Shown here one piece after another: positions 1 to 64,000 of a stretch of DNA of 64,000 nucleotides (position 1 is the first letter of the stretch; each line of letters starts with the position of its first letter). A program made the position numbers and the translations under genes. This DNA is from an uncultured Pedosphaera sp. (GTDB lineage Bacteria > Verrucomicrobiota > Verrucomicrobiia > Limisphaerales > Pedosphaeraceae): assembly GCA_903918755.1 (NCBI GenBank), contig CAIXFN010000101.1:186001-250000 (forward strand), given 5' to 3'. Under the pieces are notes generated by a model. That model was not told the DNA's origin and searched no databases. It saw only the letters and a list, made by a program, of their open reading frames with translations.

Positions 1-389
1 GGGGATTGGAGCCAATGCACACCGGCGCCCTTGGGATCACCGCCCAGTCCCAGCCAATCGAGGTTGAGGCAACCGCAGGAAATTTCAAGACCCCGGCCCC
101 AGGCCTGACCGGTGGCCAGGACGAAAACCCCGCAGAGTAACACGGTCCAGGCCAGGGCGGCCCGCAACCAGACGCCACTCAACAAGGCCAGACCGCAGCA
201 GAGTTCCAACCAGGGGAGCACCACCGCGGTGAGGCGCAGCAGACCGGCCGGCAGGGGCAATTGATATGCCACCAAGTGGCTGAAAAAATCCTGGGGATTG
301 GCTAATTTTGACAGGGCAGCCCAAAGGAAAATGATCGCCAGCAACCCGCGGAGCAGGTGGCGGCGGTTGAGTTCCAGGGTGATTTTCAT
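1..389 (-). CDS. MauE/DoxX-family redox-associated membrane protein (partial, C-terminus outside window)
   Basis: The readable frame starts MKITLELNRRHLL and gives about 129 residues before the window edge, so the C-terminus is missing. It shows hydrophobic helices at roughly residues 13-25, 50-75 and 80-98, then the motif SCGC at about 107-110. That pattern is typical of the MauE/DoxX family, membrane proteins thought to pass electrons to periplasmic thiol proteins. Its ATG overlaps the stop of the upstream rhodanese gene (ATGA), so the two are translationally coupled. With the DsbA-like gene upstream this suggests a periplasmic disulfide or sulfur-redox role. The family call is good; the substrate is unknown. 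Confidence 0.72.
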   Translation of the reverse strand, partial: MKITLELNRRHLLRGLLAIIFLWAALSKLANPQDFFSHLVAYQLPLPAGLLRLTAVVLPWLELCCGLALLSGVWLRAALAWTVLLCGVFVLATGQAWGRGLEISCGCLNLDWLGLGGDPKGAGVHWLQS

Positions 390-1057
390 CGGGCGCCTCC
401 GGGGGCTGCCTGGGATTCGACCTGCCGGTATTCCACGAACCCGCCCGGCATTTCCCGGATATTGGTGTAGCCATACTGGCTCATCAGCAGACTCACGAGT
501 TGGTTGGACAGGGGACACGAAGCCGAACCGCAGTAAACCACGAACGGTGTGGCTTTGGGATATTTGGCAGCGAAGGCCGCGAAATCCGCCGGACTGCTCG
601 CCGCGGGAAGGGATATCGCGCCGGGAATGTGCTCGGTCTGGTAATACGCGGCGGCCCGGGCATCCACCAAAACGATTTGGCCGGTGGCCAGGAGTTGGCG
701 GGTCTCGGGCCAGGTCAGGCTGGGGACTGACGGGACCACGCTCGGGGCCGGGGCGATTGCGGGCGCGGCCACCGGGGCGACGGCCGCGGCGCGAGCGGCG
801 GTGGGAGATTCCGCTTCCAAGCTGAGACCCAGGGTTTCGTTGTTATACAGGGGGACAGGACCACGAGGGGACGTGGGCCCTTGATTGGCGGCCGGATTGG
901 CGCTCGCGGCGGTGTCTTTGGCAGGCAGGCTCCAGCGGACCCCCAGAGGGTTCATGGTGTTGAAGGCCAAACCAAGTAACAGCGCCACCACCAGCATCGC
1001 GCCCATGCGGGCGGCGGTGGGGGGCGTTTCGGGAACCGTGGAATCAAGCGGGTTCAT
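386..1057 (-). CDS. Membrane-anchored rhodanese-like domain protein
   Basis: 223 residues. One hydrophobic helix (about 18-33) follows a short cytoplasmic N-terminus. A low-complexity Ala/Pro-rich linker (about 85-113) leads to a single rhodanese domain (about 115-215). The active-site loop reads VVYCGSASCP, with the catalytic Cys near 176, so the domain is probably competent for sulfur transfer or thiol chemistry. I start at MNPLDST because the 21 upstream in-frame codons show no conserved features. There is no Shine-Dalgarno at this ATG. It lies 25 bases after the DsbA-like gene and overlaps the MauE/DoxX gene by four bases, so the three form one unit. Confidence 0.8.
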   Translation of the reverse strand: MNPLDSTVPETPPTAARMGAMLVVALLLGLAFNTMNPLGVRWSLPAKDTAASANPAANQGPTSPRGPVPLYNNETLGLSLEAESPTAARAAAVAPVAAPAIAPAPSVVPSVPSLTWPETRQLLATGQIVLVDARAAAYYQTEHIPGAISLPAASSPADFAAFAAKYPKATPFVVYCGSASCPLSNQLVSLLMSQYGYTNIREMPGGFVEYRQVESQAAPGGAR

Positions 1058-1082
1058 GAAAAGGGAGGAATTGGCTTGCCGG

Positions 1083-2186
1083 TTACCTGGCCGCCAGCAG
1101 CTTCTGAATTTCGGCCGCAAAAACGTTCACCGGCTGCGTGCCCACAATGATCAAGCCCCGGACATGGTCTCCCTCCGGCTTGCCAACGACAAAACTGGGA
1201 GTTCCGGAGATACCGACCGCTTCGGCCTCTTGACTGTCCTTTTTCAAGGCTGCCTCGAAGCCCTTGGCGTCCAGGCATGCCTGGAATTTCGGCAGGTCAA
1301 GGGTTGCGGCGGTAGCGGCAAGGAGAATATTGGTGGCGGTTAATTCGCTGCTGTGGGCGAAGAGCTTCTCGCGCATGGCCCAGTATTTGTCCTGCTGGTT
1401 GGCGCAGGCGGCGGCCAGCGCGGCGGGACCGGCGTTGGGATGGAAGGGGAGGGGAAGGTTACGGCTGATGATTCGCAACTTGCCCGTATCCACAAACTGC
1501 CGGACCAATTCAGGCATGATGGATTCGTGAAATTTCTTGCAGAAGGGACACTGGTAATCGGTGAATTCCACCAATACCACCGGGGCATCGGCCCGGCCCA
1601 TTACCGGACCGGCCAGGGTCACGGTGCCATATGTCGGAGGCTCCGGCGCCGGCGTGGGCGCGGCAGCGCGATTGGGTTGCGTTAACGCGATGCGCAGTTC
1701 ACGCAGTTCCTGCAGGATGGCGTCCGTTTGGTTGCCCGTGAGGGGACGTTTGCCACTCTCCGCCAGACTGGCCAGGAGCGGATCCAGGGGGACATCGTCA
1801 CCCGCCCGCTGCCAGCCATGGCGGGCATCATTGAACCAAACTTTCAGGCGGGGATGGGATAAACGCTGCAAGCCGCCCAAACCCAGGGGTGGCATCCCGC
1901 TGCCGGTTTGACCCAGGCGCACGGAATAGGCGCCTCCCTGGGCGGATAGCCGGAGTGCGTTGGCAGGGATGTTGGTGGATCCGGCGAATGGAAAATCGCC
2001 GGAAGCCCAAAAGATTTCACCATTCGCGCCCTCGAGGCTGAACATGAAATATCCGGTGCCGGAAAAGGGGCTGCCTTCAACTTGCACCCGGCCCTGGTAA
2101 TTCAGCACCACCCCATCCTGGGCCAGACCCTGGTTCTGTACTGCCAGAACCGCAAAAATAACCCAAAAAAATGATTTGATGCTCAT
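1083..2186 (-). CDS. Secreted DsbA-like thioredoxin-fold protein with N-terminal beta-sandwich module
   Basis: 367 residues. A signal peptide (MSIKSFFWVIFAVLAV..., cleavage near residue 22) is followed by a module beginning VVLNYQGRVQVEGSPFSGTG (about 26-120). That module recurs in secreted proteins of Verrucomicrobia. A helical and Pro-rich linker (about 150-186) connects it to a DsbA/thioredoxin-like domain (about 188-367) with the motif CPFC at 213-216 and the cis-Pro region GISGTPSFVVG. Expected role: oxidising or isomerising thiols of exported proteins. The start at the signal peptide is chosen over an upstream in-frame one. It is first in an operon with the rhodanese and MauE/DoxX genes. 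Confidence 0.82.
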   Translation of the reverse strand: MSIKSFFWVIFAVLAVQNQGLAQDGVVLNYQGRVQVEGSPFSGTGYFMFSLEGANGEIFWASGDFPFAGSTNIPANALRLSAQGGAYSVRLGQTGSGMPPLGLGGLQRLSHPRLKVWFNDARHGWQRAGDDVPLDPLLASLAESGKRPLTGNQTDAILQELRELRIALTQPNRAAAPTPAPEPPTYGTVTLAGPVMGRADAPVVLVEFTDYQCPFCKKFHESIMPELVRQFVDTGKLRIISRNLPLPFHPNAGPAALAAACANQQDKYWAMREKLFAHSSELTATNILLAATAATLDLPKFQACLDAKGFEAALKKDSQEAEAVGISGTPSFVVGKPEGDHVRGLIIVGTQPVNVFAAEIQKLLAAR

Positions 2187-2622
2187 GCAACCATTCGCTT
2201 GTCCAGCGGGGAAGCAGTTCGGTTTATCCAACTGCGCACCTGGCACCATCGCACCCGTTGTGGTGTTGTTACCAACTCTTCAGTTGACCGGCCCGTCGGT
2301 CAAGCAAATTAGGCTTGCGCTTTTCCTGCCCACCGCGCGCCAGCGGGGAACGCGTGAGGGAGGCCCTGCACCGTGATCGCGCGTAATCCGGCGGTAACCC
2401 GATTGCCACACAATTGACGCGCAATCGTTGGTGGCCGCCTGATGCGGCGGTGCGCTATTTTTGATTTGTGCCGCTGGCAGTTGGGTTGGGGCGCGGCCTG
2501 GTCGCGGTTGCGGCTTGACGACGCGCCTTGCGACTGGTTAGCTCGGCACGAAACACAGCGTAATCACGGATCGCCAGCATCCTGTGGCTTTTCGTCCATC
2601 AATGGAAAAGGGTAACTTGGAA
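2187..2622. promoter_or_regulatory. Divergent intergenic region between thiol-redox operon and LamG gene
   Basis: About 436 bases with no convincing gene, lying between two divergently transcribed units, so it should hold both promoters. It contains a perfect 7-base inverted repeat TTGACCG-N6-CGGTCAA at 2284-2303, which may be an operator or include a -35-like TTGACC on both strands. I see no other strong signal. Confidence 0.4.
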
Positions 2623-5397
2623 ATGAACGATATGTCTGATCTCATGAAGTCTAAAATCCTGCAGGCCGTGTGCCTGAGCGCACTCGCCGTAGTGCCCGCC
2701 CGGGCCGACGAAAAGTCGTCGATTCTCGCCGATGGCCCCAAAGCTTACTATCGATTTAACGACGATAGCAGCCGCGACATCATCAATTACAACCTCGGCA
2801 GCCTCGGCAGCGCGGGCAACGCTGTTCATGACCTGGCCACGATCACCGGCGGAGTGGTGCATTCCATTCCGGGGGCGATTGTGGGAGATTCCGACCGCGC
2901 GTCCTTTTTTGATTACACGACCCGCACTGAAATTCCTTTCGATCCCGGGGTGAATCCTCCGGCCACGCAGCCTTTTACGGTTGAAGCCTGGCTTTTGCCC
3001 TCCACCGATCAGGTGGGCTTGGGCATGGGCGCGATCTGCAATCGCTGGACGCAAGGCGGGGCGCGACAAGGCTGGGTGATTTATCAACGGGCGGCGGACA
3101 CCAACCATTGCACCACCTGCGGGCCTGGTCTCGGGTGGGAATTCCGGATGTACAACGGAGTGGATACCAGCACACACCTGGACGTGATCAGCGGGGTGCC
3201 CTTTGCTTTGGGTCAATGGCAGCATGTGGCAGCGGTTTATGATCCGGTGGGCGGCGATCCTACGCACGGCCAACTCGTCATTTACATCAATGGTGTGGCG
3301 GCGGCGACCAACATCAACACCTCCGCGACTCCGGGATATGGCGCCTGCACGGGTGACCATGATCCCGGCCAGGCGATCAACGGCCAACCGGCCCTCTCGA
3401 TTGGTGGTTACAATAATGCCAACAGCGGGACGGCCGGTTTTGCCAACCCCTGGTTCGGTGGCGCGGATGAATTTGCGATCTACGCCAGCAAACTGACCCC
3501 CGCCCAACTCCTGGCCCACTACCAGAACGGCACGAATGCCCAACGCAGCCAATCGTATCAGGCTCTGGTCCAGGGCGACCACCCGGTGGTTTATTTGCGT
3601 TTGAATGAAATCGCTCCGACCCCGGATCTGGCCAACAACAGTGGTGATGCGCGCAGTGCGGGCAACGGCATTCATAGTGCCGGGGTGAAGCACCCCGCCG
3701 CGAGTGCCCTCGCCGGACGCAAGGCGGGGAGCGGAGCTTCCTACCATCTGCGGAATGGCAACACCACCACGGACATCCCGTTCCAGGCGAACCTGAATCA
3801 GAATGCCGGAGTGCCGTTCACCTTCGAAACGTGGTTGCGGCCCACCAACGACCGGCAGAATCCCGGCGCAGCTCCCGTCAACAACCGTTATGTCAGTTCG
3901 GGAAACCGCACCGGTTGGGTCATCTTTCAGCGGGCTCCGGACGCCACGTATTCATCGGTTTCCGGCTATTCCGGCGTAGGTTGGAATTTCCGGATGTATT
4001 CGGGCGCCGGGGGCAGCGGACAGGACGTTACCACCGGAGTCTCCTACCAAATGGACCAGTGGCAACATTTCGTGGTGACCTGGGAACCTTACCAGGAAAA
4101 TGGAGATGTTCTCGGAAACGGTAATGATCAATGGGTCGGCGTGTTGACCGCCTACTTTAACGGGGTGCCGGTGGCCACGAATTCGGCGGCCAAGTATTCG
4201 GCGAACACCCAGTCGACGGAAGACGGAAGCCCGGCTTCGGATCTCGCCGTTGGGGGTTACAATGCGGCCTCCGGTTTAGGGGCGAATCCCTTCGAGGGCG
4301 ATGTGGATCAACTGGCCATCTACAACAACCTGGTGCTGACGACGAATCAAATCCTCGCCCACTACCAGGCGGGAACCAATGCGAATGTCAATGCCCCGAA
4401 TTATGCGAATTTGGTCTATTCGGCCGGCGTGGGCAGTATCACGAACAATAACGGGCAAACCTCGGAACGCGTGACGTTGCCGGCTTTGTTCCTCCAGTTC
4501 AATGATTCCGCTTATTTTGGCGCTGCCAACAACGGGACGCTGGGAGCGCTGGCGAATGGTAGCCTGGTCAACACAACCAACATCGCATCGGGTCCCCAAA
4601 GTCCCGCCTATGCTGGATTCACCGCGACCAATGCCGCCCTTTCCCTGGACGGCACCTCCCAATTCGCCAGCCTCAACAACCCGGCTGGTCTCAACATTTC
4701 CGGCCAGATCACTCTGGAAGCCTGGGTGCAACCCGCGGCGACGCTGCCCGGTGCGGTGGCCCGGATCATTTCGCATGGGCCGGACACTGTAACCGTTTAT
4801 CCCGTGGGCTATGTTAATGCCGTGACCAACACGAGCGAGGTTTACCTGCGGCTCGATGGCAACGGCGCCAATTACTCGGTCGGTTCGGCGCAATACAGCC
4901 TCGCCACGGGCAATACCGACATCCATCAGGCGACCGCGCCTGTGCCCGCTGAGGATCTCACCGGTTCCGCCTGGGTCCACTTGGTGGGAACTTATGACGG
5001 TTCCGCTTGGAACCTCTACCGCAACGGCGTTCTCCTGGCTTCCCAAGCGAGCGCCGTCGGCGCGGTGCCGGTGGCTGCGGGCGATTGGGCTATTGGCGCG
5101 ACCGGCCAGGGCTGGGGCGACAACTTTGCCGGCAACGTCGGCGACGTGGCAATCTACGACAAGGCCCTCACGGCCGCCCAAGTGGCGGGTCATTACGCCG
5201 CTGCCAAAGTGGGAACCAGCGGCATCACTATCACTCCCGCCCCCGGCGGCAAAGTGACGGTCACCTGGCCGGCGGGAACCACGCTGCAATCCGCCACCAA
5301 GGTGAGCGGCCCGTACACCAATGTGACCGGCTCGCCGGTTTCGCCGCTGACCGTCTCGGCCACGGCCGCCAAGTTCTATCGCTGGGTCTTGCAGTAA
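2623..5397 (+). CDS. Secreted protein with three LamG/concanavalin-like domains
   Basis: 924 residues from the ATG at 2623, which is preceded by AAAGGG; other in-frame starts lie at 2584, 2602, 2632 and 2644. A signal peptide ends near ...VVPARA. Three LamG-like (concanavalin A-like) beta-sandwich units follow at about 35-300, 305-610 and 625-865. The first two share PFTVEAWL/PFTFETWL, GWVIFQR/GWVIYQR, WQH(V/F)V and LLAHYQNGTN/ILAHYQAGTN signatures. The C-terminus (about 868-924) is a small beta module ending FYRWVLQ, seen on many secreted verrucomicrobial proteins. Likely role: binding of polysaccharide or another surface ligand; no catalytic domain is visible. It stands alone and ends at a strong terminator. 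Confidence 0.85.
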   Translation: MNDMSDLMKSKILQAVCLSALAVVPARADEKSSILADGPKAYYRFNDDSSRDIINYNLGSLGSAGNAVHDLATITGGVVHSIPGAIVGDSDRASFFDYTTRTEIPFDPGVNPPATQPFTVEAWLLPSTDQVGLGMGAICNRWTQGGARQGWVIYQRAADTNHCTTCGPGLGWEFRMYNGVDTSTHLDVISGVPFALGQWQHVAAVYDPVGGDPTHGQLVIYINGVAAATNINTSATPGYGACTGDHDPGQAINGQPALSIGGYNNANSGTAGFANPWFGGADEFAIYASKLTPAQLLAHYQNGTNAQRSQSYQALVQGDHPVVYLRLNEIAPTPDLANNSGDARSAGNGIHSAGVKHPAASALAGRKAGSGASYHLRNGNTTTDIPFQANLNQNAGVPFTFETWLRPTNDRQNPGAAPVNNRYVSSGNRTGWVIFQRAPDATYSSVSGYSGVGWNFRMYSGAGGSGQDVTTGVSYQMDQWQHFVVTWEPYQENGDVLGNGNDQWVGVLTAYFNGVPVATNSAAKYSANTQSTEDGSPASDLAVGGYNAASGLGANPFEGDVDQLAIYNNLVLTTNQILAHYQAGTNANVNAPNYANLVYSAGVGSITNNNGQTSERVTLPALFLQFNDSAYFGAANNGTLGALANGSLVNTTNIASGPQSPAYAGFTATNAALSLDGTSQFASLNNPAGLNISGQITLEAWVQPAATLPGAVARIISHGPDTVTVYPVGYVNAVTNTSEVYLRLDGNGANYSVGSAQYSLATGNTDIHQATAPVPAEDLTGSAWVHLVGTYDGSAWNLYRNGVLLASQASAVGAVPVAAGDWAIGATGQGWGDNFAGNVGDVAIYDKALTAAQVAGHYAAAKVGTSGITITPAPGGKVTVTWPAGTTLQSATKVSGPYTNVTGSPVSPLTVSATAAKFYRWVLQ

Positions 5398-5440
5398 GAT
5401 CGCAGGTCGCCAGTGGACGGAAGTCCATTGCAGAAGTTCA

Positions 5441-5471
5441 GAGGCCGGGATTCGTCCCGGCCTCTTTTTTT
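5441..5471 (+). terminator. Intrinsic terminator after the LamG gene
   Basis: A perfect 9-bp GC-rich stem, GAGGCCGGG / CCCGGCCTC, with a 6-base loop is followed directly by seven T residues. It lies 44 bases after the LamG stop codon and is the clearest Rho-independent terminator in the window. Confidence 0.9.
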
Positions 5472-5498
5472 GTACCAAAGGAACGGGGACGAATTCCG

Positions 5499-6008
5499 CT
5501 AAACCCGCCGCCCAACGATGATCAAGTCGCGCTCCACGTCATCGAGGACGGCGATGCGGGGCAGATGGCCCCAGCGGACGAAGCCGTGCTTCTCAAACAG
5601 GCGCAAACTGGGCTCATTGTGGCCGAATATGAACCCGAGCAGAGTGGTGACCCGCACGGCGGGAGCGTGCCGGAGGCAATGCTGCAAGAGTTGACTTCCC
5701 CAGCCCTGGCCCCGCGCCTCCGGGGCCAGATAAATGCTGATCTCGCAAGTCGCGTCGTAGGCCGGTCGGCCGTAAAAGGATGAGTAGCTCAGCCAGCCGA
5801 TCGTCCGTCCCGCTGCCTCCGCCAGCCACAGCGGCCGGCGGTCCGGGGAATGCTGGTCGAACCAGACCTGCCGGCTGGCGACGGTCACTGGTTCCGTGTC
5901 GGCCGTGACAAGGCGTGTCGGCACCGTGGAATTGTAAATGTCCACGATGACGGGGAGATCGGCGAGGGTGGCATCGCGGATCAGCAAACCAGAGGGTTCC
6001 GGATTCAT
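5499..6008 (-). CDS. GNAT N-acetyltransferase, phosphinothricin acetyltransferase-like
   Basis: 169 residues, the usual length for this GNAT group. IRDATLADLPVIVDIYN at the N-terminus and the acetyl-CoA loop region LAPEARGQGWGSQLL (about 94-108) match phosphinothricin/methionine-sulfoximine acetyltransferase-like proteins; FEKHGFVRWGHLP is the usual C-terminal motif. It would transfer acetyl from acetyl-CoA to the amine of a small molecule. Its ATG overlaps the stop of the EssC/FtsK-like ATPase by four bases, so it is translationally coupled to the WXG100 locus. That may be functional or just operon packing. Confidence 0.82.
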   Translation of the reverse strand: MNPEPSGLLIRDATLADLPVIVDIYNSTVPTRLVTADTEPVTVASRQVWFDQHSPDRRPLWLAEAAGRTIGWLSYSSFYGRPAYDATCEISIYLAPEARGQGWGSQLLQHCLRHAPAVRVTTLLGFIFGHNEPSLRLFEKHGFVRWGHLPRIAVLDDVERDLIIVGRRV

Positions 6009-9000
6009 GGCGTGGTGCTCGTGGGCGGGGGCGCGGCCGGACGCAAGTGGGCCTGGAGCCAGGCCTGTTCCGGGAGCGCGTAAGGGCGGAACACTTCCAG
6101 GTAGCCTTCCTGCTCGTTGTAGAACAGGGCCCGGTTGAGCCCCAACATATTCGCGCGGGGGTTATCGATCAGGCTCGCGGAATCATTGGCGCTCATTTGG
6201 AAGACGACCCGCATTTCGAATTCGCCAAAGGCTTTTTTGCTGAGGAAGCGGTTGACGTTGTTGTAGGTGTCGAAAGTCGCCAGCACATGGAAACCATGCG
6301 TCGGCCCTTCGCAAATGAGCTGATTCAGCAGGGTGGCCGGATTCGGACCTGCTTCGGCATCCGGGGCGGCAAAGCCAAAATCCTCCTCGTACCGCAATTT
6401 GGCATAGCGCTGCATGCCATGGAAAAACAGGAAAGTGGCGGGGGGCGTTGCCATGGATTCAGCCGCGGCTTGTTGCTGTAATTCCCCGACCAGGGATTGC
6501 AACAAGCCGCCGAGATCACCGCTTTTGGGCACCAACACTGGGTGGGGGAGCAGCGCGATAATCTTTTCGAGGTAATCGCGCGCCGGTGATCCGGGAGGGG
6601 AGCCGTGAACCAGGATGAACCGGGCCGTGCCGGGCGGGTATTGCGCGGCGAGCGCAATCAGGGCAAGTGAGAGTATGGCCAGGGCGGCGTCATCCCGCTG
6701 CCCCACCAGCAGTAGATTGTTGCCGGATTGACGGTGGAAAATCGCCTCCGTGGGCCCCTTGATGGAATTGGGCGCGCCCAGCCAAATCCGCGGGGCGAGC
6801 GCCGGGGCGGTCACCGGGTGGGCGAGGAGTTGCGTGAGCAGCGGATTCTCTCCGGCTTCGGCCGGGGCATCCCCTTCGTAAACCAACGGTCCGGGATAAG
6901 CCACTCCGCTGGCGCGCGCCTTGGCGCTCACCAGGTCCAGGTATTGATCGCGAACTTCATCCGAAAGCCAGACGGTTTGGAAGGGACTGTTGCCGGCCAT
7001 GTCCCCGGCCGCATCATTGTAAATTCCCTCGCCCGGTCGGGACAACAGCCGCGGGGCGGGGTTGTTTTCGTCCATGATGAGGTACGAATCGGCCTCATTG
7101 CACTGCAAGGCGATCCGGATAACCATTTGTCCCATGGTCGTGCGGGCGACCGTGTAGGCGCCGCCCAGGGTTTGGGAGCCCAGGAGGACATGGATCCCGA
7201 AGGCCCGACCCTGGCGTACGATCCGGTCCAGCAGCACGGAAGCGGACTGGGAGATTTTGTCGTCCTCCACGAAGAATTCCTGAAACTCGTCGATTAATAG
7301 CAACGAACGCGGCAGGGGTGGGGATCCTCCGGACCGCTGGTAGCCGGCAATATCCTGCACGCCCAAGTCACGGAACAAGTCGCCGCGGCGCTTTAATTCC
7401 CCGTCGAGTCGTTGCAGCACACTGAGGCCGAACTCCCGGTCACTTTCGATGGCCACGACCCGGGCATGCGGCAATCGTTTGGCGCCGTAGCACTTGAATT
7501 CCACGCCCTTCTTGAAGTCCACCAGGTAGAATTCGACCTGCTCCGGGCTGCACCATAAGGCCAGATTGGTGATGATGACGTGGAAGAGGGTGGACTTCCC
7601 GGACCCGGTTTTGCCGGCGATCAGGCCGTGCTGGCGGGTGCCTTTGCCCATGGCCAGATATTGGAGTTTGGTCGCGCCGGTCCGCCCGATTGCCACGCGC
7701 AATTCGAGGGCGGTTTGGCCGGTCCACATTTCTGCCGCCGCCGGGGCCACCTGGGAGAAGGGGACCTGGACGCGGCCGGAATCCTTGCTCGCCCGTCCCA
7801 CCCGATGAATGAATTCCGTGGCCGCATCCGCCGCCGGTGGCGCCTCCGGCACCAGGGTCAGCCCCGGCAGCCACTGGCCGGTGAGCAGAAACTCATTGCC
7901 CTTCCAACCGACCGCCACGCTGGTGGCCCGCAATTCGTCCGGGACGAAATCCTGCGGGCACGGTTGTCGGCGGTCCCAATGAATCAGCGTGTAGACACCA
8001 CAGCGTGCCCCGCTGGCCGCGATGCTCAGCAGCCGCCGGGCCGCCGTCTCGCTGAAGTTGGCGGGAAAGTCCGCCACCACCAGGAAGTGATACTTCTCGG
8101 CGATATCACCCGCCTGCGCGTTGTACTCGGCGATCGTGGGATACTCATTCCGGAGGTACATCTGGATGACTTTCTCCATGTGCTCGTTCAGTTCCGCGAG
8201 CTTTTCCTCGATCTGGGCGGTTTGGGTCCAAATGCGGTGATTGATCAATTGCTCCGCGTGATCAGCCAGATGCATGACCCCCGCAAAACTCTGGCCCAGA
8301 CCAATCGGATCGATAATGGTGAACTGACAGCGTCCGGGTGCCGTCACGGAGAGCAGTCGGAGAACAACATTATTCAGCATGCCCGCCATTTCCTCCCGGC
8401 GCGGTCCGGGGCTTTCCAGGAGCAGGGAGCCGGAATCCGGATACGTCAGAAGCAAAGGCAGGGTAAACCGTGCCGGTCCGGGCAATGCCAGCCGGGGATC
8501 TTTTGGCAGGGCGCCGGCCAGGAGAGCGACATCGACTTCCAAGTGGCCAAAGGGGGCGGCATTGCCAAAGGTTTTCGGCGGACTCCAGTTTGCCCAGGAG
8601 GTGGCGTTCCAGGGGGGAAACTGCCGATTGGCCTCGGCCCTGGCGGCCGTAAAGGATTCATAGAGCGGGCGGAGCGCGATCGTCCATTCCGCCGCCAGGC
8701 TTTGCCAGCGCGAATCCAATTCGGACCGCAGCCGGGTGTCATTCGCCCCGGTCGCGGTTTGCAGTTCCTGCGCCTGGGAGTCGGTGGTGAGCCGGAGGCT
8801 GGCCAGAACCTCCGTGGTTTGTCGTTCCAGGCGGGCCGATTGCTCCCGGAATAAGCGCTCGCAGGTGCCCCCGGCCCGCAGCGTCTTCTCGTCCGCCCGA
8901 ATCCGGCAAGCCACCCGCTGGTCGGCGGCGGTTTCGAGGGCCGCCTTGAGTTCTTCATCAATCTGGTGGCTCACTTTCTGGAATTTTTCCCGGATGCCGG

Positions 9001-9913
9001 TCTCCCGCTGCCGGAAGTCCGCTTCATTCCGGGACAGGCACCGGGCATGCAAATTCCGGGAGTTGGCCAGCGCGCTGGCAATGCGCCGGGCTAGATCGGT
9101 GGCGCCGGCGCGCCCCACGAAATACAGCGCCAGGACCAGTACCAATCCGGCTACCGTGCCGGCGGTGGCGGCCTGCCAGATCAGGGTGCTGGTGGCCAGG
9201 TGAAAAGCGGCGGCCCCCGCCACGACGCTCAGGGGAAGGACGGCAAGGATGACCCACAACGGCGTGAATTTTGCCAGGCGCGGCAGCAACCGGCGATTGA
9301 ACTGGTCCAGGTCCGCTTGCAATTGCGCCAACTGTTGGCGCAATTGTTCCAGCAAGGCGCCCGGCTCGCCCGGCGCGGTTTCCCCGGCGGCCGGCTCGGC
9401 CGGGGCGAGCAGTTGCAGAAATTTGCCGTAACCTCGAAAAGCCGCGTGGGCGGCCTGATCCAAGGTGGCCATGGTCTCCTGTTCATGCGCCAGGCCGGTC
9501 AGGAAATCGGCGTGCGTCACGCCGTTTTGGGCCAGGTCGGCATCTCGCTCCCGCTCCGCTTGCAACATGCGTTTTTGTAACTGGAACTTCTTGGCTCCGA
9601 GGATCCCATCAACCCGGGCGATGCCTTGTTCTTTGCTGGTCGTGCGGGCGCGACTGATCCAGGTTTTGCGGCGGCGGTGACGTTCCTCCAATTGGGAGCG
9701 GGCGGCGGCGGCGGCCGTTTCCGCCGCGGCTTCATTCGCGGCGGTTGTCGTGCCCAGTTGGGCGAGATTCTGGTCATGCCGCTGGCGTTCCCGGGAACGC
9801 CGGATCTGAAATTCCTGGTTCAGATCGTTTTCCCGGGCGGCAAACGACTCCACGGTGGTCCGCAATTGTTGCAACCATCCCACCGTATTTCGAACCCCGA
9901 GTTGCTTATTCAC
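6005..9913 (-). CDS. FtsK/SpoIIIE (EssC/EccC-like) membrane ATPase of a type-VII-like secretion locus
   Basis: 1302 residues. Order: N-terminal coiled coil (about 1-215), two adjacent membrane helices (about 220-268), second coiled coil (to about 400), a first FtsK-like domain without a clean P-loop (about 440-700), then an active one with Walker A GKTGSGKST (about 766-774) and Walker B LLLIDEFQ (about 870-877). A third, degenerate ATPase domain has GQRDDAA in the P-loop position (about 1067). A membrane stalk with serial FtsK domains is the EssC/EccC plan, but I see no N-terminal FHA domains. It should pump WXG100-type substrates across the membrane. The gene overlaps both neighbours and follows a WXG100 gene in the same operon. 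Confidence 0.88.
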   Translation of the reverse strand: MNKQLGVRNTVGWLQQLRTTVESFAARENDLNQEFQIRRSRERQRHDQNLAQLGTTTAANEAAAETAAAAARSQLEERHRRRKTWISRARTTSKEQGIARVDGILGAKKFQLQKRMLQAERERDADLAQNGVTHADFLTGLAHEQETMATLDQAAHAAFRGYGKFLQLLAPAEPAAGETAPGEPGALLEQLRQQLAQLQADLDQFNRRLLPRLAKFTPLWVILAVLPLSVVAGAAAFHLATSTLIWQAATAGTVAGLVLVLALYFVGRAGATDLARRIASALANSRNLHARCLSRNEADFRQRETGIREKFQKVSHQIDEELKAALETAADQRVACRIRADEKTLRAGGTCERLFREQSARLERQTTEVLASLRLTTDSQAQELQTATGANDTRLRSELDSRWQSLAAEWTIALRPLYESFTAARAEANRQFPPWNATSWANWSPPKTFGNAAPFGHLEVDVALLAGALPKDPRLALPGPARFTLPLLLTYPDSGSLLLESPGPRREEMAGMLNNVVLRLLSVTAPGRCQFTIIDPIGLGQSFAGVMHLADHAEQLINHRIWTQTAQIEEKLAELNEHMEKVIQMYLRNEYPTIAEYNAQAGDIAEKYHFLVVADFPANFSETAARRLLSIAASGARCGVYTLIHWDRRQPCPQDFVPDELRATSVAVGWKGNEFLLTGQWLPGLTLVPEAPPAADAATEFIHRVGRASKDSGRVQVPFSQVAPAAAEMWTGQTALELRVAIGRTGATKLQYLAMGKGTRQHGLIAGKTGSGKSTLFHVIITNLALWCSPEQVEFYLVDFKKGVEFKCYGAKRLPHARVVAIESDREFGLSVLQRLDGELKRRGDLFRDLGVQDIAGYQRSGGSPPLPRSLLLIDEFQEFFVEDDKISQSASVLLDRIVRQGRAFGIHVLLGSQTLGGAYTVARTTMGQMVIRIALQCNEADSYLIMDENNPAPRLLSRPGEGIYNDAAGDMAGNSPFQTVWLSDEVRDQYLDLVSAKARASGVAYPGPLVYEGDAPAEAGENPLLTQLLAHPVTAPALAPRIWLGAPNSIKGPTEAIFHRQSGNNLLLVGQRDDAALAILSLALIALAAQYPPGTARFILVHGSPPGSPARDYLEKIIALLPHPVLVPKSGDLGGLLQSLVGELQQQAAAESMATPPATFLFFHGMQRYAKLRYEEDFGFAAPDAEAGPNPATLLNQLICEGPTHGFHVLATFDTYNNVNRFLSKKAFGEFEMRVVFQMSANDSASLIDNPRANMLGLNRALFYNEQEGYLEVFRPYALPEQAWLQAHLRPAAPPPTSTTP

Positions 9914-10118
9914 AATCTTTTCTGATTTTCGTGATGAGTTTGTCCACCTGTTCGATCACCGCCACTGATTTATCCACGCTGGCCAGCAGGTCGGCGAGAT
10001 AATCGCGCTCAAATTCCGGCGCTTTGGTGTCCCGCCAGTATTGCCGTGTTTCCGCCCAATGGCCGGCCAGTTCGCGGGTGATGGCCGAGAGCCGGGTACC
10101 GTTGCCGCTGAGACTCAT
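9906..10118 (-). CDS. Small helical protein of the WXG100/EssC locus
   Basis: 70 residues, predicted all-helical, with two Trp (about 21 and 28) and a charged C-terminal helix ending KIRKDCE. I do not recognise a family. It overlaps the coiled-coil gene upstream by four bases and the ATPase gene downstream by eight, which strongly supports it being a real gene. Its size and helical character would suit a secreted partner, chaperone or ATPase-docking subunit, but that is inference. Confidence 0.7.
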   Translation of the reverse strand: MSLSGNGTRLSAITRELAGHWAETRQYWRDTKAPEFERDYLADLLASVDKSVAVIEQVDKLITKIRKDCE

Positions 10119-10660
10119 ATGAGGGGGGCGCCAGTCGCCGGAGGAAGTATCGGATCGGGCGCCGCCGCTGCGGGACTTGGGGCGGCGGGCCCGGTTTCGG
10201 TATATGCGGAAAGGGCTTTGCTGGCCTGGGCCAGGTAGGCGATGCCGGCAGGGAGATCGCTGGCCAGCACCGTCTCCAATCGTTCCAGTTGCTTGACCAT
10301 GGGTTCCACCCGGTGTTCGAATTCGCGCGTCCAGTATTTGACCATTTTCAACTTCGCTTCGGCTTCCTCCAGGGACTGTTTGGCTTTGCGGACGGCTTGT
10401 TGTTCCGCGGTGGTTTCATCGCGCAGACTCGCGATGCGCGCCCCGAACAATGCCTGGCGGGCATCCTCGAGCCGGCGCAGCCGACGTTTGACCTGGCCCT
10501 CCCAATGCGTCCGTTGGTCATTTTCCAGCCATTGCCGGGTGCGCATCACCTCGGCGCTCACTTCGCCGAGGGTCGGGCGCGCCTTGCTGAGATAAACAAT
10601 CAGGTGTGTCTTGAAGGTCTCCAGGACCTCCACCGAAGTGACATGGGCGGCTTCCGGCAT
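10115..10660 (-). CDS. Coiled-coil protein of the WXG100/EssC locus
   Basis: 181 residues. Nearly all of residues 5-150 is predicted helix with heptad-like patterns (for example AEQQAVRKAKQSLEEAEAKL). The last 30 residues are Pro/Ala-rich and end PPATGAPLI. There is no signal peptide or membrane helix. It lies 5 bases after the WXG100 gene and overlaps the next gene by four. The length and helical hairpin character resemble LXG/WXG-type secreted helical proteins or their chaperones. No specific family is claimed. Confidence 0.75.
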   Translation of the reverse strand: MPEAAHVTSVEVLETFKTHLIVYLSKARPTLGEVSAEVMRTRQWLENDQRTHWEGQVKRRLRRLEDARQALFGARIASLRDETTAEQQAVRKAKQSLEEAEAKLKMVKYWTREFEHRVEPMVKQLERLETVLASDLPAGIAYLAQASKALSAYTETGPAAPSPAAAAPDPILPPATGAPLI

Positions 10661-10665
10661 GCGGG

Positions 10666-10938
10666 TCAGCGTTGGTTCAGGTACTCCTCGATCCGCTGCG
10701 CCTTGCGGAGCAGATACGGGGTGTGCTGATGCGAAGACTCGATGAACTTGCGCAAGGCTTTCATCGTCTGCTGAAACTCATCGGCGAATTTGGTGTGTTC
10801 CTGGTCATTCCAGGTGTCTCCGAGCGCCGCGAAGCGGGCTTGCAGCGAGGCGAGCCGGTTTTGCAGGTCGCTGTTGAAGCGCTTGAGTTCCTCGGCAAAT
10901 CGCCGCACTTCCTCGGGGTCCATCACTGCCTGCGCCAT
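10666..10938 (-). CDS. WXG100-family (EsxA-like) protein
   Basis: 90 residues, two predicted helices with a turn reading DTWNDQEHTKF (Trp at 43). This occupies the WXG turn position, although the Gly is replaced by Asp. The length, the central Trp and the pattern of Phe residues afterwards (F51, F55) fit the WXG100 family. Such proteins are small helical hairpins exported by EssC/EccC ATPases, and one is encoded three genes downstream. The ATG is preceded by GGAAAG. It is the first gene of the operon. Confidence 0.82.
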   Translation of the reverse strand: MAQAVMDPEEVRRFAEELKRFNSDLQNRLASLQARFAALGDTWNDQEHTKFADEFQQTMKALRKFIESSHQHTPYLLRKAQRIEEYLNQR

Positions 10939-11199
10939 AAATTTGCTTTCCGTTATTGATTTGACGTGCCCGGCCGCCGCCTGCTCAAAAATGTCTCAGC
11001 CGGTGGGGGCAATGTGCCCCGATTCATTCGGTTAGGCAACCGGTTTCCTTGCCGGATCCGCGCCGGTTTACGAGTGTGGCGGGAGCCCCTGGTGGTGGAA
11101 CAAAGTCGCCCCGTGAGCTGATCCGGCAGAAAATTGCGGCGAACTCCGATTTCCACTTGACCGTTGAGGTCGGGTGATTAGCATGGCCACACTTTCACG

Positions 11200-12066
11200 T
11201 TGAGAGCAAACTTCGAAACAGTTCTGGCGGACTCCGAATTTGATGGGGTCAGTGAAGTGGTATCCCACAATTCCGGCAGGGGCTTGGTTGCGGCCGCCGA
11301 TTTGCCGCCCGGGAGCCGGGTGGCGCGTTTCGCCGGCCCGATTCTTGACTACGCGGCCATCCCCCCGGCCGAGGCCAATTATGCCTTGGGCTTGCGGGGC
11401 GGCAAGTGGCTCGTGCCGGCCACCAAAGCCCGCTTTGTCAATCATTCCTGCCGGGCCAATTGCGAGGTGTGGGATGATCTGTCGGTGGTGACCATACGGT
11501 CGGTCCGCCGGGGGGAGGAACTGACGATTAGTTATAATTTGGTGGCGGCGGAGGATTACCGGGAAGCGCCGGAGGAGTACCTCTGGGATCCCCGCTGGTC
11601 ATTTGATTGCCGCTGCGGGGCGACGCACTGTCACGGCCGCATTGACGCCTATCGCCTCCTGCCCGAGGGCGTGGATGGTTACCAGGCCGGGCGGCTGACA
11701 GTGCGGGACACCTTGAATCGGGGCCGCGGAGTCTTCGCCAACATCCCTTTTGCCGTCGGTGAATTAATCGAATCCTGCCCGGTTCTGGTCATTCCACCAG
11801 AACAATGGCGGCACATTGAACCAACGATGTTGTTTGATTATTCATTCAACTTTGGTCCGGACGGTGAACACGCGGCGATCGCCCTGGGATTGGGTTCGAT
11901 TTACAACCATTCCTACCAACCCAATGCCGAGTACATCCCGGACTGGGAACCAGCGCGGATCCGGATAGTGGCCCGGCAGCCCATCCGGCCCGGGGAGGAA
12001 ATAACCATCAACTATAATCGTGATCCGCACGACGACACATCCGTGTGGTTTAAGGTCCAGGAATGA
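11200..12066 (+). CDS. Tandem SET-domain protein (putative protein-lysine methyltransferase)
   Basis: 288 residues holding two SET-like domains. The first (about 18-113) has NHSC at 81-84 and GEELTISYN, followed by a post-SET-like Cys cluster CRCGATHCHG (about 137-146). The second (about 165-273) has YNHSYQPN and GEEITINYN but Tyr in place of the Cys. SET domains transfer methyl from SAM to protein lysine. The start is a TTG at 11200; no ATG or GTG lies between it and the upstream in-frame stop at 11179, so the start is uncertain. The stop overlaps the next gene by four bases (ATGA), coupling it to two methyltransferase/ATP-grasp fusions. Confidence 0.85.
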   Translation: MRANFETVLADSEFDGVSEVVSHNSGRGLVAAADLPPGSRVARFAGPILDYAAIPPAEANYALGLRGGKWLVPATKARFVNHSCRANCEVWDDLSVVTIRSVRRGEELTISYNLVAAEDYREAPEEYLWDPRWSFDCRCGATHCHGRIDAYRLLPEGVDGYQAGRLTVRDTLNRGRGVFANIPFAVGELIESCPVLVIPPEQWRHIEPTMLFDYSFNFGPDGEHAAIALGLGSIYNHSYQPNAEYIPDWEPARIRIVARQPIRPGEEITINYNRDPHDDTSVWFKVQE

Positions 12067-13928
12067 GTGAAGCGATGTCGGTTGTCAATGGGGAGGGAGG
12101 CAGCCGGACGCTGGGGCCGCTCGATCGCCTCGAACAACACTGGCCGGGAAAATGGGGGGAACTGCTTTTCAGCGCCGATCCGGTCGCCCCGCATCTGGAA
12201 AGCCACCAGCAATGGCTGCGTTCCTTGCTGGAATTGCTGCCGCACCTGGACCTGCGGCAGGACCACCGGGTGCTGGATGCGGCCTGCGCCACCGGCAGCC
12301 GTTGCCTCGAGTTTGCCCAACGGGGCATCCGGCGGATCTGGGGGGCGGACTTCTCGGCCAAACGCATCGAAACGGCCCGGCGCCGGGCCGAGGAAGCCGG
12401 GTGGGCGATTGAATTTCATGCCCTGGATCGGCCCCCGCGGTTTCCCTTCCCGCGCGGAGTACGGTTTGACCGGGCCTTGTTGCTGGCCAACTCCCTGGCG
12501 ATCGGCGAGCAACCGGCGCGGCAACTGCTGGAGCAAATTGCCGCCCACCTGAGCCAGGACGGACAATTGCTGTTGGAGGTGGCCGATGGCAACTGGTTGC
12601 GGACCAATTTTGTACCGCGCTCCTGGCACTGGGTGGACCAACACCATTTTGTCTGCCACGAGCGGGCGCTGGCGGAGGACGGAATGAAATTGATCTGCCG
12701 CGAAGTGTTAATCCACACCGAACAGGGGATCACCGCCGACCAGATTTACACGGAGTCGCTGCAACCGCTCGAGGAGATTCTATCCCTCCTTCAGCAGGCC
12801 GGTTTCCGCGTGGCGCGACAGCAGCACCTCGAGCCCGGGCGACGCATTCTGCTCGCGGCCCACAAAGCCACCACCATGCCTCCGGGAAGCGCTTCCCCGG
12901 CCGACCCAACACCGGTGAGCGGGACGGTGCGCCAGCGGGAAATCACCGTGCTGCTGGGAGATCCGACCCGCCCGGATGAGACGAAACGGGGCGGTATTTT
13001 CAACCCCGATGACTTGGCGGTCGTGGACAAATTGCGCGAGAATATTTTGTCGCTCCAGGAATTCCGGTTTACTTTTCTGGATCACCACGATTCGCTGCTG
13101 GCCGAGTTGCAGCGTAATCGGCCCGGACTCGTGCTCAATTTCTGTGATGAGGGCTATCGTAATCTACCCACCATGGAATTGCACGTGCCGGCGGTGCTGG
13201 AGATGTTGGGAATTCCTTATTCCGGCTCCGGCCCCGCTTGTTTGGCCCGATGCTATGACAAATTTGCCACCAGCTGCGCGGCGCGGGATCTCGGCATCCC
13301 GACGCCCCGGGAGGTTTACTGTCCCGGGGCGCAACCGCCAGCCGGGCTCCCGGGCGACTTTCCCCTGTTGGTGAAACCGAATTTTGGCGATGGCAGCTTC
13401 GGCATTACCAAGGAATCGGTGGTGCGAAATCGGGAGGAATTGACGGAATACCTGGCCAACTTCCGCCGCCGGTGGCCCGGCCAGCCGGCGTTGGTGCAGG
13501 AGTTTTTGAGTGGCCGCGAGTTTACCGTGGCCCTGTTGGGCAATCCCGGTCAGGAGTGGCGTTTCCTGCCGGTCGTGGAAGCCGACTTCCGGAAATTGCC
13601 CGCCGGGCTCCCCCGGATTTGTGGTTTTGAATCCAAGGAGGTCCCGGACAACCCCTACTGGGAGGAAATTGAATACCCCCGGGCCGAACTGACCCCCGCC
13701 GACCGGGAACGAATTTACCAGCTGGCGATCCGGCTTTTCGAGGGCTTGCACTGCCGGGATTACGCCCGGTTTGATTTTCGGGAGGATGCCTCCGGCACCT
13801 TGAAACTGATCGATGCCAACCCGAACCCGGGCTACAATTACTTGGGCTATATGGCGGAGTTGGAGCATTCCTCCTATCCCGAAGTCCTCCGCTGGTTGAT
13901 CAACACCGCCGTGAGGAGGCTGGCATGA
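12063..13928 (+). CDS. Class I SAM methyltransferase fused to D-Ala-D-Ala-ligase-like ATP-grasp domain (paralog 1)
   Basis: 621 residues. An N-terminal class I methyltransferase domain (about 30-275) has motif I VLDAACATGS at 70-79. A short Pro/Ser-rich linker leads to a DdlA/VanA-like ATP-grasp ligase (about 292-621). Its marks are LVLNFCDEGYRN, GIPYSGSGPACLA, VKPNFGDGSFGI (about 435), DYARFDFR (about 565) and the metal-binding end DANPNPG (about 583). The ligase half should form an amide bond using ATP; the other half should methylate a small molecule or peptide. It is coupled by ATGA overlaps to the SET gene upstream and its paralog downstream. Confidence 0.86.
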   Translation: MSEAMSVVNGEGGSRTLGPLDRLEQHWPGKWGELLFSADPVAPHLESHQQWLRSLLELLPHLDLRQDHRVLDAACATGSRCLEFAQRGIRRIWGADFSAKRIETARRRAEEAGWAIEFHALDRPPRFPFPRGVRFDRALLLANSLAIGEQPARQLLEQIAAHLSQDGQLLLEVADGNWLRTNFVPRSWHWVDQHHFVCHERALAEDGMKLICREVLIHTEQGITADQIYTESLQPLEEILSLLQQAGFRVARQQHLEPGRRILLAAHKATTMPPGSASPADPTPVSGTVRQREITVLLGDPTRPDETKRGGIFNPDDLAVVDKLRENILSLQEFRFTFLDHHDSLLAELQRNRPGLVLNFCDEGYRNLPTMELHVPAVLEMLGIPYSGSGPACLARCYDKFATSCAARDLGIPTPREVYCPGAQPPAGLPGDFPLLVKPNFGDGSFGITKESVVRNREELTEYLANFRRRWPGQPALVQEFLSGREFTVALLGNPGQEWRFLPVVEADFRKLPAGLPRICGFESKEVPDNPYWEEIEYPRAELTPADRERIYQLAIRLFEGLHCRDYARFDFREDASGTLKLIDANPNPGYNYLGYMAELEHSSYPEVLRWLINTAVRRLA

Positions 13929-15832
13929 GTGGTGAAGCCCCCAAGCCGGTCCCGGCAAGCCGGGGACCTCTGCCCAGTCTCCAGGCGCACCTGCCCAAGG
14001 ATTGGTGGCGCACGCTCTTCACGGCCACGTATCTCAAGACGGACGGGGATGTCGTGGAAAATGACGAGAACACCCGCAATGAAGTGGACTTTTTGCTGGC
14101 TGCGACCGGGCTGAAACCGGGCGACAAGTTGCTGGATCTGTGTTGCGGGCAGGGCCGGCATACCATTGAACTGGCGCGGCGGGGGTACCGTGAGCTGACG
14201 GGCATTGACCGTTCGCGGTACCTCATTCGATTGGCCCGGAAACGGGCCGCGGCGGTCGGCGCCCGGATCCGGTTTTGTGAAGGGGACGCCCGCCGGATCC
14301 GCGTGGACCGGGGCTCCTTGGATGGCGTCTTTGTCATGGGCAATTCCTTCGGCTATTGCGACCGGGAACAGGAAGACATGGACGTCCTGCTGGCCATTCA
14401 TCGTTCGCTGAAAGCCGGGGGCATTGTGGCGCTGGATTTGACGGATGGGGCCTGGCTGCGGGAGAACTTCCAGACGCGGAGTTGGGAATGGATCGGGAAA
14501 TCCGAGCTCGTGGCCCGGGAACGGGAATTGGGCACCAACGGGAACCGCCTGGTGTGCCGGGAGATCATTGTCAGCGCGGAAAAGGGGGTGGTGCGGGACC
14601 AGTTCTACGCGGAGCGTTTGTATACCGTGGGCCGCATCGAGGACTTGCTGCACCAGGCCGGCTTTGAAAAGGTGGTGCATCACGGGGAACAGCAGTGCGG
14701 TTCGGACCGCAATCAGGATTTGGGGATGATGGCCAACCGCATGTTCATCACGGCCCGCTCCGTTCCGGCTGGTCGGCGGCAGAAGCAGCGGGCTCTGGCC
14801 GTGAGCGTGATCCTCGGGGATTCCACCCTGCCGGACCCCGTGAAGCGGGATCAGCGGTTCAATCCCGAGGACGCAGATGCCCTCGACCGGCTGAAAGCCG
14901 CCCTCGCGGAAATCGATGGCTACGAATTTGCCTTCCTGGAGCGGCATGCGAGCCTTTTGGAAAACCTGCAGAACCGTCCCCCGGGTCTGGTGCTGAATTT
15001 CTGTGACGAGGGCTTTCGCAACTTCCCCACCATGGAGTTGCACGTGCCGGCTTTGCTCGAAATGCTGGGCCTGCCGTACACCGGCTCCGGCCCCGCGTGC
15101 CTGGCGGCCTGCTATGACAAGCGGCTGGTTCACCAACTCGCCGCGGGGTTGGCGATTCCCACGCCGTGGGAGTTGATTTGTCCTCCCGGCGGCGCGGTTG
15201 ATTGGGATCAGGTGCCCCTTCCGGCCCTGGTCAAACCAAACTTTGGTGATGGCGGATTTGGGATCAACGCCGGATCTCTGGCCCGTTCCGGGCCCGAATT
15301 GGCCGCCAGCGCAGCTCGCTTGGTGCGCCAATGTCCCGGGCAACCATTCTTGATCCAGGAGTTCCTCCCCGGGGCGGAATACACCGTGACGCTGCTGGGT
15401 AATCCGGGCACGGGACTCGCATCGCTGCCCATTATCGAAGCGGACTTCAGCCGACTGCCCGCCGATCACCCGCCCATTCTGGGCTATGAATCCAAGTTCC
15501 TCCCCGATTCACCCTATTGGAGTGACATCATTTTCCGGCCGGCGCAGCTCGATGGGGCGGAACGTGACCAGCTCGAACGGTCGGCGCGGGAGTTATTTGA
15601 ACGATTGCAATGCCGGGATTATGCCCGCTTCGATTTTCGTCGCGGCAGTGATGGGATCATCCGGCTGCTGGAAGTAAACCCGAATCCCGGTTGGTGTTGG
15701 GATGGGAAAATGAACCTGGCGGCCAACGCGGCGGGCCTCAGCTACCCGGCTTTGCTGCGGCGCTTGCTGGAGACGGCGCGCGCCCGGATTTCCGCCCACA
15801 GCCAGCGGCAACCGCAAGCGTCCACCCTCTAG
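13925..15832 (+). CDS. Class I SAM methyltransferase fused to D-Ala-D-Ala-ligase-like ATP-grasp domain (paralog 2)
   Basis: 635 residues with the same architecture as the upstream gene. The methyltransferase motif I is LLDLCCGQGRHT (about 68-79) with acidic GIDRS, and the ATP-grasp ligase spans about 292-620. Shared with paralog 1: LVLNFCDEGFRN, PTMELHVPALLEMLG, VKPNFGDGGFGI, CRDYARFDFR and EVNPNPG. The ATP-grasp halves are clearly closer to each other than the methyltransferase halves. An ATGA overlap couples it to paralog 1. Tandem duplication with divergence suggests that two successive ligations or methylations are needed in one pathway. Confidence 0.86.
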   Translation: MSGEAPKPVPASRGPLPSLQAHLPKDWWRTLFTATYLKTDGDVVENDENTRNEVDFLLAATGLKPGDKLLDLCCGQGRHTIELARRGYRELTGIDRSRYLIRLARKRAAAVGARIRFCEGDARRIRVDRGSLDGVFVMGNSFGYCDREQEDMDVLLAIHRSLKAGGIVALDLTDGAWLRENFQTRSWEWIGKSELVARERELGTNGNRLVCREIIVSAEKGVVRDQFYAERLYTVGRIEDLLHQAGFEKVVHHGEQQCGSDRNQDLGMMANRMFITARSVPAGRRQKQRALAVSVILGDSTLPDPVKRDQRFNPEDADALDRLKAALAEIDGYEFAFLERHASLLENLQNRPPGLVLNFCDEGFRNFPTMELHVPALLEMLGLPYTGSGPACLAACYDKRLVHQLAAGLAIPTPWELICPPGGAVDWDQVPLPALVKPNFGDGGFGINAGSLARSGPELAASAARLVRQCPGQPFLIQEFLPGAEYTVTLLGNPGTGLASLPIIEADFSRLPADHPPILGYESKFLPDSPYWSDIIFRPAQLDGAERDQLERSARELFERLQCRDYARFDFRRGSDGIIRLLEVNPNPGWCWDGKMNLAANAAGLSYPALLRRLLETARARISAHSQRQPQASTL

Positions 15833-15867
15833 TCCACCACCTTTAATGCCGCCCATTGTCGGAATCC

Positions 15868-15921
15868 GGCCGCAAACTCGGCCCCCGGGGCAATAGGGCT
15901 TTACAGAACGGTTTTGCGGCC
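15868..15921. repeat. Inverted repeat between ATP-grasp operon and hybrid kinase gene
   Basis: A perfect 9-base inverted repeat, GGCCGCAAA at 15868-15876 and TTTGCGGCC at 15913-15921, is separated by 36 bases in the short gap between two same-strand genes. It could be a loose terminator stem or a regulator site; there is no T tract directly after it. Confidence 0.4.
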
Positions 15922-15944
15922 TTAGATAAGCTTTTATTCGACGG

Positions 15945-18900
15945 ATGGAAGCAGCCAAAATCTTGCAATTCGCGACCATAATCTGGCATCGATTCATGTC
16001 CCGGGCGTTCTTCAAATTGCCGGCTGATGGGCGATGCCTGGCCGGGGCTCCGCGTCGCTGGATGCGGTTGAGAGTGGGCGCCAGCCTGCCCGCATGGTTC
16101 TTCCTTGGATTTCTGGTGATCGTGGGCGCACCGGCCGCCTGGGCCCGGGTGGAAAATCCCCATTACCTGATCCGCCGCTGGGCCACCCGGGAGGGCATGC
16201 CGGACCATTCCGCCCTGGCGGTCGCCCAGACTTCGGAGGGGTATATTTGGGTGGGTTCCTCCGAAGGTCTCTCCCGGTTCAACGGCAAGGATTTCAAGCG
16301 GGCGGATGAACTGCAACCTTTGCCGCTTTTGGGTTCGGTGGTCCAGGCTCTCCAGGTGGACCATGCGGGACGGTTATGGATCGGGACCGAGGCGGGGATT
16401 GGCATCAAGGACGGGACATCCTGGCGTCAACTCACCACCACCAACCTCGAGTTGCGGTCAGTGGATTCGGACTCCGCCGGTCACACCTTGCTGGGAACTC
16501 ACACCGGCAGGACTTTCGAGTACCGCAACGGAGAACTACGGGAATTGGCACCACCCGCCGGAATGACCAATTCCGGAGTGTTTATTTGCACGGATGCCAA
16601 GGATGGGACCCTTTGGGTGGCCAACCGGGGTTTCATCGGACGATGGAGTCGCGGGGCCTGGGAACGGGTCGGTCCACTGGCCCCCAACATGCATTCGCTG
16701 GTCGCCGCCCCCGCTCGCGATGGCGGACTTTGGGTTTATGAGGGGGACCACTTGTCGCTTTATCGTGTTGGCCAGCCAACGCTCATACGGACGGTAGTGG
16801 AGGTGGACCAACCCCGGCAGATTCTGGAGGACCGGCGGGGCCGGATTTGGATTGTGTCCAATTCCGTCGGCCTGATCCGGTTGAATACCGACGGCCCGGC
16901 CCTATTCATCACGGCAAAAAACGGTTTGGCTGACAACACCGGTTGGTGTTTGCTGGAGGACTCGGAGGGGGACCTCTGGTTTGGTACGAGCAATGGTGGA
17001 TTGCATCGGTTGCGGGAACGGCTTTTTACACAACTTGGTTACCCCGAAGGGTTGCCCAACAGCATTGTCCGTTCGGTTGCCGAAGCCGGGCCGGGACGAA
17101 TCCTCGTGGGGACTCATGGCGGTGGCACCGCCCGCATTGAGTCCAACCACGTGGTCTGGGTTCATCCTCCTTCCGCCGATCCCGGTGGTAGGCGAGCCTG
17201 GAGTGTTTTGCGGGATCGGGGGGGAAGGCTCTGGACGGGCACCTATGACGGCGGCCTCTTGGTCGACGAACAGGGCGTGGAGCGGGAGTTTCCCTTGCCC
17301 GCGGACGCCCGGCAGGCGATTTACGCGCTGTTCGAAGACCGGCTTGGTCGGCTCTGGGTGGGCACCCACCGCGGCGTGCGCGTCATTGAGAATGGCGAAT
17401 TGCGTTTGCTGCCGGAACTGGCGCCATTGACCAATTGCGTGGTCCGGGGATTGGCCGAGGATCGCCAATCTGGCGCGTTCTGGATCGCCACCCATGAACA
17501 CGGCTTGTTTCGCCTGGCCGGGGGCAAATTGACCTCGTTTGGCCTGGCGCAAGGTCTGCCGGGACTGTGCATCAACTCGGTCACCCTCGATGATGACGGT
17601 TGTGTCTGGGTGGGTGTCCATGGCTTCGGAATCGTCCGGATTCGCGATGATAAATTGACCGAAATCGGGGTGGAGAAGGGGTTGCCGGCCACGACCATCG
17701 GCTCGCTGCTCGATGACGCCGCCGGTTCTTTCTGGATGGGCTCCGACCTGGGAATTTTGCGCGTGTCCAAACCTGAGTTGCATCGGCTCGCGCGGGGCGA
17801 GACTTCCTGGACCCAGTTCACTCTCTACGACGAATCCGATGGTCTGGATACCGCCGGTTGTTCCTCCGGCTACCAACCTGCCGCGGTTCGCGATGCTGCC
17901 GGGAAAATGTGGTTTGCGACCTTTAGCGGAGTGGTCACGTTTGACCCAACTCTTATCCCGCGGGAGACCAACGGGCCGCTCATCACGATTGAGCATTTGC
18001 AGTACTTGGATTCCGCCCGGAAATTGCACGAGTGGGCCGTGCCTCCCGCCCGGCTGGATTTACCTCCCGGCGCTTCCGAGTTGGACGTGCAATTTTCCGC
18101 GCTCAGTTTTGCCACGCCGGAAAAGATCCGTTATGCCATCCGGTTGGAACCGCCGGATAAAGACTGGGTGCCCTGGGGCAACCGGCCGCAAATCCATTTT
18201 CATTCCATCGACCCGGGATTGACCACCTTGCGCGTCCGGGCGGCTAATCGTGATGGCAGCTGGTCGATGAAGGAGGCCCGGCTGATTATCAACGTGCAGC
18301 CCTTGATCATTCAGCGAACCTGGTTTCGCGCGCTGGCTTTAATCTTGGTGGCCGCGGGGATTGGTGGTGGTTGGCTCGTGCTGCAACGGAAGAACATGAT
18401 CCGCCAAAAGGCTGAACTGGAGGCCGCGCGAAAAGGGGCGGCGGCGAAGACCCGCTTGGTTTCGATTCTCGAAGGGGCGACTGAACGTTTGCAAAAGAGC
18501 GAGAATGCCTTGCGCGCCTTCATGGATTCCCTGCCCGCTCCGGCCTTTATGGTCGGTCGGTCCGGAGAATTGCGCGCGGTCAACGCGGCTTTGTCCCTGG
18601 ATCTAAAGCGCCCCCGGCAAAAACTTATTGGGCAGCGCCTGGAGCAACTGTTCCCGCCGGAACTCGCGGTGGCGCGGCAGGCGGCCGTGGACCGCGTGTT
18701 TGATGGTGAACCCGGGTTCAGCTTTGAAGACAGCCGCGATGGCCGGCATTTCATCAATTACCTCTCCCCGGTGCCGGACGCCGATGACGGCATCGCCGGT
18801 GTCGCGCTCTTTTCGCTGGACATCACGGACCGCAAAAAGGAGGAACAGCAGGCCCTTTTGCTGGCGCAAACGCTCAAGTCGGCGCGCGACTGCATTGCCG

Positions 18901-20741
18901 TCACGGATTTGTCCGGTAATATCCTCTTTGTCAACGAGGCCTTTCTCCTGGCTTATGGCTACACGCAGGAGGAGATCACGGGGAAAAACCTGAACGCTTT
19001 CCGGGGTACCCCGAACCCCGGGGAGGACCCGGTGCCTTCCGCCCTGCCTGCATTATCGGGCACCTGGCATGGCGAGATCAATCAACGCCACAAGGACGGG
19101 CGGGAGTTTCCAATCGAACTGTGGACCTCCGTGGTCAAGGATTCAACGGGCCAACCGATCGCCTCCGTGGGGGTGGCCCGGGATATCACCGAGCGGCGGG
19201 AAATCGAATGCGGGCGCCGCCGTATGCAGGAGTTGTTGCGCTCCGTCGTGGAGAATACCCAGGATCTCATCACCATTGTGGATGCCACCGGCACCATTCG
19301 TTTCTGCAGCGGCTCCTGTGAGACGGTCCTGGGGCTGCCCCGGGGGCAGGTCGTGGACCACGACAGCCTGGAGTTCATTCATCCGGATGATGCCAAAAAT
19401 GTCCGGAAGGTACTGGCCCAGATTCTGGCCCATCCGGAGTCCGCGCATACCGTCGAATACCGCGTCCGGCATGCCACCGGCTCGTGGCGTACGGTGGAGT
19501 CCATCGGACGCCGGCTTGTCAACGAGGCCAGTCCCATGATCCTGATCAGTACGCGCGATCTGACGGATCGCCGACGGCTGGAGGAACGGTTGTTGCAGGC
19601 TCAAAAAATGGAGGCCTTGGGGCAGCTGTCCGGCGGAGTGGCGCATGATTTCAATAACTTGCTGACGGTCATCATGGGGCATGTCGTGCTGTTACGCGAG
19701 CGGACGGATCTGCCCGGTGATGTTCGCGATTCCATTTCCGAAATCGGCGACGGTGCCGTGCGGGCTGCGAACCTGACCCGGCAACTGCTGACCTTCAGCA
19801 GTCGCCAGGTGCTGCAACCGGGTTTGCTGAATCTCAACGAAGTTATCCTCAACTTCGGCAAAATTCTGCGTCGGATCCTCGGCGAAGATGTCAAGGTGCA
19901 GCTGAACCTTTGTGCCAGCTCCGTGATGATCAAGGCGGATCCCAGCATGCTCGATCAGGTGTTGCTGAACCTGGCGGTCAATTCCCGCGACGCCATGCCG
20001 GCTGGGGGGCAGTTCATCATTGCCACCACGGAGCAGACAATTTCCGGCCCGGAAGCGCCGGGGGGTAAGGATTTGGTTCCCGGGCGTTTTGCCTGTCTCA
20101 CCATCAGTGACACCGGTTGCGGTATGACCGAGGAGGTAAAGTCCCGCATTTTCGAGCCTTTTTTCACCACCAAGGAGCCGGGGAAGGGGACCGGGTTGGG
20201 GTTGGCCACCGTTTTTGGAATCGTCAAGCAACATGCCGGAATCATCCGGGTAACCAGCGAAGTGGGGCAGGGCACCACGTTTCAGATTTTGCTTCCCGCT
20301 TCCGATCTCCCACCGGTTCCGCGGCTGGAGAGCCCCGCGCCCGCCACCTCGTCCCGGGGAAAGGAGACAATTCTTTTGGTGGAGGATGAACTGGCGGTTC
20401 GGAAATTGACCGGCATTGTCCTGCGCGGGGCTGGTTATGAAGTGCTGGAAGCGGAAAACGGGCCGCTGGCGCTTACGGTTTGGGAGCAACACTCCGCCCG
20501 GATCCAGTTGCTTTTCACCGATATGATCATGCCGGGCGGGATGGGCGGGAGTGAGTTGGCGGAGAAATTGCAAACCGGCAAGCCCCAACTCAAGGTGATT
20601 TTCACCAGCGGTTACAGCATCGAATTGGCGGGCCGGGCCTTGAAGCTTGGGCCGGGCCAGGCTTTCCTCCCCAAGCCGAGTGATCCCCGGAAAATGTTGG
20701 AAACCATCCGGCAAACGCTCGACGGCCCCGTGGTGGCGTAA
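15945..20741 (+). CDS. Hybrid two-component sensor: propeller repeats, Y_Y_Y, PAS x3, HisKA, HATPase, receiver
   Basis: Up to 1598 residues. A signal peptide-like segment precedes about 14 two-component propeller repeats (about 75-690; recurrent GxLWxGT motifs such as RLWIGTEAG and DLWFGTSNGG). Then come a Y_Y_Y domain (about 700-780), one membrane helix (about 788-808) and three PAS domains (about 854, 979 and 1098 onward). HisKA follows with the phospho-acceptor in GGVAHDFNNLLT (His about 1231), then HATPase with DTGCGM and GKGTGLGLATV. A C-terminal receiver has LLVEDE and the phospho-Asp in LLFTDMIMP (about 1525). It senses an extracytoplasmic, often glycan, ligand. Starts at 15996 and 16062 are plausible; the latter puts the signal peptide at the N-terminus. 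Confidence 0.9.
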   Translation: MEAAKILQFATIIWHRFMSRAFFKLPADGRCLAGAPRRWMRLRVGASLPAWFFLGFLVIVGAPAAWARVENPHYLIRRWATREGMPDHSALAVAQTSEGYIWVGSSEGLSRFNGKDFKRADELQPLPLLGSVVQALQVDHAGRLWIGTEAGIGIKDGTSWRQLTTTNLELRSVDSDSAGHTLLGTHTGRTFEYRNGELRELAPPAGMTNSGVFICTDAKDGTLWVANRGFIGRWSRGAWERVGPLAPNMHSLVAAPARDGGLWVYEGDHLSLYRVGQPTLIRTVVEVDQPRQILEDRRGRIWIVSNSVGLIRLNTDGPALFITAKNGLADNTGWCLLEDSEGDLWFGTSNGGLHRLRERLFTQLGYPEGLPNSIVRSVAEAGPGRILVGTHGGGTARIESNHVVWVHPPSADPGGRRAWSVLRDRGGRLWTGTYDGGLLVDEQGVEREFPLPADARQAIYALFEDRLGRLWVGTHRGVRVIENGELRLLPELAPLTNCVVRGLAEDRQSGAFWIATHEHGLFRLAGGKLTSFGLAQGLPGLCINSVTLDDDGCVWVGVHGFGIVRIRDDKLTEIGVEKGLPATTIGSLLDDAAGSFWMGSDLGILRVSKPELHRLARGETSWTQFTLYDESDGLDTAGCSSGYQPAAVRDAAGKMWFATFSGVVTFDPTLIPRETNGPLITIEHLQYLDSARKLHEWAVPPARLDLPPGASELDVQFSALSFATPEKIRYAIRLEPPDKDWVPWGNRPQIHFHSIDPGLTTLRVRAANRDGSWSMKEARLIINVQPLIIQRTWFRALALILVAAGIGGGWLVLQRKNMIRQKAELEAARKGAAAKTRLVSILEGATERLQKSENALRAFMDSLPAPAFMVGRSGELRAVNAALSLDLKRPRQKLIGQRLEQLFPPELAVARQAAVDRVFDGEPGFSFEDSRDGRHFINYLSPVPDADDGIAGVALFSLDITDRKKEEQQALLLAQTLKSARDCIAVTDLSGNILFVNEAFLLAYGYTQEEITGKNLNAFRGTPNPGEDPVPSALPALSGTWHGEINQRHKDGREFPIELWTSVVKDSTGQPIASVGVARDITERREIECGRRRMQELLRSVVENTQDLITIVDATGTIRFCSGSCETVLGLPRGQVVDHDSLEFIHPDDAKNVRKVLAQILAHPESAHTVEYRVRHATGSWRTVESIGRRLVNEASPMILISTRDLTDRRRLEERLLQAQKMEALGQLSGGVAHDFNNLLTVIMGHVVLLRERTDLPGDVRDSISEIGDGAVRAANLTRQLLTFSSRQVLQPGLLNLNEVILNFGKILRRILGEDVKVQLNLCASSVMIKADPSMLDQVLLNLAVNSRDAMPAGGQFIIATTEQTISGPEAPGGKDLVPGRFACLTISDTGCGMTEEVKSRIFEPFFTTKEPGKGTGLGLATVFGIVKQHAGIIRVTSEVGQGTTFQILLPASDLPPVPRLESPAPATSSRGKETILLVEDELAVRKLTGIVLRGAGYEVLEAENGPLALTVWEQHSARIQLLFTDMIMPGGMGGSELAEKLQTGKPQLKVIFTSGYSIELAGRALKLGPGQAFLPKPSDPRKMLETIRQTLDGPVVA

Positions 20742-20826
20742 AATCCTCGCCGATAAACCGCATTTGCGGCTTGATCCCGGGTTACAATTTGGAAACAGTT
20801 TCCCGGTTCAGACCGAACCAGCGCCT

Positions 20827-22332
20827 ATGATCCGAACTCCTGATTCCCACTCCCCCGTCCTCCCGGGACCGCCAATTGCTCCCGGTCATCCTCGCGGACT
20901 TTACACCCTTTTCTTCACCGAAATGTGGGAGCGATTTAGTTATTATGGCATGCGCGCTTTATTGGTGCTGTACATGACCAAGGCGATCAAGGACGGCGGC
21001 ATGGGCATGAATGACAAGGTGGCGAGTTCCATTTACGGGCTCTACACCGCGGCGGTGTATCTGGCCAGTTTGCCCGGCGGCTGGCTGGCGGACCGCCTGT
21101 TGGGTGCCCAGAACGCGGTTTGGTATGGTGGCATCATCATTGCCGCGGGTCATTTCACCATGGTCATTCCCCGGCCCGAAACTTTCTTCCTCGGACTGGT
21201 CCTGGTCGTGGTTGGCACCGGTCTGCTTAAACCCAATATTAGCGCGATTGTCGGCGGACTTTACCCGGAAGGGGGAACGCGCCGGGATGCCGGCTTTACG
21301 GTATTCTATATGGGCATCAATCTGGGGGCGTTTCTCGGGCCTTTTATTTGTGGAACGCTTGGGGAGAACGTCAACTGGCATTATGGTTTCGGCGCCGCTG
21401 GGATCGGCATGGTGCTCGGCCTTCTTCAGTACCGTCTTTCCCTCCATCACTTGGGAGAAGCGGGGCGGTCTCCCGGCCACCCTGACCGCTTGGGCGGGGC
21501 CGGGCGGAGTGTCCTGGTCCTGTTGGCGGCGGCGGCGGCGGTGTTTGTCGGTTTGTGCATGACGGGTTTCGTCCGGATCAATCCCGTGGCGGTGGCCCGC
21601 TTGACCACCTGGTTCATCGGCTCCGTGGCGGTGCTCTATTTTGTTTTCATTTTTTTGGCCGGCCGTTTGGAGCCGGTGGAACGAAACCGGGTGATTGTCA
21701 TTCTGGTTCTTTTTGTGGCGGCGGCCCTTTTCTGGGCCGGATTTGAACAGGCCGGTTCCTCGCTTAATCTCTTTGCCGAGCGCTTCACCAACCGTTCGTT
21801 GCCGGGCACTTCCTGGTTGATTCCCGCCAGCTGGTTTCAGTCCATCGGCCCCGTTTTTGTCATCACCCTTGCGCCCGTGGTCGCGGCCATCTGGGTCCGC
21901 CTCGCGCGCCGGAATCTGGATCCTTCCATCCCCGCCAAATTTGGCATCGGGCTGCTCTTGCTCGCGGCGGGCTTTCTGGTGATGGTGGGGGCCTCGGTCT
22001 TTGTGGCCCGGGGCGACAAGGTCATGCCCACCTGGTTGACCATGACTTACCTCATTCACACTTTTGGCGAGCTTTGCCTGAGCCCGGTGGGACTTAGTTC
22101 CGTGACCAAACTGGCCCCCCGGAGACTTGTCGGGCAGATGATGGGAATTTGGTTTCTCGCCTCCTCGATGGGCAATTTGATTGCGGGATTGGTGGCGGGC
22201 GAATTCAAAGTGGATACTCTTTCGGCCTGGCCTGGTATGTACCTCCAAATCGTCCTCATGCCGGCGGTGGCCGGTTTGTTGCTGCTGGTGTTTGCCAAAC
22301 CCATCAAAAAACTCATGGGGGGAGTGAAGTAA
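20827..22332 (+). CDS. POT/PTR-family proton-dependent oligopeptide transporter
   Basis: 501 residues with about 12-14 hydrophobic helices. The POT signature FTEMWERFSYYGMRALLVLYM-type segment begins at about residue 30; it carries the ExxERFxYYG motif used for proton coupling. KPNISAIVGGLY and GAFLGPFICG are the further PTR2 motifs. It imports di- and tripeptides with protons. The frame is open upstream to 20647, but the conserved part begins near the ATG at 20827, so I use that. An S9 peptidase gene starts only 4 bases after the stop, which supports joint peptide uptake and breakdown. Confidence 0.92.
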   Translation: MIRTPDSHSPVLPGPPIAPGHPRGLYTLFFTEMWERFSYYGMRALLVLYMTKAIKDGGMGMNDKVASSIYGLYTAAVYLASLPGGWLADRLLGAQNAVWYGGIIIAAGHFTMVIPRPETFFLGLVLVVVGTGLLKPNISAIVGGLYPEGGTRRDAGFTVFYMGINLGAFLGPFICGTLGENVNWHYGFGAAGIGMVLGLLQYRLSLHHLGEAGRSPGHPDRLGGAGRSVLVLLAAAAAVFVGLCMTGFVRINPVAVARLTTWFIGSVAVLYFVFIFLAGRLEPVERNRVIVILVLFVAAALFWAGFEQAGSSLNLFAERFTNRSLPGTSWLIPASWFQSIGPVFVITLAPVVAAIWVRLARRNLDPSIPAKFGIGLLLLAAGFLVMVGASVFVARGDKVMPTWLTMTYLIHTFGELCLSPVGLSSVTKLAPRRLVGQMMGIWFLASSMGNLIAGLVAGEFKVDTLSAWPGMYLQIVLMPAVAGLLLLVFAKPIKKLMGGVK

Positions 22333-22336
22333 ACCC

Positions 22337-24685
22337 ATGAAAACACCGCGAATTCTTCCGTTCTGGTTCCTGCTTTTGGCTTTGGTTTGTGCCGGCCCCG
22401 TGGGCGGACAGGAGACCCGCACCAATGTTCCCGCGGCCCGCGTCTACCGGACCGTCGTCACCCCCCACTGGTTTGCGGACAATCAAAAGTTCTGGTACCG
22501 CGTGGAAGTAGCTGCGGAGCGCTTTGAATTCGTGCTGGTGGAAGCGCCAGCGGGCCGGCGACTCCCGGCGTTTGATCACACCAAACTCGCGTCCGCCTAT
22601 AGTGAGAAATCCGGGAAAACGGTGAGCGGCGACCTGTTGCCTTTTACCGCCTTCAAATACTCGGCCGATGGCAAAAGTGTTTTCTTCAAGGGACCGGCCG
22701 ATGTTACCTGGCGGTGTGACCTGGATTCTTATCAAATCTCGGAGGCGAAGGAGGAATCTGTCGAAGCGGCGGGGGAACCCGCCGCCGCCACTCCTGCTGG
22801 TCGGCGGGGTGGACGGGGAGGGGCCCGAGGGGGCGGACGTCGTCCCGCCGCAGAAGTGCCGGATGGCAAGTCACCGAACGGCAAATGGGAGGCCTACGTT
22901 CATGGCCACAACCTATTTGTTCGCAATCTCGATTCCAAAAAGGAATTCGCCCTGACCTACGATGCCAATCCGGATAATTCTTACGCCCACTCCTTTGCTT
23001 CGGATCGGGGCGTGGGAATGGATTACACCAAGCCGGATCCGGAATCCTCCTATCCCGATATTCAATGGTCACCCGATTCGCGCCATCTGCTCGCGCTGAA
23101 ACACCGGGCGGGCACCGATCGGCGGGTTTACTATGTCGAATCCTCCCCGGCCGATCAGGCGCAACCCAAGCTCCATTCCTATCCCTACCTCAAGCCCGGA
23201 GACGAAGTGCCGGTGCAGAAGCCGCACCTGTTTGAGGTGGCGGCGCAGCGGGAAATCCCCATCAGCGAAGCCCTGTTCCCGAACCCCTGGTCCATCGGGG
23301 ACTTTCGCTGGAACGCCGATTCTTCTCGATTTACGTTTCTCTATAACCAGCGCGGCCACCAGGTATTGCGGGTCATTGCCGTGGACGCCCAAAGCGGCGC
23401 GGCCACCCCCGTGATTGATGAGCAAAGCCGGACCTTCATTGATTACAGCGGCAAATTCTATGCCGACTACCTGGATGGGACAGGGGAGATCATCTGGATG
23501 TCGGAGCGCGATGGTTGGAACCATCTTTACCGCTATGACGCCAAAGCCGGGCAGGTCAAAAACCAGATTACCCGCGGGGAATGGGTGGTTCATGGCGTCG
23601 ATCGGGTGGACCAGGAAAAACGGCAGATTTGGTTTCGGGCCGGCGGCGTGATTCCCGGCCAGGATCCCTATTATGTGCATTATTGCCGCGTGAATTTTGA
23701 CGGCAGCGGGTGGACGGTGCTGACCGCCGGGAATGGCACCCATGGTGTGACCTGGTCGCCGAACCGGCAGTATCTTTTGGACAGCTATTCGCGGGTGGAC
23801 CAGGCGCCGATTACCGAACTGCGCCGGGCGGAGGATGGTAAACTCGCCTGCCTGCTGGAGACGGGCGACGCCAGGGAACTACTGGCGACCGGGTGGCGGC
23901 CACCGGAGCCCTTTGTGGCCAAGGGGCGGGACGGCGTCACCGATATCTATGGCGTCATCACCCGACCCAAGGGGTTTGATCCGGCCAAACGGTATCCGGT
24001 GATCGAGAATATCTATGCCGGTCCGCATGATGCCTTCGTCCCGAAGGCCTTCAACCGCGCGAACCGCGACCAGAATCTCGCCGATCTCGGCTTTGTGGTG
24101 GTGCAATGCGACGGGATGGGGACTTCCAAGCGGTCCAAGAAATTCCACGATCTTTGCTGGAAGAACATTGTCGATGCGGGTTTTCCGGATCGGATCGCCT
24201 GGATCAAGGCGGCCGCCGCCAAGGACCCCGCCTTGGATGTCACCCGGGTCGGGATTTTTGGCACCTCCGCCGGCGGGCAGAATGCCCTCGGTGGGTTGCT
24301 CACCCATGGCGAGTTTTACAAAGCGGGGGTGGCGGATTGCGGTTGCCATGACAACCGCATGGATAAGATTTGGTGGAATGAGCAGTGGATGGGCTGGCCC
24401 GTGGGACCGGAATATGAGGCGAATTCCAACGTGACCCTGGCCCATCAATTGACTGGAAAACTGTTCCTGATGGTGGGCGAGGACGACGAAAACGTGGATC
24501 CCGCCACGACCATGCAAGTCGTCAATGCCCTGATCAAAGCCGACAAGGATTTTGAACTCTTGGTGATGCCCGGGCGCGGCCATGGTGTTGCGGGCACGCC
24601 CTATGGTCAGCGGCGTTTGCGCGATTTTTTCACCCGCACCCTTTTGAACGGTAATCTCCCCGCCGATTCCGCCAGCAAGAAGTAG
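22337..24685 (+). CDS. S9-family prolyl oligopeptidase / dipeptidyl peptidase IV-like serine peptidase
   Basis: 782 residues. A signal peptide (MKTPRILPFWFLLLALV...) precedes a DPP-IV type beta-propeller (about 40-520) and an alpha/beta-hydrolase domain (about 530-775). The triad is visible: Ser in GTSAGG (about 642), Asp in the GEDDENVDP segment (about 716-720) and His in GRGHG (about 746). It should release N-terminal dipeptides or cleave short Pro-containing peptides in the periplasm. A Gly/Arg-rich insertion (about 153-171) interrupts the propeller. It follows the POT transporter by 4 bases, an operon for peptide use. Confidence 0.92.
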   Translation: MKTPRILPFWFLLLALVCAGPVGGQETRTNVPAARVYRTVVTPHWFADNQKFWYRVEVAAERFEFVLVEAPAGRRLPAFDHTKLASAYSEKSGKTVSGDLLPFTAFKYSADGKSVFFKGPADVTWRCDLDSYQISEAKEESVEAAGEPAAATPAGRRGGRGGARGGGRRPAAEVPDGKSPNGKWEAYVHGHNLFVRNLDSKKEFALTYDANPDNSYAHSFASDRGVGMDYTKPDPESSYPDIQWSPDSRHLLALKHRAGTDRRVYYVESSPADQAQPKLHSYPYLKPGDEVPVQKPHLFEVAAQREIPISEALFPNPWSIGDFRWNADSSRFTFLYNQRGHQVLRVIAVDAQSGAATPVIDEQSRTFIDYSGKFYADYLDGTGEIIWMSERDGWNHLYRYDAKAGQVKNQITRGEWVVHGVDRVDQEKRQIWFRAGGVIPGQDPYYVHYCRVNFDGSGWTVLTAGNGTHGVTWSPNRQYLLDSYSRVDQAPITELRRAEDGKLACLLETGDARELLATGWRPPEPFVAKGRDGVTDIYGVITRPKGFDPAKRYPVIENIYAGPHDAFVPKAFNRANRDQNLADLGFVVVQCDGMGTSKRSKKFHDLCWKNIVDAGFPDRIAWIKAAAAKDPALDVTRVGIFGTSAGGQNALGGLLTHGEFYKAGVADCGCHDNRMDKIWWNEQWMGWPVGPEYEANSNVTLAHQLTGKLFLMVGEDDENVDPATTMQVVNALIKADKDFELLVMPGRGHGVAGTPYGQRRLRDFFTRTLLNGNLPADSASKK

Positions 24686-24734
24686 CCTGCGCCGGACAAT
24701 CGGTTGCGTCGACCGGCGGATCGCGAAAGTCGGG

Positions 24735-25481
24735 TCAACGTGGGCGTACGCCCACGTTGATGCTCATCATGCCGCCCATGAGGTTGATCACCTGGACCTC
24801 CTCCAGCCCCAGTTCGCGCATCTTTCGGGCAACGCCCGCCTGCGCGGCATAATGCAGGAGTGACTCCAAAATATATCCGTGGGTGTCCCGGTCTCCGCAA
24901 AGTGCCCAGCCCAGCCAGGGCACCACGTGTCGCAAGTACGCGAAATAGCATGACCGCCAAACCGCATTGTTGGGTTTGCCGAAATCAAGGACTAGCAGTC
25001 GACCCCCGGGACGCATCAGGCGATACATTTCCCGGAGTCCCCGGTCAAAGTCCGCCAGATTGCGCAAACCGTAACTGATGGTCACGACATCAAAGCTGGC
25101 ATCGGGATAGGGAACTTCTTGGGCATCGCCCTGGAGAAAAACCGGATCATTCCTGCCTTCCCCCTTCGAATCGGCGGCCGACGCAGCGGTGGCGGATCGA
25201 CGCCGGGCCACGGCCAGCATCGGTTCGCTGAAATCCAAGCCCACGGTTTCCACTCCGGCACGGGCCAGGGCGAACGTCACATCCCCGGTGCCGCAGCACA
25301 AATCCAACGCCCGCAGTCCCGGCCGCGCGCCGGCCAGTCGGACCAGTCGCCGCTTCCAATAGCGATGCAGTCCAAAACTCTGCAGATCATTGATCAGGTC
25401 ATACCGGGGCGCGATTTTGGCGAATAAGCCGCTGACTTGCGCGGCGCGTGCTTCACCCGGGGCATAAAACTTGTTTGTCAC
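24735..25481 (-). CDS. ubiE: Demethylmenaquinone / ubiquinone methyltransferase (UbiE/MenG)
   Basis: 248 residues, typical for UbiE/MenG. VSGLFAKIAPRYDLINDLQSFG near the start, motif I LDLCCGTGDVTFALA (about 60-74) and GLRNLADFDRGLREMYRLMRPGGRLLVLDF mark the family; the run is quoted here in pieces: GLRNL-ADFDRG, MYRLMRPGG, LLVLDF. The enzyme methylates the quinone ring with SAM in the last step of menaquinone synthesis. Menaquinone is more likely here given the phylum. It is transcribed towards the peptidase gene and ends inside a perfect palindrome at 24736-24759. Confidence 0.88.
   Translation of the reverse strand: MTNKFYAPGEARAAQVSGLFAKIAPRYDLINDLQSFGLHRYWKRRLVRLAGARPGLRALDLCCGTGDVTFALARAGVETVGLDFSEPMLAVARRRSATAASAADSKGEGRNDPVFLQGDAQEVPYPDASFDVVTISYGLRNLADFDRGLREMYRLMRPGGRLLVLDFGKPNNAVWRSCYFAYLRHVVPWLGWALCGDRDTHGYILESLLHYAAQAGVARKMRELGLEEVQVINLMGGMMSINVGVRPR
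24736..24759. terminator. Perfect 24-base palindrome at the ubiE 3' end (possible bidirectional terminator)
   Basis: Each half is CAACGTGGGCGT and its exact complement, with no unpaired centre. It lies between convergent genes and includes part of the ubiE stop codon. It can fold on either strand, but there is no T tract. A protein-binding site is an alternative. Confidence 0.45.
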
Positions 25482-25534
25482 CGCCGGGAAATTAACACGC
25501 GCTGGCGGGCTTGACCATGCCGGGTTGCAGCCGG

Positions 25535-26389
25535 CTAGCGGGGTGTGGGGTAGGAACCGTGCGGGGTCGCCCGTCCGACTCTTTGAAAATAGTCATAAAG
25601 CACCCGGGAAATCTCCCGAAACGCCTCGGTTGCTTCCCCTTTGCTGCCATAATTTTCCATGATCGCCAGCGCATAGGGCCGCTCCGGAGCCAGGACCATC
25701 GCCCATTCCACGTTTACGCCGCCGATCGCGCCGGGTTTGCCGGCCAACGGGGTTCCGGGCGGCAGTCCGGCGGTGATCGCGCTGGATTTCGGTAGGCGCA
25801 GAATCTCGAGAATGCTCCGCGAGACCTCCCGCGAAACAAACTCGCCGCGATAAAGCAGCTCGAGCAATCGGACCGCTTCGGCCGGGGTCGAAAGATTCTC
25901 GTCCCCGCGTTCGCCCGCCGCCTGATCCATCATCCGCCGGCGCAACCGGGTGTGCGTTAATCCCAGCCCGGCCATCGTTTGGTTGACCCGGTCCATTCCC
26001 ACCCGGTCGATGAGCAGATTCGTGGCGGTGTTATCGCTCACCAGGATCATCAGCACGCACAGGTCCCGCAAACTCATCGTCACCGTGCCATTGCCCAAAT
26101 CCTTGAGGAAACCGCTCCCGTCCGTTTTGTGGACTCCTTCGACCCGGCAGGCCGTCCCCAGATCCAATTCGCCCGCCTGGGCCTGTTGGAAAACCTCCAG
26201 GAGCACGGGTATTTTGATGGCACTGGCTTGTGGAAAGCAGAGGTGTTCGTGCTGCCCAAAGCGTTCGCCAGATTGCAGGTCGAGCGCCGCGAATCCCAGC
26301 GCGCCCGCCGTCCCTCCGGCGATTTGCCGGAGTCGTGCTTCGGTTTTCTCGCGGATCACCTGGCGGTTGGCTGGGGAATTGGCGGTCAT
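25535..26389 (-). CDS. Class A beta-lactamase-like serine hydrolase
   Basis: 284 residues. The S-x-x-K pair is SAIK (56-59), SDN lies at 118-120 with downstream NLLIDRVG, DENLST sits in the omega-loop region, and the KTG position reads KPG in LAGKPGAIGGV. This fits class A beta-lactamase/D-Ala-D-Ala-peptidase-related hydrolases. I see no signal peptide, although these enzymes normally act in the periplasm, so either the start is wrong or the protein works inside the cell on another ester or amide. It lies 30 bases after the Wzz-like gene in the same direction. Confidence 0.82.
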   Translation of the reverse strand: MTANSPANRQVIREKTEARLRQIAGGTAGALGFAALDLQSGERFGQHEHLCFPQASAIKIPVLLEVFQQAQAGELDLGTACRVEGVHKTDGSGFLKDLGNGTVTMSLRDLCVLMILVSDNTATNLLIDRVGMDRVNQTMAGLGLTHTRLRRRMMDQAAGERGDENLSTPAEAVRLLELLYRGEFVSREVSRSILEILRLPKSSAITAGLPPGTPLAGKPGAIGGVNVEWAMVLAPERPYALAIMENYGSKGEATEAFREISRVLYDYFQRVGRATPHGSYPTPR

Positions 26390-26419
26390 TTGGTTGTGCG
26401 CTGGCGGGACTGGGTGCCG

Positions 26420-27775
26420 TCAATTGCGACCGGGAAAATCCCGGCGACTCCGGTCCGGAAATCGGGCTTTCTTTGAATTTGATCCGGCTTTCGGTTGCGA
26501 CCGGGCCGTCAACATTAGGATCCCGAAGAAGCTGAGGAAACCGCCCGTGATGCCCAATCCCAAAGCGACCTTGGGATTGGGAAAACTCGGCCGCCGGGGC
26601 AGGGTGGCGGCGGCAACTATTTCCGCTGCCAGCGCCGTCGGGTGCACCGACATGACGGCGATCGTGGCGAGATCATTGGTCAGTTGCTCACGCTCGTAGC
26701 GGGCTTTGTCCAGGCTATCCAACGCGGCCTGGTAATCGGGATTGCGGGCGGTCAACCCCGCCTCGGTGCTGGAATGGGCCCGGGCCAATCTGGCCACCAG
26801 CTCCTCCAGAGTCTGTTTGAGGGCGGAAACCTCGGCGTCCCGGGCGTCCAGAATGCCGCTGATCACTTGGTCCACTCCCGATTGCAGCAGTGCGACGTTG
26901 GTCGTGGCCTCGCGTACCTCCGGTGCCTCTGCTGGCAATCTGGCTTGTGCATCCCGCAAACCATTTTGCGCGTGATTCAATAAGTCCAGGGTTTTGTCCA
27001 GCAGATTGTTAGTGATCAAGGTCGGGACCACTTGCCGCAATTGCGGGGGGGGCAGCGCCCGCAGTCGCTCCTGGGTGGTCCGGGACGCGGTGAACTCGGA
27101 CTCCAGGCGGACTCGTTGCGCCTGCATGCTGTCCAGGGTCCGGGCGTCATAAACCGTGATCCCGTTGCTGCGCAGGGACTGGCTGATCGCCCCCGCCAGC
27201 TCCGCCAGCCGGTCCTCGGCGGTGAGAATTTTTTTCGTCGCGGTATCCCACTGGAGCTTGAATTTGCCCGCCAGTTGGCCGGCGTCGCCGTGGACGATCG
27301 GCGCCTGGGATTGGCGGTGTTCCCGGAACCGGTTGGCCAGTTGGTTGGCAATCTCTGCGGTTTCCTCCGGGTCGCGACTCGTCACCTGAAAAGCAAACAC
27401 CTTGCTGTGCGAAATTGCCTCGATGCGCACCTTGGTGAGGAATATCTGTCGCACTTCCGGGGGGGTGAGGGGGGAGGAACTCCCGCTGGCTTTGGCCCAC
27501 CGCTCCGCGAGATGCAGGTCGGCAATAGCCGGATCCACGAATTCATTGGAATGAAGGTATTTGTATTCGGCCAGTAAGGTGGCGTTCTGGGACCCGTCCG
27601 GGGTTTTCCCCCCGTTTTGGTCCGCGGTGCCAATTTCAACTTTGGCTGTGGCTTGGTAAAACGTCGGGCTCAGGAACCAGTACGCCAGGGCAACCCCCGC
27701 CAGGACCATGCCGACAGTCAAAAACTGGATGGCCGCCGACCGCAGTTTGCTTTTCTTTTTCGCTACGACGATCAT
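26420..27775 (-). CDS. Wzz/GumC-like polysaccharide chain-length or export protein
   Basis: 451 residues. A membrane helix near the N-terminus (about 16-32) is followed by a Wzz-type segment (YQATAKVEIGT...), a long helical coiled-coil region (about 170-370) and a second membrane helix near the C-terminus (about 410-432). That is the two-helix plan of polysaccharide co-polymerases, which set the length of exported O-antigen, capsule or exopolysaccharide. There is no C-terminal tyrosine kinase domain. No other polysaccharide genes are adjacent. Confidence 0.78.
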   Translation of the reverse strand: MIVVAKKKSKLRSAAIQFLTVGMVLAGVALAYWFLSPTFYQATAKVEIGTADQNGGKTPDGSQNATLLAEYKYLHSNEFVDPAIADLHLAERWAKASGSSSPLTPPEVRQIFLTKVRIEAISHSKVFAFQVTSRDPEETAEIANQLANRFREHRQSQAPIVHGDAGQLAGKFKLQWDTATKKILTAEDRLAELAGAISQSLRSNGITVYDARTLDSMQAQRVRLESEFTASRTTQERLRALPPPQLRQVVPTLITNNLLDKTLDLLNHAQNGLRDAQARLPAEAPEVREATTNVALLQSGVDQVISGILDARDAEVSALKQTLEELVARLARAHSSTEAGLTARNPDYQAALDSLDKARYEREQLTNDLATIAVMSVHPTALAAEIVAAATLPRRPSFPNPKVALGLGITGGFLSFFGILMLTARSQPKAGSNSKKARFPDRSRRDFPGRN

Positions 27776-27859
27776 CTTGAACTCACCCCACAGTGCGCCG
27801 GGTGATCAGAATAAGCAACCTCGGAGCGTTCGCTTGCCGGGGACGCCGCGGCGGAAAGG

Positions 27860-28372
27860 TCACGGTTGCAGGGGCGCCGAAGCGTGCTCGTGAACGATCA
27901 ACCAATGGCCCTCGCGCCATTCCCAAATGGCCGTTTGGCGTCCGTCCAGGCTCAGCCCGGTTCCGTCCTTCAATTCCGCGTTCAGATGGTAGGTTACCGT
28001 CGTCCACGCCAGATTACCCCGGCGGTTGACCACCAGATCATCATTCGGTGTTATGACGTTGCTGCGGGCCAGATCGAGAAAAGCCGTGGTCACTCCGGTG
28101 GCGTACTCATTCCAACCGGTAAATTTCAGCGGGGCCACGTCGAAGAACACCAGTCCGGGGTCCGGCGCATAGAATTTGGCGGCGGCGGGAAGTACCCGGT
28201 TGGCTTGCCCCTCGCCAAAACTCCAAGCTTGGAAGAAGCCCGTCACCAATTGGCGGAATTCCGCCTCCTCCCCGCGGGGCGCGGTCGGGGAAGATTTCGT
28301 TGGCTTTGTCGCGCAACCTTCGAGCACGAGCAGGCTGAGGAGGAGGATCAGGGCGGACTTGATGGATTTCAT
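27860..28372 (-). CDS. Lipoprotein with SnoaL/NTF2-like fold
   Basis: 170 residues from [16 protein letters not shown]; the lipobox LEGC places the lipidated Cys near residue 19. The rest (about 35-165) has the NTF2/SnoaL-like pattern, with an N-terminal helix containing [10 protein letters not shown] and a C-terminal sheet ([28 protein letters not shown]). The start at 28372 overlaps the upstream DUF1348 gene by four bases (ATGA), which supports it over an upstream ATG at 28399. Function unknown; the fold serves as small enzymes or ligand binders. Confidence 0.75.
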
Positions 28373-28824
28373 AGGTTTGCTATTGCTGGCCGGGGCCAAA
28401 GGAATTTGCGGTCAGCCGCCGAAATGGCGACGTCATTGATGCTCGCGAAGCGTTGCCGCATGTAGCCTTGGTCGTCAAATTCCCAATTTTCATTGCCATG
28501 GGAGCGGAACCATTGGCCGCTGTCGTCATGCCATTCATATTCGAAGCGCACGGCAATCCGGTTGTCGGTGAAGGCCCACAATTCCTTGCGCAGGCGGTAG
28601 TCGAGTTCCCGCTGCCACTTCCGGCGCAGAAAGGCCACCACTTCGGCGCGACCCTGGAGAAACTCCGCCCGATTGCGCCATTCTGTATCGGCGGTGTACG
28701 CCTGCGCAATTCTTTCCGGGTCGCGGCTGTTCCAGGCGTCCTCGGCGGCTTGCACTTTTTGCCGCGCGGTTTCGAGGGTAAACGGGGGCAGGGGCGGGCG
28801 GGAGATTACGGCGGTCGGTTTCAC
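28369..28824 (-). CDS. DUF1348 / NTF2-like family protein
   Basis: 151 residues. The pattern [38 protein letters not shown] and [16 protein letters not shown] is that of the DUF1348 group of the SnoaL/NTF2 superfamily. It is soluble and of unknown function. It lies between a GNAT gene and the NTF2-like lipoprotein on the same strand and overlaps the latter, so two related folds share one operon. Confidence 0.82.
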
Positions 28825-28858
28825 GAGGGCTTACGCTGGGGTTCGTCGCGGTTATTAG

Positions 28859-29341
28859 TCACGTCAGCTTGCGGAAAAAATGCCTGCGGGTGTGTGGGCG
28901 AAAACCGTGGCGTTCGTAAAGCGGCACGGCGCGTTCATGATCCGTTTCCACCTCCAGATCCAGCGCGCGCCAACCCCGGCTCCGGGCTTGGCCCAGGATT
29001 TCGGCGAGCAACCGGCTCCCCACGCCTTGCTGCCGGCATTCCGGCCGGACATAAAGCTCCTCCAGCCAGCCACTTTCGCCGCCATGCTCCACCCCGAGGA
29101 AGGCACTGGCCAGGGCCACTCCAACGATTCCGACTCCGGTCAGTCTGGCCACCAGGATGAAACCGCGGTTGGGTTCCTGCAAAATTGTCGCTATGACGTT
29201 TCGCAAGTCCGCCTCATTTGATTCGATCCGGTGTTCCAACAACTGCCGCCGGAACAACCCGATCACCTCCCCGACGTCCTCCGCTTCCAGGGGCCTTATC
29301 TGGATCTCCGGCGGGGGGAACGGTGGGACTACCGGACTCAT
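28859..29341 (-). CDS. GNAT-family N-acetyltransferase
   Basis: 160 residues from MSPVVPPF. IQIRPLEAEDVGEVIGLF opens the fold, LEELYVRPECRQQGVGSRLL is the acetyl-CoA binding segment (about 92-111), and YERHGFRP is the C-terminal motif. The substrate is unknown. The start at 29341 shares one base with the upstream tautomerase stop (TAATG), typical of coupling. It sits downstream of an ECF-type box and may be part of that regulon. Confidence 0.83.
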   Translation of the reverse strand: MSPVVPPFPPPEIQIRPLEAEDVGEVIGLFRRQLLEHRIESNEADLRNVIATILQEPNRGFILVARLTGVGIVGVALASAFLGVEHGGESGWLEELYVRPECRQQGVGSRLLAEILGQARSRGWRALDLEVETDHERAVPLYERHGFRPHTRRHFFRKLT

Positions 29342-29544
29342 TATTTCGTTCGCGCCCGGTATTCCGTGGTCAACACCCCATCGAAACCCCAATTCTCGGG
29401 CTCGATCTCGTCGATAACGATGTGAATCTGGTCCGCTCTTTTCCGCAAGGTTGTCACGAGGGTTGCGGTGATGTCTTTTACTATTTGGGCCTTTTGGGCC
29501 TGCGTCACGCCGTCCCGCGTGATTTTCACATTAACATAGGGCAT
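29341..29544 (-). CDS. 4-oxalocrotonate tautomerase-family protein
   Basis: 67 residues beginning MPYVNVKITRDGV, so Pro would be the N-terminal catalytic base after Met removal. The remainder (TAQKAQIVKDIT-like helix, IHIVIDEIEPENWGFDG) is typical of 4-oxalocrotonate tautomerase-family subunits. Such proteins catalyse keto-enol tautomerisation or dehalogenation. It lies 27 bases after the ZAS anti-sigma-like gene and is coupled to the GNAT gene. Confidence 0.88.
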   Translation of the reverse strand: MPYVNVKITRDGVTQAQKAQIVKDITATLVTTLRKRADQIHIVIDEIEPENWGFDGVLTTEYRARTK

Positions 29545-29571
29545 ATTGTCGTTTCGTTCCTGGCGCGTACT

Positions 29572-29877
29572 TTATTTCCCCTGGCTGCGCAGCCTTTGTT
29601 TGATCCGCTGCCGCGCCTCGGCCGGGAGGTTCTGCGGAACGCACCCGGTCAAATCATCGGAGTGTTCTTGCGCCGCGTGGCTCAGAAAGCGGATTTGCCG
29701 GCCATATCGGCGGCACCATTTGCACACCAATAGGTGCAGCCACATCCCCAACCGTTGGGAAACGCCGAGCGGTCGCTCGAGAGCGTCCGATTGAATTCGG
29801 GCGACTTGCCGGCAAGACGGCATTAGCGTGCGCAACCCGGTTTTCAGGGCTTCGGTGGTTTTCTTCAAAAATTCCAT
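29572..29877 (-). CDS. ZAS-type zinc-binding anti-sigma-like protein
   Basis: 101 residues from MEFLKKTTEALK; a GTG at 29901 would add eight. It has CRQVARIQSDALERPLGVSQR, then the zinc-binding pattern H-x3-C-x2-C in HLLVCKWC. This is the ZAS signature of soluble ECF anti-sigma factors, and no membrane helix is visible. It lies just downstream of the ECF sigma gene but has its own candidate ECF box in between (29916-29940). It probably restrains that sigma factor and is itself induced by it, a normal feedback design. Confidence 0.75.
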   Translation of the reverse strand: MEFLKKTTEALKTGLRTLMPSCRQVARIQSDALERPLGVSQRLGMWLHLLVCKWCRRYGRQIRFLSHAAQEHSDDLTGCVPQNLPAEARQRIKQRLRSQGK

Positions 29878-29915
29878 TTTACAGCGCAACCGACCCCACA
29901 CCGCACCATAGCTTT

Positions 29916-29940
29916 GTCGGTTGATCTGCCGACTCCTTAC
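29916..29940 (-). promoter_or_regulatory. Candidate ECF promoter box GTAAGG-N14-CCGAC ahead of the anti-sigma-like gene
   Basis: On the minus strand TGTAAGG is followed by 14 bases and CCGAC, then AAAG. It is in the gap between the sigma gene and the ZAS gene, 38 bases before the ZAS start. It has exactly the same spacing as three other copies at 30692, 34279 and 34773. I read GTAAGG as the -35 and CCGAC as the -10 element; this is inference from conservation. Confidence 0.65.
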
Positions 29941-29961
29941 ACTTTTTTATGGTCGTGGGCA

Positions 29962-30648
29962 TCACTTTTCTTTCGCGAACCAATTAGCCTCGAGGCAGCG
30001 GCGCAACGCCATGCGAGCGCGATGCAGCATTACCCAAAGGTTGCTTTCCGAAATTCCCAGCAACGCGCAAATCTCCTTGCCCGTGACTCCATCCAATTCG
30101 CGCAGAGTGAATACGGCGGCAACCTTTTCCGGAAGCTTGGCCGAGCAATCGCGATACGTTTGCCAGAACCTTTCGTTGTCGAGACTTTCACCGGTCTTCT
30201 GCCATTCACACGGTCCGATTTCGCTGATCCAATGACCTTCATGCGCCCCCTCCGTCACAAAGCGGTCGCCTTCTTCCTCGGCATAAAATCCCAGGTCGGT
30301 AAAAGATGTTTCGCGACTGGCCTTCCGGAAGTGGTCGCAGATTTTATTTTTTAGGATTCCCACGAGCCAGCTTTTCTCCTGGGATCGGCCGGCAAACGTC
30401 CGGCCGCCTTTGAGCGCGGCGAGAAAGGTTTCCTGCACTGCGTCTTCCGCCCGGGCCGCATCCCGCAGTCGCAGCAGCGCGAACTTGAACAGGTAATCTC
30501 CATGCGTCTCGACCCAGCGCTCCGGATCAGAGAGGCCGGTCGAAGGGTTTTCGTCGGTCGGTGCGGAAGGATTTTCAGTTTGCACGCTTGGTTTCAAGAT
30601 TCCGCGAATGAGTAGTGGTCCCGCGCCAATCCGGAAAGAAAATCGCAT
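29962..30648 (-). CDS. RNA polymerase ECF-type sigma-70 factor
   Basis: 228 residues from the ATG at 30648; an upstream TTG gives a 238-residue form. Region 2 lies at about 40-105 (LFKFALLRLRDAARAEDAVQETFLAAL, quoted in pieces: RDAARAEDAVQETF) and region 4 at about 170-222 (LPEKVAAVFTLRELDG, GKEICALLGISESNLWVMLHRAR). Between them is a longer linker than in the shortest ECFs. It divides the local regulon: four GTAAGG-N14-CCGAC boxes surround it. I do not see the box in front of the sigma gene itself. Confidence 0.9.
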   Translation of the reverse strand: MRFSFRIGAGPLLIRGILKPSVQTENPSAPTDENPSTGLSDPERWVETHGDYLFKFALLRLRDAARAEDAVQETFLAALKGGRTFAGRSQEKSWLVGILKNKICDHFRKASRETSFTDLGFYAEEEGDRFVTEGAHEGHWISEIGPCEWQKTGESLDNERFWQTYRDCSAKLPEKVAAVFTLRELDGVTGKEICALLGISESNLWVMLHRARMALRRCLEANWFAKEK

Positions 30649-30691
30649 GCCCGGTGGGAAAAGTGAAGCAGAAAGCAACGAAGTCCTCCCT

Positions 30692-30716
30692 GTAAGGTTT
30701 GGCTGCCAGCGCCGAC
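30692..30716 (+). promoter_or_regulatory. Candidate ECF promoter box ahead of the YedZ-Rieske operon
   Basis: TGTAAGG, 14 bases, CCGAC, then TAAA. It is divergent from the sigma gene and 126 bases before the ATG at 30843, the first gene of the plus-strand operon. Same spacing as three other copies within 5 kb. Confidence 0.65.
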
Positions 30717-30842
30717 TAAAGGGTGCATGGGTTACCAGAAATCAAAGCTTGTTTGCCGACCAGTGGGCTGCCGGTTTCAGCCGCGAATCAACATTTTGAA
30801 TGGCGAATTGCATTCAGAAACACAACTGGAGGCCCTCGTAAC

Positions 30843-31109
30843 ATGATTGCCAATGCCATGCTGCTCCTGCTCGCCATCTATCTGGCGTGCGGTTTTTTGT
30901 TTGCCTTTCCCTTCGCGCTTTTTGGGGTCAAAGCAATCGATCCGCGCGCGGCGCATGGTTCGTGGGGATTTCGCATTTTGATCATTCCGGGAACGATTGC
31001 GCTTTGGCCTTGGCTACTGCGGCGCTGGCTGGGGGGCGTCCACGAACCGCCGGAAGAATGTACGATCCACCGCCGGCTCGCACGGCCGGGCAACACCTCC
31101 ACGCAATGA
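30843..31109 (+). CDS. Small membrane protein, first gene of the YedZ-Rieske operon
   Basis: 88 residues with two membrane helices (about 4-26 and 43-58) and a conserved-looking tail ALWPWLLRRWL...PPEECTIHRRL. It resembles small uncharacterised proteins found beside YedZ/ferric-reductase-like genes. The ATG at 30843 is used rather than the longer open frame, because the hydrophobic segment begins right after it. It overlaps the next gene by four bases. It may be an accessory subunit of the neighbouring electron-transfer protein. Confidence 0.72.
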   Translation: MIANAMLLLLAIYLACGFLFAFPFALFGVKAIDPRAAHGSWGFRILIIPGTIALWPWLLRRWLGGVHEPPEECTIHRRLARPGNTSTQ

Positions 31110-31600
31110 CCCGTTCCTTGCGCCAACGCCATCGTCGCATCTTCACCGCGCTCGCGGTGCTTCTGCCTGTCGTCTTCGCGGTCGGTATTGCCGCCCGTAA
31201 AACCGTACCGCCCGTCGGCGCGACGACGCCCGATCTTGCCTTGTCACGCGTACCCTTCGGTTCCGAGCAATGGCGGCGCGAGGACTTGTTTCCCAAGACC
31301 AGGATCCAAGTGGGTCTGTTCCGCGAAACTGCGGACCAGGGCCGCTTTGTGATTAGCCTGGCGGTGGCAAAGGATTTTGCCCGACCGGATTTACTGGTTT
31401 ATTGGGCGGTAGGAAGGCCAGTTGCCACCAACGCGTTGCCGGCCAATGCGATTCTGCTGGGAGCCTGCGCGCCGTCGGTAAAGCTGCCGCTCCCCGCTGC
31501 CTCCTTCACCACCGAGGGCGCCTTAATTATCTACAATCTGGCCGAAAACGAGGTCGTGGACATTTCCCGAACCATTCGTTTCGACGGCTCAAAATTTTAA
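31106..31600 (+). CDS. Membrane-anchored or exported protein of unknown function in the YedZ-Rieske operon
   Basis: 164 residues from the ATG overlapping the previous stop (ATGA). A single hydrophobic segment (about 12-30) follows a strongly basic N-terminus (MTRSLRQRHRR). The rest is a likely periplasmic beta-rich domain with no recognised motif. Position between a small membrane protein and the YedZ-Rieske fusion suggests a role in the same electron-transfer system. Confidence 0.72.
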   Translation: MTRSLRQRHRRIFTALAVLLPVVFAVGIAARKTVPPVGATTPDLALSRVPFGSEQWRREDLFPKTRIQVGLFRETADQGRFVISLAVAKDFARPDLLVYWAVGRPVATNALPANAILLGACAPSVKLPLPAASFTTEGALIIYNLAENEVVDISRTIRFDGSKF

Positions 31601-31615
31601 CCGCAGGAGTAATTC

Positions 31616-32671
31616 ATGGGTATCGCCTATATATCAGTTCAATGGAATCGGCAGAAGAAATTCTACGACGCCGTGCTCGTCGGCGGAGTGGCGGTGTACC
31701 TTTCTGTATTTGGGGCGTTGACCAAGAGCCTGTTTCCTTTCGTTACCGATGAGATCATGCTCATGCGCGCCTTCGGCACGGCGGCGTTCCTGCTGCTGCA
31801 TGTCATTCTCGCGATCGGCCCCCTGAGCCGCCTGAATCCCAAATTCCTGCCGCTGCTTTATAATCGGCGGCATGCGGGCGTCACCCTGTTCCTGCTCGCC
31901 CTCGTTCACGCCACCTTGGTCATTCTGACCTATCATGCGGGCAGCACCGTCAATCCCATCGCCAGTATTTTCATTTCCAGCCCTTTAAACGGGGCGGTCA
32001 CGGGGGTGCCATTTCAGCCTTTTGGTTTTTTCGCGCTGGTCATTCTATTTCTCCTGGCCGCCACGAGTCATGATTTTTGGCTGGCGAATCTCAGCGCGCC
32101 AGTCTGGAAATCTTTGCACATGCTGGTTTATTTCGCCTACGCCCTGCTGGTTCTGCACGTGACGTTTGGCGTGCTCCAGGGCGAAACCCATCCGCTTTAC
32201 GTGGGCGCGACCGCGGCGGGTCTGCTTGGCGTGGTCGGCCTTCAGCTCGTCGCCGCCCGGAAGACCCGGCCGCTGGACGAGGAAAAAGCTCCGGATTCGG
32301 GCCCCGACGGGTTTGTGGATGCCTGCGCGGTGGCTGATATTCCCGAGAATCGCGCTCGCATTGTTTGTCTCTCGGGTGAGCGGGTGGCGATCTTCAAGTA
32401 TGACGGCAAAGTATCCGCGGTTTCCAACCTCTGCCAGCACCAGAACGGTCCGCTGGGTGAGGGCAAGATTATTTACGGCTGCATCACTTGCCCGTGGCAT
32501 GGGTATCAATACGCGCCCGACACCGGGGCGGCGCCCGCGCCATTCGTCGAAAAAGTGCCCACCTTCAAGGTGCAGGTCCGCGGTGGTCGCGTTTTTGTTC
32601 ACCCACAACCGAACCCCGCGGGCACCCAAGTCGAGCCGGCGCTGATTGCGGCGCCGGCCACTATTTTATGA
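31616..32671 (+). CDS. YedZ/ferric-reductase-like membrane protein fused to a Rieske [2Fe-2S] domain
   Basis: 351 residues. The N-terminal part (about 15-215) has six hydrophobic helices with His residues in HVILAIG, RRHAGVT, LVHATL, LHMLVYF and LHVTFG, the ferric-reductase-like heme-binding fold. The C-terminal part (about 235-335) is a Rieske ferredoxin domain with CQHQNGPLG and CITCPWHGYQ, giving both C-x-H and C-x2-H cluster ligands. It likely moves electrons between a quinone or heme pool and a periplasmic or cytosolic partner. The start has a good AGGAG sequence. Confidence 0.87.
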   Translation: MGIAYISVQWNRQKKFYDAVLVGGVAVYLSVFGALTKSLFPFVTDEIMLMRAFGTAAFLLLHVILAIGPLSRLNPKFLPLLYNRRHAGVTLFLLALVHATLVILTYHAGSTVNPIASIFISSPLNGAVTGVPFQPFGFFALVILFLLAATSHDFWLANLSAPVWKSLHMLVYFAYALLVLHVTFGVLQGETHPLYVGATAAGLLGVVGLQLVAARKTRPLDEEKAPDSGPDGFVDACAVADIPENRARIVCLSGERVAIFKYDGKVSAVSNLCQHQNGPLGEGKIIYGCITCPWHGYQYAPDTGAAPAPFVEKVPTFKVQVRGGRVFVHPQPNPAGTQVEPALIAAPATIL

Positions 32672-33435
32672 AGCAACCTGACGAATTCTACATCGGCTGG
32701 GAAGCCAAGGCTGCTCCTGGAATCGGCAAGACCATCCGCATTACGGTGGGCGGTCTGCTGGCGGTTGTGGTGGTCGCTGCCATCGCTTTCGCGCTTGCGC
32801 AACGGCTGATCACCGACGGCGTCTTTGAATGGGGCCATCTCAAGATGGTTTCAGGAGTTCTCGAGTCCCAGCCCTATCCGCATCTGCTGGTGACCCGTCC
32901 GGGCAAGGTCGCCGGATTGCCGGGCTTCTCATCGTATTACCTGGTGGCGCCGTGGAAATTTGGGTTGCCCCAGGATGCCATCGCCCCATTCGCGGGCAAA
33001 CCCGTCACCGTCAAGGGCACGCTCATCTATCGTGGCGGCCAAACCATGATCGAAACGAAGCCGGAATGGATTCAAGCCACGGCCCCATCCGCCCCTGCCA
33101 TTACCCCCACGCCCGTGTCCCTTGGCCGCCAAACCCTGACCGGCGAAATTGTGGACAGCAAATGCTTCCTGGGCGTGATGAATCCAGGCCAGTACCTACC
33201 CCACCGCGCCTGCGCCATCCGTTGCATCAGCGGCGGCGTGCCGCCGATCCTGGTGGTTCACGCCCAAGACGGTTCCCTGACTCATTTCCTACTCGTCTCC
33301 GCGGCAGGCCAACCGGTTAATCAACAGGTTTTAAATCTGGTGGCCGAACCCGTCGAGATCACCGGCGAAGTCGTCCGCCAAGGGGAATTGCTGATCTTGA
33401 GCGCTGACCCGGCGACCTATCGTCGGAGGAAATAG
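32668..33435 (+). CDS. Membrane-anchored protein of unknown function following YedZ-Rieske
   Basis: 255 residues from the ATG overlapping the YedZ-Rieske stop by four bases. One membrane helix (about 25-47) is followed by a periplasmic region with two beta-rich halves (about 55-135 and 150-250), each with an OB-like pattern (GVLESQPYPHLLV; GEIVDSKCFLGVMNPG). The second half has three Cys (DSKCFLG, HRACAIRCISG), which could bind a metal or form a disulfide. The tight coupling argues for a subunit of the same redox complex. Confidence 0.75.
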   Translation: MKQPDEFYIGWEAKAAPGIGKTIRITVGGLLAVVVVAAIAFALAQRLITDGVFEWGHLKMVSGVLESQPYPHLLVTRPGKVAGLPGFSSYYLVAPWKFGLPQDAIAPFAGKPVTVKGTLIYRGGQTMIETKPEWIQATAPSAPAITPTPVSLGRQTLTGEIVDSKCFLGVMNPGQYLPHRACAIRCISGGVPPILVVHAQDGSLTHFLLVSAAGQPVNQQVLNLVAEPVEITGEVVRQGELLILSADPATYRRRK

Positions 33436-33484
33436 CCACCGCAAGGGTAGCAGACTCGCGTCGGTGCCCGTAAGGAACCAATTT

Positions 33485-34246
33485 ATGAGAATACTCCAAA
33501 TCTGTTTGTTTTTGCTCCTCACCGGCTCCGGATACTCGCAAACGGTGCCCGTCACCTTCCAGAGCCGGGCCGAAGCAACCGCTTTGCTGGAGCTTTACAC
33601 CTCCGAAGGCTGCAGCAGTTGTCCGCCCGCCGAAACCTGGTTGAGCCGTCTGACTGAATCGCCGCAATTGTGGCAGGATTTTGTCCCGGTGGCCTTTCAT
33701 ATTGATTATTGGGACCGATTGGGCTGGCGCGATCCATGGTCTTCAGCCGCATTTTCGGAGCGCCAAAAAGCCTATGCCGCCGAATGGCGGAGCGAATCGG
33801 TTTATACGCCCGAGTTCGTGTTGGCCGGTCGCGAGTGGCCCGATTGGGCTGGCCAAAAAGTGATCCCGAAATCGGGTCGAGCCAAACCGGGCGTGCTGAC
33901 CGTGAGTTCAGTCGCAAGCAATCGCTGGACCGTAAAATTTGTGCCGACGACCGCTGGCGCCAAAGGATTCGAAGTTCATGCGGCCCGGCTGGCCAGTGGT
34001 TTGCGATCCGACGTCAAATCGGGAGAAAACGGTGGCCGGCGGCTGATCCATGATTTTGTCGTCCTGACCCAGGTGCACGCTCCTTTGACGATCGCTGGAG
34101 GCGAGGCTACGGGCGAGTTCGTCTTGCCGCGCGGGCCTGCCAGTTCCGGCCGCCTGGCCCTCGCGGTCTGGATTACTCCCGCGAGTGGGCTTGCCCCCTT
34201 GCAGGCCACCGGCGGTTGGCTGGAACAACCAGCGGCCGGTCGTTAA
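33485..34246 (+). CDS. DUF1223 secreted thioredoxin-like protein
   Basis: 253 residues with a signal peptide (MRILQICLFLLLTGSGYS, cleavage near 18). The DUF1223 signature LELYTSEGCSSCPPAE carries the thioredoxin-like C-x2-C as CSSC (about 39-42), and FHIDYWDRLGWRDPWSS follows at about 70-86. DUF1223 proteins are periplasmic and of unknown role. An AAGGA sequence lies 8 bases before the ATG. It is the last gene of the unit beginning at 30843. Confidence 0.87.
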   Translation: MRILQICLFLLLTGSGYSQTVPVTFQSRAEATALLELYTSEGCSSCPPAETWLSRLTESPQLWQDFVPVAFHIDYWDRLGWRDPWSSAAFSERQKAYAAEWRSESVYTPEFVLAGREWPDWAGQKVIPKSGRAKPGVLTVSSVASNRWTVKFVPTTAGAKGFEVHAARLASGLRSDVKSGENGGRRLIHDFVVLTQVHAPLTIAGGEATGEFVLPRGPASSGRLALAVWITPASGLAPLQATGGWLEQPAAGR

Positions 34247-34278
34247 TTATGAGGCGGCGGAAAAGGTTGGAGTAGCCT

Positions 34279-34303
34279 GTAAGGTTTCGCTTTTCGCCCC
34301 GAC
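34279..34303 (+). promoter_or_regulatory. Candidate ECF promoter box ahead of the YHS-domain gene
   Basis: TGTAAGG, 14 bases, CCGAC, then GAAT. The CCGAC ends only 10 bases before the ATG at 34314, so if this is the promoter, the transcript would have almost no leader. Same spacing as the copies at 29916 (minus strand), 30692 and 34773. Confidence 0.65.
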
Positions 34304-34313
34304 GAATTGGCAT

Positions 34314-34769
34314 ATGAAAACATTATTCTCGCTGATCCTCGTGCTGGGACTCGCGTTTCCCACGCTCGCGCAAACCAACAAAACCCTGCTGAACCTCGAC
34401 AAGACTGGCGTGGCCATTCAAGGCTATGATCCCGTCGCCTTTTTCACCGACGGCAAGCCCGTGAAAGGCAAGCCGGAGTTCGTGACCAAACGCGACGGGG
34501 CGGTTTACCTTTTTTCCTCGAAAGAGCACCAGCAGTCATTCGTCAAAGATCCCGCAAAGTATGAACCGGTTTTTGGCGGCTATTGTGCCTACGGGGTCTC
34601 ACGCAACAAGCTGGTGGAAATCGACGTCAACGCTTTTCAAATCGTCGACGGGAAGCTGGTACTCCAGTATAGCAAGGGCGTGCGCGACGATTTTAACAAA
34701 GATGCGACGGGCAATTTGACCAAAGCTCAGCAATACTGGCCCGGATTGGTCGAGAAAAAGGGAAAATAG
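34314..34769 (+). CDS. Secreted YHS-domain protein
   Basis: 151 residues with a signal peptide (MKTLFSLILVLGLAFPTLAQ). The YHS signature reads AIQGYDPVAFFTDGKPVKG (about 35-53) with YLFSSKEHQQSFVKDPAKYEPVFGG-type continuation (quoted in part: SSKEHQQSF, PVFGGYCAYG). YHS proteins are small metal- or heme-associated domains often linked with metal handling. It has its own candidate ECF box immediately upstream. Confidence 0.87.
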   Translation: MKTLFSLILVLGLAFPTLAQTNKTLLNLDKTGVAIQGYDPVAFFTDGKPVKGKPEFVTKRDGAVYLFSSKEHQQSFVKDPAKYEPVFGGYCAYGVSRNKLVEIDVNAFQIVDGKLVLQYSKGVRDDFNKDATGNLTKAQQYWPGLVEKKGK

Positions 34770-34772
34770 TTG

Positions 34773-34797
34773 GTAAGGAAACGTCACCCAAGCCGAC
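34773..34797 (+). promoter_or_regulatory. Candidate ECF promoter box ahead of the DoxX operon
   Basis: GGTAAGG, 14 bases, CCGAC. It lies 17 bases before the ATG at 34815 and right after the YHS stop codon, so it would start a separate transcript reading through 38220. The G before GTAAGG replaces the T seen in the other three copies. Confidence 0.6.
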
Positions 34798-34814
34798 CCA
34801 CCATCGGAATAATT

Positions 34815-35228
34815 ATGGAATCCTGCAAGACCCACCGCGCTGTCAGTTGGATCTCCCGCCTCATCCCGGCGGCGATCCTCCTCCAAACCCTGTTTTTCAA
34901 GTTCACCGGCGCGGAGGAATCCGTGTATATCTTCACCAAGGTTGGGATGGAGCCTTGGGGCCGCTGGGGTTCGGGGGTGGTGGAGTTGGTGGCGGCAGTT
35001 TTGCTCCTCACGCCACGCTTCGGCTGGGCGGGCGCCCTCCTGGCGCTGGGCGTGATGGGTGGCGCCATCATGGCGCACCTGACCGTGCTTGGCATCGAGG
35101 TCAAGGATGATGGCGGCCTGTTATTTGCGCTCGCCGTCACGGTTTTCCTTTTCAGCGCCTTCATCCTCTTTTTGCACCGCCACGAGATTCCTTTCCTTTC
35201 CCGGCTTTTGAAAACGCAAACCGCATGA
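34815..35228 (+). CDS. DoxX-like membrane protein
   Basis: 137 residues, four hydrophobic helices (about 12-30, 48-65, 68-90, 100-120), with FFKFTGAEESVYIFTKVGMEPWG typical of DoxX-like small membrane proteins (in pieces: FKFTGAEES, GMEPWGRWG). These often sit beside redox or thiol-stress genes and may help move electrons to quinones. The start at 34815 is preferred over the in-frame 34770 since the latter lies before the ECF box. It overlaps the DinB gene by four bases. Confidence 0.78.
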   Translation: MESCKTHRAVSWISRLIPAAILLQTLFFKFTGAEESVYIFTKVGMEPWGRWGSGVVELVAAVLLLTPRFGWAGALLALGVMGGAIMAHLTVLGIEVKDDGGLLFALAVTVFLFSAFILFLHRHEIPFLSRLLKTQTA

Positions 35229-35770
35229 ACTTGACTTCTCCCCATCAACACCAGGAGATCCTGGACTCTGCCATTGAGATCTTGTCCCAGGGCGAGGTCC
35301 TCCTCGGCGAGATCACTGACGAGGCTTACCTCCGCAAGGTCACGATCGCTTTTAACGCCTCCATCGGCGGACACTACCGCCATTGCCTCGACCATTTTCG
35401 CAGCCTGCTTAATGCCGCCTCGGGCGGGGATCTCAATTACGACGACCGGGAGCGGGGAACGCTGGTGGAGTGCGACCGTTTTGCGGCCCTGAATGCGACG
35501 CGGGAACTCCGCGACGGGTTTGTGGCCCTCGACCCGGCGGTGCTCCTCCGCACGCTAACGGTGACGTGCAAAACCAATTATTCCACGATGGGGTCCCAGT
35601 CGTTTCCCTCCACCGTTGGTCGCGAAGTGATGTATTCTGTCGCCCATGCCGTCCACCATTATGCGTTGATCGGGATCATCGGGGGGCTGCTGGGATTGTC
35701 CTTGCCGGCCGGCTTCGGGATTGCGCCTTCCACGTTGAAACATCAGGCAGAAACAACCAGGACAGCCTGA
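35225..35770 (+). CDS. DinB-family protein
   Basis: 181 residues, four-helix bundle pattern with candidate metal-binding His in GGHYRHCLDHF (about 42-52) and HAVHHYALIG (about 138-147). That is the His arrangement of DinB/YfiT-like metalloproteins, many of which act as thiol-dependent S-transferases. It overlaps the DoxX gene (ATGA) and is 24 bases before the DedA/ATP-grasp gene. Confidence 0.82.
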   Translation: MNLTSPHQHQEILDSAIEILSQGEVLLGEITDEAYLRKVTIAFNASIGGHYRHCLDHFRSLLNAASGGDLNYDDRERGTLVECDRFAALNATRELRDGFVALDPAVLLRTLTVTCKTNYSTMGSQSFPSTVGREVMYSVAHAVHHYALIGIIGGLLGLSLPAGFGIAPSTLKHQAETTRTA

Positions 35771-35794
35771 TTTCCTCCGGAATTCCCCAGTGAT

Positions 35795-37447
35795 ATGACC
35801 GAAACCCTCACACTGTCGGCGCCGGATCTTGCCGCCTGGTTTCCGCTTTGGAAGGCGGCGGGTTTCTTTTTCGCCACCTTCATCCTGGAGGATGCGGCAG
35901 CCATCGGCGCGGGCTTGTTGCTGGCCACCGGTGGGCTTTCCTGGCCGGCCGCATTCACTGCCTGCTTCCTGGGAATTTGGTTGGGTGACGCGGGGCTCTA
36001 CGCCCTCGCGCGCGTCGGTGGCCGGCGCTGGTTTGACCGCTCCTCCTTTCACCGGTTCGCGGCCAAAGTCACGCAATGCGAAGGCTGGTTCGCCCGGCGT
36101 GGTACGATGGTTCTGATTTTTAGTCGCATGGTTCCGGGCGCCCGCCTGCCCACTTATCTCGCCGCCGGTTTTCTCCGGGTTCCGCTCCGGCGTTTTCTGC
36201 TCGTCACTGGATTGGCCGCTTTCGTCTGGACGTTCGCAGTTCTGTGGCTTGCCCAGACCGTCGGTGCCCGGGTGGCCCACGGGCTCGCTGCCTGGAAACA
36301 CGGATCGTTGATTTTGCTGGGAACCGCGCTCGCGGTATTTGTTGGCCTCCAATTCTTCCGCCGCGCCGTGCAGCAATGTGATTGGCGGCGTCTGGTCACC
36401 CGGCTGGGACGCTGGCAGCATTGGGAGTTCTGGCCGGCCTGGGCGTTTTACCCGCCGGTAATCGCCCGCTGCCTGTGGCTCGCGGTCAAATACCGGGGCT
36501 TGACCACTCCCACCGCGGCCAACCCCGGCATCTTTTCGGGCGGCATTGTCGGAGAATCCAAATCCGCCACCTTGGCCGATTTGTCGGCCACCAGCCCGGA
36601 ATTCACCGCCCCAGCCGCTTTGATTAGTGGCGCCAGCTTCCCGGAGCGTTGGCGTTCGTTGGAGAAAATCCGGGCGCAACTCGGCATCGACTATCCGTTC
36701 ATCCTCAAACCGGAGGAGGGCCAGCGTGGCCTGGGGGTAAAACTCATCCGCACGGCAACGCAAGCCGAAGCCTACCTGCGGCAAACCGCAGCTCCACTCA
36801 TCGCCCAACGGTATGCCGCCGGCCCCGGCGAAGCGGGGGTGTTTTATTATCGTTTTCCGCATGAGCCGCGCGGCCGCATTTTTGCCATCACCGAGAAGAT
36901 TTTCCCGGTAATCATCGGCGACGGACGCTCGACCATCGCGGACCTCATCGCCGCCGACCCGCGCGCCCGCTTCCTGGCCGACAAATACCTAGCCCGCTTC
37001 CGTTCGCGCCAGGATCAGGTGCTGGGCGAAGGCGAAAGCCTCAAATTGGTGGAGGCCGGCAACCACGCCCAGGGTTGTATTTTCCGCGAGGGCATGCACC
37101 TCTGTACTCCGGCATTGACCCGGCAAATCGACGAGATCTCGCAAAAAGTTCCCGGCTTCTTCATTGGGCGCTACGACATTCGCTACCCCAACGATGAGGA
37201 TTTGCGGGCGGGAATTAACTTCCAAATCATCGAGCTCAATGGCGCGGCCTCCGAGGCCACGAGTATTTACGACGCCCGCACTTCGCTGCTCGAGGCTTAC
37301 AAAACACTGTTTCGGCAATGGGAACTGGTCTTTGCCATCGGCGCCGCCAACCGGCAGTTGGGCTGCCGCCCGACGAGTCTTTTGGTTGTGTGGAAGAAAT
37401 GGCGGGAGCAACTCCAACGGGCCGCGACTTACCCCGCAGCGGATTAG
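35795..37447 (+). CDS. DedA-family membrane protein fused to an ATP-grasp ligase domain
   Basis: 550 residues. The first part (about 15-215) has about five hydrophobic helices with DedA marks, notably FILEDAAAIGAG, SRMVPGARLPTYLAAGF and FLLVTG. The second part (about 285-520) is ATP-grasp-like: DYPFILKPEEGQRGLGVKLI-type P-loop (quoted in part: FILKPEEGQRGLGV), GDGRSTIADLI, and FQIIELNGAASEAT, whose E and N would bind metal. The fusion suggests that a ligation reaction is tied to a lipid or membrane transport step. It is 8 bases before the NRDE gene. Confidence 0.84.
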   Translation: MTETLTLSAPDLAAWFPLWKAAGFFFATFILEDAAAIGAGLLLATGGLSWPAAFTACFLGIWLGDAGLYALARVGGRRWFDRSSFHRFAAKVTQCEGWFARRGTMVLIFSRMVPGARLPTYLAAGFLRVPLRRFLLVTGLAAFVWTFAVLWLAQTVGARVAHGLAAWKHGSLILLGTALAVFVGLQFFRRAVQQCDWRRLVTRLGRWQHWEFWPAWAFYPPVIARCLWLAVKYRGLTTPTAANPGIFSGGIVGESKSATLADLSATSPEFTAPAALISGASFPERWRSLEKIRAQLGIDYPFILKPEEGQRGLGVKLIRTATQAEAYLRQTAAPLIAQRYAAGPGEAGVFYYRFPHEPRGRIFAITEKIFPVIIGDGRSTIADLIAADPRARFLADKYLARFRSRQDQVLGEGESLKLVEAGNHAQGCIFREGMHLCTPALTRQIDEISQKVPGFFIGRYDIRYPNDEDLRAGINFQIIELNGAASEATSIYDARTSLLEAYKTLFRQWELVFAIGAANRQLGCRPTSLLVVWKKWREQLQRAATYPAAD

Positions 37448-37455
37448 CCCCGGCC

Positions 37456-38220
37456 ATGTGCACCGTGACTTTTATCGCGCGGCAGCGGGGCTATGCCCTG
37501 GGGATGAACCGCGACGAAAAATTGACCCGTCCGCCAGGTCATCCTCCCGAGCGGCGCGATCTTGGCGGCCACGCCGTATTATGCCCGTTTGAAACCGGCG
37601 GCGGCACCTGGATTGCGGTGAATGATCGTGGAGCGACGTTCGCGCTCATCAACTGGTACTCCGTAAAGGCAGCCGTTTCCGGCCGGACCGTAAGCCGCGG
37701 CGAGGTAATAAACGCGGTGAGCGGAAATCATCTGCCCGGGAACTTGGAGTCCATATTGTTGGGTTTGCCCCTGAGTCAGATCAATCCGTTTCGGCTCATT
37801 GCCGTGTTTCCCGAGCCTGGACTGGTCACGGAATGGCGTTGGAATTTGTGCCGGCTCCTCCGTCTTGATCACTCCTGGAAGACCCGGCAATGGATCTCCT
37901 CCGGCTTCGATGAGCCAACCGCCGAACACGCGCGCGGCAAAACTTTTGAACGCGTGCTGCGGCAACGCTCGGCGGGCAGTTTGGATTGGTTGCGGCGCTT
38001 GCACCGTTCCCATTCACCCCACGCCGGCCCTTTCTCCACCTGCATGCATCGTCACGACGCGGCCAGCGTCAGTTATACCGAGGTCGCCGTTTCTTCAGTC
38101 CGGGTGGAAATGCGCTACCACCCGGAGGCTCCCTGCCACAATCTGACTCCTGTATTGTCGCAGCTGAAACTGCGGCTTCCTCTCAATTCCGGCGCTGCAA
38201 TTCCGCTTCCAACTCCGTGA
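37456..38220 (+). CDS. NRDE (TANGO2-type) family protein
   Basis: 254 residues beginning MCTVTFIARQRGYALGMNRDE; the NRDE motif lies at about 18-21 and Cys2 would be the N-terminal nucleophile after Met removal. The family is linked to heme or acyl-compound handling but its reaction is unsettled. The frame is open upstream, but the family N-terminus fixes the ATG at 37456. Its 3' end overlaps the convergent PPOX gene by 38 bases. Confidence 0.87.
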   Translation: MCTVTFIARQRGYALGMNRDEKLTRPPGHPPERRDLGGHAVLCPFETGGGTWIAVNDRGATFALINWYSVKAAVSGRTVSRGEVINAVSGNHLPGNLESILLGLPLSQINPFRLIAVFPEPGLVTEWRWNLCRLLRLDHSWKTRQWISSGFDEPTAEHARGKTFERVLRQRSAGSLDWLRRLHRSHSPHAGPFSTCMHRHDAASVSYTEVAVSSVRVEMRYHPEAPCHNLTPVLSQLKLRLPLNSGAAIPLPTP

Positions 38221-38779
38221 TCCGCCGCCGCAAGGGTGCGACAGCTTCCTCCACTTCCGCGGCGGTATATCGGGGGGTGATGTACTTGGGACAATTCCAA
38301 TCGTAGGACACCACATCAATGAAAAAGAGTCGTTCGACCAGCGGACGCTCTGCCGGTTCGGTCAATTGCGCCACCAGCTCCGGATGTTCGCGGGCGTCTT
38401 CGACCCGCGCCTGGCCCAGAATCTTAAGCCGGGCGCGCTGGGGGTAATCCATCAGGAACAGGGAAACCCGGTCATTGGCTGCGAGATTTCCGGTGGAAAT
38501 CAATTGCCGGTTTCCCCGGTAATCCGCGAACGCCAACTGTCCCGGGTTTACCACCCGGAGAAAGCCGGGTTTGCCCCCGCGATGCTGCACGTACGGCCAA
38601 CCCGCTTCGGTCACGGTCGCGAGATAAAAACTGTCCCGGGACGTGATGAAGCTTTGTTCCTCTTCCGTGAGGGCGTCGTTTGCGCGGGTCCCGCCCGCCG
38701 CCATGGCCCGGCCGAAGTAGTGGCGCTGGGCCTCCGTGACTTTCGGCGTCAACATCAGTTCGAGATATTTGTCGGCCAT
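38183..38779 (-). CDS. Pyridoxamine 5'-phosphate oxidase-like flavoprotein
   Basis: 198 residues. The split-barrel pattern SFYLATVTEAGWPYVQHRGG (about 50-69), FLRVVNPGQLAFADYRGNRQ and VSLFLMDYPQRARLKILGQA marks a PPOX-type FMN or F420 binding domain. Such proteins reduce or oxidise small substrates or bind FMN. Its last 38 bases overlap the end of the NRDE gene on the other strand. It lies 37 bases downstream of thioredoxin in the same direction. Confidence 0.85.
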   Translation of the reverse strand: MADKYLELMLTPKVTEAQRHYFGRAMAAGGTRANDALTEEEQSFITSRDSFYLATVTEAGWPYVQHRGGKPGFLRVVNPGQLAFADYRGNRQLISTGNLAANDRVSLFLMDYPQRARLKILGQARVEDAREHPELVAQLTEPAERPLVERLFFIDVVSYDWNCPKYITPRYTAAEVEEAVAPLRRRITELEAELQRRN

Positions 38780-38816
38780 GGCGGGGGCGGTTTTGGGGTT
38801 CCGGATTGGGAGCGGC

Positions 38817-39137
38817 TTAGGCGGCGGCGGTCAGGGCTTTCACCATGACCGATTTGGACTGCACGCCGCGCAACGTGGTGGTCGCCTTGCCGTTTTTGAA
38901 GACGATCAGGGTCGGAATGCCGGTGATGCCAAAACGCACGGCCAATTCCGGTGATTCATCGATGTTCACCTTGGCGATGACCGCCTTGCCGGCTTGTTCC
39001 GTGGCAATCTCCTTTAATACGGGGGCGATCATTTTGCACGGACCGCACCACTCCGCCCAGAAGTCCACCAGGACCGGTTCGTTTTTGCTGTTGATCGCCG
39101 CGTCAAAACTGTCTTGGTTCAAGTTCAGGATGCTCAT
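38817..39137 (-). CDS. trxA: Thioredoxin
   Basis: 106 residues, the usual thioredoxin length. VLVDFWAEWCGPCKMIAPVL gives the WCGPC active site (about 31-35), and GITGIPTLIVFKNG holds the cis-Pro. The frame is open far upstream, but MSILNLNQDSF is the natural start. It reduces disulfides of cytosolic proteins. It lies between the SDR and PPOX genes on the minus strand. Confidence 0.95.
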   Translation of the reverse strand: MSILNLNQDSFDAAINSKNEPVLVDFWAEWCGPCKMIAPVLKEIATEQAGKAVIAKVNIDESPELAVRFGITGIPTLIVFKNGKATTTLRGVQSKSVMVKALTAAA

Positions 39138-39231
39138 ATTTTCTTTCCGGAGGGCATTGCCCTCCACTGTTTGGATGTTGGGGGAAACAAATTTCTTACC
39201 CCGCCGATTCATCGGCGGGGAGTTGGGATTT

Positions 39232-39978
39232 TCAGCCTTGGGCCATGCCGCCGTCCACCAGCAATTCCGTGCCGGTGACATACGCCGCGTCAGGGGAGAC
39301 GAGGTACGCGACCGCCTTCGCGATTTCCTCCGGTTGGCCGAACCGGCCCAGGGGCACCTGGGACAGGATGGCGCCGCCCATTTCCTGGACAGCCGCCGCC
39401 GGCAGTCCCATCTTGTCAAAGATCGGGGTGGCGATGGGGCCGGGGCTGATGACATTGACCCGGATTTTGCGAGGGGCCAGCTCCAGTGCCAGGGTTTTGA
39501 CCAGATTGACCAGGGCCGCTTTGCCCGCCGCATAGATGCTCGCGCCGGGCATGCCGAAATGCGCCACGGTGGAGGCGGTGATGACAATCGCGGCGCCTTC
39601 CGTCAGGAGCGGCAACGCCTTTTGCACGGTGAAATAGGCGCCTTTAACGTTGGCATTAAACATTTCGTCGTACAGGGCTTCCGAGGACTCCGCCAACGGC
39701 GCGAAGTGAGCCACGCCGGCATTGGCGAACAGAATGTCAATGTGCCCGACCTTTTCGCGGATCGTTTGGAAGGCCTTGTCCAGATCGGCCACCCGGGACA
39801 CGTCGGCGACCACCCCGAGGGTGTCGCCGCCCACGGCGGCGGCGGCCGTGGCGACGGCGTCGGGTTTGCGGCCGATGAGGATGACGCGGGCGCCTTGCTG
39901 GCGGAATTCATGCGCGGCGGCGAGGCCGATGCCGCTATTGCCGCCGGTGATGACGGCGATTTTATTGGTGAGTTTCAT
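39232..39978 (-). CDS. Short-chain dehydrogenase/reductase
   Basis: 248 residues, classical SDR. TGGNSGIG (about 11-18) binds the nucleotide, NAG is in FANAGVAHF, the catalytic Ser is in TASTVAHFG, and Y-x3-K is YAAGK (about 150-154). The RKP after LIGR suggests NADPH. It reduces or oxidises a carbonyl or alcohol; substrate unknown. A stable hairpin at 40097-40119 lies between it and the DsrE gene upstream. Confidence 0.92.
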   Translation of the reverse strand: MKLTNKIAVITGGNSGIGLAAAHEFRQQGARVILIGRKPDAVATAAAAVGGDTLGVVADVSRVADLDKAFQTIREKVGHIDILFANAGVAHFAPLAESSEALYDEMFNANVKGAYFTVQKALPLLTEGAAIVITASTVAHFGMPGASIYAAGKAALVNLVKTLALELAPRKIRVNVISPGPIATPIFDKMGLPAAAVQEMGGAILSQVPLGRFGQPEEIAKAVAYLVSPDAAYVTGTELLVDGGMAQG

Positions 39979-40096
39979 GGTTTGGGAGTGGGTTGTCAGT
40001 GAATGGGTTGGGTTTGCTTTTCGTTGCTTCAAATCGATCACGCGGAACGTTCCGCAGGTTGCTGGATCGGTCAAAAAATATTTTGTTGAGAACCTG

Positions 40097-40119
40097 CCGG
40101 GCCGCCCGATGCGGCCCGG
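40097..40119 (-). terminator. Strong hairpin between DsrE and SDR genes
   Basis: A perfect 9-bp GC-only stem, CCGGGCCGC / GCGGCCCGG, with a 5-base loop. On the minus strand a T-rich stretch begins about 20 bases later. It follows the DsrE stop codon and could end that transcript or limit read-through into the SDR gene. Confidence 0.5.
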
Positions 40120-40129
40120 CCGAATCGGC

Positions 40130-40504
40130 TCAGAACACCAGGGTTTGCCAGCCATCGGCCAGGTACTGGCGCACGCTCAGCAGTCCCGGGGTGCCGCCAA
40201 TGGCGTTGTTTTTGACCTCAGGTATGCCGCAGGCCTTGACGCCCTCGGTGGCCCCGAAAGCCGCCGCGCAGCCGCAGGAGGCGCCCTGGACAGATTCCCG
40301 CACCGAGTTGTAAAGCGCATTGAACGGGTGCGCGAGTTTGGTGAGTTCCGCCGGCCAGCGGGTGCCGGCGCCGATAAAGGTCACGGCGACTTCGTCCCCG
40401 TGTTGGCGGGCTTCCTGGGCGAGGGCGAGCGCGTTAAAGACGCGGCCGTTGGCTTCTTCCGAGTTCGATTTGGGGTCCGAGATGATGACGATGGCGATTT
40501 TCAT
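40130..40504 (-). CDS. DsrE-family protein
   Basis: 124 residues: an N-terminal MKIAIVIIS strand, a helix with FNALALAQEARQHGDEVAVTFIG and a Cys-containing middle (ASCGCAAAFGATEG, then KACGI). This is the DsrE/DsrF-like fold of small sulfur-carrier proteins. It could carry persulfide sulfur through one of the Cys residues. It heads the minus-strand set that continues with SDR, thioredoxin and PPOX. Confidence 0.8.
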   Translation of the reverse strand: MKIAIVIISDPKSNSEEANGRVFNALALAQEARQHGDEVAVTFIGAGTRWPAELTKLAHPFNALYNSVRESVQGASCGCAAAFGATEGVKACGIPEVKNNAIGGTPGLLSVRQYLADGWQTLVF

Positions 40505-40559
40505 AAGGTTATGCTTTGTATTTTGGTTTTTATCGCGCCGGTTTTCCGGCTCCCTGATT

Positions 40560-40895
40560 CGATGCGACGGGGGAGGGGAATCTTACCTCGATGTTTCGGA
40601 GCCCCAACCAGCGATTCCTCCTTCACCCAGCGCCAAAGGCGCGCTTTAACCCCAGCCCACAGGCCATCGGCCTGGGAATTCACATCCATCATCCCCCAAG
40701 CTCTGAAGGTGCGCACCAATCCCATCGCCGCGCCGACCCATCCATTCCATCAACCCGCCCCCCTCCGCCGCCGGGCTGTCGCCCCTTTCTCCAACCTCAA
40801 AGAGGTTGCGTCATATAGCCCGGGGTTGGCGCGAGGAACAAGCGCCTACCCCGGGTGGTCATCCTAAAAATCCCTCAACCTCAACGAGGTTGCGC
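40560..40895. repeat. Palindromic dispersed-type element next to the integrase relic
   Basis: A non-coding block with several exact hairpins that all have 3-base loops: GCGCC-AAA-GGCGC (40630-40642), CAGGCC-ATC-GGCCTG (40660-40674), CAACCTC-AAA-GAGGTTG (40792-40808) and CAACCTC-AAC-GAGGTTG (40876-40892). Between the last two lies a 14-base inverted repeat with one mismatch (40819-40832 and 40842-40855). It resembles the small repeated palindromic elements common in Verrucomicrobia and Planctomycetes; edges are approximate. It occupies the place where the rest of the integron integrase should be. Confidence 0.6.
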
Positions 40896-40927
40896 CAAAC
40901 CGGGTTCCGCGCGATGAGATAAGCAAT

Positions 40928-41116
40928 TCAAGATTCCAAATCCGGGATCATGAGTCTTGCGGCTTCCTCGGTGCTGAGGGCCAAGTGGTGAAAACGCATC
41001 ACTTCGTGGAATTGATCCATGAACGTCAATTTTGGATTGAGAACGAGCAGTTCCCTCGGTTTGATGGTCGAGTTCGGCGCGGGCACTCCGCCGAAATACA
41101 TTTTGCGATCAAACAA
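40928..41116 (-). pseudogene. Truncated integron integrase (intI) N-terminal relic
   Basis: A 62-codon frame whose middle reads LNPKLTFMDQFHEVMRFHH and then LALSTEEA. This matches the start of the core-binding (SAM-like) domain of IntI integrases, which usually reads NPKLLDQVREVMR-hhY-S-RTEEAY. Homology breaks right after STEEA, and the tyrosine-recombinase catalytic domain is absent. It runs divergently from the cassette array and lies just left of a possible attI core, the standard intI position. The palindromic element follows it, so insertion or deletion there probably removed the rest. Recognition is by eye only. Confidence 0.6.
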
Positions 41117-41178
41117 GAACAGGCTTGATGTGCGGTGAAAGCTGAATTTAAGTTGAGTGGTGGTGCATTATAATTTTA

Positions 41179-41185
41179 GTTAAAT
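41179..41185 (+). other. Possible attI core site
   Basis: GTTAAAT fits the GTTRRRY core consensus. It lies three bases before the first cassette ATG and between the integrase relic and the array, where attI is expected. Short degenerate motif, so only moderate support. Confidence 0.4.
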
Positions 41186-41188
41186 CAC

Positions 41189-41701
41189 ATGCGCAAATTT
41201 AATTCCATACTCGAAAGATGGCTTGCCTGCACAATTGTCTGCGCTGCATTTTTCGTGGCTGGATGCGGGCAATCCAGCAAGCCAGCCGAGAATAAGTCCC
41301 AGTGGATGGATCCGAACAAGCTGACGCCGGGGCCTATCCAGCATGCAAAATTGACGGACGAACAGTTGGCACGGATCACGCACGTCCAGAAGGTGTTTCA
41401 CGAGGTCGATTCGAGTCCGCTTGAAAAGTGGGTGGACGATTTTAAGAGAGATGTGCATCCAGATAATGAGATTACAATTTACGAAAATATGGCGACTGCA
41501 TACGAAGCATTTGCGACTTCCAAAGCGCTGAGCATAGACGCGAAAAAGGAGGTGTATCAGGTGGTATTGCTCCGGTCGGGAGCTCCCGAAGTGGACGTAA
41601 TCGCGCACCTAAAACTGAAGGTTCTTACGGAAAAGGATGCTCGGGAAATCATGGCCCATTTTTCTGCTGCGCCAGAACCAATTAAAGTCGTCAAACCATG
41701 A
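41189..41701 (+). CDS. Cassette 1: putative lipoprotein, unknown function
   Basis: 170 residues. A signal sequence with lipobox VAGC (Cys about 26) is followed by a mostly helical soluble region. I do not recognise a family. Its ATG comes just after the possible attI core and its stop is 3 bases before the first attC, as in a true gene cassette. Base use is more AT-rich than the host genes around it. Confidence 0.75.
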   Translation: MRKFNSILERWLACTIVCAAFFVAGCGQSSKPAENKSQWMDPNKLTPGPIQHAKLTDEQLARITHVQKVFHEVDSSPLEKWVDDFKRDVHPDNEITIYENMATAYEAFATSKALSIDAKKEVYQVVLLRSGAPEVDVIAHLKLKVLTEKDAREIMAHFSAAPEPIKVVKP

Positions 41702-41704
41702 TGG

Positions 41705-41798
41705 GGTCAACACAGCTCTGCGGCGAACCCGGCATGAGCTTCGCGGTTGCAATCGTAGCGCCCGCGTGCGCCAGGTCCCTGAGCTTGGTTCGTTAGGC
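41705..41798 (+). repeat. attC-like site 1
   Basis: Runs from GGTCAAC (degenerate R'') to GTTAGGC (R' core at 41792-41798), 94 bases. Inside are the shared blocks CGGCGAACCCGG, GGTTGCAATCG and CTGAGCTTGGTTC found in most other sites of the array. Confidence 0.75.
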
Positions 41799-41806
41799 CG
41801 CTTATT

Positions 41807-42142
41807 ATGTCGCAGTCACTGAGACATTTGATTTCCGAGCGAGGCTTTGACAACTTTCGGGACGGATTGGAGGCGCGATTCAAAGCGCATAGCTTGAGTT
41901 TTCGCATTCATTACTCCAAAGGTTCTCCGGTTCCTTCATTGCTTGTTTGCCTTGAAAATACGGAGCGTGCTGGCGAGGTGTGCGTTTGGGAGAGCGGTCA
42001 TTGCGACATCACCGCCGGTTCGCTTGCTGACGGCGAGGCGAGGGACAGGCATGTCGTCCTTAAGACAGCCGAGGGTTTTGATGAGCAGCTCGCGTCACTA
42101 TTTTTATATGTCACCAAGAGAGAGTGGACACAAGCGGCCTGA
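41807..42142 (+). CDS. Cassette 2: hypothetical protein
   Basis: 111 residues, soluble, mixed alpha/beta, no signal peptide. It starts 8 bases after the R' core of attC 1 and stops inside the R'' end of attC 2. The small acidic fold with SLLVCLENTERAGEVCVWESG could be an immunity-type protein, but I make no firm call. Confidence 0.7.
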   Translation: MSQSLRHLISERGFDNFRDGLEARFKAHSLSFRIHYSKGSPVPSLLVCLENTERAGEVCVWESGHCDITAGSLADGEARDRHVVLKTAEGFDEQLASLFLYVTKREWTQAA

Positions 42143-42264
42143 CCATGCGCTCCAGCGAACCCGCCGACCGCGCCCCGTTTGCAATCGTGGCGTCCCGTCC
42201 GTCCTCCACAGTAGCACTGCTCCGGAGGATGGATGTGCCGGGTACTGAGCTTTTGTCTTTGGGC
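42137..42264 (+). repeat. attC-like site 2 (long form)
   Basis: GCCTGAC to a degenerate TTTGGGC, 128 bases. It has GCGCTCCAGCGAACCC and TTGCAATCG, then an extra block beginning GCGTCCCGTCCGTCC (42190-42240) that folds into its own hairpin. The same block is in sites 9 and 10. Confidence 0.65.
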
Positions 42265-42267
42265 GCT

Positions 42268-42402
42268 ATGAAATCAAACCTGCCTCTCCTGGTTGTGACA
42301 CTCGTCCTCGCGGACTGTTCCTCGCCGCCCTCAGAGGGAACCAACATTATCAAAAACGATTGGGCCGGCCTGCCTCTGAGCCGGAACCTTAGGCCGCTTT
42401 GA
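42268..42402 (+). CDS. Cassette 3: short lipoprotein-like reading frame, probably truncated
   Basis: 44 residues: MKSNLPLLVVTLVLADCSS is a possible lipoprotein signal (Cys about 17), then a short tail. The frame runs through CCTTAGGC at 42388-42395, which looks like the R' end of a shortened attC, so the last residues may be attC-derived and the original gene lost by deletion. Confidence 0.45.
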   Translation: MKSNLPLLVVTLVLADCSSPPSEGTNIIKNDWAGLPLSRNLRPL

Positions 42403-42409
42403 GAGTGCC

Positions 42410-42736
42410 ATGGCATCACAAACCGTCAGACTCCTGACAAAGAGCATCACCGATTGGGATAGTTTCCATTCGGTTTTTGCCGAGACGATGGGTTTTCCCG
42501 AATTTTATGGTCGGAACCTGAACGCATGGATTGATTGTATGACCGGCTTTGACGACGGCATGACACGTTTCACCGTTGCACCAGGCGAGTTGTTTCATTT
42601 GGAGGTCTCCGACACCAAGGATTTCGCGCAGAGACTGCCAGAGATTTGTCAGGCTTTCCTGGAGGGCACGGCGTTCGTAAATTGGCGGCGTGTTGAGCAG
42701 GGAGAGCCTCCCATATTGGCGCTCGTTTTATTATAA
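42410..42736 (+). CDS. Cassette 4: barstar-family ribonuclease inhibitor
   Basis: 108 residues. DSFHSVFAETMGFPEFYGRNLNAWIDCM (quoted in pieces: FAETMGFPEFYGRNLNAW) is the barstar signature, and the C-terminal QAFLEGT strand-helix pattern also fits. Barstar blocks barnase-type ribonucleases by covering the active site with an acidic helix. No barnase is nearby. As a lone immunity gene in a cassette it may protect against ribonuclease toxins of competitors. Confidence 0.87.
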   Translation: MASQTVRLLTKSITDWDSFHSVFAETMGFPEFYGRNLNAWIDCMTGFDDGMTRFTVAPGELFHLEVSDTKDFAQRLPEICQAFLEGTAFVNWRRVEQGEPPILALVLL

Positions 42737-42752
42737 TTGAAACGATGACGAA

Positions 42753-42844
42753 ACCTAACATGCGCCGCAGCGAACGGCGGCGGGCCGTCGCAGTTGCAAT
42801 CGACGCGCCTCGTGGCCGCCGTCGCTGCGCTTGGTTCGTTAGGC
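42753..42844 (+). repeat. attC-like site 3
   Basis: ACCTAAC (R'') to GTTAGGC (R' at 42838-42844), 92 bases. One of the best-preserved sites: both cores match the consensus. GCGCCGCAGCGA near the left end pairs with TCGCTGCGCTTGG near the right. Confidence 0.9.
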
Positions 42845-42863
42845 CACAGCACACCTCAGGATT

Positions 42864-43118
42864 ATGCATCGCCTATTGATTGCGGTTTTCTCGACCGGTT
42901 GGTTGATTCCCATGTGGATTTCGGCACAGTTGCTTTGCAACTTTCTTGGCGCGGAGATTTGGCCACTGTTACGCGGGGATCATCCGGCGAATAGTTTCCC
43001 CTTCGTCCACTGCAGCTTCATGGCATTCACAGTAGGCACTGTCTGGTTGGCCGTGGTGATTTTTTTCTGGGCATGGAGGTTGAGCAGCGTTAAGAAGGAG
43101 ACAGCGAATGTGGTCTAA
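42864..43118 (+). CDS. Cassette 5: small two-helix membrane protein
   Basis: 84 residues, hydrophobic helices at about 4-24 and 50-72 with a basic C-terminus (RLSSVKKE). Unknown family. It lies between attC sites 3 and 4, its stop overlapping the R'' core of site 4, the standard compact cassette layout. Confidence 0.7.
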   Translation: MHRLLIAVFSTGWLIPMWISAQLLCNFLGAEIWPLLRGDHPANSFPFVHCSFMAFTVGTVWLAVVIFFWAWRLSSVKKETANVV

Positions 43119-43208
43119 CACACATGTGCTGCAGCGAGCCCAGCATGAGCGTCGCGGTTGCTATCGGCGCGTCTTGTGGCCGCCATCGCTGAGCTTAGGT
43201 CGTTAGGC
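43113..43208 (+). repeat. attC-like site 4
   Basis: GTCTAAC to GTTAGGC (R' at 43202-43208), 96 bases; both cores fit. It has GCTGCAGCGAGCCC on the left and CGCTGAGCTTAGGTC on the right. Confidence 0.88.
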
Positions 43209-43223
43209 AGCATTTCGCACACC

Positions 43224-43613
43224 ATGGTCCTCAACCCAACAGCCCTTGATGCATACCTCGCCAAGAAAGGTTTCACGCCTCGGGTCAGCGATGCCGAGTG
43301 GGAGGTCATCTTGCAGTGCGTCGCCGCCTTGTTCGGTCGAGAGCTGTGGCATCGTTGCCGCCTCATACATCAGGCCGAGGATGCGCTTCGCCGAGGCTGC
43401 ACCGATTTCCCGGCTGCCATTCAGCAGCCATACCGCTACCTCCATCACTTGGAGTTCTTTGCTTCTCCGTCTCCGCAGTTGTCGGAGCTTCAGCAGTGGC
43501 TCACCCATCGCGGGATTGTCTGGCGCGAGTGCCGGCAGTTTGACGCGGACACCGACCAGGAGCAAGTTGTGGGACTTCGGATTTTTGGTTATGACACAGA
43601 CCATGCCTCCTAG
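43224..43613 (+). CDS. Cassette 6: hypothetical protein
   Basis: 129 residues, soluble, helical start (LNPTALDAYLAKKGF), Trp- and His-rich centre, no signal peptide. Family not recognised. Bounded by attC sites 4 and 5. The start at 43224 is preferred because the longer open frame lies within attC 4. Confidence 0.7.
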   Translation: MVLNPTALDAYLAKKGFTPRVSDAEWEVILQCVAALFGRELWHRCRLIHQAEDALRRGCTDFPAAIQQPYRYLHHLEFFASPSPQLSELQQWLTHRGIVWRECRQFDADTDQEQVVGLRIFGYDTDHAS

Positions 43614-43704
43614 CAACCATGCGCTCCAGCGAACCCGGCGCTTGCGCTCCGGTTGCAATCGGCTCGCCTCGTGGGTCGCCATCGCTGAGCTTGGGTCGAT
43701 AGGC
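43611..43704 (+). repeat. attC-like site 5
   Basis: TAGCAAC to GATAGGC (R' at 43698-43704, one base off GTTAGGC), 94 bases. Central blocks GCGCTCCAGCGAACCCGG, GGTTGCAATCGG and CGCTGAGCTTGGGTC are conserved. Confidence 0.8.
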
Positions 43705-43718
43705 TCCGCAAAAATCTC

Positions 43719-44141
43719 ATGTACGAGAACCGCGAAATCGTCCACACAGTAACGGATTACTATGATGGTCCGAGAGGCGGCATCGCTAATTATCACGGCG
43801 AGCCGCACCTCTACAGCTCTGTTTGGGACGAGGGTGCTGAAGATTGGAGCGAAGTGTTTTTATTGCAGCCCGTTGACGAGGCGACGTTCCGCCTGGCGAT
43901 GGAGGATTGGGCAATATGGTGTCGTTGGGAGCGCGCGTTCCACAGTGGGCAGACTACCCATGCAACGCACCCGGCACTGCCAGACGAGCGAATGCGACAC
44001 GATCAGCTCAGTGCCATTCTCACGCCGAGTTTGCAGGTTGACTCTGAGCGAGCCATCCGTGTCAAAGGCAAGTTTGAAGTTCGCACACCAGGACAGCCGG
44101 GAATCACATCGAGTTGCGAGCTCGTTGTGGTTTGGTCATGA
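43719..44141 (+). CDS. Cassette 7: hypothetical protein
   Basis: 140 residues beginning MYENREIVHTVTDYYDGPR. GGIANYHGEPHLYSSVWDE and FLLQPVDEATFRLAMEDW belong to a small uncharacterised family I have seen in assorted bacteria, function unknown. Acidic and soluble. It lies between sites 5 and 6. Confidence 0.75.
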   Translation: MYENREIVHTVTDYYDGPRGGIANYHGEPHLYSSVWDEGAEDWSEVFLLQPVDEATFRLAMEDWAIWCRWERAFHSGQTTHATHPALPDERMRHDQLSAILTPSLQVDSERAIRVKGKFEVRTPGQPGITSSCELVVVWS

Positions 44142-44153
44142 CATGAAAGCGCA

Positions 44154-44206
44154 ACCTAACGAAATCGCTGGAGCCGGCCGCCGTCGGTGAGCTAGGGACC
44201 TACGGC
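44154..44206 (+). repeat. attC-like site 6 (shortened)
   Basis: ACCTAAC core then GAAATCGCTGGAGCC, with the right end degenerate (CTAGGGACCTACGGC). Only about 53 bases, so the middle has been lost or this is a short site. Confidence 0.55.
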
Positions 44207-44219
44207 CACTACGCACGCC

Positions 44220-44534
44220 ATGAGACATCTTTCATCTTCTCTGTTGGCTCTGTTGATCATTTGCCCGTCAGGATGTATGCATGCAGACTCACAGCTCGTA
44301 CGGAGGGTTGAGATGTCACCGAGCTATCGGAAGTTGGCTGCTGTGCGCCACGATGCGAGTTGGATGGCGGACTACACGCTGGGCGATTACACAGTCGTTG
44401 CGATTGGCGCGCCGCTGGACGAAAATTTTTGGCATCGCTGGGACACGCTTAGAGTCTGGCGTTCGGGGCGAATCGAGCGCATGGTCATTTGTCCCGAGTG
44501 TCAGGACGATCAGCAGTGGATTGAGGATCGATGA
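44220..44534 (+). CDS. Cassette 8: putative lipoprotein
   Basis: 104 residues with a signal peptide MRHLSSSLLALLIICPSGC; the Cys in PSGC (about 19) suits lipidation. The mature part has CPECQDDQQW near the C-terminus. Unknown function. Flanked by attC sites 6 and 7. Confidence 0.7.
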   Translation: MRHLSSSLLALLIICPSGCMHADSQLVRRVEMSPSYRKLAAVRHDASWMADYTLGDYTVVAIGAPLDENFWHRWDTLRVWRSGRIERMVICPECQDDQQWIEDR

Positions 44535-44541
44535 TGATGTG

Positions 44542-44630
44542 GCCTACCATGCGCTGCAGCGAACCCGGCACGAGCGTCACGGTTGCAATCGCACGCCCTC
44601 GCGGGCCGGGTCGCTGAGCTTGGGTCTTTC
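44542..44630 (+). repeat. attC-like site 7
   Basis: GCCTACC to GTCTTTC (degenerate R'), 89 bases, with GCGCTGCAGCGAACCCGG, GGTTGCAATCG and CGCTGAGCTTGGGTC well kept. Confidence 0.7.
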
Positions 44631-44639
44631 AACAACAAC

Positions 44640-45011
44640 ATGAAACGTCGCCTGATTCCACCCTTGGCACCAGAAGCCTTGGCGAGTATGCCCACGAAGC
44701 AGTTGCTGGGGCGGTTGCGCTCCTTGCAACGGTGTGAGGAATCGGCGGCTCTCTCTGACCGGACGCCGGAGGAGATCGCGGTCAGCGAGAATATCCTCTT
44801 TAAGGGCACGGCTGAGTGGCAGAGGGCTTACGCGGACCTGAAAGCCGTGCTCACGACACGAGAGCATGTGCGGTCCGCCGCCGAGCGCGCCCAGGCCAGG
44901 CAGCAACGGGCGACAAAAAAGTCGAACAAGCGTGGTCCGGGCAAGGGCGGGACCCCGTCTCTGTTGCATGTAGGAACTCCTCGGCCCGCCCGGGTTGACC
45001 ACGAACGTTAG
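44640..45011 (+). CDS. Cassette 9: basic hypothetical protein
   Basis: 123 residues, helical and very basic in its C-terminal half (ATKKSNKRGPGKGG). The TAG stop is inside the R' core of site 8, so about the last 30 residues are coded by attC-like sequence. The true cassette gene may once have ended earlier. Family unknown. Confidence 0.6.
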   Translation: MKRRLIPPLAPEALASMPTKQLLGRLRSLQRCEESAALSDRTPEEIAVSENILFKGTAEWQRAYADLKAVLTTREHVRSAAERAQARQQRATKKSNKRGPGKGGTPSLLHVGTPRPARVDHER

Positions 45012-45013
45012 GC
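44921..45013 (+). repeat. attC-like site 8 (diverged)
   Basis: R' GTTAGGC at 45007-45013 is perfect; the left end GTCGAAC at 44921-44927 is one base off RYYYAAC and gives 93 bases, the usual length here. The inner blocks are poorly kept. Confidence 0.5.
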
Positions 45014-45025
45014 CGCACCGCGCGT

Positions 45026-45277
45026 ATGGACAAACAGACGATCACACCACGCAGTCACATAGAGATGATTCGCGATTACCCCATCACCGGCTTGGTCGAG
45101 GGCTGGTATTTCCGGGAGCGTGAGGTTGCCAACGGTTGCTACGTTGTTGAGGGCAGCGACGCTTACGGGCGCACGGTTGCGCGACAAACCACAGCAGACC
45201 CGGACGCAGTCTTGGCAGAGTGCGTTGCGTTTGCGCGGCAGTCGGTTCAGAGTCACGTAGGATCCAATGCGGCTTAA
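45026..45277 (+). CDS. Cassette 10: hypothetical protein
   Basis: 83 residues, soluble, with IRDYPITGLVEGWYFREREV and a middle that could form a small beta sheet, then a helix. No family recognised. The stop overlaps the R'' core of site 9. Confidence 0.7.
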   Translation: MDKQTITPRSHIEMIRDYPITGLVEGWYFREREVANGCYVVEGSDAYGRTVARQTTADPDAVLAECVAFARQSVQSHVGSNAA

Positions 45278-45400
45278 CCATTCGGTCCAGCGATCCTGGC
45301 CAGCGCTCTCCGGTTGCGATCGTTGCGTCCCGTCCGTCCTCCGCAGTAGCACTGCTCCGGAGAAGGGATGCGCCGGGTCGGTGAGCTTGTTTCGTGAGGT
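45272..45400 (+). repeat. attC-like site 9 (long form)
   Basis: GCTTAAC to GTGAGGT, 129 bases. It carries the same extra hairpin block as sites 2 and 10 (45325-45376, beginning GCGTCCCGTCCGTCC). Confidence 0.75.
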
Positions 45401-45447
45401 GGACTGCGCGCATTACATTTTGTAGAATCACAACCACGGTAATGATT

Positions 45448-45837
45448 ATGGGGCTATTTGATATTTTCGGACGCTCGAGGCCGCCGGCGCCGAACACGAT
45501 CGCCAACCTGAAAACGATGGCTCTCCAGTCCCCCGATGGCCCGGTCACCGCGATTGTGATGGGGCTAAATATTCCCGACCTGCCGGGCGCGGATGCTTTC
45601 ATTCAGGAGGTAGCTGAGAAGTTTAAGGTTCAGCGGATGTGCAGTTCGCCCGATACAAGCGTCATGCTTATTACGATTGTCGGTGAGCTGCCAGCCAGTC
45701 ATTTTGTCCAGCGATGGAGGCAGTTGGCAGCTGATGACAAGGTTCTCGGACATTTCATGTCACAGATGCGCAAGTCCGATGTGCTGCGCGGCACGGTTGC
45801 CGGCCAGACATTGGAGACTGTTTCACTGCTTTCATGA
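45448..45837 (+). CDS. Cassette 11: hypothetical protein
   Basis: 129 residues from MGLFDIFGRSR; an ATG two codons earlier (45442) is also possible, and the longer frame starts inside attC 9. Two similar-looking alpha/beta halves, no signal peptide. Family unknown. Confidence 0.68.
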   Translation: MGLFDIFGRSRPPAPNTIANLKTMALQSPDGPVTAIVMGLNIPDLPGADAFIQEVAEKFKVQRMCSSPDTSVMLITIVGELPASHFVQRWRQLAADDKVLGHFMSQMRKSDVLRGTVAGQTLETVSLLS

Positions 45838-45850
45838 GGCATTGGCATCG

Positions 45851-45980
45851 GCCTAACAAGATCGCTGCTGCGAGCCCAGCCATCGGGCGTTGATGGTAAT
45901 TCACGCGTCCCGTCCGTCCTCCGCAGTAGCACTGCTATGGCGGATGGATGCGCCGGGTCGCTGAACTTTGGTCATTAGCT
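45851..45980 (+). repeat. attC-like site 10 (long form)
   Basis: GCCTAAC (perfect R'') to ATTAGCT, 130 bases, with the shared extra hairpin block at 45905-45960. Confidence 0.72.
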
Positions 45981-45989
45981 GTCATCGCC

Positions 45990-46376
45990 ATGCACTTTCG
46001 AATTTACATTTATGTTGATGGTTCAGACCTCGATGATGTGGCGGATTTGCTGCTCCGGCGGTTGGGTGAGATTGCGCGTGAGGTTCCGCACGTCAGATTG
46101 ATAGATGACAGGTTTGCGAAGACGCCAGACATGCAACCAGACGATTTGCCGGACTGGAATCTCGGTCTGAATTTTGACCTCGATCAAGTTAGTGTTGGTC
46201 ATGTTCCCCTTTTGCTTGAGAGCATCCGGTCACTGGCCCAAGAGTCAGGCCGCGAGTTTGCGGTTGGGTATTCTGATCGACGCTCGAAGTTTGGTGAGGA
46301 CATTGGTTTCATTGAGCCTGCTAAAGACTACTCTGGCATCAGCCGAGTCTTGGAGTCATTGGCGCACAACGGCTAA
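45990..46376 (+). CDS. Cassette 12: hypothetical protein
   Basis: 128 residues, acidic, alpha/beta, starting MHFRIYIYVDGSDLDDVADLLL. No signal peptide. It might be an immunity-type or regulatory protein, but no family is recognised. The start at 45990 is used since the longer frame begins within attC 10. It is the last gene of the array. Confidence 0.7.
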   Translation: MHFRIYIYVDGSDLDDVADLLLRRLGEIAREVPHVRLIDDRFAKTPDMQPDDLPDWNLGLNFDLDQVSVGHVPLLLESIRSLAQESGREFAVGYSDRRSKFGEDIGFIEPAKDYSGISRVLESLAHNG

Positions 46377-46498
46377 GGAGGGCGCTGTAGCGAACCGTCG
46401 CCCCGCTGGGCAGTCGGACACTTCAATTCATTTGGCAGCGATTTTTACGGCTGACTGGGCGTTTCTGGTTGCGATTGCTGAGCTCGGGGTCGTTGGTG
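46371..46498 (+). repeat. attC-like site 11 (diverged, array end)
   Basis: GGCTAAG to GTTGGTG at 46492-46498, 128 bases. GGTTGCGATTGCTGAGCTCGGGGTC keeps the usual right-end pattern (in pieces: GGTTGCGATTG, CTGAGCTCGGGGTC). Cores are degenerate, as expected for the oldest, distal end. From 46499 to 46614 I see nothing further. Confidence 0.5.
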
Positions 46499-46614
46499 TT
46501 CCCTTGCGCTATCACCTTTCCAATTCTCCAACACATCAATGTTTATGAAGTGTCATGCGGATGCGCGCATTTGCCGGGATTTATGTAATGGCGATCTGGA
46601 CTTGACCCAACCAG

Positions 46615-47091
46615 TCAGCCCTCCTTCCCCAAAGCAAGGCGCAAGGGCACCATGTTGGACCGTTGAAATCCCGCCCGCCCGTAAAAGCGCATGGCGGGAG
46701 CGTTGTCGGCGTCGGTCAACAAGGTGATCCGGGTGCAGCCGGCGGCTCTTCCTGCGGTGATGGCGGCTTGCAGCAGGGATTGGCCGACCCCCTGATCCCG
46801 GAAGTCCGGGCGCACGATCATGTCCTCCAGCCAGGCGGCTCGTCCGCCTTCCGCGGTGCTCACGGTATAGAGCAGACTGACCATGCCGGCCAGTTGCGTG
46901 CCGGCGGTGGCGCAGAGAATAATGCCCACTTCCGGCTGGGTGAGAATCAGGCGTAAACCGCTTTCCTGCCGGGCGTGGTCCGGTTGAAAGTCGGCTTCCT
47001 GGGTGAACAACAACCTCAGCAAATCGCCGAGCTCCGGCAGGTCCGCCATCGTGGCGGGTCGCGCGGAAATTTTCTCGCTGGCCGGTTCCAT
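46615..47091 (-). CDS. GNAT-family N-acetyltransferase
   Basis: 158 residues. ISARPATMADLPELGDLL opens the fold, LEDMIVRPDFRDQGVGQSLL is the acetyl-CoA segment (about 89-108) and RFYGRAGFQRS the C-terminal motif. Substrate unknown. It lies 18 bases downstream of the anti-sigma gene on the same strand and marks the right border of the integron region. Confidence 0.87.
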   Translation of the reverse strand: MEPASEKISARPATMADLPELGDLLRLLFTQEADFQPDHARQESGLRLILTQPEVGIILCATAGTQLAGMVSLLYTVSTAEGGRAAWLEDMIVRPDFRDQGVGQSLLQAAITAGRAAGCTRITLLTDADNAPAMRFYGRAGFQRSNMVPLRLALGKEG

Positions 47092-47109
47092 GGCTGAGCC
47101 CGCGCGGCT

Positions 47110-47358
47110 TCAGGCACCCGCCCGGAGGATCTTGAGCAGGGCCTCATATTCCTCCCGGCATTCGGGGCAGAGCTTCAGGTGCTGCTCAATGCAGGCGATG
47201 GCGGCGTCCAGTTCCTGGCCGGTCATTTGGTGCTCCGCGTATTCACTGACATGCTCCAGGCATTCGCTGCAATTGAATTCCCGGTCGCGGGTCAGTCCGA
47301 TCATTTGGACCAGCCCTTTGACTTGCGGCGCCGTCAGGCTCGGGTTTTGCGGTTTCAT
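47110..47358 (-). CDS. Small zinc-finger anti-sigma-like protein
   Basis: 82 residues with FNCSECLEHVSEYAEH and then the H-x3-C-x2-C ZAS motif as HLKLCPEC (about 63-70). No membrane helix. It overlaps the sigma gene stop and start by four bases (ATGA), as expected for a sigma/anti-sigma pair. Confidence 0.82.
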   Translation of the reverse strand: MKPQNPSLTAPQVKGLVQMIGLTRDREFNCSECLEHVSEYAEHQMTGQELDAAIACIEQHLKLCPECREEYEALLKILRAGA

Positions 47359-47969
47359 AAAGTAAAAGCGGATTGAATGTCGGTGCCGGTGATCCCGGCT
47401 TCCAACAGGCGGTTTTTCAGCGCCCGCCGCGCATCGTGCAATAGTTTGTAACCGGCGTTCCGGCTCGTTCCCAGCAGCGCGGTAATCTGGTTGAAGGGCA
47501 TTTCCTGCAATTCACCCAGAATCGCCGCCCGCTGCTTGGGCGTCAGTTCCTCGGCAATGGCCCGCCGTAACGCGTTGACCAAGCGCGTCCGGTCTTCGTC
47601 CCCGCCCAACACGTCGTCCGGCAAGATGGCGGGTTCCGCCATTTGGTCGCCGGCGGTGAGCAGGGCATCCAGGGAGACATCCCGCCACCGTTTCCGGCGG
47701 AGTTCCGCAAAAGCGGTGTTCAAGGCGATGGCCTGCGCCCAGGTGGTGAACCGGCTCCGACCCTGAAACTGGTCCAGCCGGTCCAAAACCCGGAGCAAGG
47801 CATCCTGGGCGAAATCCTCCAACTGGGCTTCGCTGACTTCGGGGCGGTTGTTCAGGGCAATCCGCAACCCGTTCAGCAGGACCCCGCGGAGCGCGTCCAC
47901 CGCGGCGGCTTGTTGGCCGCTGTCTTGGGCGCGCAAGGTTTCCGGCCAGTTGATCTCTTCGTCCGTCAT
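47355..47969 (-). CDS. RNA polymerase ECF-type sigma-70 factor
   Basis: 204 residues. Region 2 lies at about 50-110 (EDFAQDALLRVLDRLDQFQG, FTTWAQAIALNTAFAELRRKRW, quoted in pieces: FAQDALLRVLD, FTTWAQAIALN). Region 4 lies at about 145-190 (LTPKQRAAILGELQEMPFNQ, LLGTSRNAGYKLLHDARRAL). It is coupled to the small zinc-finger protein. The GTAAGG-N14-CCGAC box is not seen near it. Confidence 0.92.
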   Translation of the reverse strand: MTDEEINWPETLRAQDSGQQAAAVDALRGVLLNGLRIALNNRPEVSEAQLEDFAQDALLRVLDRLDQFQGRSRFTTWAQAIALNTAFAELRRKRWRDVSLDALLTAGDQMAEPAILPDDVLGGDEDRTRLVNALRRAIAEELTPKQRAAILGELQEMPFNQITALLGTSRNAGYKLLHDARRALKNRLLEAGITGTDIQSAFTL

Positions 47970-48010
47970 GGCGGCAGACTAACCGGCCGCGCCGGTGCGG
48001 GCGAGCGGAA

Positions 48011-48568
48011 TCAGTGACCGCAACCGCAGGTTTCCAGCTTGGGCGCGACCGGAAAGTCCACCGTGGTGCCCGCGATGTGGTTGAAGTAATTCGTGAAAAT
48101 ATTCAGCGCCGTGTTGGCAATGATTTCCGCGATCTCGCCTTCGGTAAACCCGTGTCCGCGCAAGGTGGCCAAATCCGCGTCCTCCACGATCCCGCGATCG
48201 CTGACGATCTTCTGGGCGAAGGCCACGGCGGCGGCGCTGCGGGGATCGCTGGACGTCGCCTGCCGGGCGCGCCGCACTTCTTCCCGGGCCAGGCCGGCCT
48301 TTTCGCCGAGCAGGGAATGGGCGGCGACACAATAGTCGCAGGAATTGGCTTCCCCGACGGCCAGGGAAATCTGTTCGCGGAGTTGCGGGCTCAATGCTCC
48401 TTTGGAGAGCGCCTGATTAAAGGCCAGGTAAGCATTCGCCGCCGCCGGCGATTGCGCCAGGGTGGCCACCAGGTTGGGCACGACGCCCAAGGCGTGTTTC
48501 ACCGTGGTGAAGATTTGTTGCTGTTCGGGGGAGGCAGACGCGGGGCTGATAGGTTGGATACGGGGCAT
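48011..48568 (-). CDS. AhpD/carboxymuconolactone decarboxylase-like protein
   Basis: 185 residues, helical. EANSCDYCVAAHSLLG has the AhpD redox motif C-x2-C-x3-H (CDYCVAAH). The C-terminus ends LETCGCGH, an extra Cys pair and His not usual in the family that may bind a metal. It would act as a peroxidase-type or thiol-redox protein. The ATG at 48568 is taken although the frame is open upstream. Confidence 0.87.
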   Translation of the reverse strand: MPRIQPISPASASPEQQQIFTTVKHALGVVPNLVATLAQSPAAANAYLAFNQALSKGALSPQLREQISLAVGEANSCDYCVAAHSLLGEKAGLAREEVRRARQATSSDPRSAAAVAFAQKIVSDRGIVEDADLATLRGHGFTEGEIAEIIANTALNIFTNYFNHIAGTTVDFPVAPKLETCGCGH

Positions 48569-48671
48569 AAGTTTTATAATTTGATGGTTTTTCGTTTTCA
48601 CCGGATCACCGGCTTGTCTCTTGGATGTGGCCATCGCCCAACTTCTTACCCCCGCCGCCCGTCGCGGGAAA

Positions 48672-51125
48672 TTAAGGTTGCAGGACCGAGCGAAAGAAGA
48701 TCTGCCCCGGGCCGGAAAGACCGGCCGCCGGCCATTGCACCCGGCCGTTGGTCGCGACCAGCATGGCCAGGGTGATCCAGTTGCGCAAATCGGTGGAAGA
48801 TTGCATCGCATACGAAAACCCGTCCACTCCGGTGAATTCCACTTGCAGGGATCCGAGGTCCGGCCGGAGGGAGCCGATCGAATCAGGGCGCAAGACCGTG
48901 AGGAGTTGTGCTGGAATGGCTTCATACGCGGCATCGGTCAGGCCCCACTGCGGTTGCCTCCCGGTGAGGTCCAGCCAGGGGGATTGAAGGCTGAGTTCCG
49001 GCGTGGCAAAAATATCCGCCGGGTCACTGAACCAACCCGTCGGCTGCTGCGCTCGGGTTTGAATGATGGCGGCGATAATCCCGGGAAGTTGCGGGGCGTC
49101 CGCGCCAATCGACAGTGGGGTCAGCGAGGGGAAAGGCCCCGTCAAACTAATCGCCGGGTTGGGATTGGTCAGGACCGTGAACCCGTTGGGATCGGCGGCC
49201 GCCCATTGGACCAAATCCAGGTTGTTGGCGGACAACGGGTTGCGGGGTGAATTGGTGTTGATGAGCGAGGCCAGGGCGCTCAGCAGGTGCCAATCATTCG
49301 TGGGTTGGGTGCGCCGCGCATCCGCGGCGTCCGGATTCCCGGTCCAGGTTTGCCAGTCGTTGGCCTCCACCGCGGCAGACTTGAGATAAAGCGTTTGCCA
49401 GGGGGTGCCCCGGTGAATTTCCCCCAACCAACGGATATCGAGGGGTAGCCCGACCGGCAAGTCCCAGGCAGCGGCGCGGATGATCATCGGGTCCTTGTAG
49501 GCGGGGTTTAGATCGACCCGGGCGGTCGCCGGATTACGCTTGAGCGGATTGCCACCCCAAGGCTGGTATCGGTTATTGATGATCCCGATATTGATCAGGA
49601 GGTTGTTCGTGGCCGCGGCGGTCGGCGGTTTAATCGGGGTTGCTGGGTTGGTGGGGGAAACGACAGTTGCCAAGTCACCCAAAGTATAATGAACCGAAGG
49701 ATCATTGGCCTGCCAGGTCCAATATTGCCAGAATTTGGCGGTTGGTGTGAACGGCGCTTGCATGACCAGATTGGTGGATTGGTCGTTGAGAAAGCCTCTA
49801 AATTGGCTGGTTGCCAGGCTGATGGTCGGGCTGTTCCATTGGGCCAGGGTGTATTCATTCCAGGTGTTCGCGCTAATTGGGGTGGCTCCGGACGAGATCA
49901 AAATTTGGTTATTGATGCCAATGGTGACCGCATTGCCCCCTCCGGAACTGACCAACAAATTGGTATTCCAAAGCCCGAACTGGTCGGATGTCATCAATTC
50001 GGCACGCAAATCCCGGGTGGTGTTGCACCCGTCCAACTGGACGAAATCCAGCAGTTTTCCGGACGCGACATCCCGCAAAAAGAAGCGCACCCGGTTCGTG
50101 ACGAGGAGAATGAATTGGGGCGCTGGCGCGATAGCCAAATTGGTTTCGAACAGGTCAAAAGGTGGGGGCGAAGCCAGGCCCGGCGGCGTTTGGTGATAAA
50201 GGCTATCCGGCAGGAACACCCAATTGGTGTAAACCGGCAGTTGAAAGGAGGCGCGCGCGGCGGCCGGATTGGTCACGGGATTGGCGGGCACTCCGGTCCA
50301 GGAATTGGCTGGGATTTCCTGGCGGTTGCTGACCAGGAGGTTGGTCGCGAGCAAAAGGACTCCGGGTTGGCCGGGTTGATTGGTCACCCAAAGCGATAGC
50401 CTGGAATCCACCACGGCCGAAAGGTCCAGGGCGCGCGGGTAGGGGTTGGTATAGGCATTCCAAGCTTCGACCCCGATGGCGTTGGAAATGCCGATCAGAT
50501 ACGCAACATTCGTCACCCAAGTTGCCCGGGGGCTCCCGAGGCTGGGCTTGCTGATTTGGAGGGACCGGGTGATTTGGGAAATCGTGGCAAAGGAAAATTC
50601 GTTGAAATTGGGATAACCCTTGCGGGCGCCGATGACGTAGGGCACGCCGTAGACGTTGGTGGTGTTCTGGTCCACGAGGTAGGCCTGCTCCGGAAGGATT
50701 AGGGGTGGGGCGGCATAATCGCCGGCGGTGGGGGTGGAATTCGTGACCTCCACAAAACCGGTGATGTAAATATTGGTGCCGGGGGCATTGGTAAACCGGG
50801 GACGGAAGACGGTGGGATACGGCGGCTCGCCCGCGGCGGCATCGGCAAAGGCCCGGTTCGTGCTGGCGTCATACAGATTGGCCGCCACCTGGAGCAGGCG
50901 ATGCACCGCGGGAGTGTAGACGAACGTATTATTGGTGAAAACCGGCAGATTGGTGACCGAAAGGCCCATTTGCGTTTGCAATAATCGCTCCGCCACGGTC
51001 ATGAAAAAGCCCGTCGCATCCGAGTTGTCCAGGGGTGGACCTCCGCGGGCGACGGATCCAACCAGCAGCCAGAAGAGTGGTAAACTCAGGAAGAGGTTTC
51101 GCCCGTTTTTTGCGGGAAGGCTCAT
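48672..51125 (-). CDS. Large secreted protein of unknown function with C-terminal FFR module
   Basis: 817 residues from the ATG with GGAG seven bases upstream. A signal peptide (NLFLSLPLFWLLVGSVARG) leads to a long Thr/Asn-rich beta-type region with no recognised domain. It is rich in TNLLV, TNPNP and TNRVRF-like strands. The last 60 residues (QSSTDLRNWITL...FFRSVLQ) form the small beta module also seen at the end of the LamG protein. Possibly surface bound. I do not assign a function. Confidence 0.8.
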   Translation of the reverse strand: MSLPAKNGRNLFLSLPLFWLLVGSVARGGPPLDNSDATGFFMTVAERLLQTQMGLSVTNLPVFTNNTFVYTPAVHRLLQVAANLYDASTNRAFADAAAGEPPYPTVFRPRFTNAPGTNIYITGFVEVTNSTPTAGDYAAPPLILPEQAYLVDQNTTNVYGVPYVIGARKGYPNFNEFSFATISQITRSLQISKPSLGSPRATWVTNVAYLIGISNAIGVEAWNAYTNPYPRALDLSAVVDSRLSLWVTNQPGQPGVLLLATNLLVSNRQEIPANSWTGVPANPVTNPAAARASFQLPVYTNWVFLPDSLYHQTPPGLASPPPFDLFETNLAIAPAPQFILLVTNRVRFFLRDVASGKLLDFVQLDGCNTTRDLRAELMTSDQFGLWNTNLLVSSGGGNAVTIGINNQILISSGATPISANTWNEYTLAQWNSPTISLATSQFRGFLNDQSTNLVMQAPFTPTAKFWQYWTWQANDPSVHYTLGDLATVVSPTNPATPIKPPTAAATNNLLINIGIINNRYQPWGGNPLKRNPATARVDLNPAYKDPMIIRAAAWDLPVGLPLDIRWLGEIHRGTPWQTLYLKSAAVEANDWQTWTGNPDAADARRTQPTNDWHLLSALASLINTNSPRNPLSANNLDLVQWAAADPNGFTVLTNPNPAISLTGPFPSLTPLSIGADAPQLPGIIAAIIQTRAQQPTGWFSDPADIFATPELSLQSPWLDLTGRQPQWGLTDAAYEAIPAQLLTVLRPDSIGSLRPDLGSLQVEFTGVDGFSYAMQSSTDLRNWITLAMLVATNGRVQWPAAGLSGPGQIFFRSVLQP

Positions 51126-51288
51126 GGTTGACTCCAGGTGGATGATTTTCAGGGAACATTGTGGAGGGCGAGGGCAGTTTTGGCCAGCGACAAATTCCCG
51201 CCGCAAATCGCGCAAAATTCCTGCCGGAATTTGCCAGCAATGTTTTGCCATCCGGAGCCGGTTCGATTATAAAACGCCCGACTAAACT

Positions 51289-54200
51289 ATGAGTTCCGGC
51301 AAAGCAAAATCGAATCCGCCTTCCGAGGCAACGCCCCCCGCCAAACAGTTCAAAAAACTCCTGGTGGCCAACCGCAGCGAGATCGCCATCCGGGTCTTCC
51401 GGGCCGCCACGGAACTCGGGTTGCGCACCGTGGCCATTTACGCCCAAGAGGACCGGTTGTCCGTCCACCGCTTTAAGGCCGATGAAGCATATCTGGTGGG
51501 CGAGGGGAAGGGGCCGGTTGGGGCTTATTTGGACATTCCCGGCATCGTGGCACTGGCCAAGGCCAAGGACGTGGACCTGATCCATCCCGGTTACGGCTTC
51601 CTTTCCGAAAATGCCGATTTCGCCCAGGCTTGCGAAGATGCCGGCATCACCTTCGTGGGGCCCCGCCCCAAGCTGTTACGGATGATGGGCGACAAAACCA
51701 CCGCGCGCGCCTTGGCGCAAAAGGTGGGTGTGCCCACACTGCCCGGCACGGAAAACCCGGTGGATGACCGGGCTGAGGCGCTCAAGATCGCCAAGGAAAT
51801 TGGTTTTCCGCTCATTATCAAGGCGGCCTTTGGCGGCGGCGGCCGCGGCATGCGGGTGGTGACCAAGGCGGCGGATTTGGCGGATTTGCTGGATGAGGCG
51901 CGCGCCGAAGCCGGCCGTGCCTTTGGCAATCCCGCCGTCTTCCTGGAAAAGTACATCCCTCGCGCCAAGCACATCGAGGTGCAGATTTTGGGGGATAAGC
52001 ACGGTTCCGTGTTGCATCTCCACGAGCGCGATTGCTCCGTCCAGCGCCGCCACCAAAAGGTGGTGGAGATAGCTCCTTCGGTCGGCTTGGAACCACGCGT
52101 CCGCGAGGAATTGTGCGCCGCCGCCGTGGCCCTGAACCGGGAAATCGGCTACGACAACGCCGGCACCGTCGAATTCCTGCTCAACCTGGATTCCAACGAA
52201 TGGTTCTTCATCGAGATGAACCCCCGCATCCAGGTGGAGCACACCGTCACCGAGGTCATCACTGGCATCGATCTGGTCCGGGCACAAATTCTGGTGGCCC
52301 AGGGTCATGCCCTCCACGGACCGGAATTGGATATGCCCGCCCAAACCGATGTCCCCCGCAACGGTTACGCCGTTCAGGCTCGCGTGACCACCGAGGATCC
52401 GGAAAACAAGTTCATGCCGGATTACGGTCGCATCCTGACCTACCGCTCCGCCGGCGGTTTTGGCATCCGGCTGGACGGGGGCATGGGCGCATCCGGCAGC
52501 GTCATCACGCCGTTTTATGACTCGCTCCTGGTCAAGGTGACCGCTTCGGGTCGCTCCTTTGACATTGCCTTGCAGCGCATGGACCGCGCCTTGCGGGAAT
52601 TCCGGATCCGCGGGGTCAAGACGAACATCCCCTTCATCGAGAATTTGATCCACAACCCGGTGTTTCGCGCTGGCGCTGCTACCACGACGCTGATTGATAC
52701 CACGCCGGAGTTGTTCGAGTTCAAGTTGCGGCGCGACCGCGCCACCAAGTTGCTGGCGTTTCTGGGCGATGTAATCGTCAACGGTAACCGCGAGACCAAG
52801 GGGTATGTGCTCAAACAATCCCTCCCCGTGGTCACCCCGCCGGCGTGCGATCTCCTGCAGACTCCGCCGCCCGGCACCCGGCAGTTGTTGCTCGAACTCG
52901 GGCCCAAGAAATTTGCCGAATGGGCCCACAAGCAACGCCGTTTGCTGATCACCGACACCACCTTCCGGGATGCCCATCAATCCCTGCTGGCCACCCGCGT
53001 GCGCACCTACGACATGCTGGCCGTGGCTGCCGCGGTGGCCCGGCGGACCCCAAAACTATTCAGTATGGAATTGTGGGGCGGGGCGACCTTTGACACCGCC
53101 ATGCGGTTTCTGCATGAAGATCCCTGGCTCCGCTTGCGCCAGTTGCGGGAGCGAATTCCCAACATCTGTTTCCAAATGCTTTTCCGCGGCTCCAATGCCG
53201 TGGGTTATTCCAATTACCCGGACAATGTGGTCGCCGGTTTCGTCAAACATGCCGCCGCCCAGGGCATCGACATTTTCCGCATCTTTGATTCGCTGAACTA
53301 CACGCCGAATCTGCAAGTGGCCATGGAGGCCGTGCAGGAGACGCACGCCGTTTGCGAAGCCGCGATTTGCTACACGGGCGACATCCTGGATCCGGCCCGC
53401 GCCAAGTATTCCCTGAAATACTACGTCAAGCTCGCCCAGGAACTGGAGAAAATGGGCGCGCACTTCCTGGCGATCAAAGACATGGCGGGCGTTTGCCGTC
53501 CCTACGCGGCCTATACGCTGGTCAAGGCCCTCAAGGAGGAGATCGGGATCCCCATCCATTTCCATACGCATGACACCAGCGGCGTGGCGGCCGCCTCCAT
53601 TTTGGAGGCCAACGATGCCCAGGTGGATATCGTGGATCTGGCCATCGGTTCCATGTCCGGCTCCACCAGTCAGCCAAACTTGAACTCCATCGTCGCCGCC
53701 TTGCAGCGTGGGCCGCGCGATACCGGTCTGGATCTGGGCGCCTTGAACGAATTCTCGGATTACTGGGAAGCCGTGCGCACGGCTTACGCGCCGTTCGATA
53801 CCTCGCCCCGGTCCGGCAGCGCGGAAGTTTACCTCCACGAAATGCCGGGCGGCCAGTACACCAACCTGAAGGAGCAGGCGGCCAGCATGGGCTTGGGCAA
53901 TCGCTGGCCCGAAATCGCCCGTACCTATGCGGAGGTGAACCAGTTGTTCGGTGACATCGTGAAAGTCACCCCCAGCAGCAAAGTGGTCGGGGACATGACC
54001 ATGTTCCTCATCACGCGCGGCATCAAACCCGCCGATGTGCTCAATCTGATCCCTGGCGCCACGCCCTTCCCGGAATCGGTCATCGACATGCTGGCCGGTG
54101 GTCTGGGGCAACCGGTGGGCGGTTGGCCCAAGGATCTCCAGCGCGTCGTGCTGGGCGACCGCAAACCCACCAAGGACCGTCCCGGCGCGCACCTGCCGGC

Positions 54201-54789
54201 GCTCAACCTCAAGAAGGCCAAAACGGATCTCGCCGCCCGCCTCAAGCGGGAAGTCACGGATGACGATCTTTACAGTTCGTTGATGTATCCGGAGGTTTTC
54301 CAGGATTTTGCGAAATACCTGCGGGATTACAGTGATCTGTCGGTCCTGCCGACGTCGGCCTTTTTCTACGGCCTGCGTCTGGGTGAGGAAGTTTCCGTCA
54401 ACATTGAGGAAGGCAAGACGTTGTTCATCCGCCTCGTTAATATCAGCCAGGTGGACGCCGAAGGCCGGCGGACCATCCTGTTTGAATTGAACGGCGTCTC
54501 GCGGCAAACCACCGTCATCGACCGCGCGGTACCTTCCAAGGTCAAGCCGCATGTCATCGCCGATCCCGCCAACCCCGCCCATGTGGGAGCGCCGATCCCC
54601 GGCCTGGTCACTTCCCTGGCGGTCAGCGTGGGTTCCAAGGTGGCGAAGGGCGAGAAGTTGCTGACCCTCGAGGCGATGAAGATGCAGACCACCCTGTACG
54701 CTCCCGCCGATGGCACCGTGCTGGAAATTCATGCCAAAGTTGGCGAGACCGTGGCGAGCAAGGACCTGCTGGTTTTGCTGAAATTGTAA
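51289..54789 (+). CDS. pyc: Pyruvate carboxylase
   Basis: 1166 residues, full length for the one-chain enzyme. Biotin carboxylase (about 20-480; LLVANRSEIAIRVFRA, FGGGGRGMRVV, EMNPRIQVEHTVTE). Carboxyltransferase (about 555-870; TDTTFRDAHQSLLATRVRT, FHTHDTSG, MSGSTSQPN). PYC/OADA region to about 1060. Biotinyl domain with LEAMKMQT (about 1123-1130). It makes oxaloacetate from pyruvate, bicarbonate and ATP, refilling the TCA cycle. A single-gene unit ending opposite the convergent dtd gene. Confidence 0.97.
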   Translation: MSSGKAKSNPPSEATPPAKQFKKLLVANRSEIAIRVFRAATELGLRTVAIYAQEDRLSVHRFKADEAYLVGEGKGPVGAYLDIPGIVALAKAKDVDLIHPGYGFLSENADFAQACEDAGITFVGPRPKLLRMMGDKTTARALAQKVGVPTLPGTENPVDDRAEALKIAKEIGFPLIIKAAFGGGGRGMRVVTKAADLADLLDEARAEAGRAFGNPAVFLEKYIPRAKHIEVQILGDKHGSVLHLHERDCSVQRRHQKVVEIAPSVGLEPRVREELCAAAVALNREIGYDNAGTVEFLLNLDSNEWFFIEMNPRIQVEHTVTEVITGIDLVRAQILVAQGHALHGPELDMPAQTDVPRNGYAVQARVTTEDPENKFMPDYGRILTYRSAGGFGIRLDGGMGASGSVITPFYDSLLVKVTASGRSFDIALQRMDRALREFRIRGVKTNIPFIENLIHNPVFRAGAATTTLIDTTPELFEFKLRRDRATKLLAFLGDVIVNGNRETKGYVLKQSLPVVTPPACDLLQTPPPGTRQLLLELGPKKFAEWAHKQRRLLITDTTFRDAHQSLLATRVRTYDMLAVAAAVARRTPKLFSMELWGGATFDTAMRFLHEDPWLRLRQLRERIPNICFQMLFRGSNAVGYSNYPDNVVAGFVKHAAAQGIDIFRIFDSLNYTPNLQVAMEAVQETHAVCEAAICYTGDILDPARAKYSLKYYVKLAQELEKMGAHFLAIKDMAGVCRPYAAYTLVKALKEEIGIPIHFHTHDTSGVAAASILEANDAQVDIVDLAIGSMSGSTSQPNLNSIVAALQRGPRDTGLDLGALNEFSDYWEAVRTAYAPFDTSPRSGSAEVYLHEMPGGQYTNLKEQAASMGLGNRWPEIARTYAEVNQLFGDIVKVTPSSKVVGDMTMFLITRGIKPADVLNLIPGATPFPESVIDMLAGGLGQPVGGWPKDLQRVVLGDRKPTKDRPGAHLPALNLKKAKTDLAARLKREVTDDDLYSSLMYPEVFQDFAKYLRDYSDLSVLPTSAFFYGLRLGEEVSVNIEEGKTLFIRLVNISQVDAEGRRTILFELNGVSRQTTVIDRAVPSKVKPHVIADPANPAHVGAPIPGLVTSLAVSVGSKVAKGEKLLTLEAMKMQTTLYAPADGTVLEIHAKVGETVASKDLLVLLKL

Positions 54790-54906
54790 ACGGCTTGAGT
54801 TCGCGGGGAGGTTTGGCCAGTTCGGCAAACCAACCCGCTTCCCGGTTATTTCGGAGCAGAATCCGGCCGGGCTGGGGCCGGGGAGTGGCTTCCCGTGCGG
54901 CGGCCG

Positions 54907-55359
54907 TTACTCCCGGTTCTTCGAATCAATCAGGATCGTGACCGGGCCGTTGTTGATCAGGGAAACTTGCATGTCCGCCCCAAAGATGCCCGTCGGAATG
55001 GTTTTGCCCAAATCGGCGGTCAGGCGGGTGTGGAACTGTTCATACAAGGGAATGGCCTGTTCCGGCCGGGCGGCGCGGATATAGGAGGGACGGTTGCCCT
55101 TCTTGGTGCTGGCAAAAAGGGTGAATTGGCTGATGAGCAGGATTTCCCCGCCGGCCTCCTGCACGGAAAGATTCATCACTCCTTCCTGGTCTTCAAACAC
55201 CCTTAAGCGCGCGATTTTTCCGCTCAGCCATTCGATATCTTCCGCGGTGTCCGCCGCTTCCACCCCCAGCAGCACCAACAGGCCCGCCCCGATGGCGCCG
55301 CGCACTTCTCCGGCGATCGTGACGCTGGCTTGGGAGACTCGCTGAATGACGGCTCGCAT
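54907..55359 (-). CDS. dtd: D-aminoacyl-tRNA deacylase
   Basis: 150 residues. [15 protein letters not shown] is the DTD start; [12 protein letters not shown] holds the SQFTL motif (about 78-82) and [10 protein letters not shown] the Gly-cisPro motif (about 135-142) that excludes L-amino acids. It frees tRNA from wrongly attached D-amino acids and also glycine. It lies 24 bases before the sulfatase on the minus strand side, next to pyc in convergent orientation. Confidence 0.95.
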
Positions 55360-55383
55360 AGGCGGTTGTGAATGCTCGGAGGT

Positions 55384-56811
55384 CTATTTTTCCCCGTCTG
55401 CCGCCTGACCGGACGCCGGCACGAGCCGGTTGGTCTCATCATACAATCGCTTCAAGCGCGCCACCTCGGCGGGGTATTGGATGGCGACATCGTGCTGCTC
55501 CGCGGGGTCGTTTTGCAGGTCAAACAGCATCATTGCCTTCGGTTCATCGCCGGTTTCCACCCCCGGGAAAACACTCGGATGATATTGCTCAAACGGGGCG
55601 ATGATGGTGATGCCATCCGGCGCCCGTTTGTCCACATACTTTTCGTCCGGCGGCAGTGATTTCCGGTTGCTGGCCCGGAGCACGTGAAGTTTCCACCGTT
55701 CATCCCGCACCGTCGCCAACTGGGGGCCGGTATGACCAAAAATTACCGGGTGCGGGCTTTTCGCCCCGGAGGTCAATTGGGGCAGCAAATCCAGCCCATC
55801 AATCACCCGGTCCGCCGGTAACGGGATGCCGGCGACGGCGAGGCTGGTGGTAAACAGGTCCATCATGACGGCTGGCGCGGGATTGACGTGCCCGGCGGGA
55901 ATGTGGCCCGGCCAACGGGCAATGAACGGCACCCGGTAGCCGCCCTCGAACGAACTGCCTTTCATCCCCCGCAGACCGCCGGTACTGCCGCCAAACCACG
56001 GACCATTATCGCTGGTGAAGACCACCAGGGTGCGTTCATCCAGGTTCAGCGCCTTGAGTTTGGCCAGCACCTGGCCCACGCTCCAATCCAATTCGGCCAC
56101 CACATCTCCATACAGACCGTTTCCCGATTTTTTGTAAAAGGCCTCGGCGGCGGCCAGTGGTTTGTGCGGCATGGCATGGGCCAGGTAGAAAAAGAACGGT
56201 TTCGCCTGGTGCTTGGCGATGAACTCCAGGGTCCGTTCGGTGTAGCGCCGGGTGAGGCCGGCTTGGACCACCGGGTATTCGCTGGTGGTGTCGCCGTCCA
56301 CCAGTCGCACCGGCCGCATGTCATTGCTGTACGGTATTCCCAAATACTCATCGAAGCCACGGTGGGTGGGCAGGGACTCGGCCAACTTGTGGCCCAGGTG
56401 CCATTTTCCCACCATGCCGGTCGCGTAGCCCGCCTTTTGGAACAATTGTGCCAGGGTGATTTCCGATCCGGAAAGGGCCAGGGCGTCCGACACCGGCCCG
56501 CCGTCTGGCGAAGGGTTCGAAGTCATGCCGGTGCGGAACGGGTAGCGTCCGGTCAGCAGCGCCGCGCGGGTCGGGGCGCAAAAGGACATCGGACAATTGA
56601 ACTGCGTCAGCCGGGCGCCTTCGGCGGCCATGCGGTCCAGATTGGGGGTCTTGAATTTGGGATGGCCGAAACAGCCCAGTTCACCGTAACCCATGTCATC
56701 CGCCAGAATGATGATCACATTGGGGCGCAATGGCTCCACGGCCGGGACCGGTTGCCCGGCGAAAAGCATGCCGAGAACCAATAGCCGTGCACCCTGCAGG
56801 AGAGCTTTCAT
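55384..56811 (-). CDS. Secreted Cys-type sulfatase (arylsulfatase A-like)
   Basis: 475 residues with a signal peptide (MKALLQGARLLVLGMLFAG). The metal site begins with NVIIILADDMGYGELGCFG (Asp about 38-39). The formylglycine motif is FCAPTRAALLTGRY; the Cys (about 78) would be converted by a formylglycine-generating enzyme. TSDNGP, GKWHLG and HAMPHKPL complete the active site. Substrate probably a sulfated glycan, in keeping with planctomycete/verrucomicrobial relatives, but not set by sequence alone. Confidence 0.94.
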   Translation of the reverse strand: MKALLQGARLLVLGMLFAGQPVPAVEPLRPNVIIILADDMGYGELGCFGHPKFKTPNLDRMAAEGARLTQFNCPMSFCAPTRAALLTGRYPFRTGMTSNPSPDGGPVSDALALSGSEITLAQLFQKAGYATGMVGKWHLGHKLAESLPTHRGFDEYLGIPYSNDMRPVRLVDGDTTSEYPVVQAGLTRRYTERTLEFIAKHQAKPFFFYLAHAMPHKPLAAAEAFYKKSGNGLYGDVVAELDWSVGQVLAKLKALNLDERTLVVFTSDNGPWFGGSTGGLRGMKGSSFEGGYRVPFIARWPGHIPAGHVNPAPAVMMDLFTTSLAVAGIPLPADRVIDGLDLLPQLTSGAKSPHPVIFGHTGPQLATVRDERWKLHVLRASNRKSLPPDEKYVDKRAPDGITIIAPFEQYHPSVFPGVETGDEPKAMMLFDLQNDPAEQHDVAIQYPAEVARLKRLYDETNRLVPASGQAADGEK

Positions 56812-56948
56812 GGCGCCAGCGTACGGGATTGGACCGGAACCGGGCAAACATTTAGCGCTTCCCTGGCTTGACCCCCGCAATAAAAATCGCGCACCGTTTC
56901 ATCCACAGCAGTGGTTGAGTTGGCTCCCTGTCCGCGGCCGCGCCTGCT

Positions 56949-57572
56949 TTAAACCGGTTCCAGCAGATGACCGAGACGCTCGCGGAGTTCGCACCGGGCG
57001 CGGTAGACGCGCTTTTCCACCGCTTTGGTGGAGCATCCCAGAATGACAGCAATCTCCGCATGGGGCTTTTCCTCGTATTCGGCCAGGAGCAGGGGAATGC
57101 GGAGGAATTCCGGCAGTTCCGCCACGGCTTGCCGTACCTCGGCCGCCCGTTCGCGGCCTAGCAGGGTCTCCAGGGCGGGCCGGGAATTATCCGGCAGTTC
57201 GGCCGCAAATTCCTCCCCGGAGGCCTCGTTGGGGGCATTGAGGGAGACCTGCGGGTGCCGCCGGCGCCAGCGGTAGCGATCCCGCACGAGATTGCTGGCG
57301 ATGGCATAGAGCCAGGTGGAGAATTTTTGCCGCGGGTCATAGCGGACGGAATTTTGATACACCCGGGTAAAGGCCTCCTGGGCCAGGTCGGCCGCATCCT
57401 GTTCGTCTTGCAGCGCGCGGAGCAGGTAGTGAAACAATTTTTCCGCGTGCCGCTCCATCAGCTCATTCAGGGCCGTGCCCTGACCGGTGACCAGCCGGAT
57501 CATCGCCTGCCGATCCTCCGCGTCCGCGGGGGACCAGCCCGCGGGAGCAGCTTGTCGGTCCAGGTCAGTCAT
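56949..57572 (-). CDS. RNA polymerase ECF-type sigma-70 factor
   Basis: 207 residues. Region 2 at about 40-105 (LFHYLLRALQDEQDAADLAQ, RVYQNSVRYDPRQKFSTWLYA, quoted in pieces: DEQDAADLAQEAF, FSTWLYAIASNLVRDRYR). Region 4 at about 145-200 (LPEFLRIPLLLAEYEEKPHAE, quoted in pieces: LPEFLRIPLLL; VILGCSTKAVEKRVYRAR). It comes last after the membrane and CpxP-like genes, an unusual order for a sigma operon. Confidence 0.92.
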   Translation of the reverse strand: MTDLDRQAAPAGWSPADAEDRQAMIRLVTGQGTALNELMERHAEKLFHYLLRALQDEQDAADLAQEAFTRVYQNSVRYDPRQKFSTWLYAIASNLVRDRYRWRRRHPQVSLNAPNEASGEEFAAELPDNSRPALETLLGRERAAEVRQAVAELPEFLRIPLLLAEYEEKPHAEIAVILGCSTKAVEKRVYRARCELRERLGHLLEPV

Positions 57573-57602
57573 TGCGGGGCTGGCCTTCCTTGCGCGCGCA
57601 AC

Positions 57603-58064
57603 TCATTTGTCTCCCATCATCCCCATGGTATCCGGAAACTCCCGCTCCTGGACCCAGGCTAAATACCGCTTGCCCGCGTCGGCGGGCATGGTGCGACTGA
57701 CCTCGAAAAAATGCCGCAACATGTTGCGCTGGCATTCGCCCCGGAGCCGGGCGCTTTCCGCAATCGCGGCTTCGATTTCCGGGGTCATTTGGTTCGTGGC
57801 CGCGAGGAGCGTTTTCAAGGCCTGGGTTTGGGCGGCAATGCGCTGGCACATCGCCGCGCATTGGGGCAGGTAGGCTGCGTGCAAGGAGGAAATGCGCTGA
57901 AATTCCGCGTTGCTCAGATGGAATTCCACCTGCAACCAGACCAGTTCCGGCTGCTCGCTGCTTTCCAGCTGCCGCGCCGAACGGGTTCCCAGCCGGTAAA
58001 CGACCGCATCGCCAGCCACCGCCAATACCAAGCCGGCCAGCAGGATGATCAGTCCCTTTTTCAT
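57603..58064 (-). CDS. CpxP/Spy-like periplasmic protein with N-terminal anchor
   Basis: 153 residues. One hydrophobic segment (about 4-22) is followed by an all-helical domain with LQVEFHLSNAEFQRISSLHAAY and long amphipathic helices, similar to Spy/CpxP-type or heavy-metal-resistance (CnrX/zinc-resistance) proteins. It would sense stress in the periplasm. It lies 2 bases after the membrane gene upstream and 30 bases before the sigma gene. Confidence 0.75.
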   Translation of the reverse strand: MKKGLIILLAGLVLAVAGDAVVYRLGTRSARQLESSEQPELVWLQVEFHLSNAEFQRISSLHAAYLPQCAAMCQRIAAQTQALKTLLAATNQMTPEIEAAIAESARLRGECQRNMLRHFFEVSRTMPADAGKRYLAWVQEREFPDTMGMMGDK

Positions 58065-58066
58065 GC

Positions 58067-58408
58067 TCAATGATGCGGTGCCTGATAGGGATCCAGCGCC
58101 CGGAGATAGCGGTCCCCTAATTCGGTGCGTACCCGGGAGGATTCGTGGCGGGATTGTAACCAGCCGGCCGATATTCCGAGCATCAGCAACGCGGCCACGT
58201 ACGGGGCGGCGAAGGCGGGCCGGGCCAGCAGGGGACCCAGCCATGCCTGAAAACTGGTCCAAAGCGTACGCAGTCCGGGCGCTGGCGCCCGGGAAATCGA
58301 CTGCCAGACGCGCTCCTGAAAACGGGGGGGCAGCGGGGCGTCTTCCCGCCATTCGGCCAGCAACCGGCTCAGGGGCTGGTCGCGTGATTCCACTGGTTTT
58401 GCCTTCAT
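58067..58408 (-). CDS. Single-pass membrane protein, likely anti-sigma factor
   Basis: 113 residues. A cytoplasmic region (LSRLLAEWREDAPLPPRFQE, about 12-31) precedes one membrane helix (about 62-82) and a short periplasmic tail. Size and plan suit a transmembrane anti-sigma factor for the ECF sigma two genes on. No ZAS motif. Start at MKAKPVES (58408); the longer frame overlaps the divergent gene. Confidence 0.7.
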   Translation of the reverse strand: MKAKPVESRDQPLSRLLAEWREDAPLPPRFQERVWQSISRAPAPGLRTLWTSFQAWLGPLLARPAFAAPYVAALLMLGISAGWLQSRHESSRVRTELGDRYLRALDPYQAPHH

Positions 58409-58694
58409 AAGTTTTTGGCCACGGTGAGATTCGGCGGACACCGTCGGCCTGATTCTTGATACGCCACGCGCGGCCGGATCCCCCCTGGGGGTTATGGTTG
58501 CAAAACTATATGTTGTTACTGGTGGAATAATCAACGATGATGCACTAGCCAACTATGGTCAGGGCTTTGCATTCGTATCACCCGCGCCCGAAGCCGGATT
58601 ACCGGTTTCTTCTACCGGGGGCACTATGGTCCGGTCCGGAAAATTCGGGGGTGGCCTCCTGGCCGGCGGGTCCTTCGGCCGGCCCTTTATTTCC
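58409..58694. promoter_or_regulatory. Divergent promoter region between sigma operon and CheB-CheR gene
   Basis: About 286 bases between divergent starts. An AT-rich stretch at 58495-58560 contrasts with GC-rich flanks and is the most likely place for promoters. No clear repeat seen. The CheB-CheR frame is open through it, so a longer protein cannot be ruled out. Confidence 0.4.
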
Positions 58695-61385
58695 ATGAAA
58701 GCCAAAGCCAAGGCCAAGGTTATAGCCGCCCTTCCCCGGAGCCAGCCCCTGGCTGCTGTCAGGGCAGGTAAATCCGCCGGGCGACCCACTTCGCCGGGGT
58801 CTTTTCCCATCGTCGGCATCGGTGCCTCCGCCGGGGGATTGGAAGCTTTGGAACAATTTTTGGTGCGGGTTCCGGTTGATAGCGGTTGGGCGATTGTCAT
58901 CGTTCAGCATTTGGATCCCACCCGGGTGGATATCATGTCCGAGTTGCTCCAGCGGGCCACGGGCATGGCGGTTACTCAAGTCCGGGACTGTGCCGCCGTG
59001 CAGCCGAACCACGTTTACGTGATTCCCCCAAACAAAGATTTGTCCATCCTGCATGGTGTGCTTCATTTGCTCCCGCCGGCCGCCGCGCGGGGATTACGGC
59101 TGCCGATTGATTACTTTTTCCGCGCCCTGGCCCAGGACCAGCGCGCTCGCAGCGTGGGCGTGATTCTTTCCGGCATGGGGTCGGACGGGACGCAGGGACT
59201 GCGGGCGATCAAAGCGATGGGCGGCTTGGGATTGGCTCAGGATCCCGACACCGCCAAATTTGACAGCATGCCCCGGAGTGCCATCGACGCCGGCGTGGCG
59301 GAGATCGTGGCCCCGGTGGGCGAACTGCCAGCCCGGATTGCCGCCCACCTGGCCAAGCAGCCCCAAACGGCGGCCGACGACCTGCCGGAGGCTGAGCCCG
59401 TCTCGGGACCAATGGAGAAAATTGTGCTGCTCTTGCGGACGCATACCGGCAATGACTTTTCCTGCTACAAGCGCAACACCCTTCAGCGCCGCATTGAGCG
59501 CCGCATGGGTCTCCATCATATCGGTAAAATGGCTAATTACGTCCGTTACTTGCAGGAAAACCCGCAGGAACACGGGCTCCTCTTCCGGGAAATGTTGATC
59601 GGGGTCACTAATTTTTTCCGGGATCCCGCGGTTTGGGAGCAGCTCCGCACCTCAGCCCTTCCCGCTCTCCTGGCCACGCGGGTGCCCGGGCAGTGCCTGC
59701 GGGTCTGGGTGCCGGGTTGTTCGACGGGCGAGGAGGCTTATTCCCTCGCCATGATCATTCAGGAGGTGCTGGGCGAGCTTCGACCGCCCAAGGAGTTCAC
59801 CCTTCAGGTGTTCGGCACGGACCTCGACCGGGACGCCATCGACAAGGCCCGGCACGGCATTTTCCCCCTGGGGATCACCGCCGATGTCTCGCCCGAGCGG
59901 TTACGACGCTTCTTCACCCGGGAGGAGCGGGGCTACCGGGTGCGCAAGGAAGTGCGCGAACGGGTCATTTTTGCGCCGCAGAACTTGATCATGGATCCGC
60001 CCTTTACCAAGCTCGACCTCCTGAGTTGCCGGAACCTGCTCATCTACCTCAACGCCGCGGTGCAAAAGCGTCTCCTGCCGCTGTTTCACTATAGCCTGGC
60101 CCCCGGCGGGTTGCTGGTTCTGGGCAGTGCGGAAACGATCGGCGACCGCCCCGACTTATTTGCCCCGCTGCCGGGCAAATCCCGGATCTTCCGCCGGACC
60201 GTCGGCGCCGCCCGGCCGGAGTTGGCGCCGTTTCCCGCCGCCACCCAGAGCCCCCTGCCGCCCGGTCGGGTAATGCCCCCACCGCCATCGTTGAGCCTCC
60301 AGACCCAGGCGGACCAATTGGTCTTGCAACGATTTGCGCCTCCCGCCGTGCTCACTAATGATCAGGGGGACATTTTTTATGTGAGTGGCCGCACCGGCAA
60401 ATACCTCGAACCAGCCGCCGGCAAAGCCAATTGGAACCTTTTTGCCATGGCGCGTGAGGGCCTGCGTTTTGAATTGACCAATGCCTTTCCCAAAGCCCTC
60501 CGGCAAGCGGAGCCGCTGGTGCTGCCCGGGCTCAAATTAGGCACCGAAGCTGCCCGGCCAGGGGTCACGGTAACGCTCCAGCGGTTGTCTGATCCGGGAC
60601 CGCTGCAAGGTTTGGTGTTGGTCGCTTTCACTGACGAAACCGCGGCTCCGGCCGGCGTGGTCTCCGTGGCCCCCGCTGCTGGCCGCGGCACCCGCTGGGC
60701 GGAGATCGATCGGGAATTGCAGCAGGCCCGCGCGGAAGCCCGTTCCACTCAGGAGGCGATGCAAACCACCCAGGAGGAACTCCGCTCCGCCAACGAGGAG
60801 TTGCAGTCCGCGAACGAGGAATTGCAATCCACCAACGAGGAACTCACCACTTCGAAAGAGGAAATGCAGTCCATGAACGAGGAACTGCAGATGATCAACT
60901 CGGAACTACAGGCCAAAGTGGACGAACTCAGCCGGTCGAGCAATGACATGAAAAATCTGCTCGATAGCACGGACATCGCCACCCTCTTTCTGGACCGTGA
61001 TCTGAATGTGCGGCGCTTCACCCCCCAGACGACGAAAATCATCAAACTCATTTCAGCAGATGTCGGCCGGCCGATCACCGATCTTGCCTCCGAGTTGCGT
61101 TATCCTGACCTCGCGGCCGATGCGCGCGAGGTGCTGCAAAAACTCGCCTCCATGGAAAAGACCATCCCGGCCCGGGCCCGCCGCTGGTTTACCGTGCGCA
61201 TCATGCCCTATCGCACCCTGGACGACCGGATTGATGGCGTGGTGATCACGTTCGTTAATATCACGGTGGCCAAGACGCTTGAAGCCCGGTTGCGCCGCGA
61301 CCAATCCGGCCGGCCGGGGCTGCGGAGCCGGGACGCCAAACCCGCCGCCCCCCGCGTCCGGACTCCCGCCCCGCCCGCAATATGA
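58695..61385 (+). CDS. CheB-CheR fusion with coiled coil and PAS domain
   Basis: 896 residues from the ATG at 58695 (the frame is open from 58494). CheB methylesterase (about 35-225; GIGASAGG with the Ser, VQHLDP with the His, SGMGSDGTQG with the Asp). CheR methyltransferase (about 240-500; RRIERRMGLHHI, VWVPGCSTGEEAYS, FGTDLD, LLSCRNLLIYLN). A region to about 660, a coiled coil of EELQSANEELQSTNEEL-type heptads (about 668-755), and a PAS domain (about 755-862). It would tune signalling by methylating and demethylating a receptor. It overlaps the HisKA_3 kinase by four bases. Confidence 0.9.
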   Translation: MKAKAKAKVIAALPRSQPLAAVRAGKSAGRPTSPGSFPIVGIGASAGGLEALEQFLVRVPVDSGWAIVIVQHLDPTRVDIMSELLQRATGMAVTQVRDCAAVQPNHVYVIPPNKDLSILHGVLHLLPPAAARGLRLPIDYFFRALAQDQRARSVGVILSGMGSDGTQGLRAIKAMGGLGLAQDPDTAKFDSMPRSAIDAGVAEIVAPVGELPARIAAHLAKQPQTAADDLPEAEPVSGPMEKIVLLLRTHTGNDFSCYKRNTLQRRIERRMGLHHIGKMANYVRYLQENPQEHGLLFREMLIGVTNFFRDPAVWEQLRTSALPALLATRVPGQCLRVWVPGCSTGEEAYSLAMIIQEVLGELRPPKEFTLQVFGTDLDRDAIDKARHGIFPLGITADVSPERLRRFFTREERGYRVRKEVRERVIFAPQNLIMDPPFTKLDLLSCRNLLIYLNAAVQKRLLPLFHYSLAPGGLLVLGSAETIGDRPDLFAPLPGKSRIFRRTVGAARPELAPFPAATQSPLPPGRVMPPPPSLSLQTQADQLVLQRFAPPAVLTNDQGDIFYVSGRTGKYLEPAAGKANWNLFAMAREGLRFELTNAFPKALRQAEPLVLPGLKLGTEAARPGVTVTLQRLSDPGPLQGLVLVAFTDETAAPAGVVSVAPAAGRGTRWAEIDRELQQARAEARSTQEAMQTTQEELRSANEELQSANEELQSTNEELTTSKEEMQSMNEELQMINSELQAKVDELSRSSNDMKNLLDSTDIATLFLDRDLNVRRFTPQTTKIIKLISADVGRPITDLASELRYPDLAADAREVLQKLASMEKTIPARARRWFTVRIMPYRTLDDRIDGVVITFVNITVAKTLEARLRRDQSGRPGLRSRDAKPAAPRVRTPAPPAI

Positions 61386-63571
61386 AAACCCGTCCCACTA
61401 AGGCGGCAGGCGCCCTCCGGCGCCGGGCTGAAGCCCGGTTGCGCCAGGACCGCGCCCTCCGGGCGCTGCCTCCCGTGGAGGATGCCCGGCGATTGGTGCA
61501 CGAACTGCAAGTGCATCAGGTGGAGTTGGAGATGCAGAATGCCGAACTGTTGCGGACCCGCAATGAGCTCGAAATCTCCCTGGCCAATTACACCGATCTT
61601 TATGATTTCGCCCCCGAAGGCTATTGCACCCTGGGGTTGGAGGGGCGGATCCGTCAGGTTAATCTCACCGGGGCGGCGCTTTTGGGCGGCGAGCGGTCGG
61701 GTCTGCTCGGTCGGACCTTCAGCGCTTTTGTAGCTCCCGGGCAACGGCCCGCCTGGCAGGCATTCCTCCAACAAGTATTTGCCGTCGCCCCGCGGTCCTC
61801 GGCGGAGTTCGAGTTAGCCGGCCTGACGGGTTCCACCCGCGCCGTCAACGTCACGGCCCAACGCCTTCCGAATGGGCAGGAATGCCGGTTGGTGATCGTG
61901 GACATGACCGAGCGCAAACGGGTCGTGGACCAGGTGCGAGTCTCGGAAATCCGCTACCGCCGGTTGTTTGAGTCCGCCCGAGACGGCGTGCTCCTCCTGG
62001 ATCCCGCCACCAGCCGGATCACGGATGCCAACCCCTTCATGACGAAACTGCTGGGTTACTCGCATAACCAGTTGGTGGGACGTCAATTGTTTGAAATCGG
62101 CCTGATCAAGGACGAGGCCGCCAGTCGGGAAATGGTCCGGGAATTGAAGAAATCCCACCAGGTCCGCTACGAAAACCTGCCGCTGGAAAGCAACTCCGGC
62201 CGCCACCAGGAAGTGGAAGTGGTGGCCAATTTGTATATGGAAAATGGGCAGCCGGTCATCCAGTGCAACATCCGCGATATCACGGAACGGAAATTGGCGG
62301 AACAGGTGATGCGCCGGAATGAGGCACTGTTTTCGACTGTGGTCGCGCAGGTGCCGGTGGGTGTTTATGTGATCAATGCGCGGCTGCAAGTCCAGGAGGT
62401 CAATCCCCTGGCGGGGATGGTTTTTAAAAACATCCAGCCCCTGCTGGGCCGCGATTTTGGGGCCGTCCTTCGGCAGCTTTGGCCCCGCCAGGTGGCTGAT
62501 CGGGTGCTGGCCCGCTTCCGCCACACCCTGCGCACGGGCGAGACCTATCAGTCCCCGGAGTTCGCGCATCGCCGCCGGGACACCGGAGTTCGCGAAATTT
62601 ACGAATGGCAGATCCAACGTGTCATCCTCCCCGCCGGGGAAGCCGGGGTGGTTTGCTATTTCAATGACATCACGGAACGTAAACGGGTGGAGCGCACCCA
62701 GCGCCGCCTGGCGGTGCTCGCCGCCTCGAATGAAAAACTTAAGCTGGAAGTCGTCCGCCGCCAGGCTTCGGAAGGAAAACTCCGGCAAAGCCGGCGCACC
62801 CAAACCCGCCTCCTGCAGGAGGCCCAGCTGGATCAAGGCAAACTCCGCGAACTTTCGCACCAGCTATTGCAGGCCCAGGAGGAGGAGCGCAAACGCATCA
62901 GTCGCGAACTCCATGACATCATCACCCAGACGCTGGTGGGCATCAATTTGCACCTGGCCGCTCTGGGCCAGACGACTCCGGCCAGTTCCCGCGGGCTCCG
63001 CGAGCGCATCGCCCTCACCCAAAAGCTGGTGGCCACCGGCGTGGACACGCTCCATCGCTTTGCCACCGAATTGCGCCCCACGGTGCTGGACGATTTGGGC
63101 CTGATCCCCGCGCTGCATAATTTTATGAAGGAATTCCTCACCCGGACCGGCGTGCGGGTGAGTTTGAATACATTTGCCACCCTGGAACAACTTCCCATGG
63201 TCCAGCGCACCGTCCTCTATCGCGTCACCCTGGAGGCTTTGAATAATGTCGCCCGCCACGCGCACGCCAGCCGGGTGGATGTGAGTTTTACGGAGAATTC
63301 CCAAGGGGTTGTTCTCGCCATTCGCGATGATGGCCAATCTTTCGACGTGGAGCGGATCAACCGGCTCAAGGGCAATGGGCGCCTGGGGTTGCTGGGCATG
63401 CGCGAAAGACTGGAGATGGTCGGCGGCCACTTGACCATCGAGTCGATACCGGGTACCGGGACCACCATTCAGGCCGTCCTCCCCGCGCCGAAGGCTAAAA
63501 AGTCCCGCTCGCAGGCTCCGGGCTCCCGGCGGACTCCTCCGGCGCCTCCGGTTGCGGTAACTCCAGGATAA
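61382..63571 (+). CDS. Multi-PAS sensor histidine kinase, HisKA_3 type
   Basis: 729 residues. An N-terminal helical region with VHELQVHQVELEMQNAEL, then three PAS-type domains (about 70-180, 190-305, 310-440) and a coiled linker. HisKA_3 has the phospho-acceptor in ISRELHDIITQTLVGINLHL (quoted in pieces: SRELHDIITQTL; His about 508). HATPase (about 610-700) has LGLLGMRERLEMVGG and GTGTTIQAVLP. No membrane helix. It would phosphorylate a NarL-type regulator not in this window. It is coupled to the CheB-CheR fusion. Confidence 0.9.
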   Translation: MKTRPTKAAGALRRRAEARLRQDRALRALPPVEDARRLVHELQVHQVELEMQNAELLRTRNELEISLANYTDLYDFAPEGYCTLGLEGRIRQVNLTGAALLGGERSGLLGRTFSAFVAPGQRPAWQAFLQQVFAVAPRSSAEFELAGLTGSTRAVNVTAQRLPNGQECRLVIVDMTERKRVVDQVRVSEIRYRRLFESARDGVLLLDPATSRITDANPFMTKLLGYSHNQLVGRQLFEIGLIKDEAASREMVRELKKSHQVRYENLPLESNSGRHQEVEVVANLYMENGQPVIQCNIRDITERKLAEQVMRRNEALFSTVVAQVPVGVYVINARLQVQEVNPLAGMVFKNIQPLLGRDFGAVLRQLWPRQVADRVLARFRHTLRTGETYQSPEFAHRRRDTGVREIYEWQIQRVILPAGEAGVVCYFNDITERKRVERTQRRLAVLAASNEKLKLEVVRRQASEGKLRQSRRTQTRLLQEAQLDQGKLRELSHQLLQAQEEERKRISRELHDIITQTLVGINLHLAALGQTTPASSRGLRERIALTQKLVATGVDTLHRFATELRPTVLDDLGLIPALHNFMKEFLTRTGVRVSLNTFATLEQLPMVQRTVLYRVTLEALNNVARHAHASRVDVSFTENSQGVVLAIRDDGQSFDVERINRLKGNGRLGLLGMRERLEMVGGHLTIESIPGTGTTIQAVLPAPKAKKSRSQAPGSRRTPPAPPVAVTPG

Positions 63572-64000
63572 AAGTTGCCCCGTGCCCGCGCCCCGCGCTG
63601 CTCGCCGTGAGCGTGCCTCCCATCTCGTGGGCGACTGTGGCGCTGCTGTGTAAGCCGAAGCCATGGCCGTTTTTCCTCGTGGTAAACCCGTGATTGAAGA
63701 GGCGGCCCAGATTTTCCTCCGCGATTCCCACGCCATTGTCCTGCACGGTGAACTGCAGTTTCCCGCCACTGGTCGTCAGCCGCAAAACGATTTGGGGATC
63801 CTCCCGGTGCGCTTCCCCGCAGGCCCACTGGGCATTGCGGATGAGGTTCACCAGGATCAGAAGCACCTTGTGCCGCTCCAGATTCATGGCTGGCAAGTCG
63901 GCGAATTCCCGAATGACCTCCACCTGGTGGCGGCTGAGTTCATCTTCGTTGACGCGTACGCTGTCCTCCAGCAGGCTCGCCGGCGGAACCATTTCGCGCA
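63495..64000 (-). CDS. Histidine kinase, C-terminal HATPase portion (partial, N-terminus outside window)
   Basis: At least 168 residues and open to the window edge. LVNLIRNAQWACGEA is the N box, VQDNGVGI the G1 box and FTTRKNGHGFGLHSSA the F/G2 region, so this is the ATP-binding end of a sensor kinase. Its 3' end overlaps the convergent HisKA_3 kinase by 77 bases. Confidence 0.87.
   Translation of the reverse strand, partial: REMVPPASLLEDSVRVNEDELSRHQVEVIREFADLPAMNLERHKVLLILVNLIRNAQWACGEAHREDPQIVLRLTTSGGKLQFTVQDNGVGIAEENLGRLFNHGFTTRKNGHGFGLHSSATVAHEMGGTLTASSAGRGHGATFILELPQPEAPEESAGSPEPASGTF

Follow-up and report, generated by a model that had tools for sequence, protein, structure and literature searches.

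Among the described systems controlled by extracytoplasmic function (ECF) sigma factors, the one whose promoter is nearest to the motif studied here is sigma-E of Neisseria, which recognizes GTMAGBWTT and CGTCTAAH separated by 12-13 nt (PMC2893595). The neisserial sigma factor (RpoE, NMB2144) is encoded beside its ZAS anti-sigma factor MseR (NMB2145), which carries the pattern C-X25-H-X3-C-X2-C. The operon is autoregulated, and the targets include DoxX and the methionine sulfoxide reductase msrA/msrB (PMC2893595); the expression of meningococcal sigma-E is described as unchanged under the oxidative stimuli tried. The RpoE2-HrsE system of Haemophilus influenzae, which responds to hypochlorite, also has a small ZAS anti-sigma factor, and its targets are msrAB and a DoxX cluster (PMC7907618). 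SigF of Caulobacter uses GTAACC-N16-CGAA, has a DUF1109 negative regulator and counts DoxX among its targets (PMC3511200). In Cupriavidus metallidurans, gigPABT-rpoQ-rsqA places an ECF sigma/anti-sigma pair next to an operon that contains DUF2063 and DoxX-related genes; RsqA is described as membrane-bound, and a dependence of gig on RpoQ is reported to be so far without evidence (PMC10304878).

We analysed a stretch of 64,000 nucleotides (the window) from an uncultured member of the Verrucomicrobia, for which an earlier note had proposed an ECF sigma regulon marked by GTAAGG-N14-CCGAC. The window contains four exact matches of this motif, compared to a mean of 0.02 and a maximum of 1 in 100 shuffles. 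The places, strands and 14-base gap given for the four copies were all reproduced exactly on re-scan, as was the TGTAAGG start of three of them, the fourth reading GGTAAGG. All four copies lie outside called genes and, as had been claimed, before transcription units. The ECF sigma gene between them (29962..30678, minus strand, starting at 30678 or 30648) scores 187.9 bits against TIGR02943, above the curated cut-off of 162.2; gonococcal sigma-E scores 275.8 bits against the same family.

Promoter 1 (TGTAAGG-N14-CCGAC, 29916..29941, minus strand, predicted +1 at 29907) is located directly behind the sigma stop codon and 38 nt before a ZAS-type anti-sigma gene (29572..29877, minus; 101 aa; NF052368, 64.9 bits against a cut-off of 50), followed by a tautomerase gene (29341..29544, minus; 67 aa; PF01361), and is the predicted promoter of both. 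The anti-sigma protein has the pattern C-X25-H-X3-C-X2-C, whose residues C22, H48, C52 and C55 are invariant in 11 of 11 aligned sequences, the gonococcal ZAS protein included; it has no membrane segment on inspection by eye and matches no Pfam family at E 0.01. A motif between the sigma and ZAS genes also occurs in loci L037, L038 and L104.

Promoter 2 (30691..30716, plus strand, predicted +1 at 30725) precedes the first ORF of its unit by 126 nt. The predicted unit, all on the plus strand, consists of p88 (30843..31109), a small protein that by eye is a membrane protein and has a 52% homologue in L061; the conserved p164 (31106..31600; homologues in L061, L065 and L076); a fusion protein that joins a YedZ/MsrQ-like ferric-reductase membrane domain to a Rieske [2Fe-2S] domain (31616..32671; PF01794, PF00355); the conserved p255 (32668..33435; homologues in L061 and L065); and a DUF1223 protein (33485..34246; PF06764). 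Neither p164 nor p255 has a Pfam or NCBIfam match at E 0.01. The motif is also found before the homologous operon in L065 and in L061, where it lies inside the called p88 start. A GTAAGG at 33470, 9 nt 5' of the DUF1223 ATG, lacks a suitably spaced CGAC and was excluded; the DUF1223 gene of L064 is preceded by a motif of its own.

Promoter 3 (34278..34303, plus, predicted +1 at 34312) would serve the gene of a YHS-domain protein in which a signal peptide is recognizable by eye (34314..34769, plus; NF041384, 135.5 bits against a cut-off of 70), which begins 10 nt behind the motif copy and 2 bases behind the predicted transcription start. The arrangement CGAC-N10-ATG before YHS is kept in L058, L064 and L065, with N11 in L081, and because several YHS and GMC genes have their start codon 8-12 bases past CGAC we predict near-leaderless mRNAs. 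Promoter 4 (GGTAAGG; 34772..34797, plus, predicted +1 at 34806) stands 17 nt before the gene of a DoxX-like membrane protein (34815..35228; PF13564, PF07681), and its predicted unit continues on the plus strand with a DinB-superfamily protein (35225..35770; PF12867, below the curated cut-off), a DedA/VTT membrane domain protein (35795..37447; PF09335), whose C-terminal part is read by eye as ATP-grasp and has no Pfam match, and an NRDE/TANGO2 protein (37456..38220; PF05742). Its counterparts precede DoxX in L062 and DinB-DedA-NRDE in L039, L048, L064 and L068.

The layout had been likened to that of the Caulobacter SigF promoter. The two do share the arrangement GTAAnn...CGAn and a DoxX target, but Neisseria sigma-E is nearer, with a common -35 core, the same spacing and almost the same -10 element. 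Kinship with SigF was rejected, the promoter bases differing at all four sites and the anti-sigma factor being of NF052368 rather than DUF1109. Compared with the neisserial pattern, GTAAGG and the spacing are found at 4/4 sites, WTT at 2/4 and the last A of TAA at 4/4, and CGAC replaces CGTC at 4/4, so that the -10 elements have CG-C-NAA in common. DoxX and, probably, methionine sulfoxide reductase would be shared with the predicted regulon, which, unlike that of Neisseria, would include YedZ-Rieske, YHS, DUF1223, DedA and NRDE; the make-up of the DoxX unit also differs from that of the Haemophilus cluster. The anti-sigma gene has its own predicted promoter, unlike in Neisseria, and nothing points to autoregulation of the sigma operon: upstream of the sigma gene, a scan for gap 15 that allowed up to 2 mismatches gave no motif, nor did an exact scan for gap 15-16.

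A scan of the complete genome (7.19 Mb) yields six exact copies, four of them within 5 kb. The other two (G000:C90 and G000:C99) fall within ORFs read in the opposite direction and seem to be chance occurrences. A fifth likely site is one base longer (16 bases from GTAAGG to CGAC) and stands 20 nt before one of the three MsrA genes of the genome; the claim that the gap is always exactly 14 thus applies to the four window copies and not to this site, where it is 15. MsrA genes with the motif upstream were found in this genome, in the same-genus L060 and in the same-family L067, where MsrB follows. It is likely that msrA, although located elsewhere in the genome, is part of the regulon, and its site suggests a role in the repair of envelope oxidation.

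In relatives, the strict motif was found 61 times in 14 genomes with the sigma gene (this one included) and 23 times in 44 genomes without it, compared to 48 and 163 for a reversed-pattern control in the same genome sets (Fisher P 2e-15). Where the sigma gene is absent, the control outnumbers the true pattern (163 versus 23); we do not read this as avoidance of the motif, since base order alone may explain it. The possibility that the motif is as frequent elsewhere by chance failed against the shuffles, the whole genome and the comparison of sigma-bearing with other genomes. In the sigma-bearing genomes 54 of 60 strict sites face a gene on the same strand; six of the 60 lie inside genes as called by our own simple gene caller, and for six of the remaining 54 the distance to a called start exceeds 200 nt. 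Outside the window, the first called downstream gene is a homologue of ZAS, YHS, DinB, DoxX, DUF1223 or p164 at 18 of 57 strict sites.

The consensus of the sites is TGTAAGGWWT-N11-C-CGAC-NAA. Two columns that the earlier note did not use are the same in all four window copies, namely an A three bases and a purine nine bases after CCGAC. The A, which is outside the search pattern, is present at 45 of 49 sites, and the column nine bases on is a purine at 41 of 49. Among 57 loci of the family GTAAGG and CGAC are separated by 15 bases in 37 cases and by 16 in 12 cases, with each other gap seen 0-2 times, whereas the same histogram is flat at 23 outgroup loci, which carry more distant ECF genes. 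The 15-base peak consists partly of in-gene copies, because 17 of its 37 matches lie in the sigma reading frame, the other 20 being spread over 11 loci; the 12 gap-16 matches come from 12 loci.

We conclude that the TIGR02943 sigma factor, whose gene lies between them, very probably reads the four sites as promoters, and a sigma regulon with anti-sigma feedback, as had been proposed, is the best reading of a motif that tracks the sigma gene and precedes homologues of window genes elsewhere. The majority of sites are intergenic and precede units, which would also be expected of a binding site for a transcription factor common to these genes; we regard this as very unlikely, given that the motif follows the presence of the TIGR02943 gene, is non-palindromic and oriented towards its gene, has promoter geometry including the purine column, and resembles the neisserial sigma-E promoter. 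Real promoters could instead be read by another ECF sigma factor, as the genome is rich in ECF genes and has 21 matches to the TIGR02943 profile, one of them above the cut-off. The motif, however, is present in genomes with close relatives of the window sigma and the gap histogram of more distant ECF genes is flat, so that this alternative too has a very small chance of being correct. Some points do count against the preferred sigma-regulon model: motif 4 is without the first T, the -10 element is CGAC rather than the neisserial CGTC, and at 84 of 171 family loci all three expected places are without a motif under the pattern used. The six in-gene hits and the six hits far from a called start weigh on the same side, as does the unchanged expression of meningococcal sigma-E under oxidative stimuli.

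In the proposed circuit, oxidation of the ZAS anti-sigma factor would free the sigma factor, which would bind a -35 element TGTAAGG(A/T)(A/T)T and a -10 element CGAC-N-A-A with 15, sometimes 16, bases from GTAAGG to CGAC, and start transcription about 9-10 bases past CGAC. The four local units and MsrA elsewhere, i.e., putative cell-envelope repair and redox proteins, would be expressed; the inducing signal, oxidation, is deduced from gene content. Promoter 1 would raise the anti-sigma factor and not the sigma factor, and the circuit would therefore brake itself; feedback on the anti-sigma factor alone is predicted because no motif copy was found before the sigma gene.

SigH and RshA, the latter also of ZAS type, represent a different ECF group, whose promoters have other bases. 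They provide a precedent for an anti-sigma gene with its own sigma-driven promoter: in Corynebacterium glutamicum the coding region of sigH contains a promoter that depends on SigH and gives an RNA for the anti-sigma factor only (PMC3489674), whereas the window promoter stands behind the stop codon. Within the TIGR02943 family, TGTMAGG-N15-CGWC occurs within the sigma gene itself, among its region-4.2 codons and before the anti-sigma gene, at 74 of 171 loci, in members of Pseudomonadota and Bacteroidota; Roseateles puraquae (L129) is one carrier. Region 4.2 was located by alignment in 173 genes, a fixed pattern having reached 95 of them; two near-copies were dropped to give 171, of which 160 have Cys at the column.

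The protein sequence of region 4.2 (C-K-E...T-x-T-N) might resemble the motif by coincidence and codon choice might follow, e.g., translation, in which case the in-gene copies would be no promoters. A profile trained on intergenic sites does rank the in-gene spot first within the gene for 122 of 155 genes, the window gene among them. Because random synonymous recoding still leaves a mean of 114 of 155, we have demoted this result as mostly protein-driven. An independent-pairs test on the tree gave a median p of 0.5, with too few pairs. The synonymous bases, however, are fixed towards the promoter: the Cys codon is TGT in 77 of 81 genes, compared to 20/80, 31/80 and 9/23 at other Cys columns, the following codon is AAG in 79 of 81, and the full pattern is present in 60 of 81 genes versus 2.4 after recoding. 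Where the residue after Cys is not Lys or Gln, TGT drops to 12 of 49, and among 111 genes with Lys or Gln there were 7 TGT/TGC changes on the tree, compared to 25 and 29 for a further pair of Cys columns. A mere likeness of the protein sequence is therefore unlikely. In many Pseudomonadota and Bacteroidota, the codons for the -35-reading region 4.2 of TIGR02943 genes probably double as a promoter that the sigma factor itself would read for the downstream anti-sigma gene, kept by selection on synonymous bases; in the Verrucomicrobia clade of the window this promoter would lie behind the stop codon. Our searches of open-access literature gave no earlier account of an in-gene promoter in this family, and on that basis the in-gene placement in members of the two phyla appears to be new; a predicted motif for the group may exist in the 2021 re-classification of ECF sigma factors.

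These results point to a single promoter code shared by an ECF family whose members occur in several phyla, and the regulons should therefore be readable from genomes. The control of bufferin-type operons by neighbouring sigma factors of this kind, perhaps including Cupriavidus gigPABT, to which the annotated neighbourhood of locus L269 is similar, would become easier to test. The envelope-oxidation response of Neisseria type would also take in uncultured Verrucomicrobia, where YedZ-Rieske, YHS and DUF1223 are other predicted targets, and the brake promoter before the anti-sigma gene would vary in position, either in the sigma gene or behind its stop codon. If the in-gene reading is true, the DNA-reading domain of the sigma factor is encoded by a sequence containing the very DNA word that the domain reads.

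The four copies of GTAAGG-N14-CCGAC, at 29916-29940 on the minus strand and at 30692-30716, 34279-34303 and 34773-34797 on the plus strand, are exact, as the earlier note had read them; in 100 shuffles the mean number of copies was 0.02 and four were never reached. They are the predicted promoters 1 to 4 beside an ECF sigma gene (29962..30678, minus strand), whose product scores 187.9 bits against TIGR02943 (cut-off 162.2). The small zinc-type anti-sigma protein (ZAS; 29572..29877, minus strand) encoded behind it scores 64.9 bits against the anti-sigma family NF052368 (cut-off 50). Promoter 1 is followed by ZAS and a tautomerase, promoter 2 by p88, p164, YedZ-Rieske, p255 and DUF1223, promoter 3 by YHS, and promoter 4 by DoxX, DinB, DedA and NRDE/TANGO2; signal peptides, like the ATP-grasp portion of DedA, were assigned by eye only. 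The proteins p255 (32668-33435) and p164 (31106-31600), for which no Pfam or NCBIfam match was found at E 0.01, accompany YedZ-Rieske, and p255 carries a conserved cysteine in GEIVDSKC...HRACAIRC.

The whole genome (7.19 Mb, 118 contigs) contains six exact copies of the motif, and the two outside the window, both within open reading frames of the opposite strand, are best taken as chance matches. One of the three MsrA genes of the genome (contig C28, 31208-31660; signal peptide by eye) is preceded by TGTAAGG-N16-CGAC, which ends 20 nt 5' of the ATG and is the sole such match in the genome. When an A two bases past CGAC is also required and CGAC may follow at gap 15 or 16, three matches remain genome-wide, all at the window locus; the fourth window site has C at this position and the msrA site T, hence their absence from this set. 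Upstream of the window sigma gene no site was found, whether up to two mismatches were tolerated (gap 15) or none (gap 15 or 16).

The motif follows the presence of the sigma gene. The sigma protein and TGTAAGG-N15-CGAC were sought in 58 genomes, the window's and those of 57 relatives; 14 of them, including the window's, count as sigma-bearing by a best E below 1e-20 (in the same-genus relative G001 a contig end truncates the sigma gene). These contain 61 motifs versus 48 of the reversed pattern, compared to 23 versus 163 in the 44 genomes without the gene (Fisher P 2e-15 for the contrast); for the gap-16 version the counts in this comparison were 15 against 9. The surroundings were examined for 60 of the 61 motifs, the remaining one being L002, a non-window copy in the window's genome. 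According to our own simple gene caller, 54 of the 60 are intergenic with a same-strand gene downstream, 48 of them within 200 nt of its start, and at 18 of the 57 non-window sites the first called gene is a homologue of a window unit. Among these, the motif lies upstream of YHS-DinB-DedA-NRDE in G001, precedes the YedZ-Rieske unit in G001 and the relative G003, and occurs as separate copies for DUF1223, YHS and DinB in a further relative, G002. Other genes behind it in relatives encode GMC oxidoreductases (family assignment checked at locus L072 only), MsrA, MsrB, the sigma factor itself and a short-chain dehydrogenase (L043, by Pfam; L076, by a similar N-terminus); because of the last, the regulon of some relatives appears to exceed redox repair.

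The consensus was derived from 49 aligned sites, including the window site that begins GGTAAGG, and its flanking columns had no role in site detection. TGTAAGG is followed by A or T (40/49) and, at the third position, by T (30/49); C precedes CGAC at 26 sites, and CGAC is followed by N-A-A (the two A's at 33 and 45 sites), then C (31/49), with a purine nine bases past CGAC at 41 sites. If this purine is +1, CGAC would occupy -12 to -9 and GTAAGG -33 to -28. A called start codon lies 8-12 bases past CGAC at 14 of 55 sites, including five YHS and three GMC-like genes, so leaderless or near-leaderless stress mRNAs are predicted. Start codons close behind the -10 element are seen in the window (34278-34316) and at L058, L064, L065, L070, L072, L076 and L081.

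A profile of 16 sigma sequences was used in one scan of named genomes, and the best 80 loci (more exist) span, by record title, Verrucomicrobia, Acidobacteria, Proteobacteria, Bacteroidetes, Planctomycetota and others. In the 57 nearer loci the GTAAGG-CGAC gap peaks at 15 (37 copies) and 16 (12 copies), with 0-2 at other gaps, and in the 23 distant loci the histogram is flat. All 12 gap-16 copies lie outside the sigma reading frame, in 12 loci; 17 of the 37 gap-15 copies lie within it and 20 elsewhere, in 11 loci. The set was enlarged by 70 of 76 matches found in one order, sampled as 150 genomes around a Roseateles genome, and by 30 of 31 found in one class, sampled as 149 genomes around a Flavobacterium genome, giving 173 sigma genes with the earlier loci and 171 once near-copies were removed. 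Among these 171 loci the motif is inside the sigma gene in 74 (22 in named records), in the sigma-ZAS interval in five (the window, L037, L038, L104 and L127) and upstream of the sigma gene in eight; in 84 it is absent by the pattern used. A ZAS-like reading frame follows the sigma gene in all 74 inside-copy loci at a median distance of 80 nt, by a loose search for which a bare H-X3-C-X2-C was enough. Since the other placements never accompany an inside copy (0/74) and occur in 13 of the 97 loci without one, promoter 1 (29916..29941, minus strand) is likely the counterpart of the inside promoter, placed behind the sigma stop codon. In four Verrucomicrobia relatives (L040-L043) a single sigma gene is followed by two ZAS-like genes in tandem, which in L041 and L043 are separated by a gap-16 promoter copy.

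The in-gene sites fall at the codons for I-C-K-E-L-x-I-T-x-T-N-x-W-V in region 4.2, and synonymous codon choice there is biased towards the promoter bases. Among the 81 genes with Cys-Lys, TGT occurs 77 times where the codon usage of each gene would predict 31.5, and Lys is encoded by AAG in 79; for the 30 with Cys-Gln, which yield a GTCAGG variant, the TGT count is 27 versus 12.5, and for the 49 with Cys and any other residue 12 versus 17.9. The excess holds in the 28 G+C-rich Lys genes (26 versus 5.0), and other Cys columns of the 81 Lys genes have TGT in 20/80, 31/80 and 9/23. The top four synonymous biases in 330 column tests, whose P values treat related genes as independent, are all at promoter positions. 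Counted on a tree that excludes the site, TGT/TGC changes among the 111 Lys or Gln genes amount to 7 here versus 25 and 29 at two other columns. TGTMAGG-N15-CGWC is present in 60/81 Lys, 14/30 Gln and 0/49 other genes, compared to means of 2.4, 0.8 and 0 after random synonymous recoding; 43 of the 81 Lys genes have the strict TGTAAGG-N15-CGAC. On the side against the promoter reading, a profile of intergenic sites scores best at the region-4.2 spot in 122 of 155 genes, yet does so in a mean of 114 when the genes are recoded, and therefore adds little as a test; its mean score there is 7.05 versus 1.79 recoded. An independent-pairs test gave no decision either way, and the gonococcal sigma gene is without the in-gene site. 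A literature report of an in-gene promoter for TIGR02943 was not found in our incomplete library.

The earlier note had likened the layout to Caulobacter SigF, which is not the match: SigF is described with the promoter GTAACC-N16-CGAA and a DUF1109 regulator (PMC3511200). By sequence, the window system matches the Neisseria sigma-E type in its sigma factor, anti-sigma and predicted -35 element; it departs from that type in a -10 base, in most of its targets and in having no predicted sigma autoregulation. PMC2893595 describes the neisserial promoter as a -35 element GTMAGBWTT and a -10 element CGTCTAAH separated by 12-13 nt, which counted between GTMAGB and CGTC is a gap of 15-16; a conserved adenosine six bases past the -10 matches the mapped gonococcal msrA/msrB start. 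The gonococcal sigma protein scores 275.8 bits to TIGR02943; its ZAS, aligned with ten from Verrucomicrobia, shares invariant Cys, His, Cys and Cys; and the gonococcal record, which has no gene annotation, contains TGTCAGTTTT...CGTCTAAC (gap 15) about 2.6 kb upstream of the sigma gene. Neisseria sigma-E, whose operon includes doxX, regulates msrA/msrB (PMC2893595 for msrA/msrB), and Haemophilus RpoE2 regulates msrAB and a DoxX cluster (PMC7907618). Elsewhere, a family sigma gene adjoins annotated bufferin-type DUF2282-DUF692-DoxX genes (L269); L129, L131 and L137 resemble this locus by eye, with TGTAAGG-N16-CGAC before the divergent operon. On a Burkholderia glumae plasmid (L268) a family sigma and zf-HC2 pair adjoins thioredoxin, CcdA and arsenosugar genes, and no GTAAGG motif with gap 14-17 was found.

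The motif that the earlier note describes is real, and its interpretation as a candidate ECF sigma regulon was largely correct: comparison of sequences establishes the family, the predicted promoter code, the association of that code with the sigma gene, the families of the targets and a separate motif for the anti-sigma gene. Oxidation of ZAS would release the sigma factor, as suggested by RsrA (cited in PMC2893595), and the function may be repair of envelope oxidation, to which MsrA, MsrB, YedZ and DoxX point; meningococcal sigma-E is described in that source as not responding to oxidants. With a sigma-type motif of its own, the anti-sigma gene would close a self-braking loop. A measured precedent is the Corynebacterium SigH-RshA pair, for which a promoter inside sigH, itself dependent on SigH, is reported to yield only rshA RNA (PMC3489674). 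The most novel element is the predicted promoter inside the sigma gene of sister lineages.
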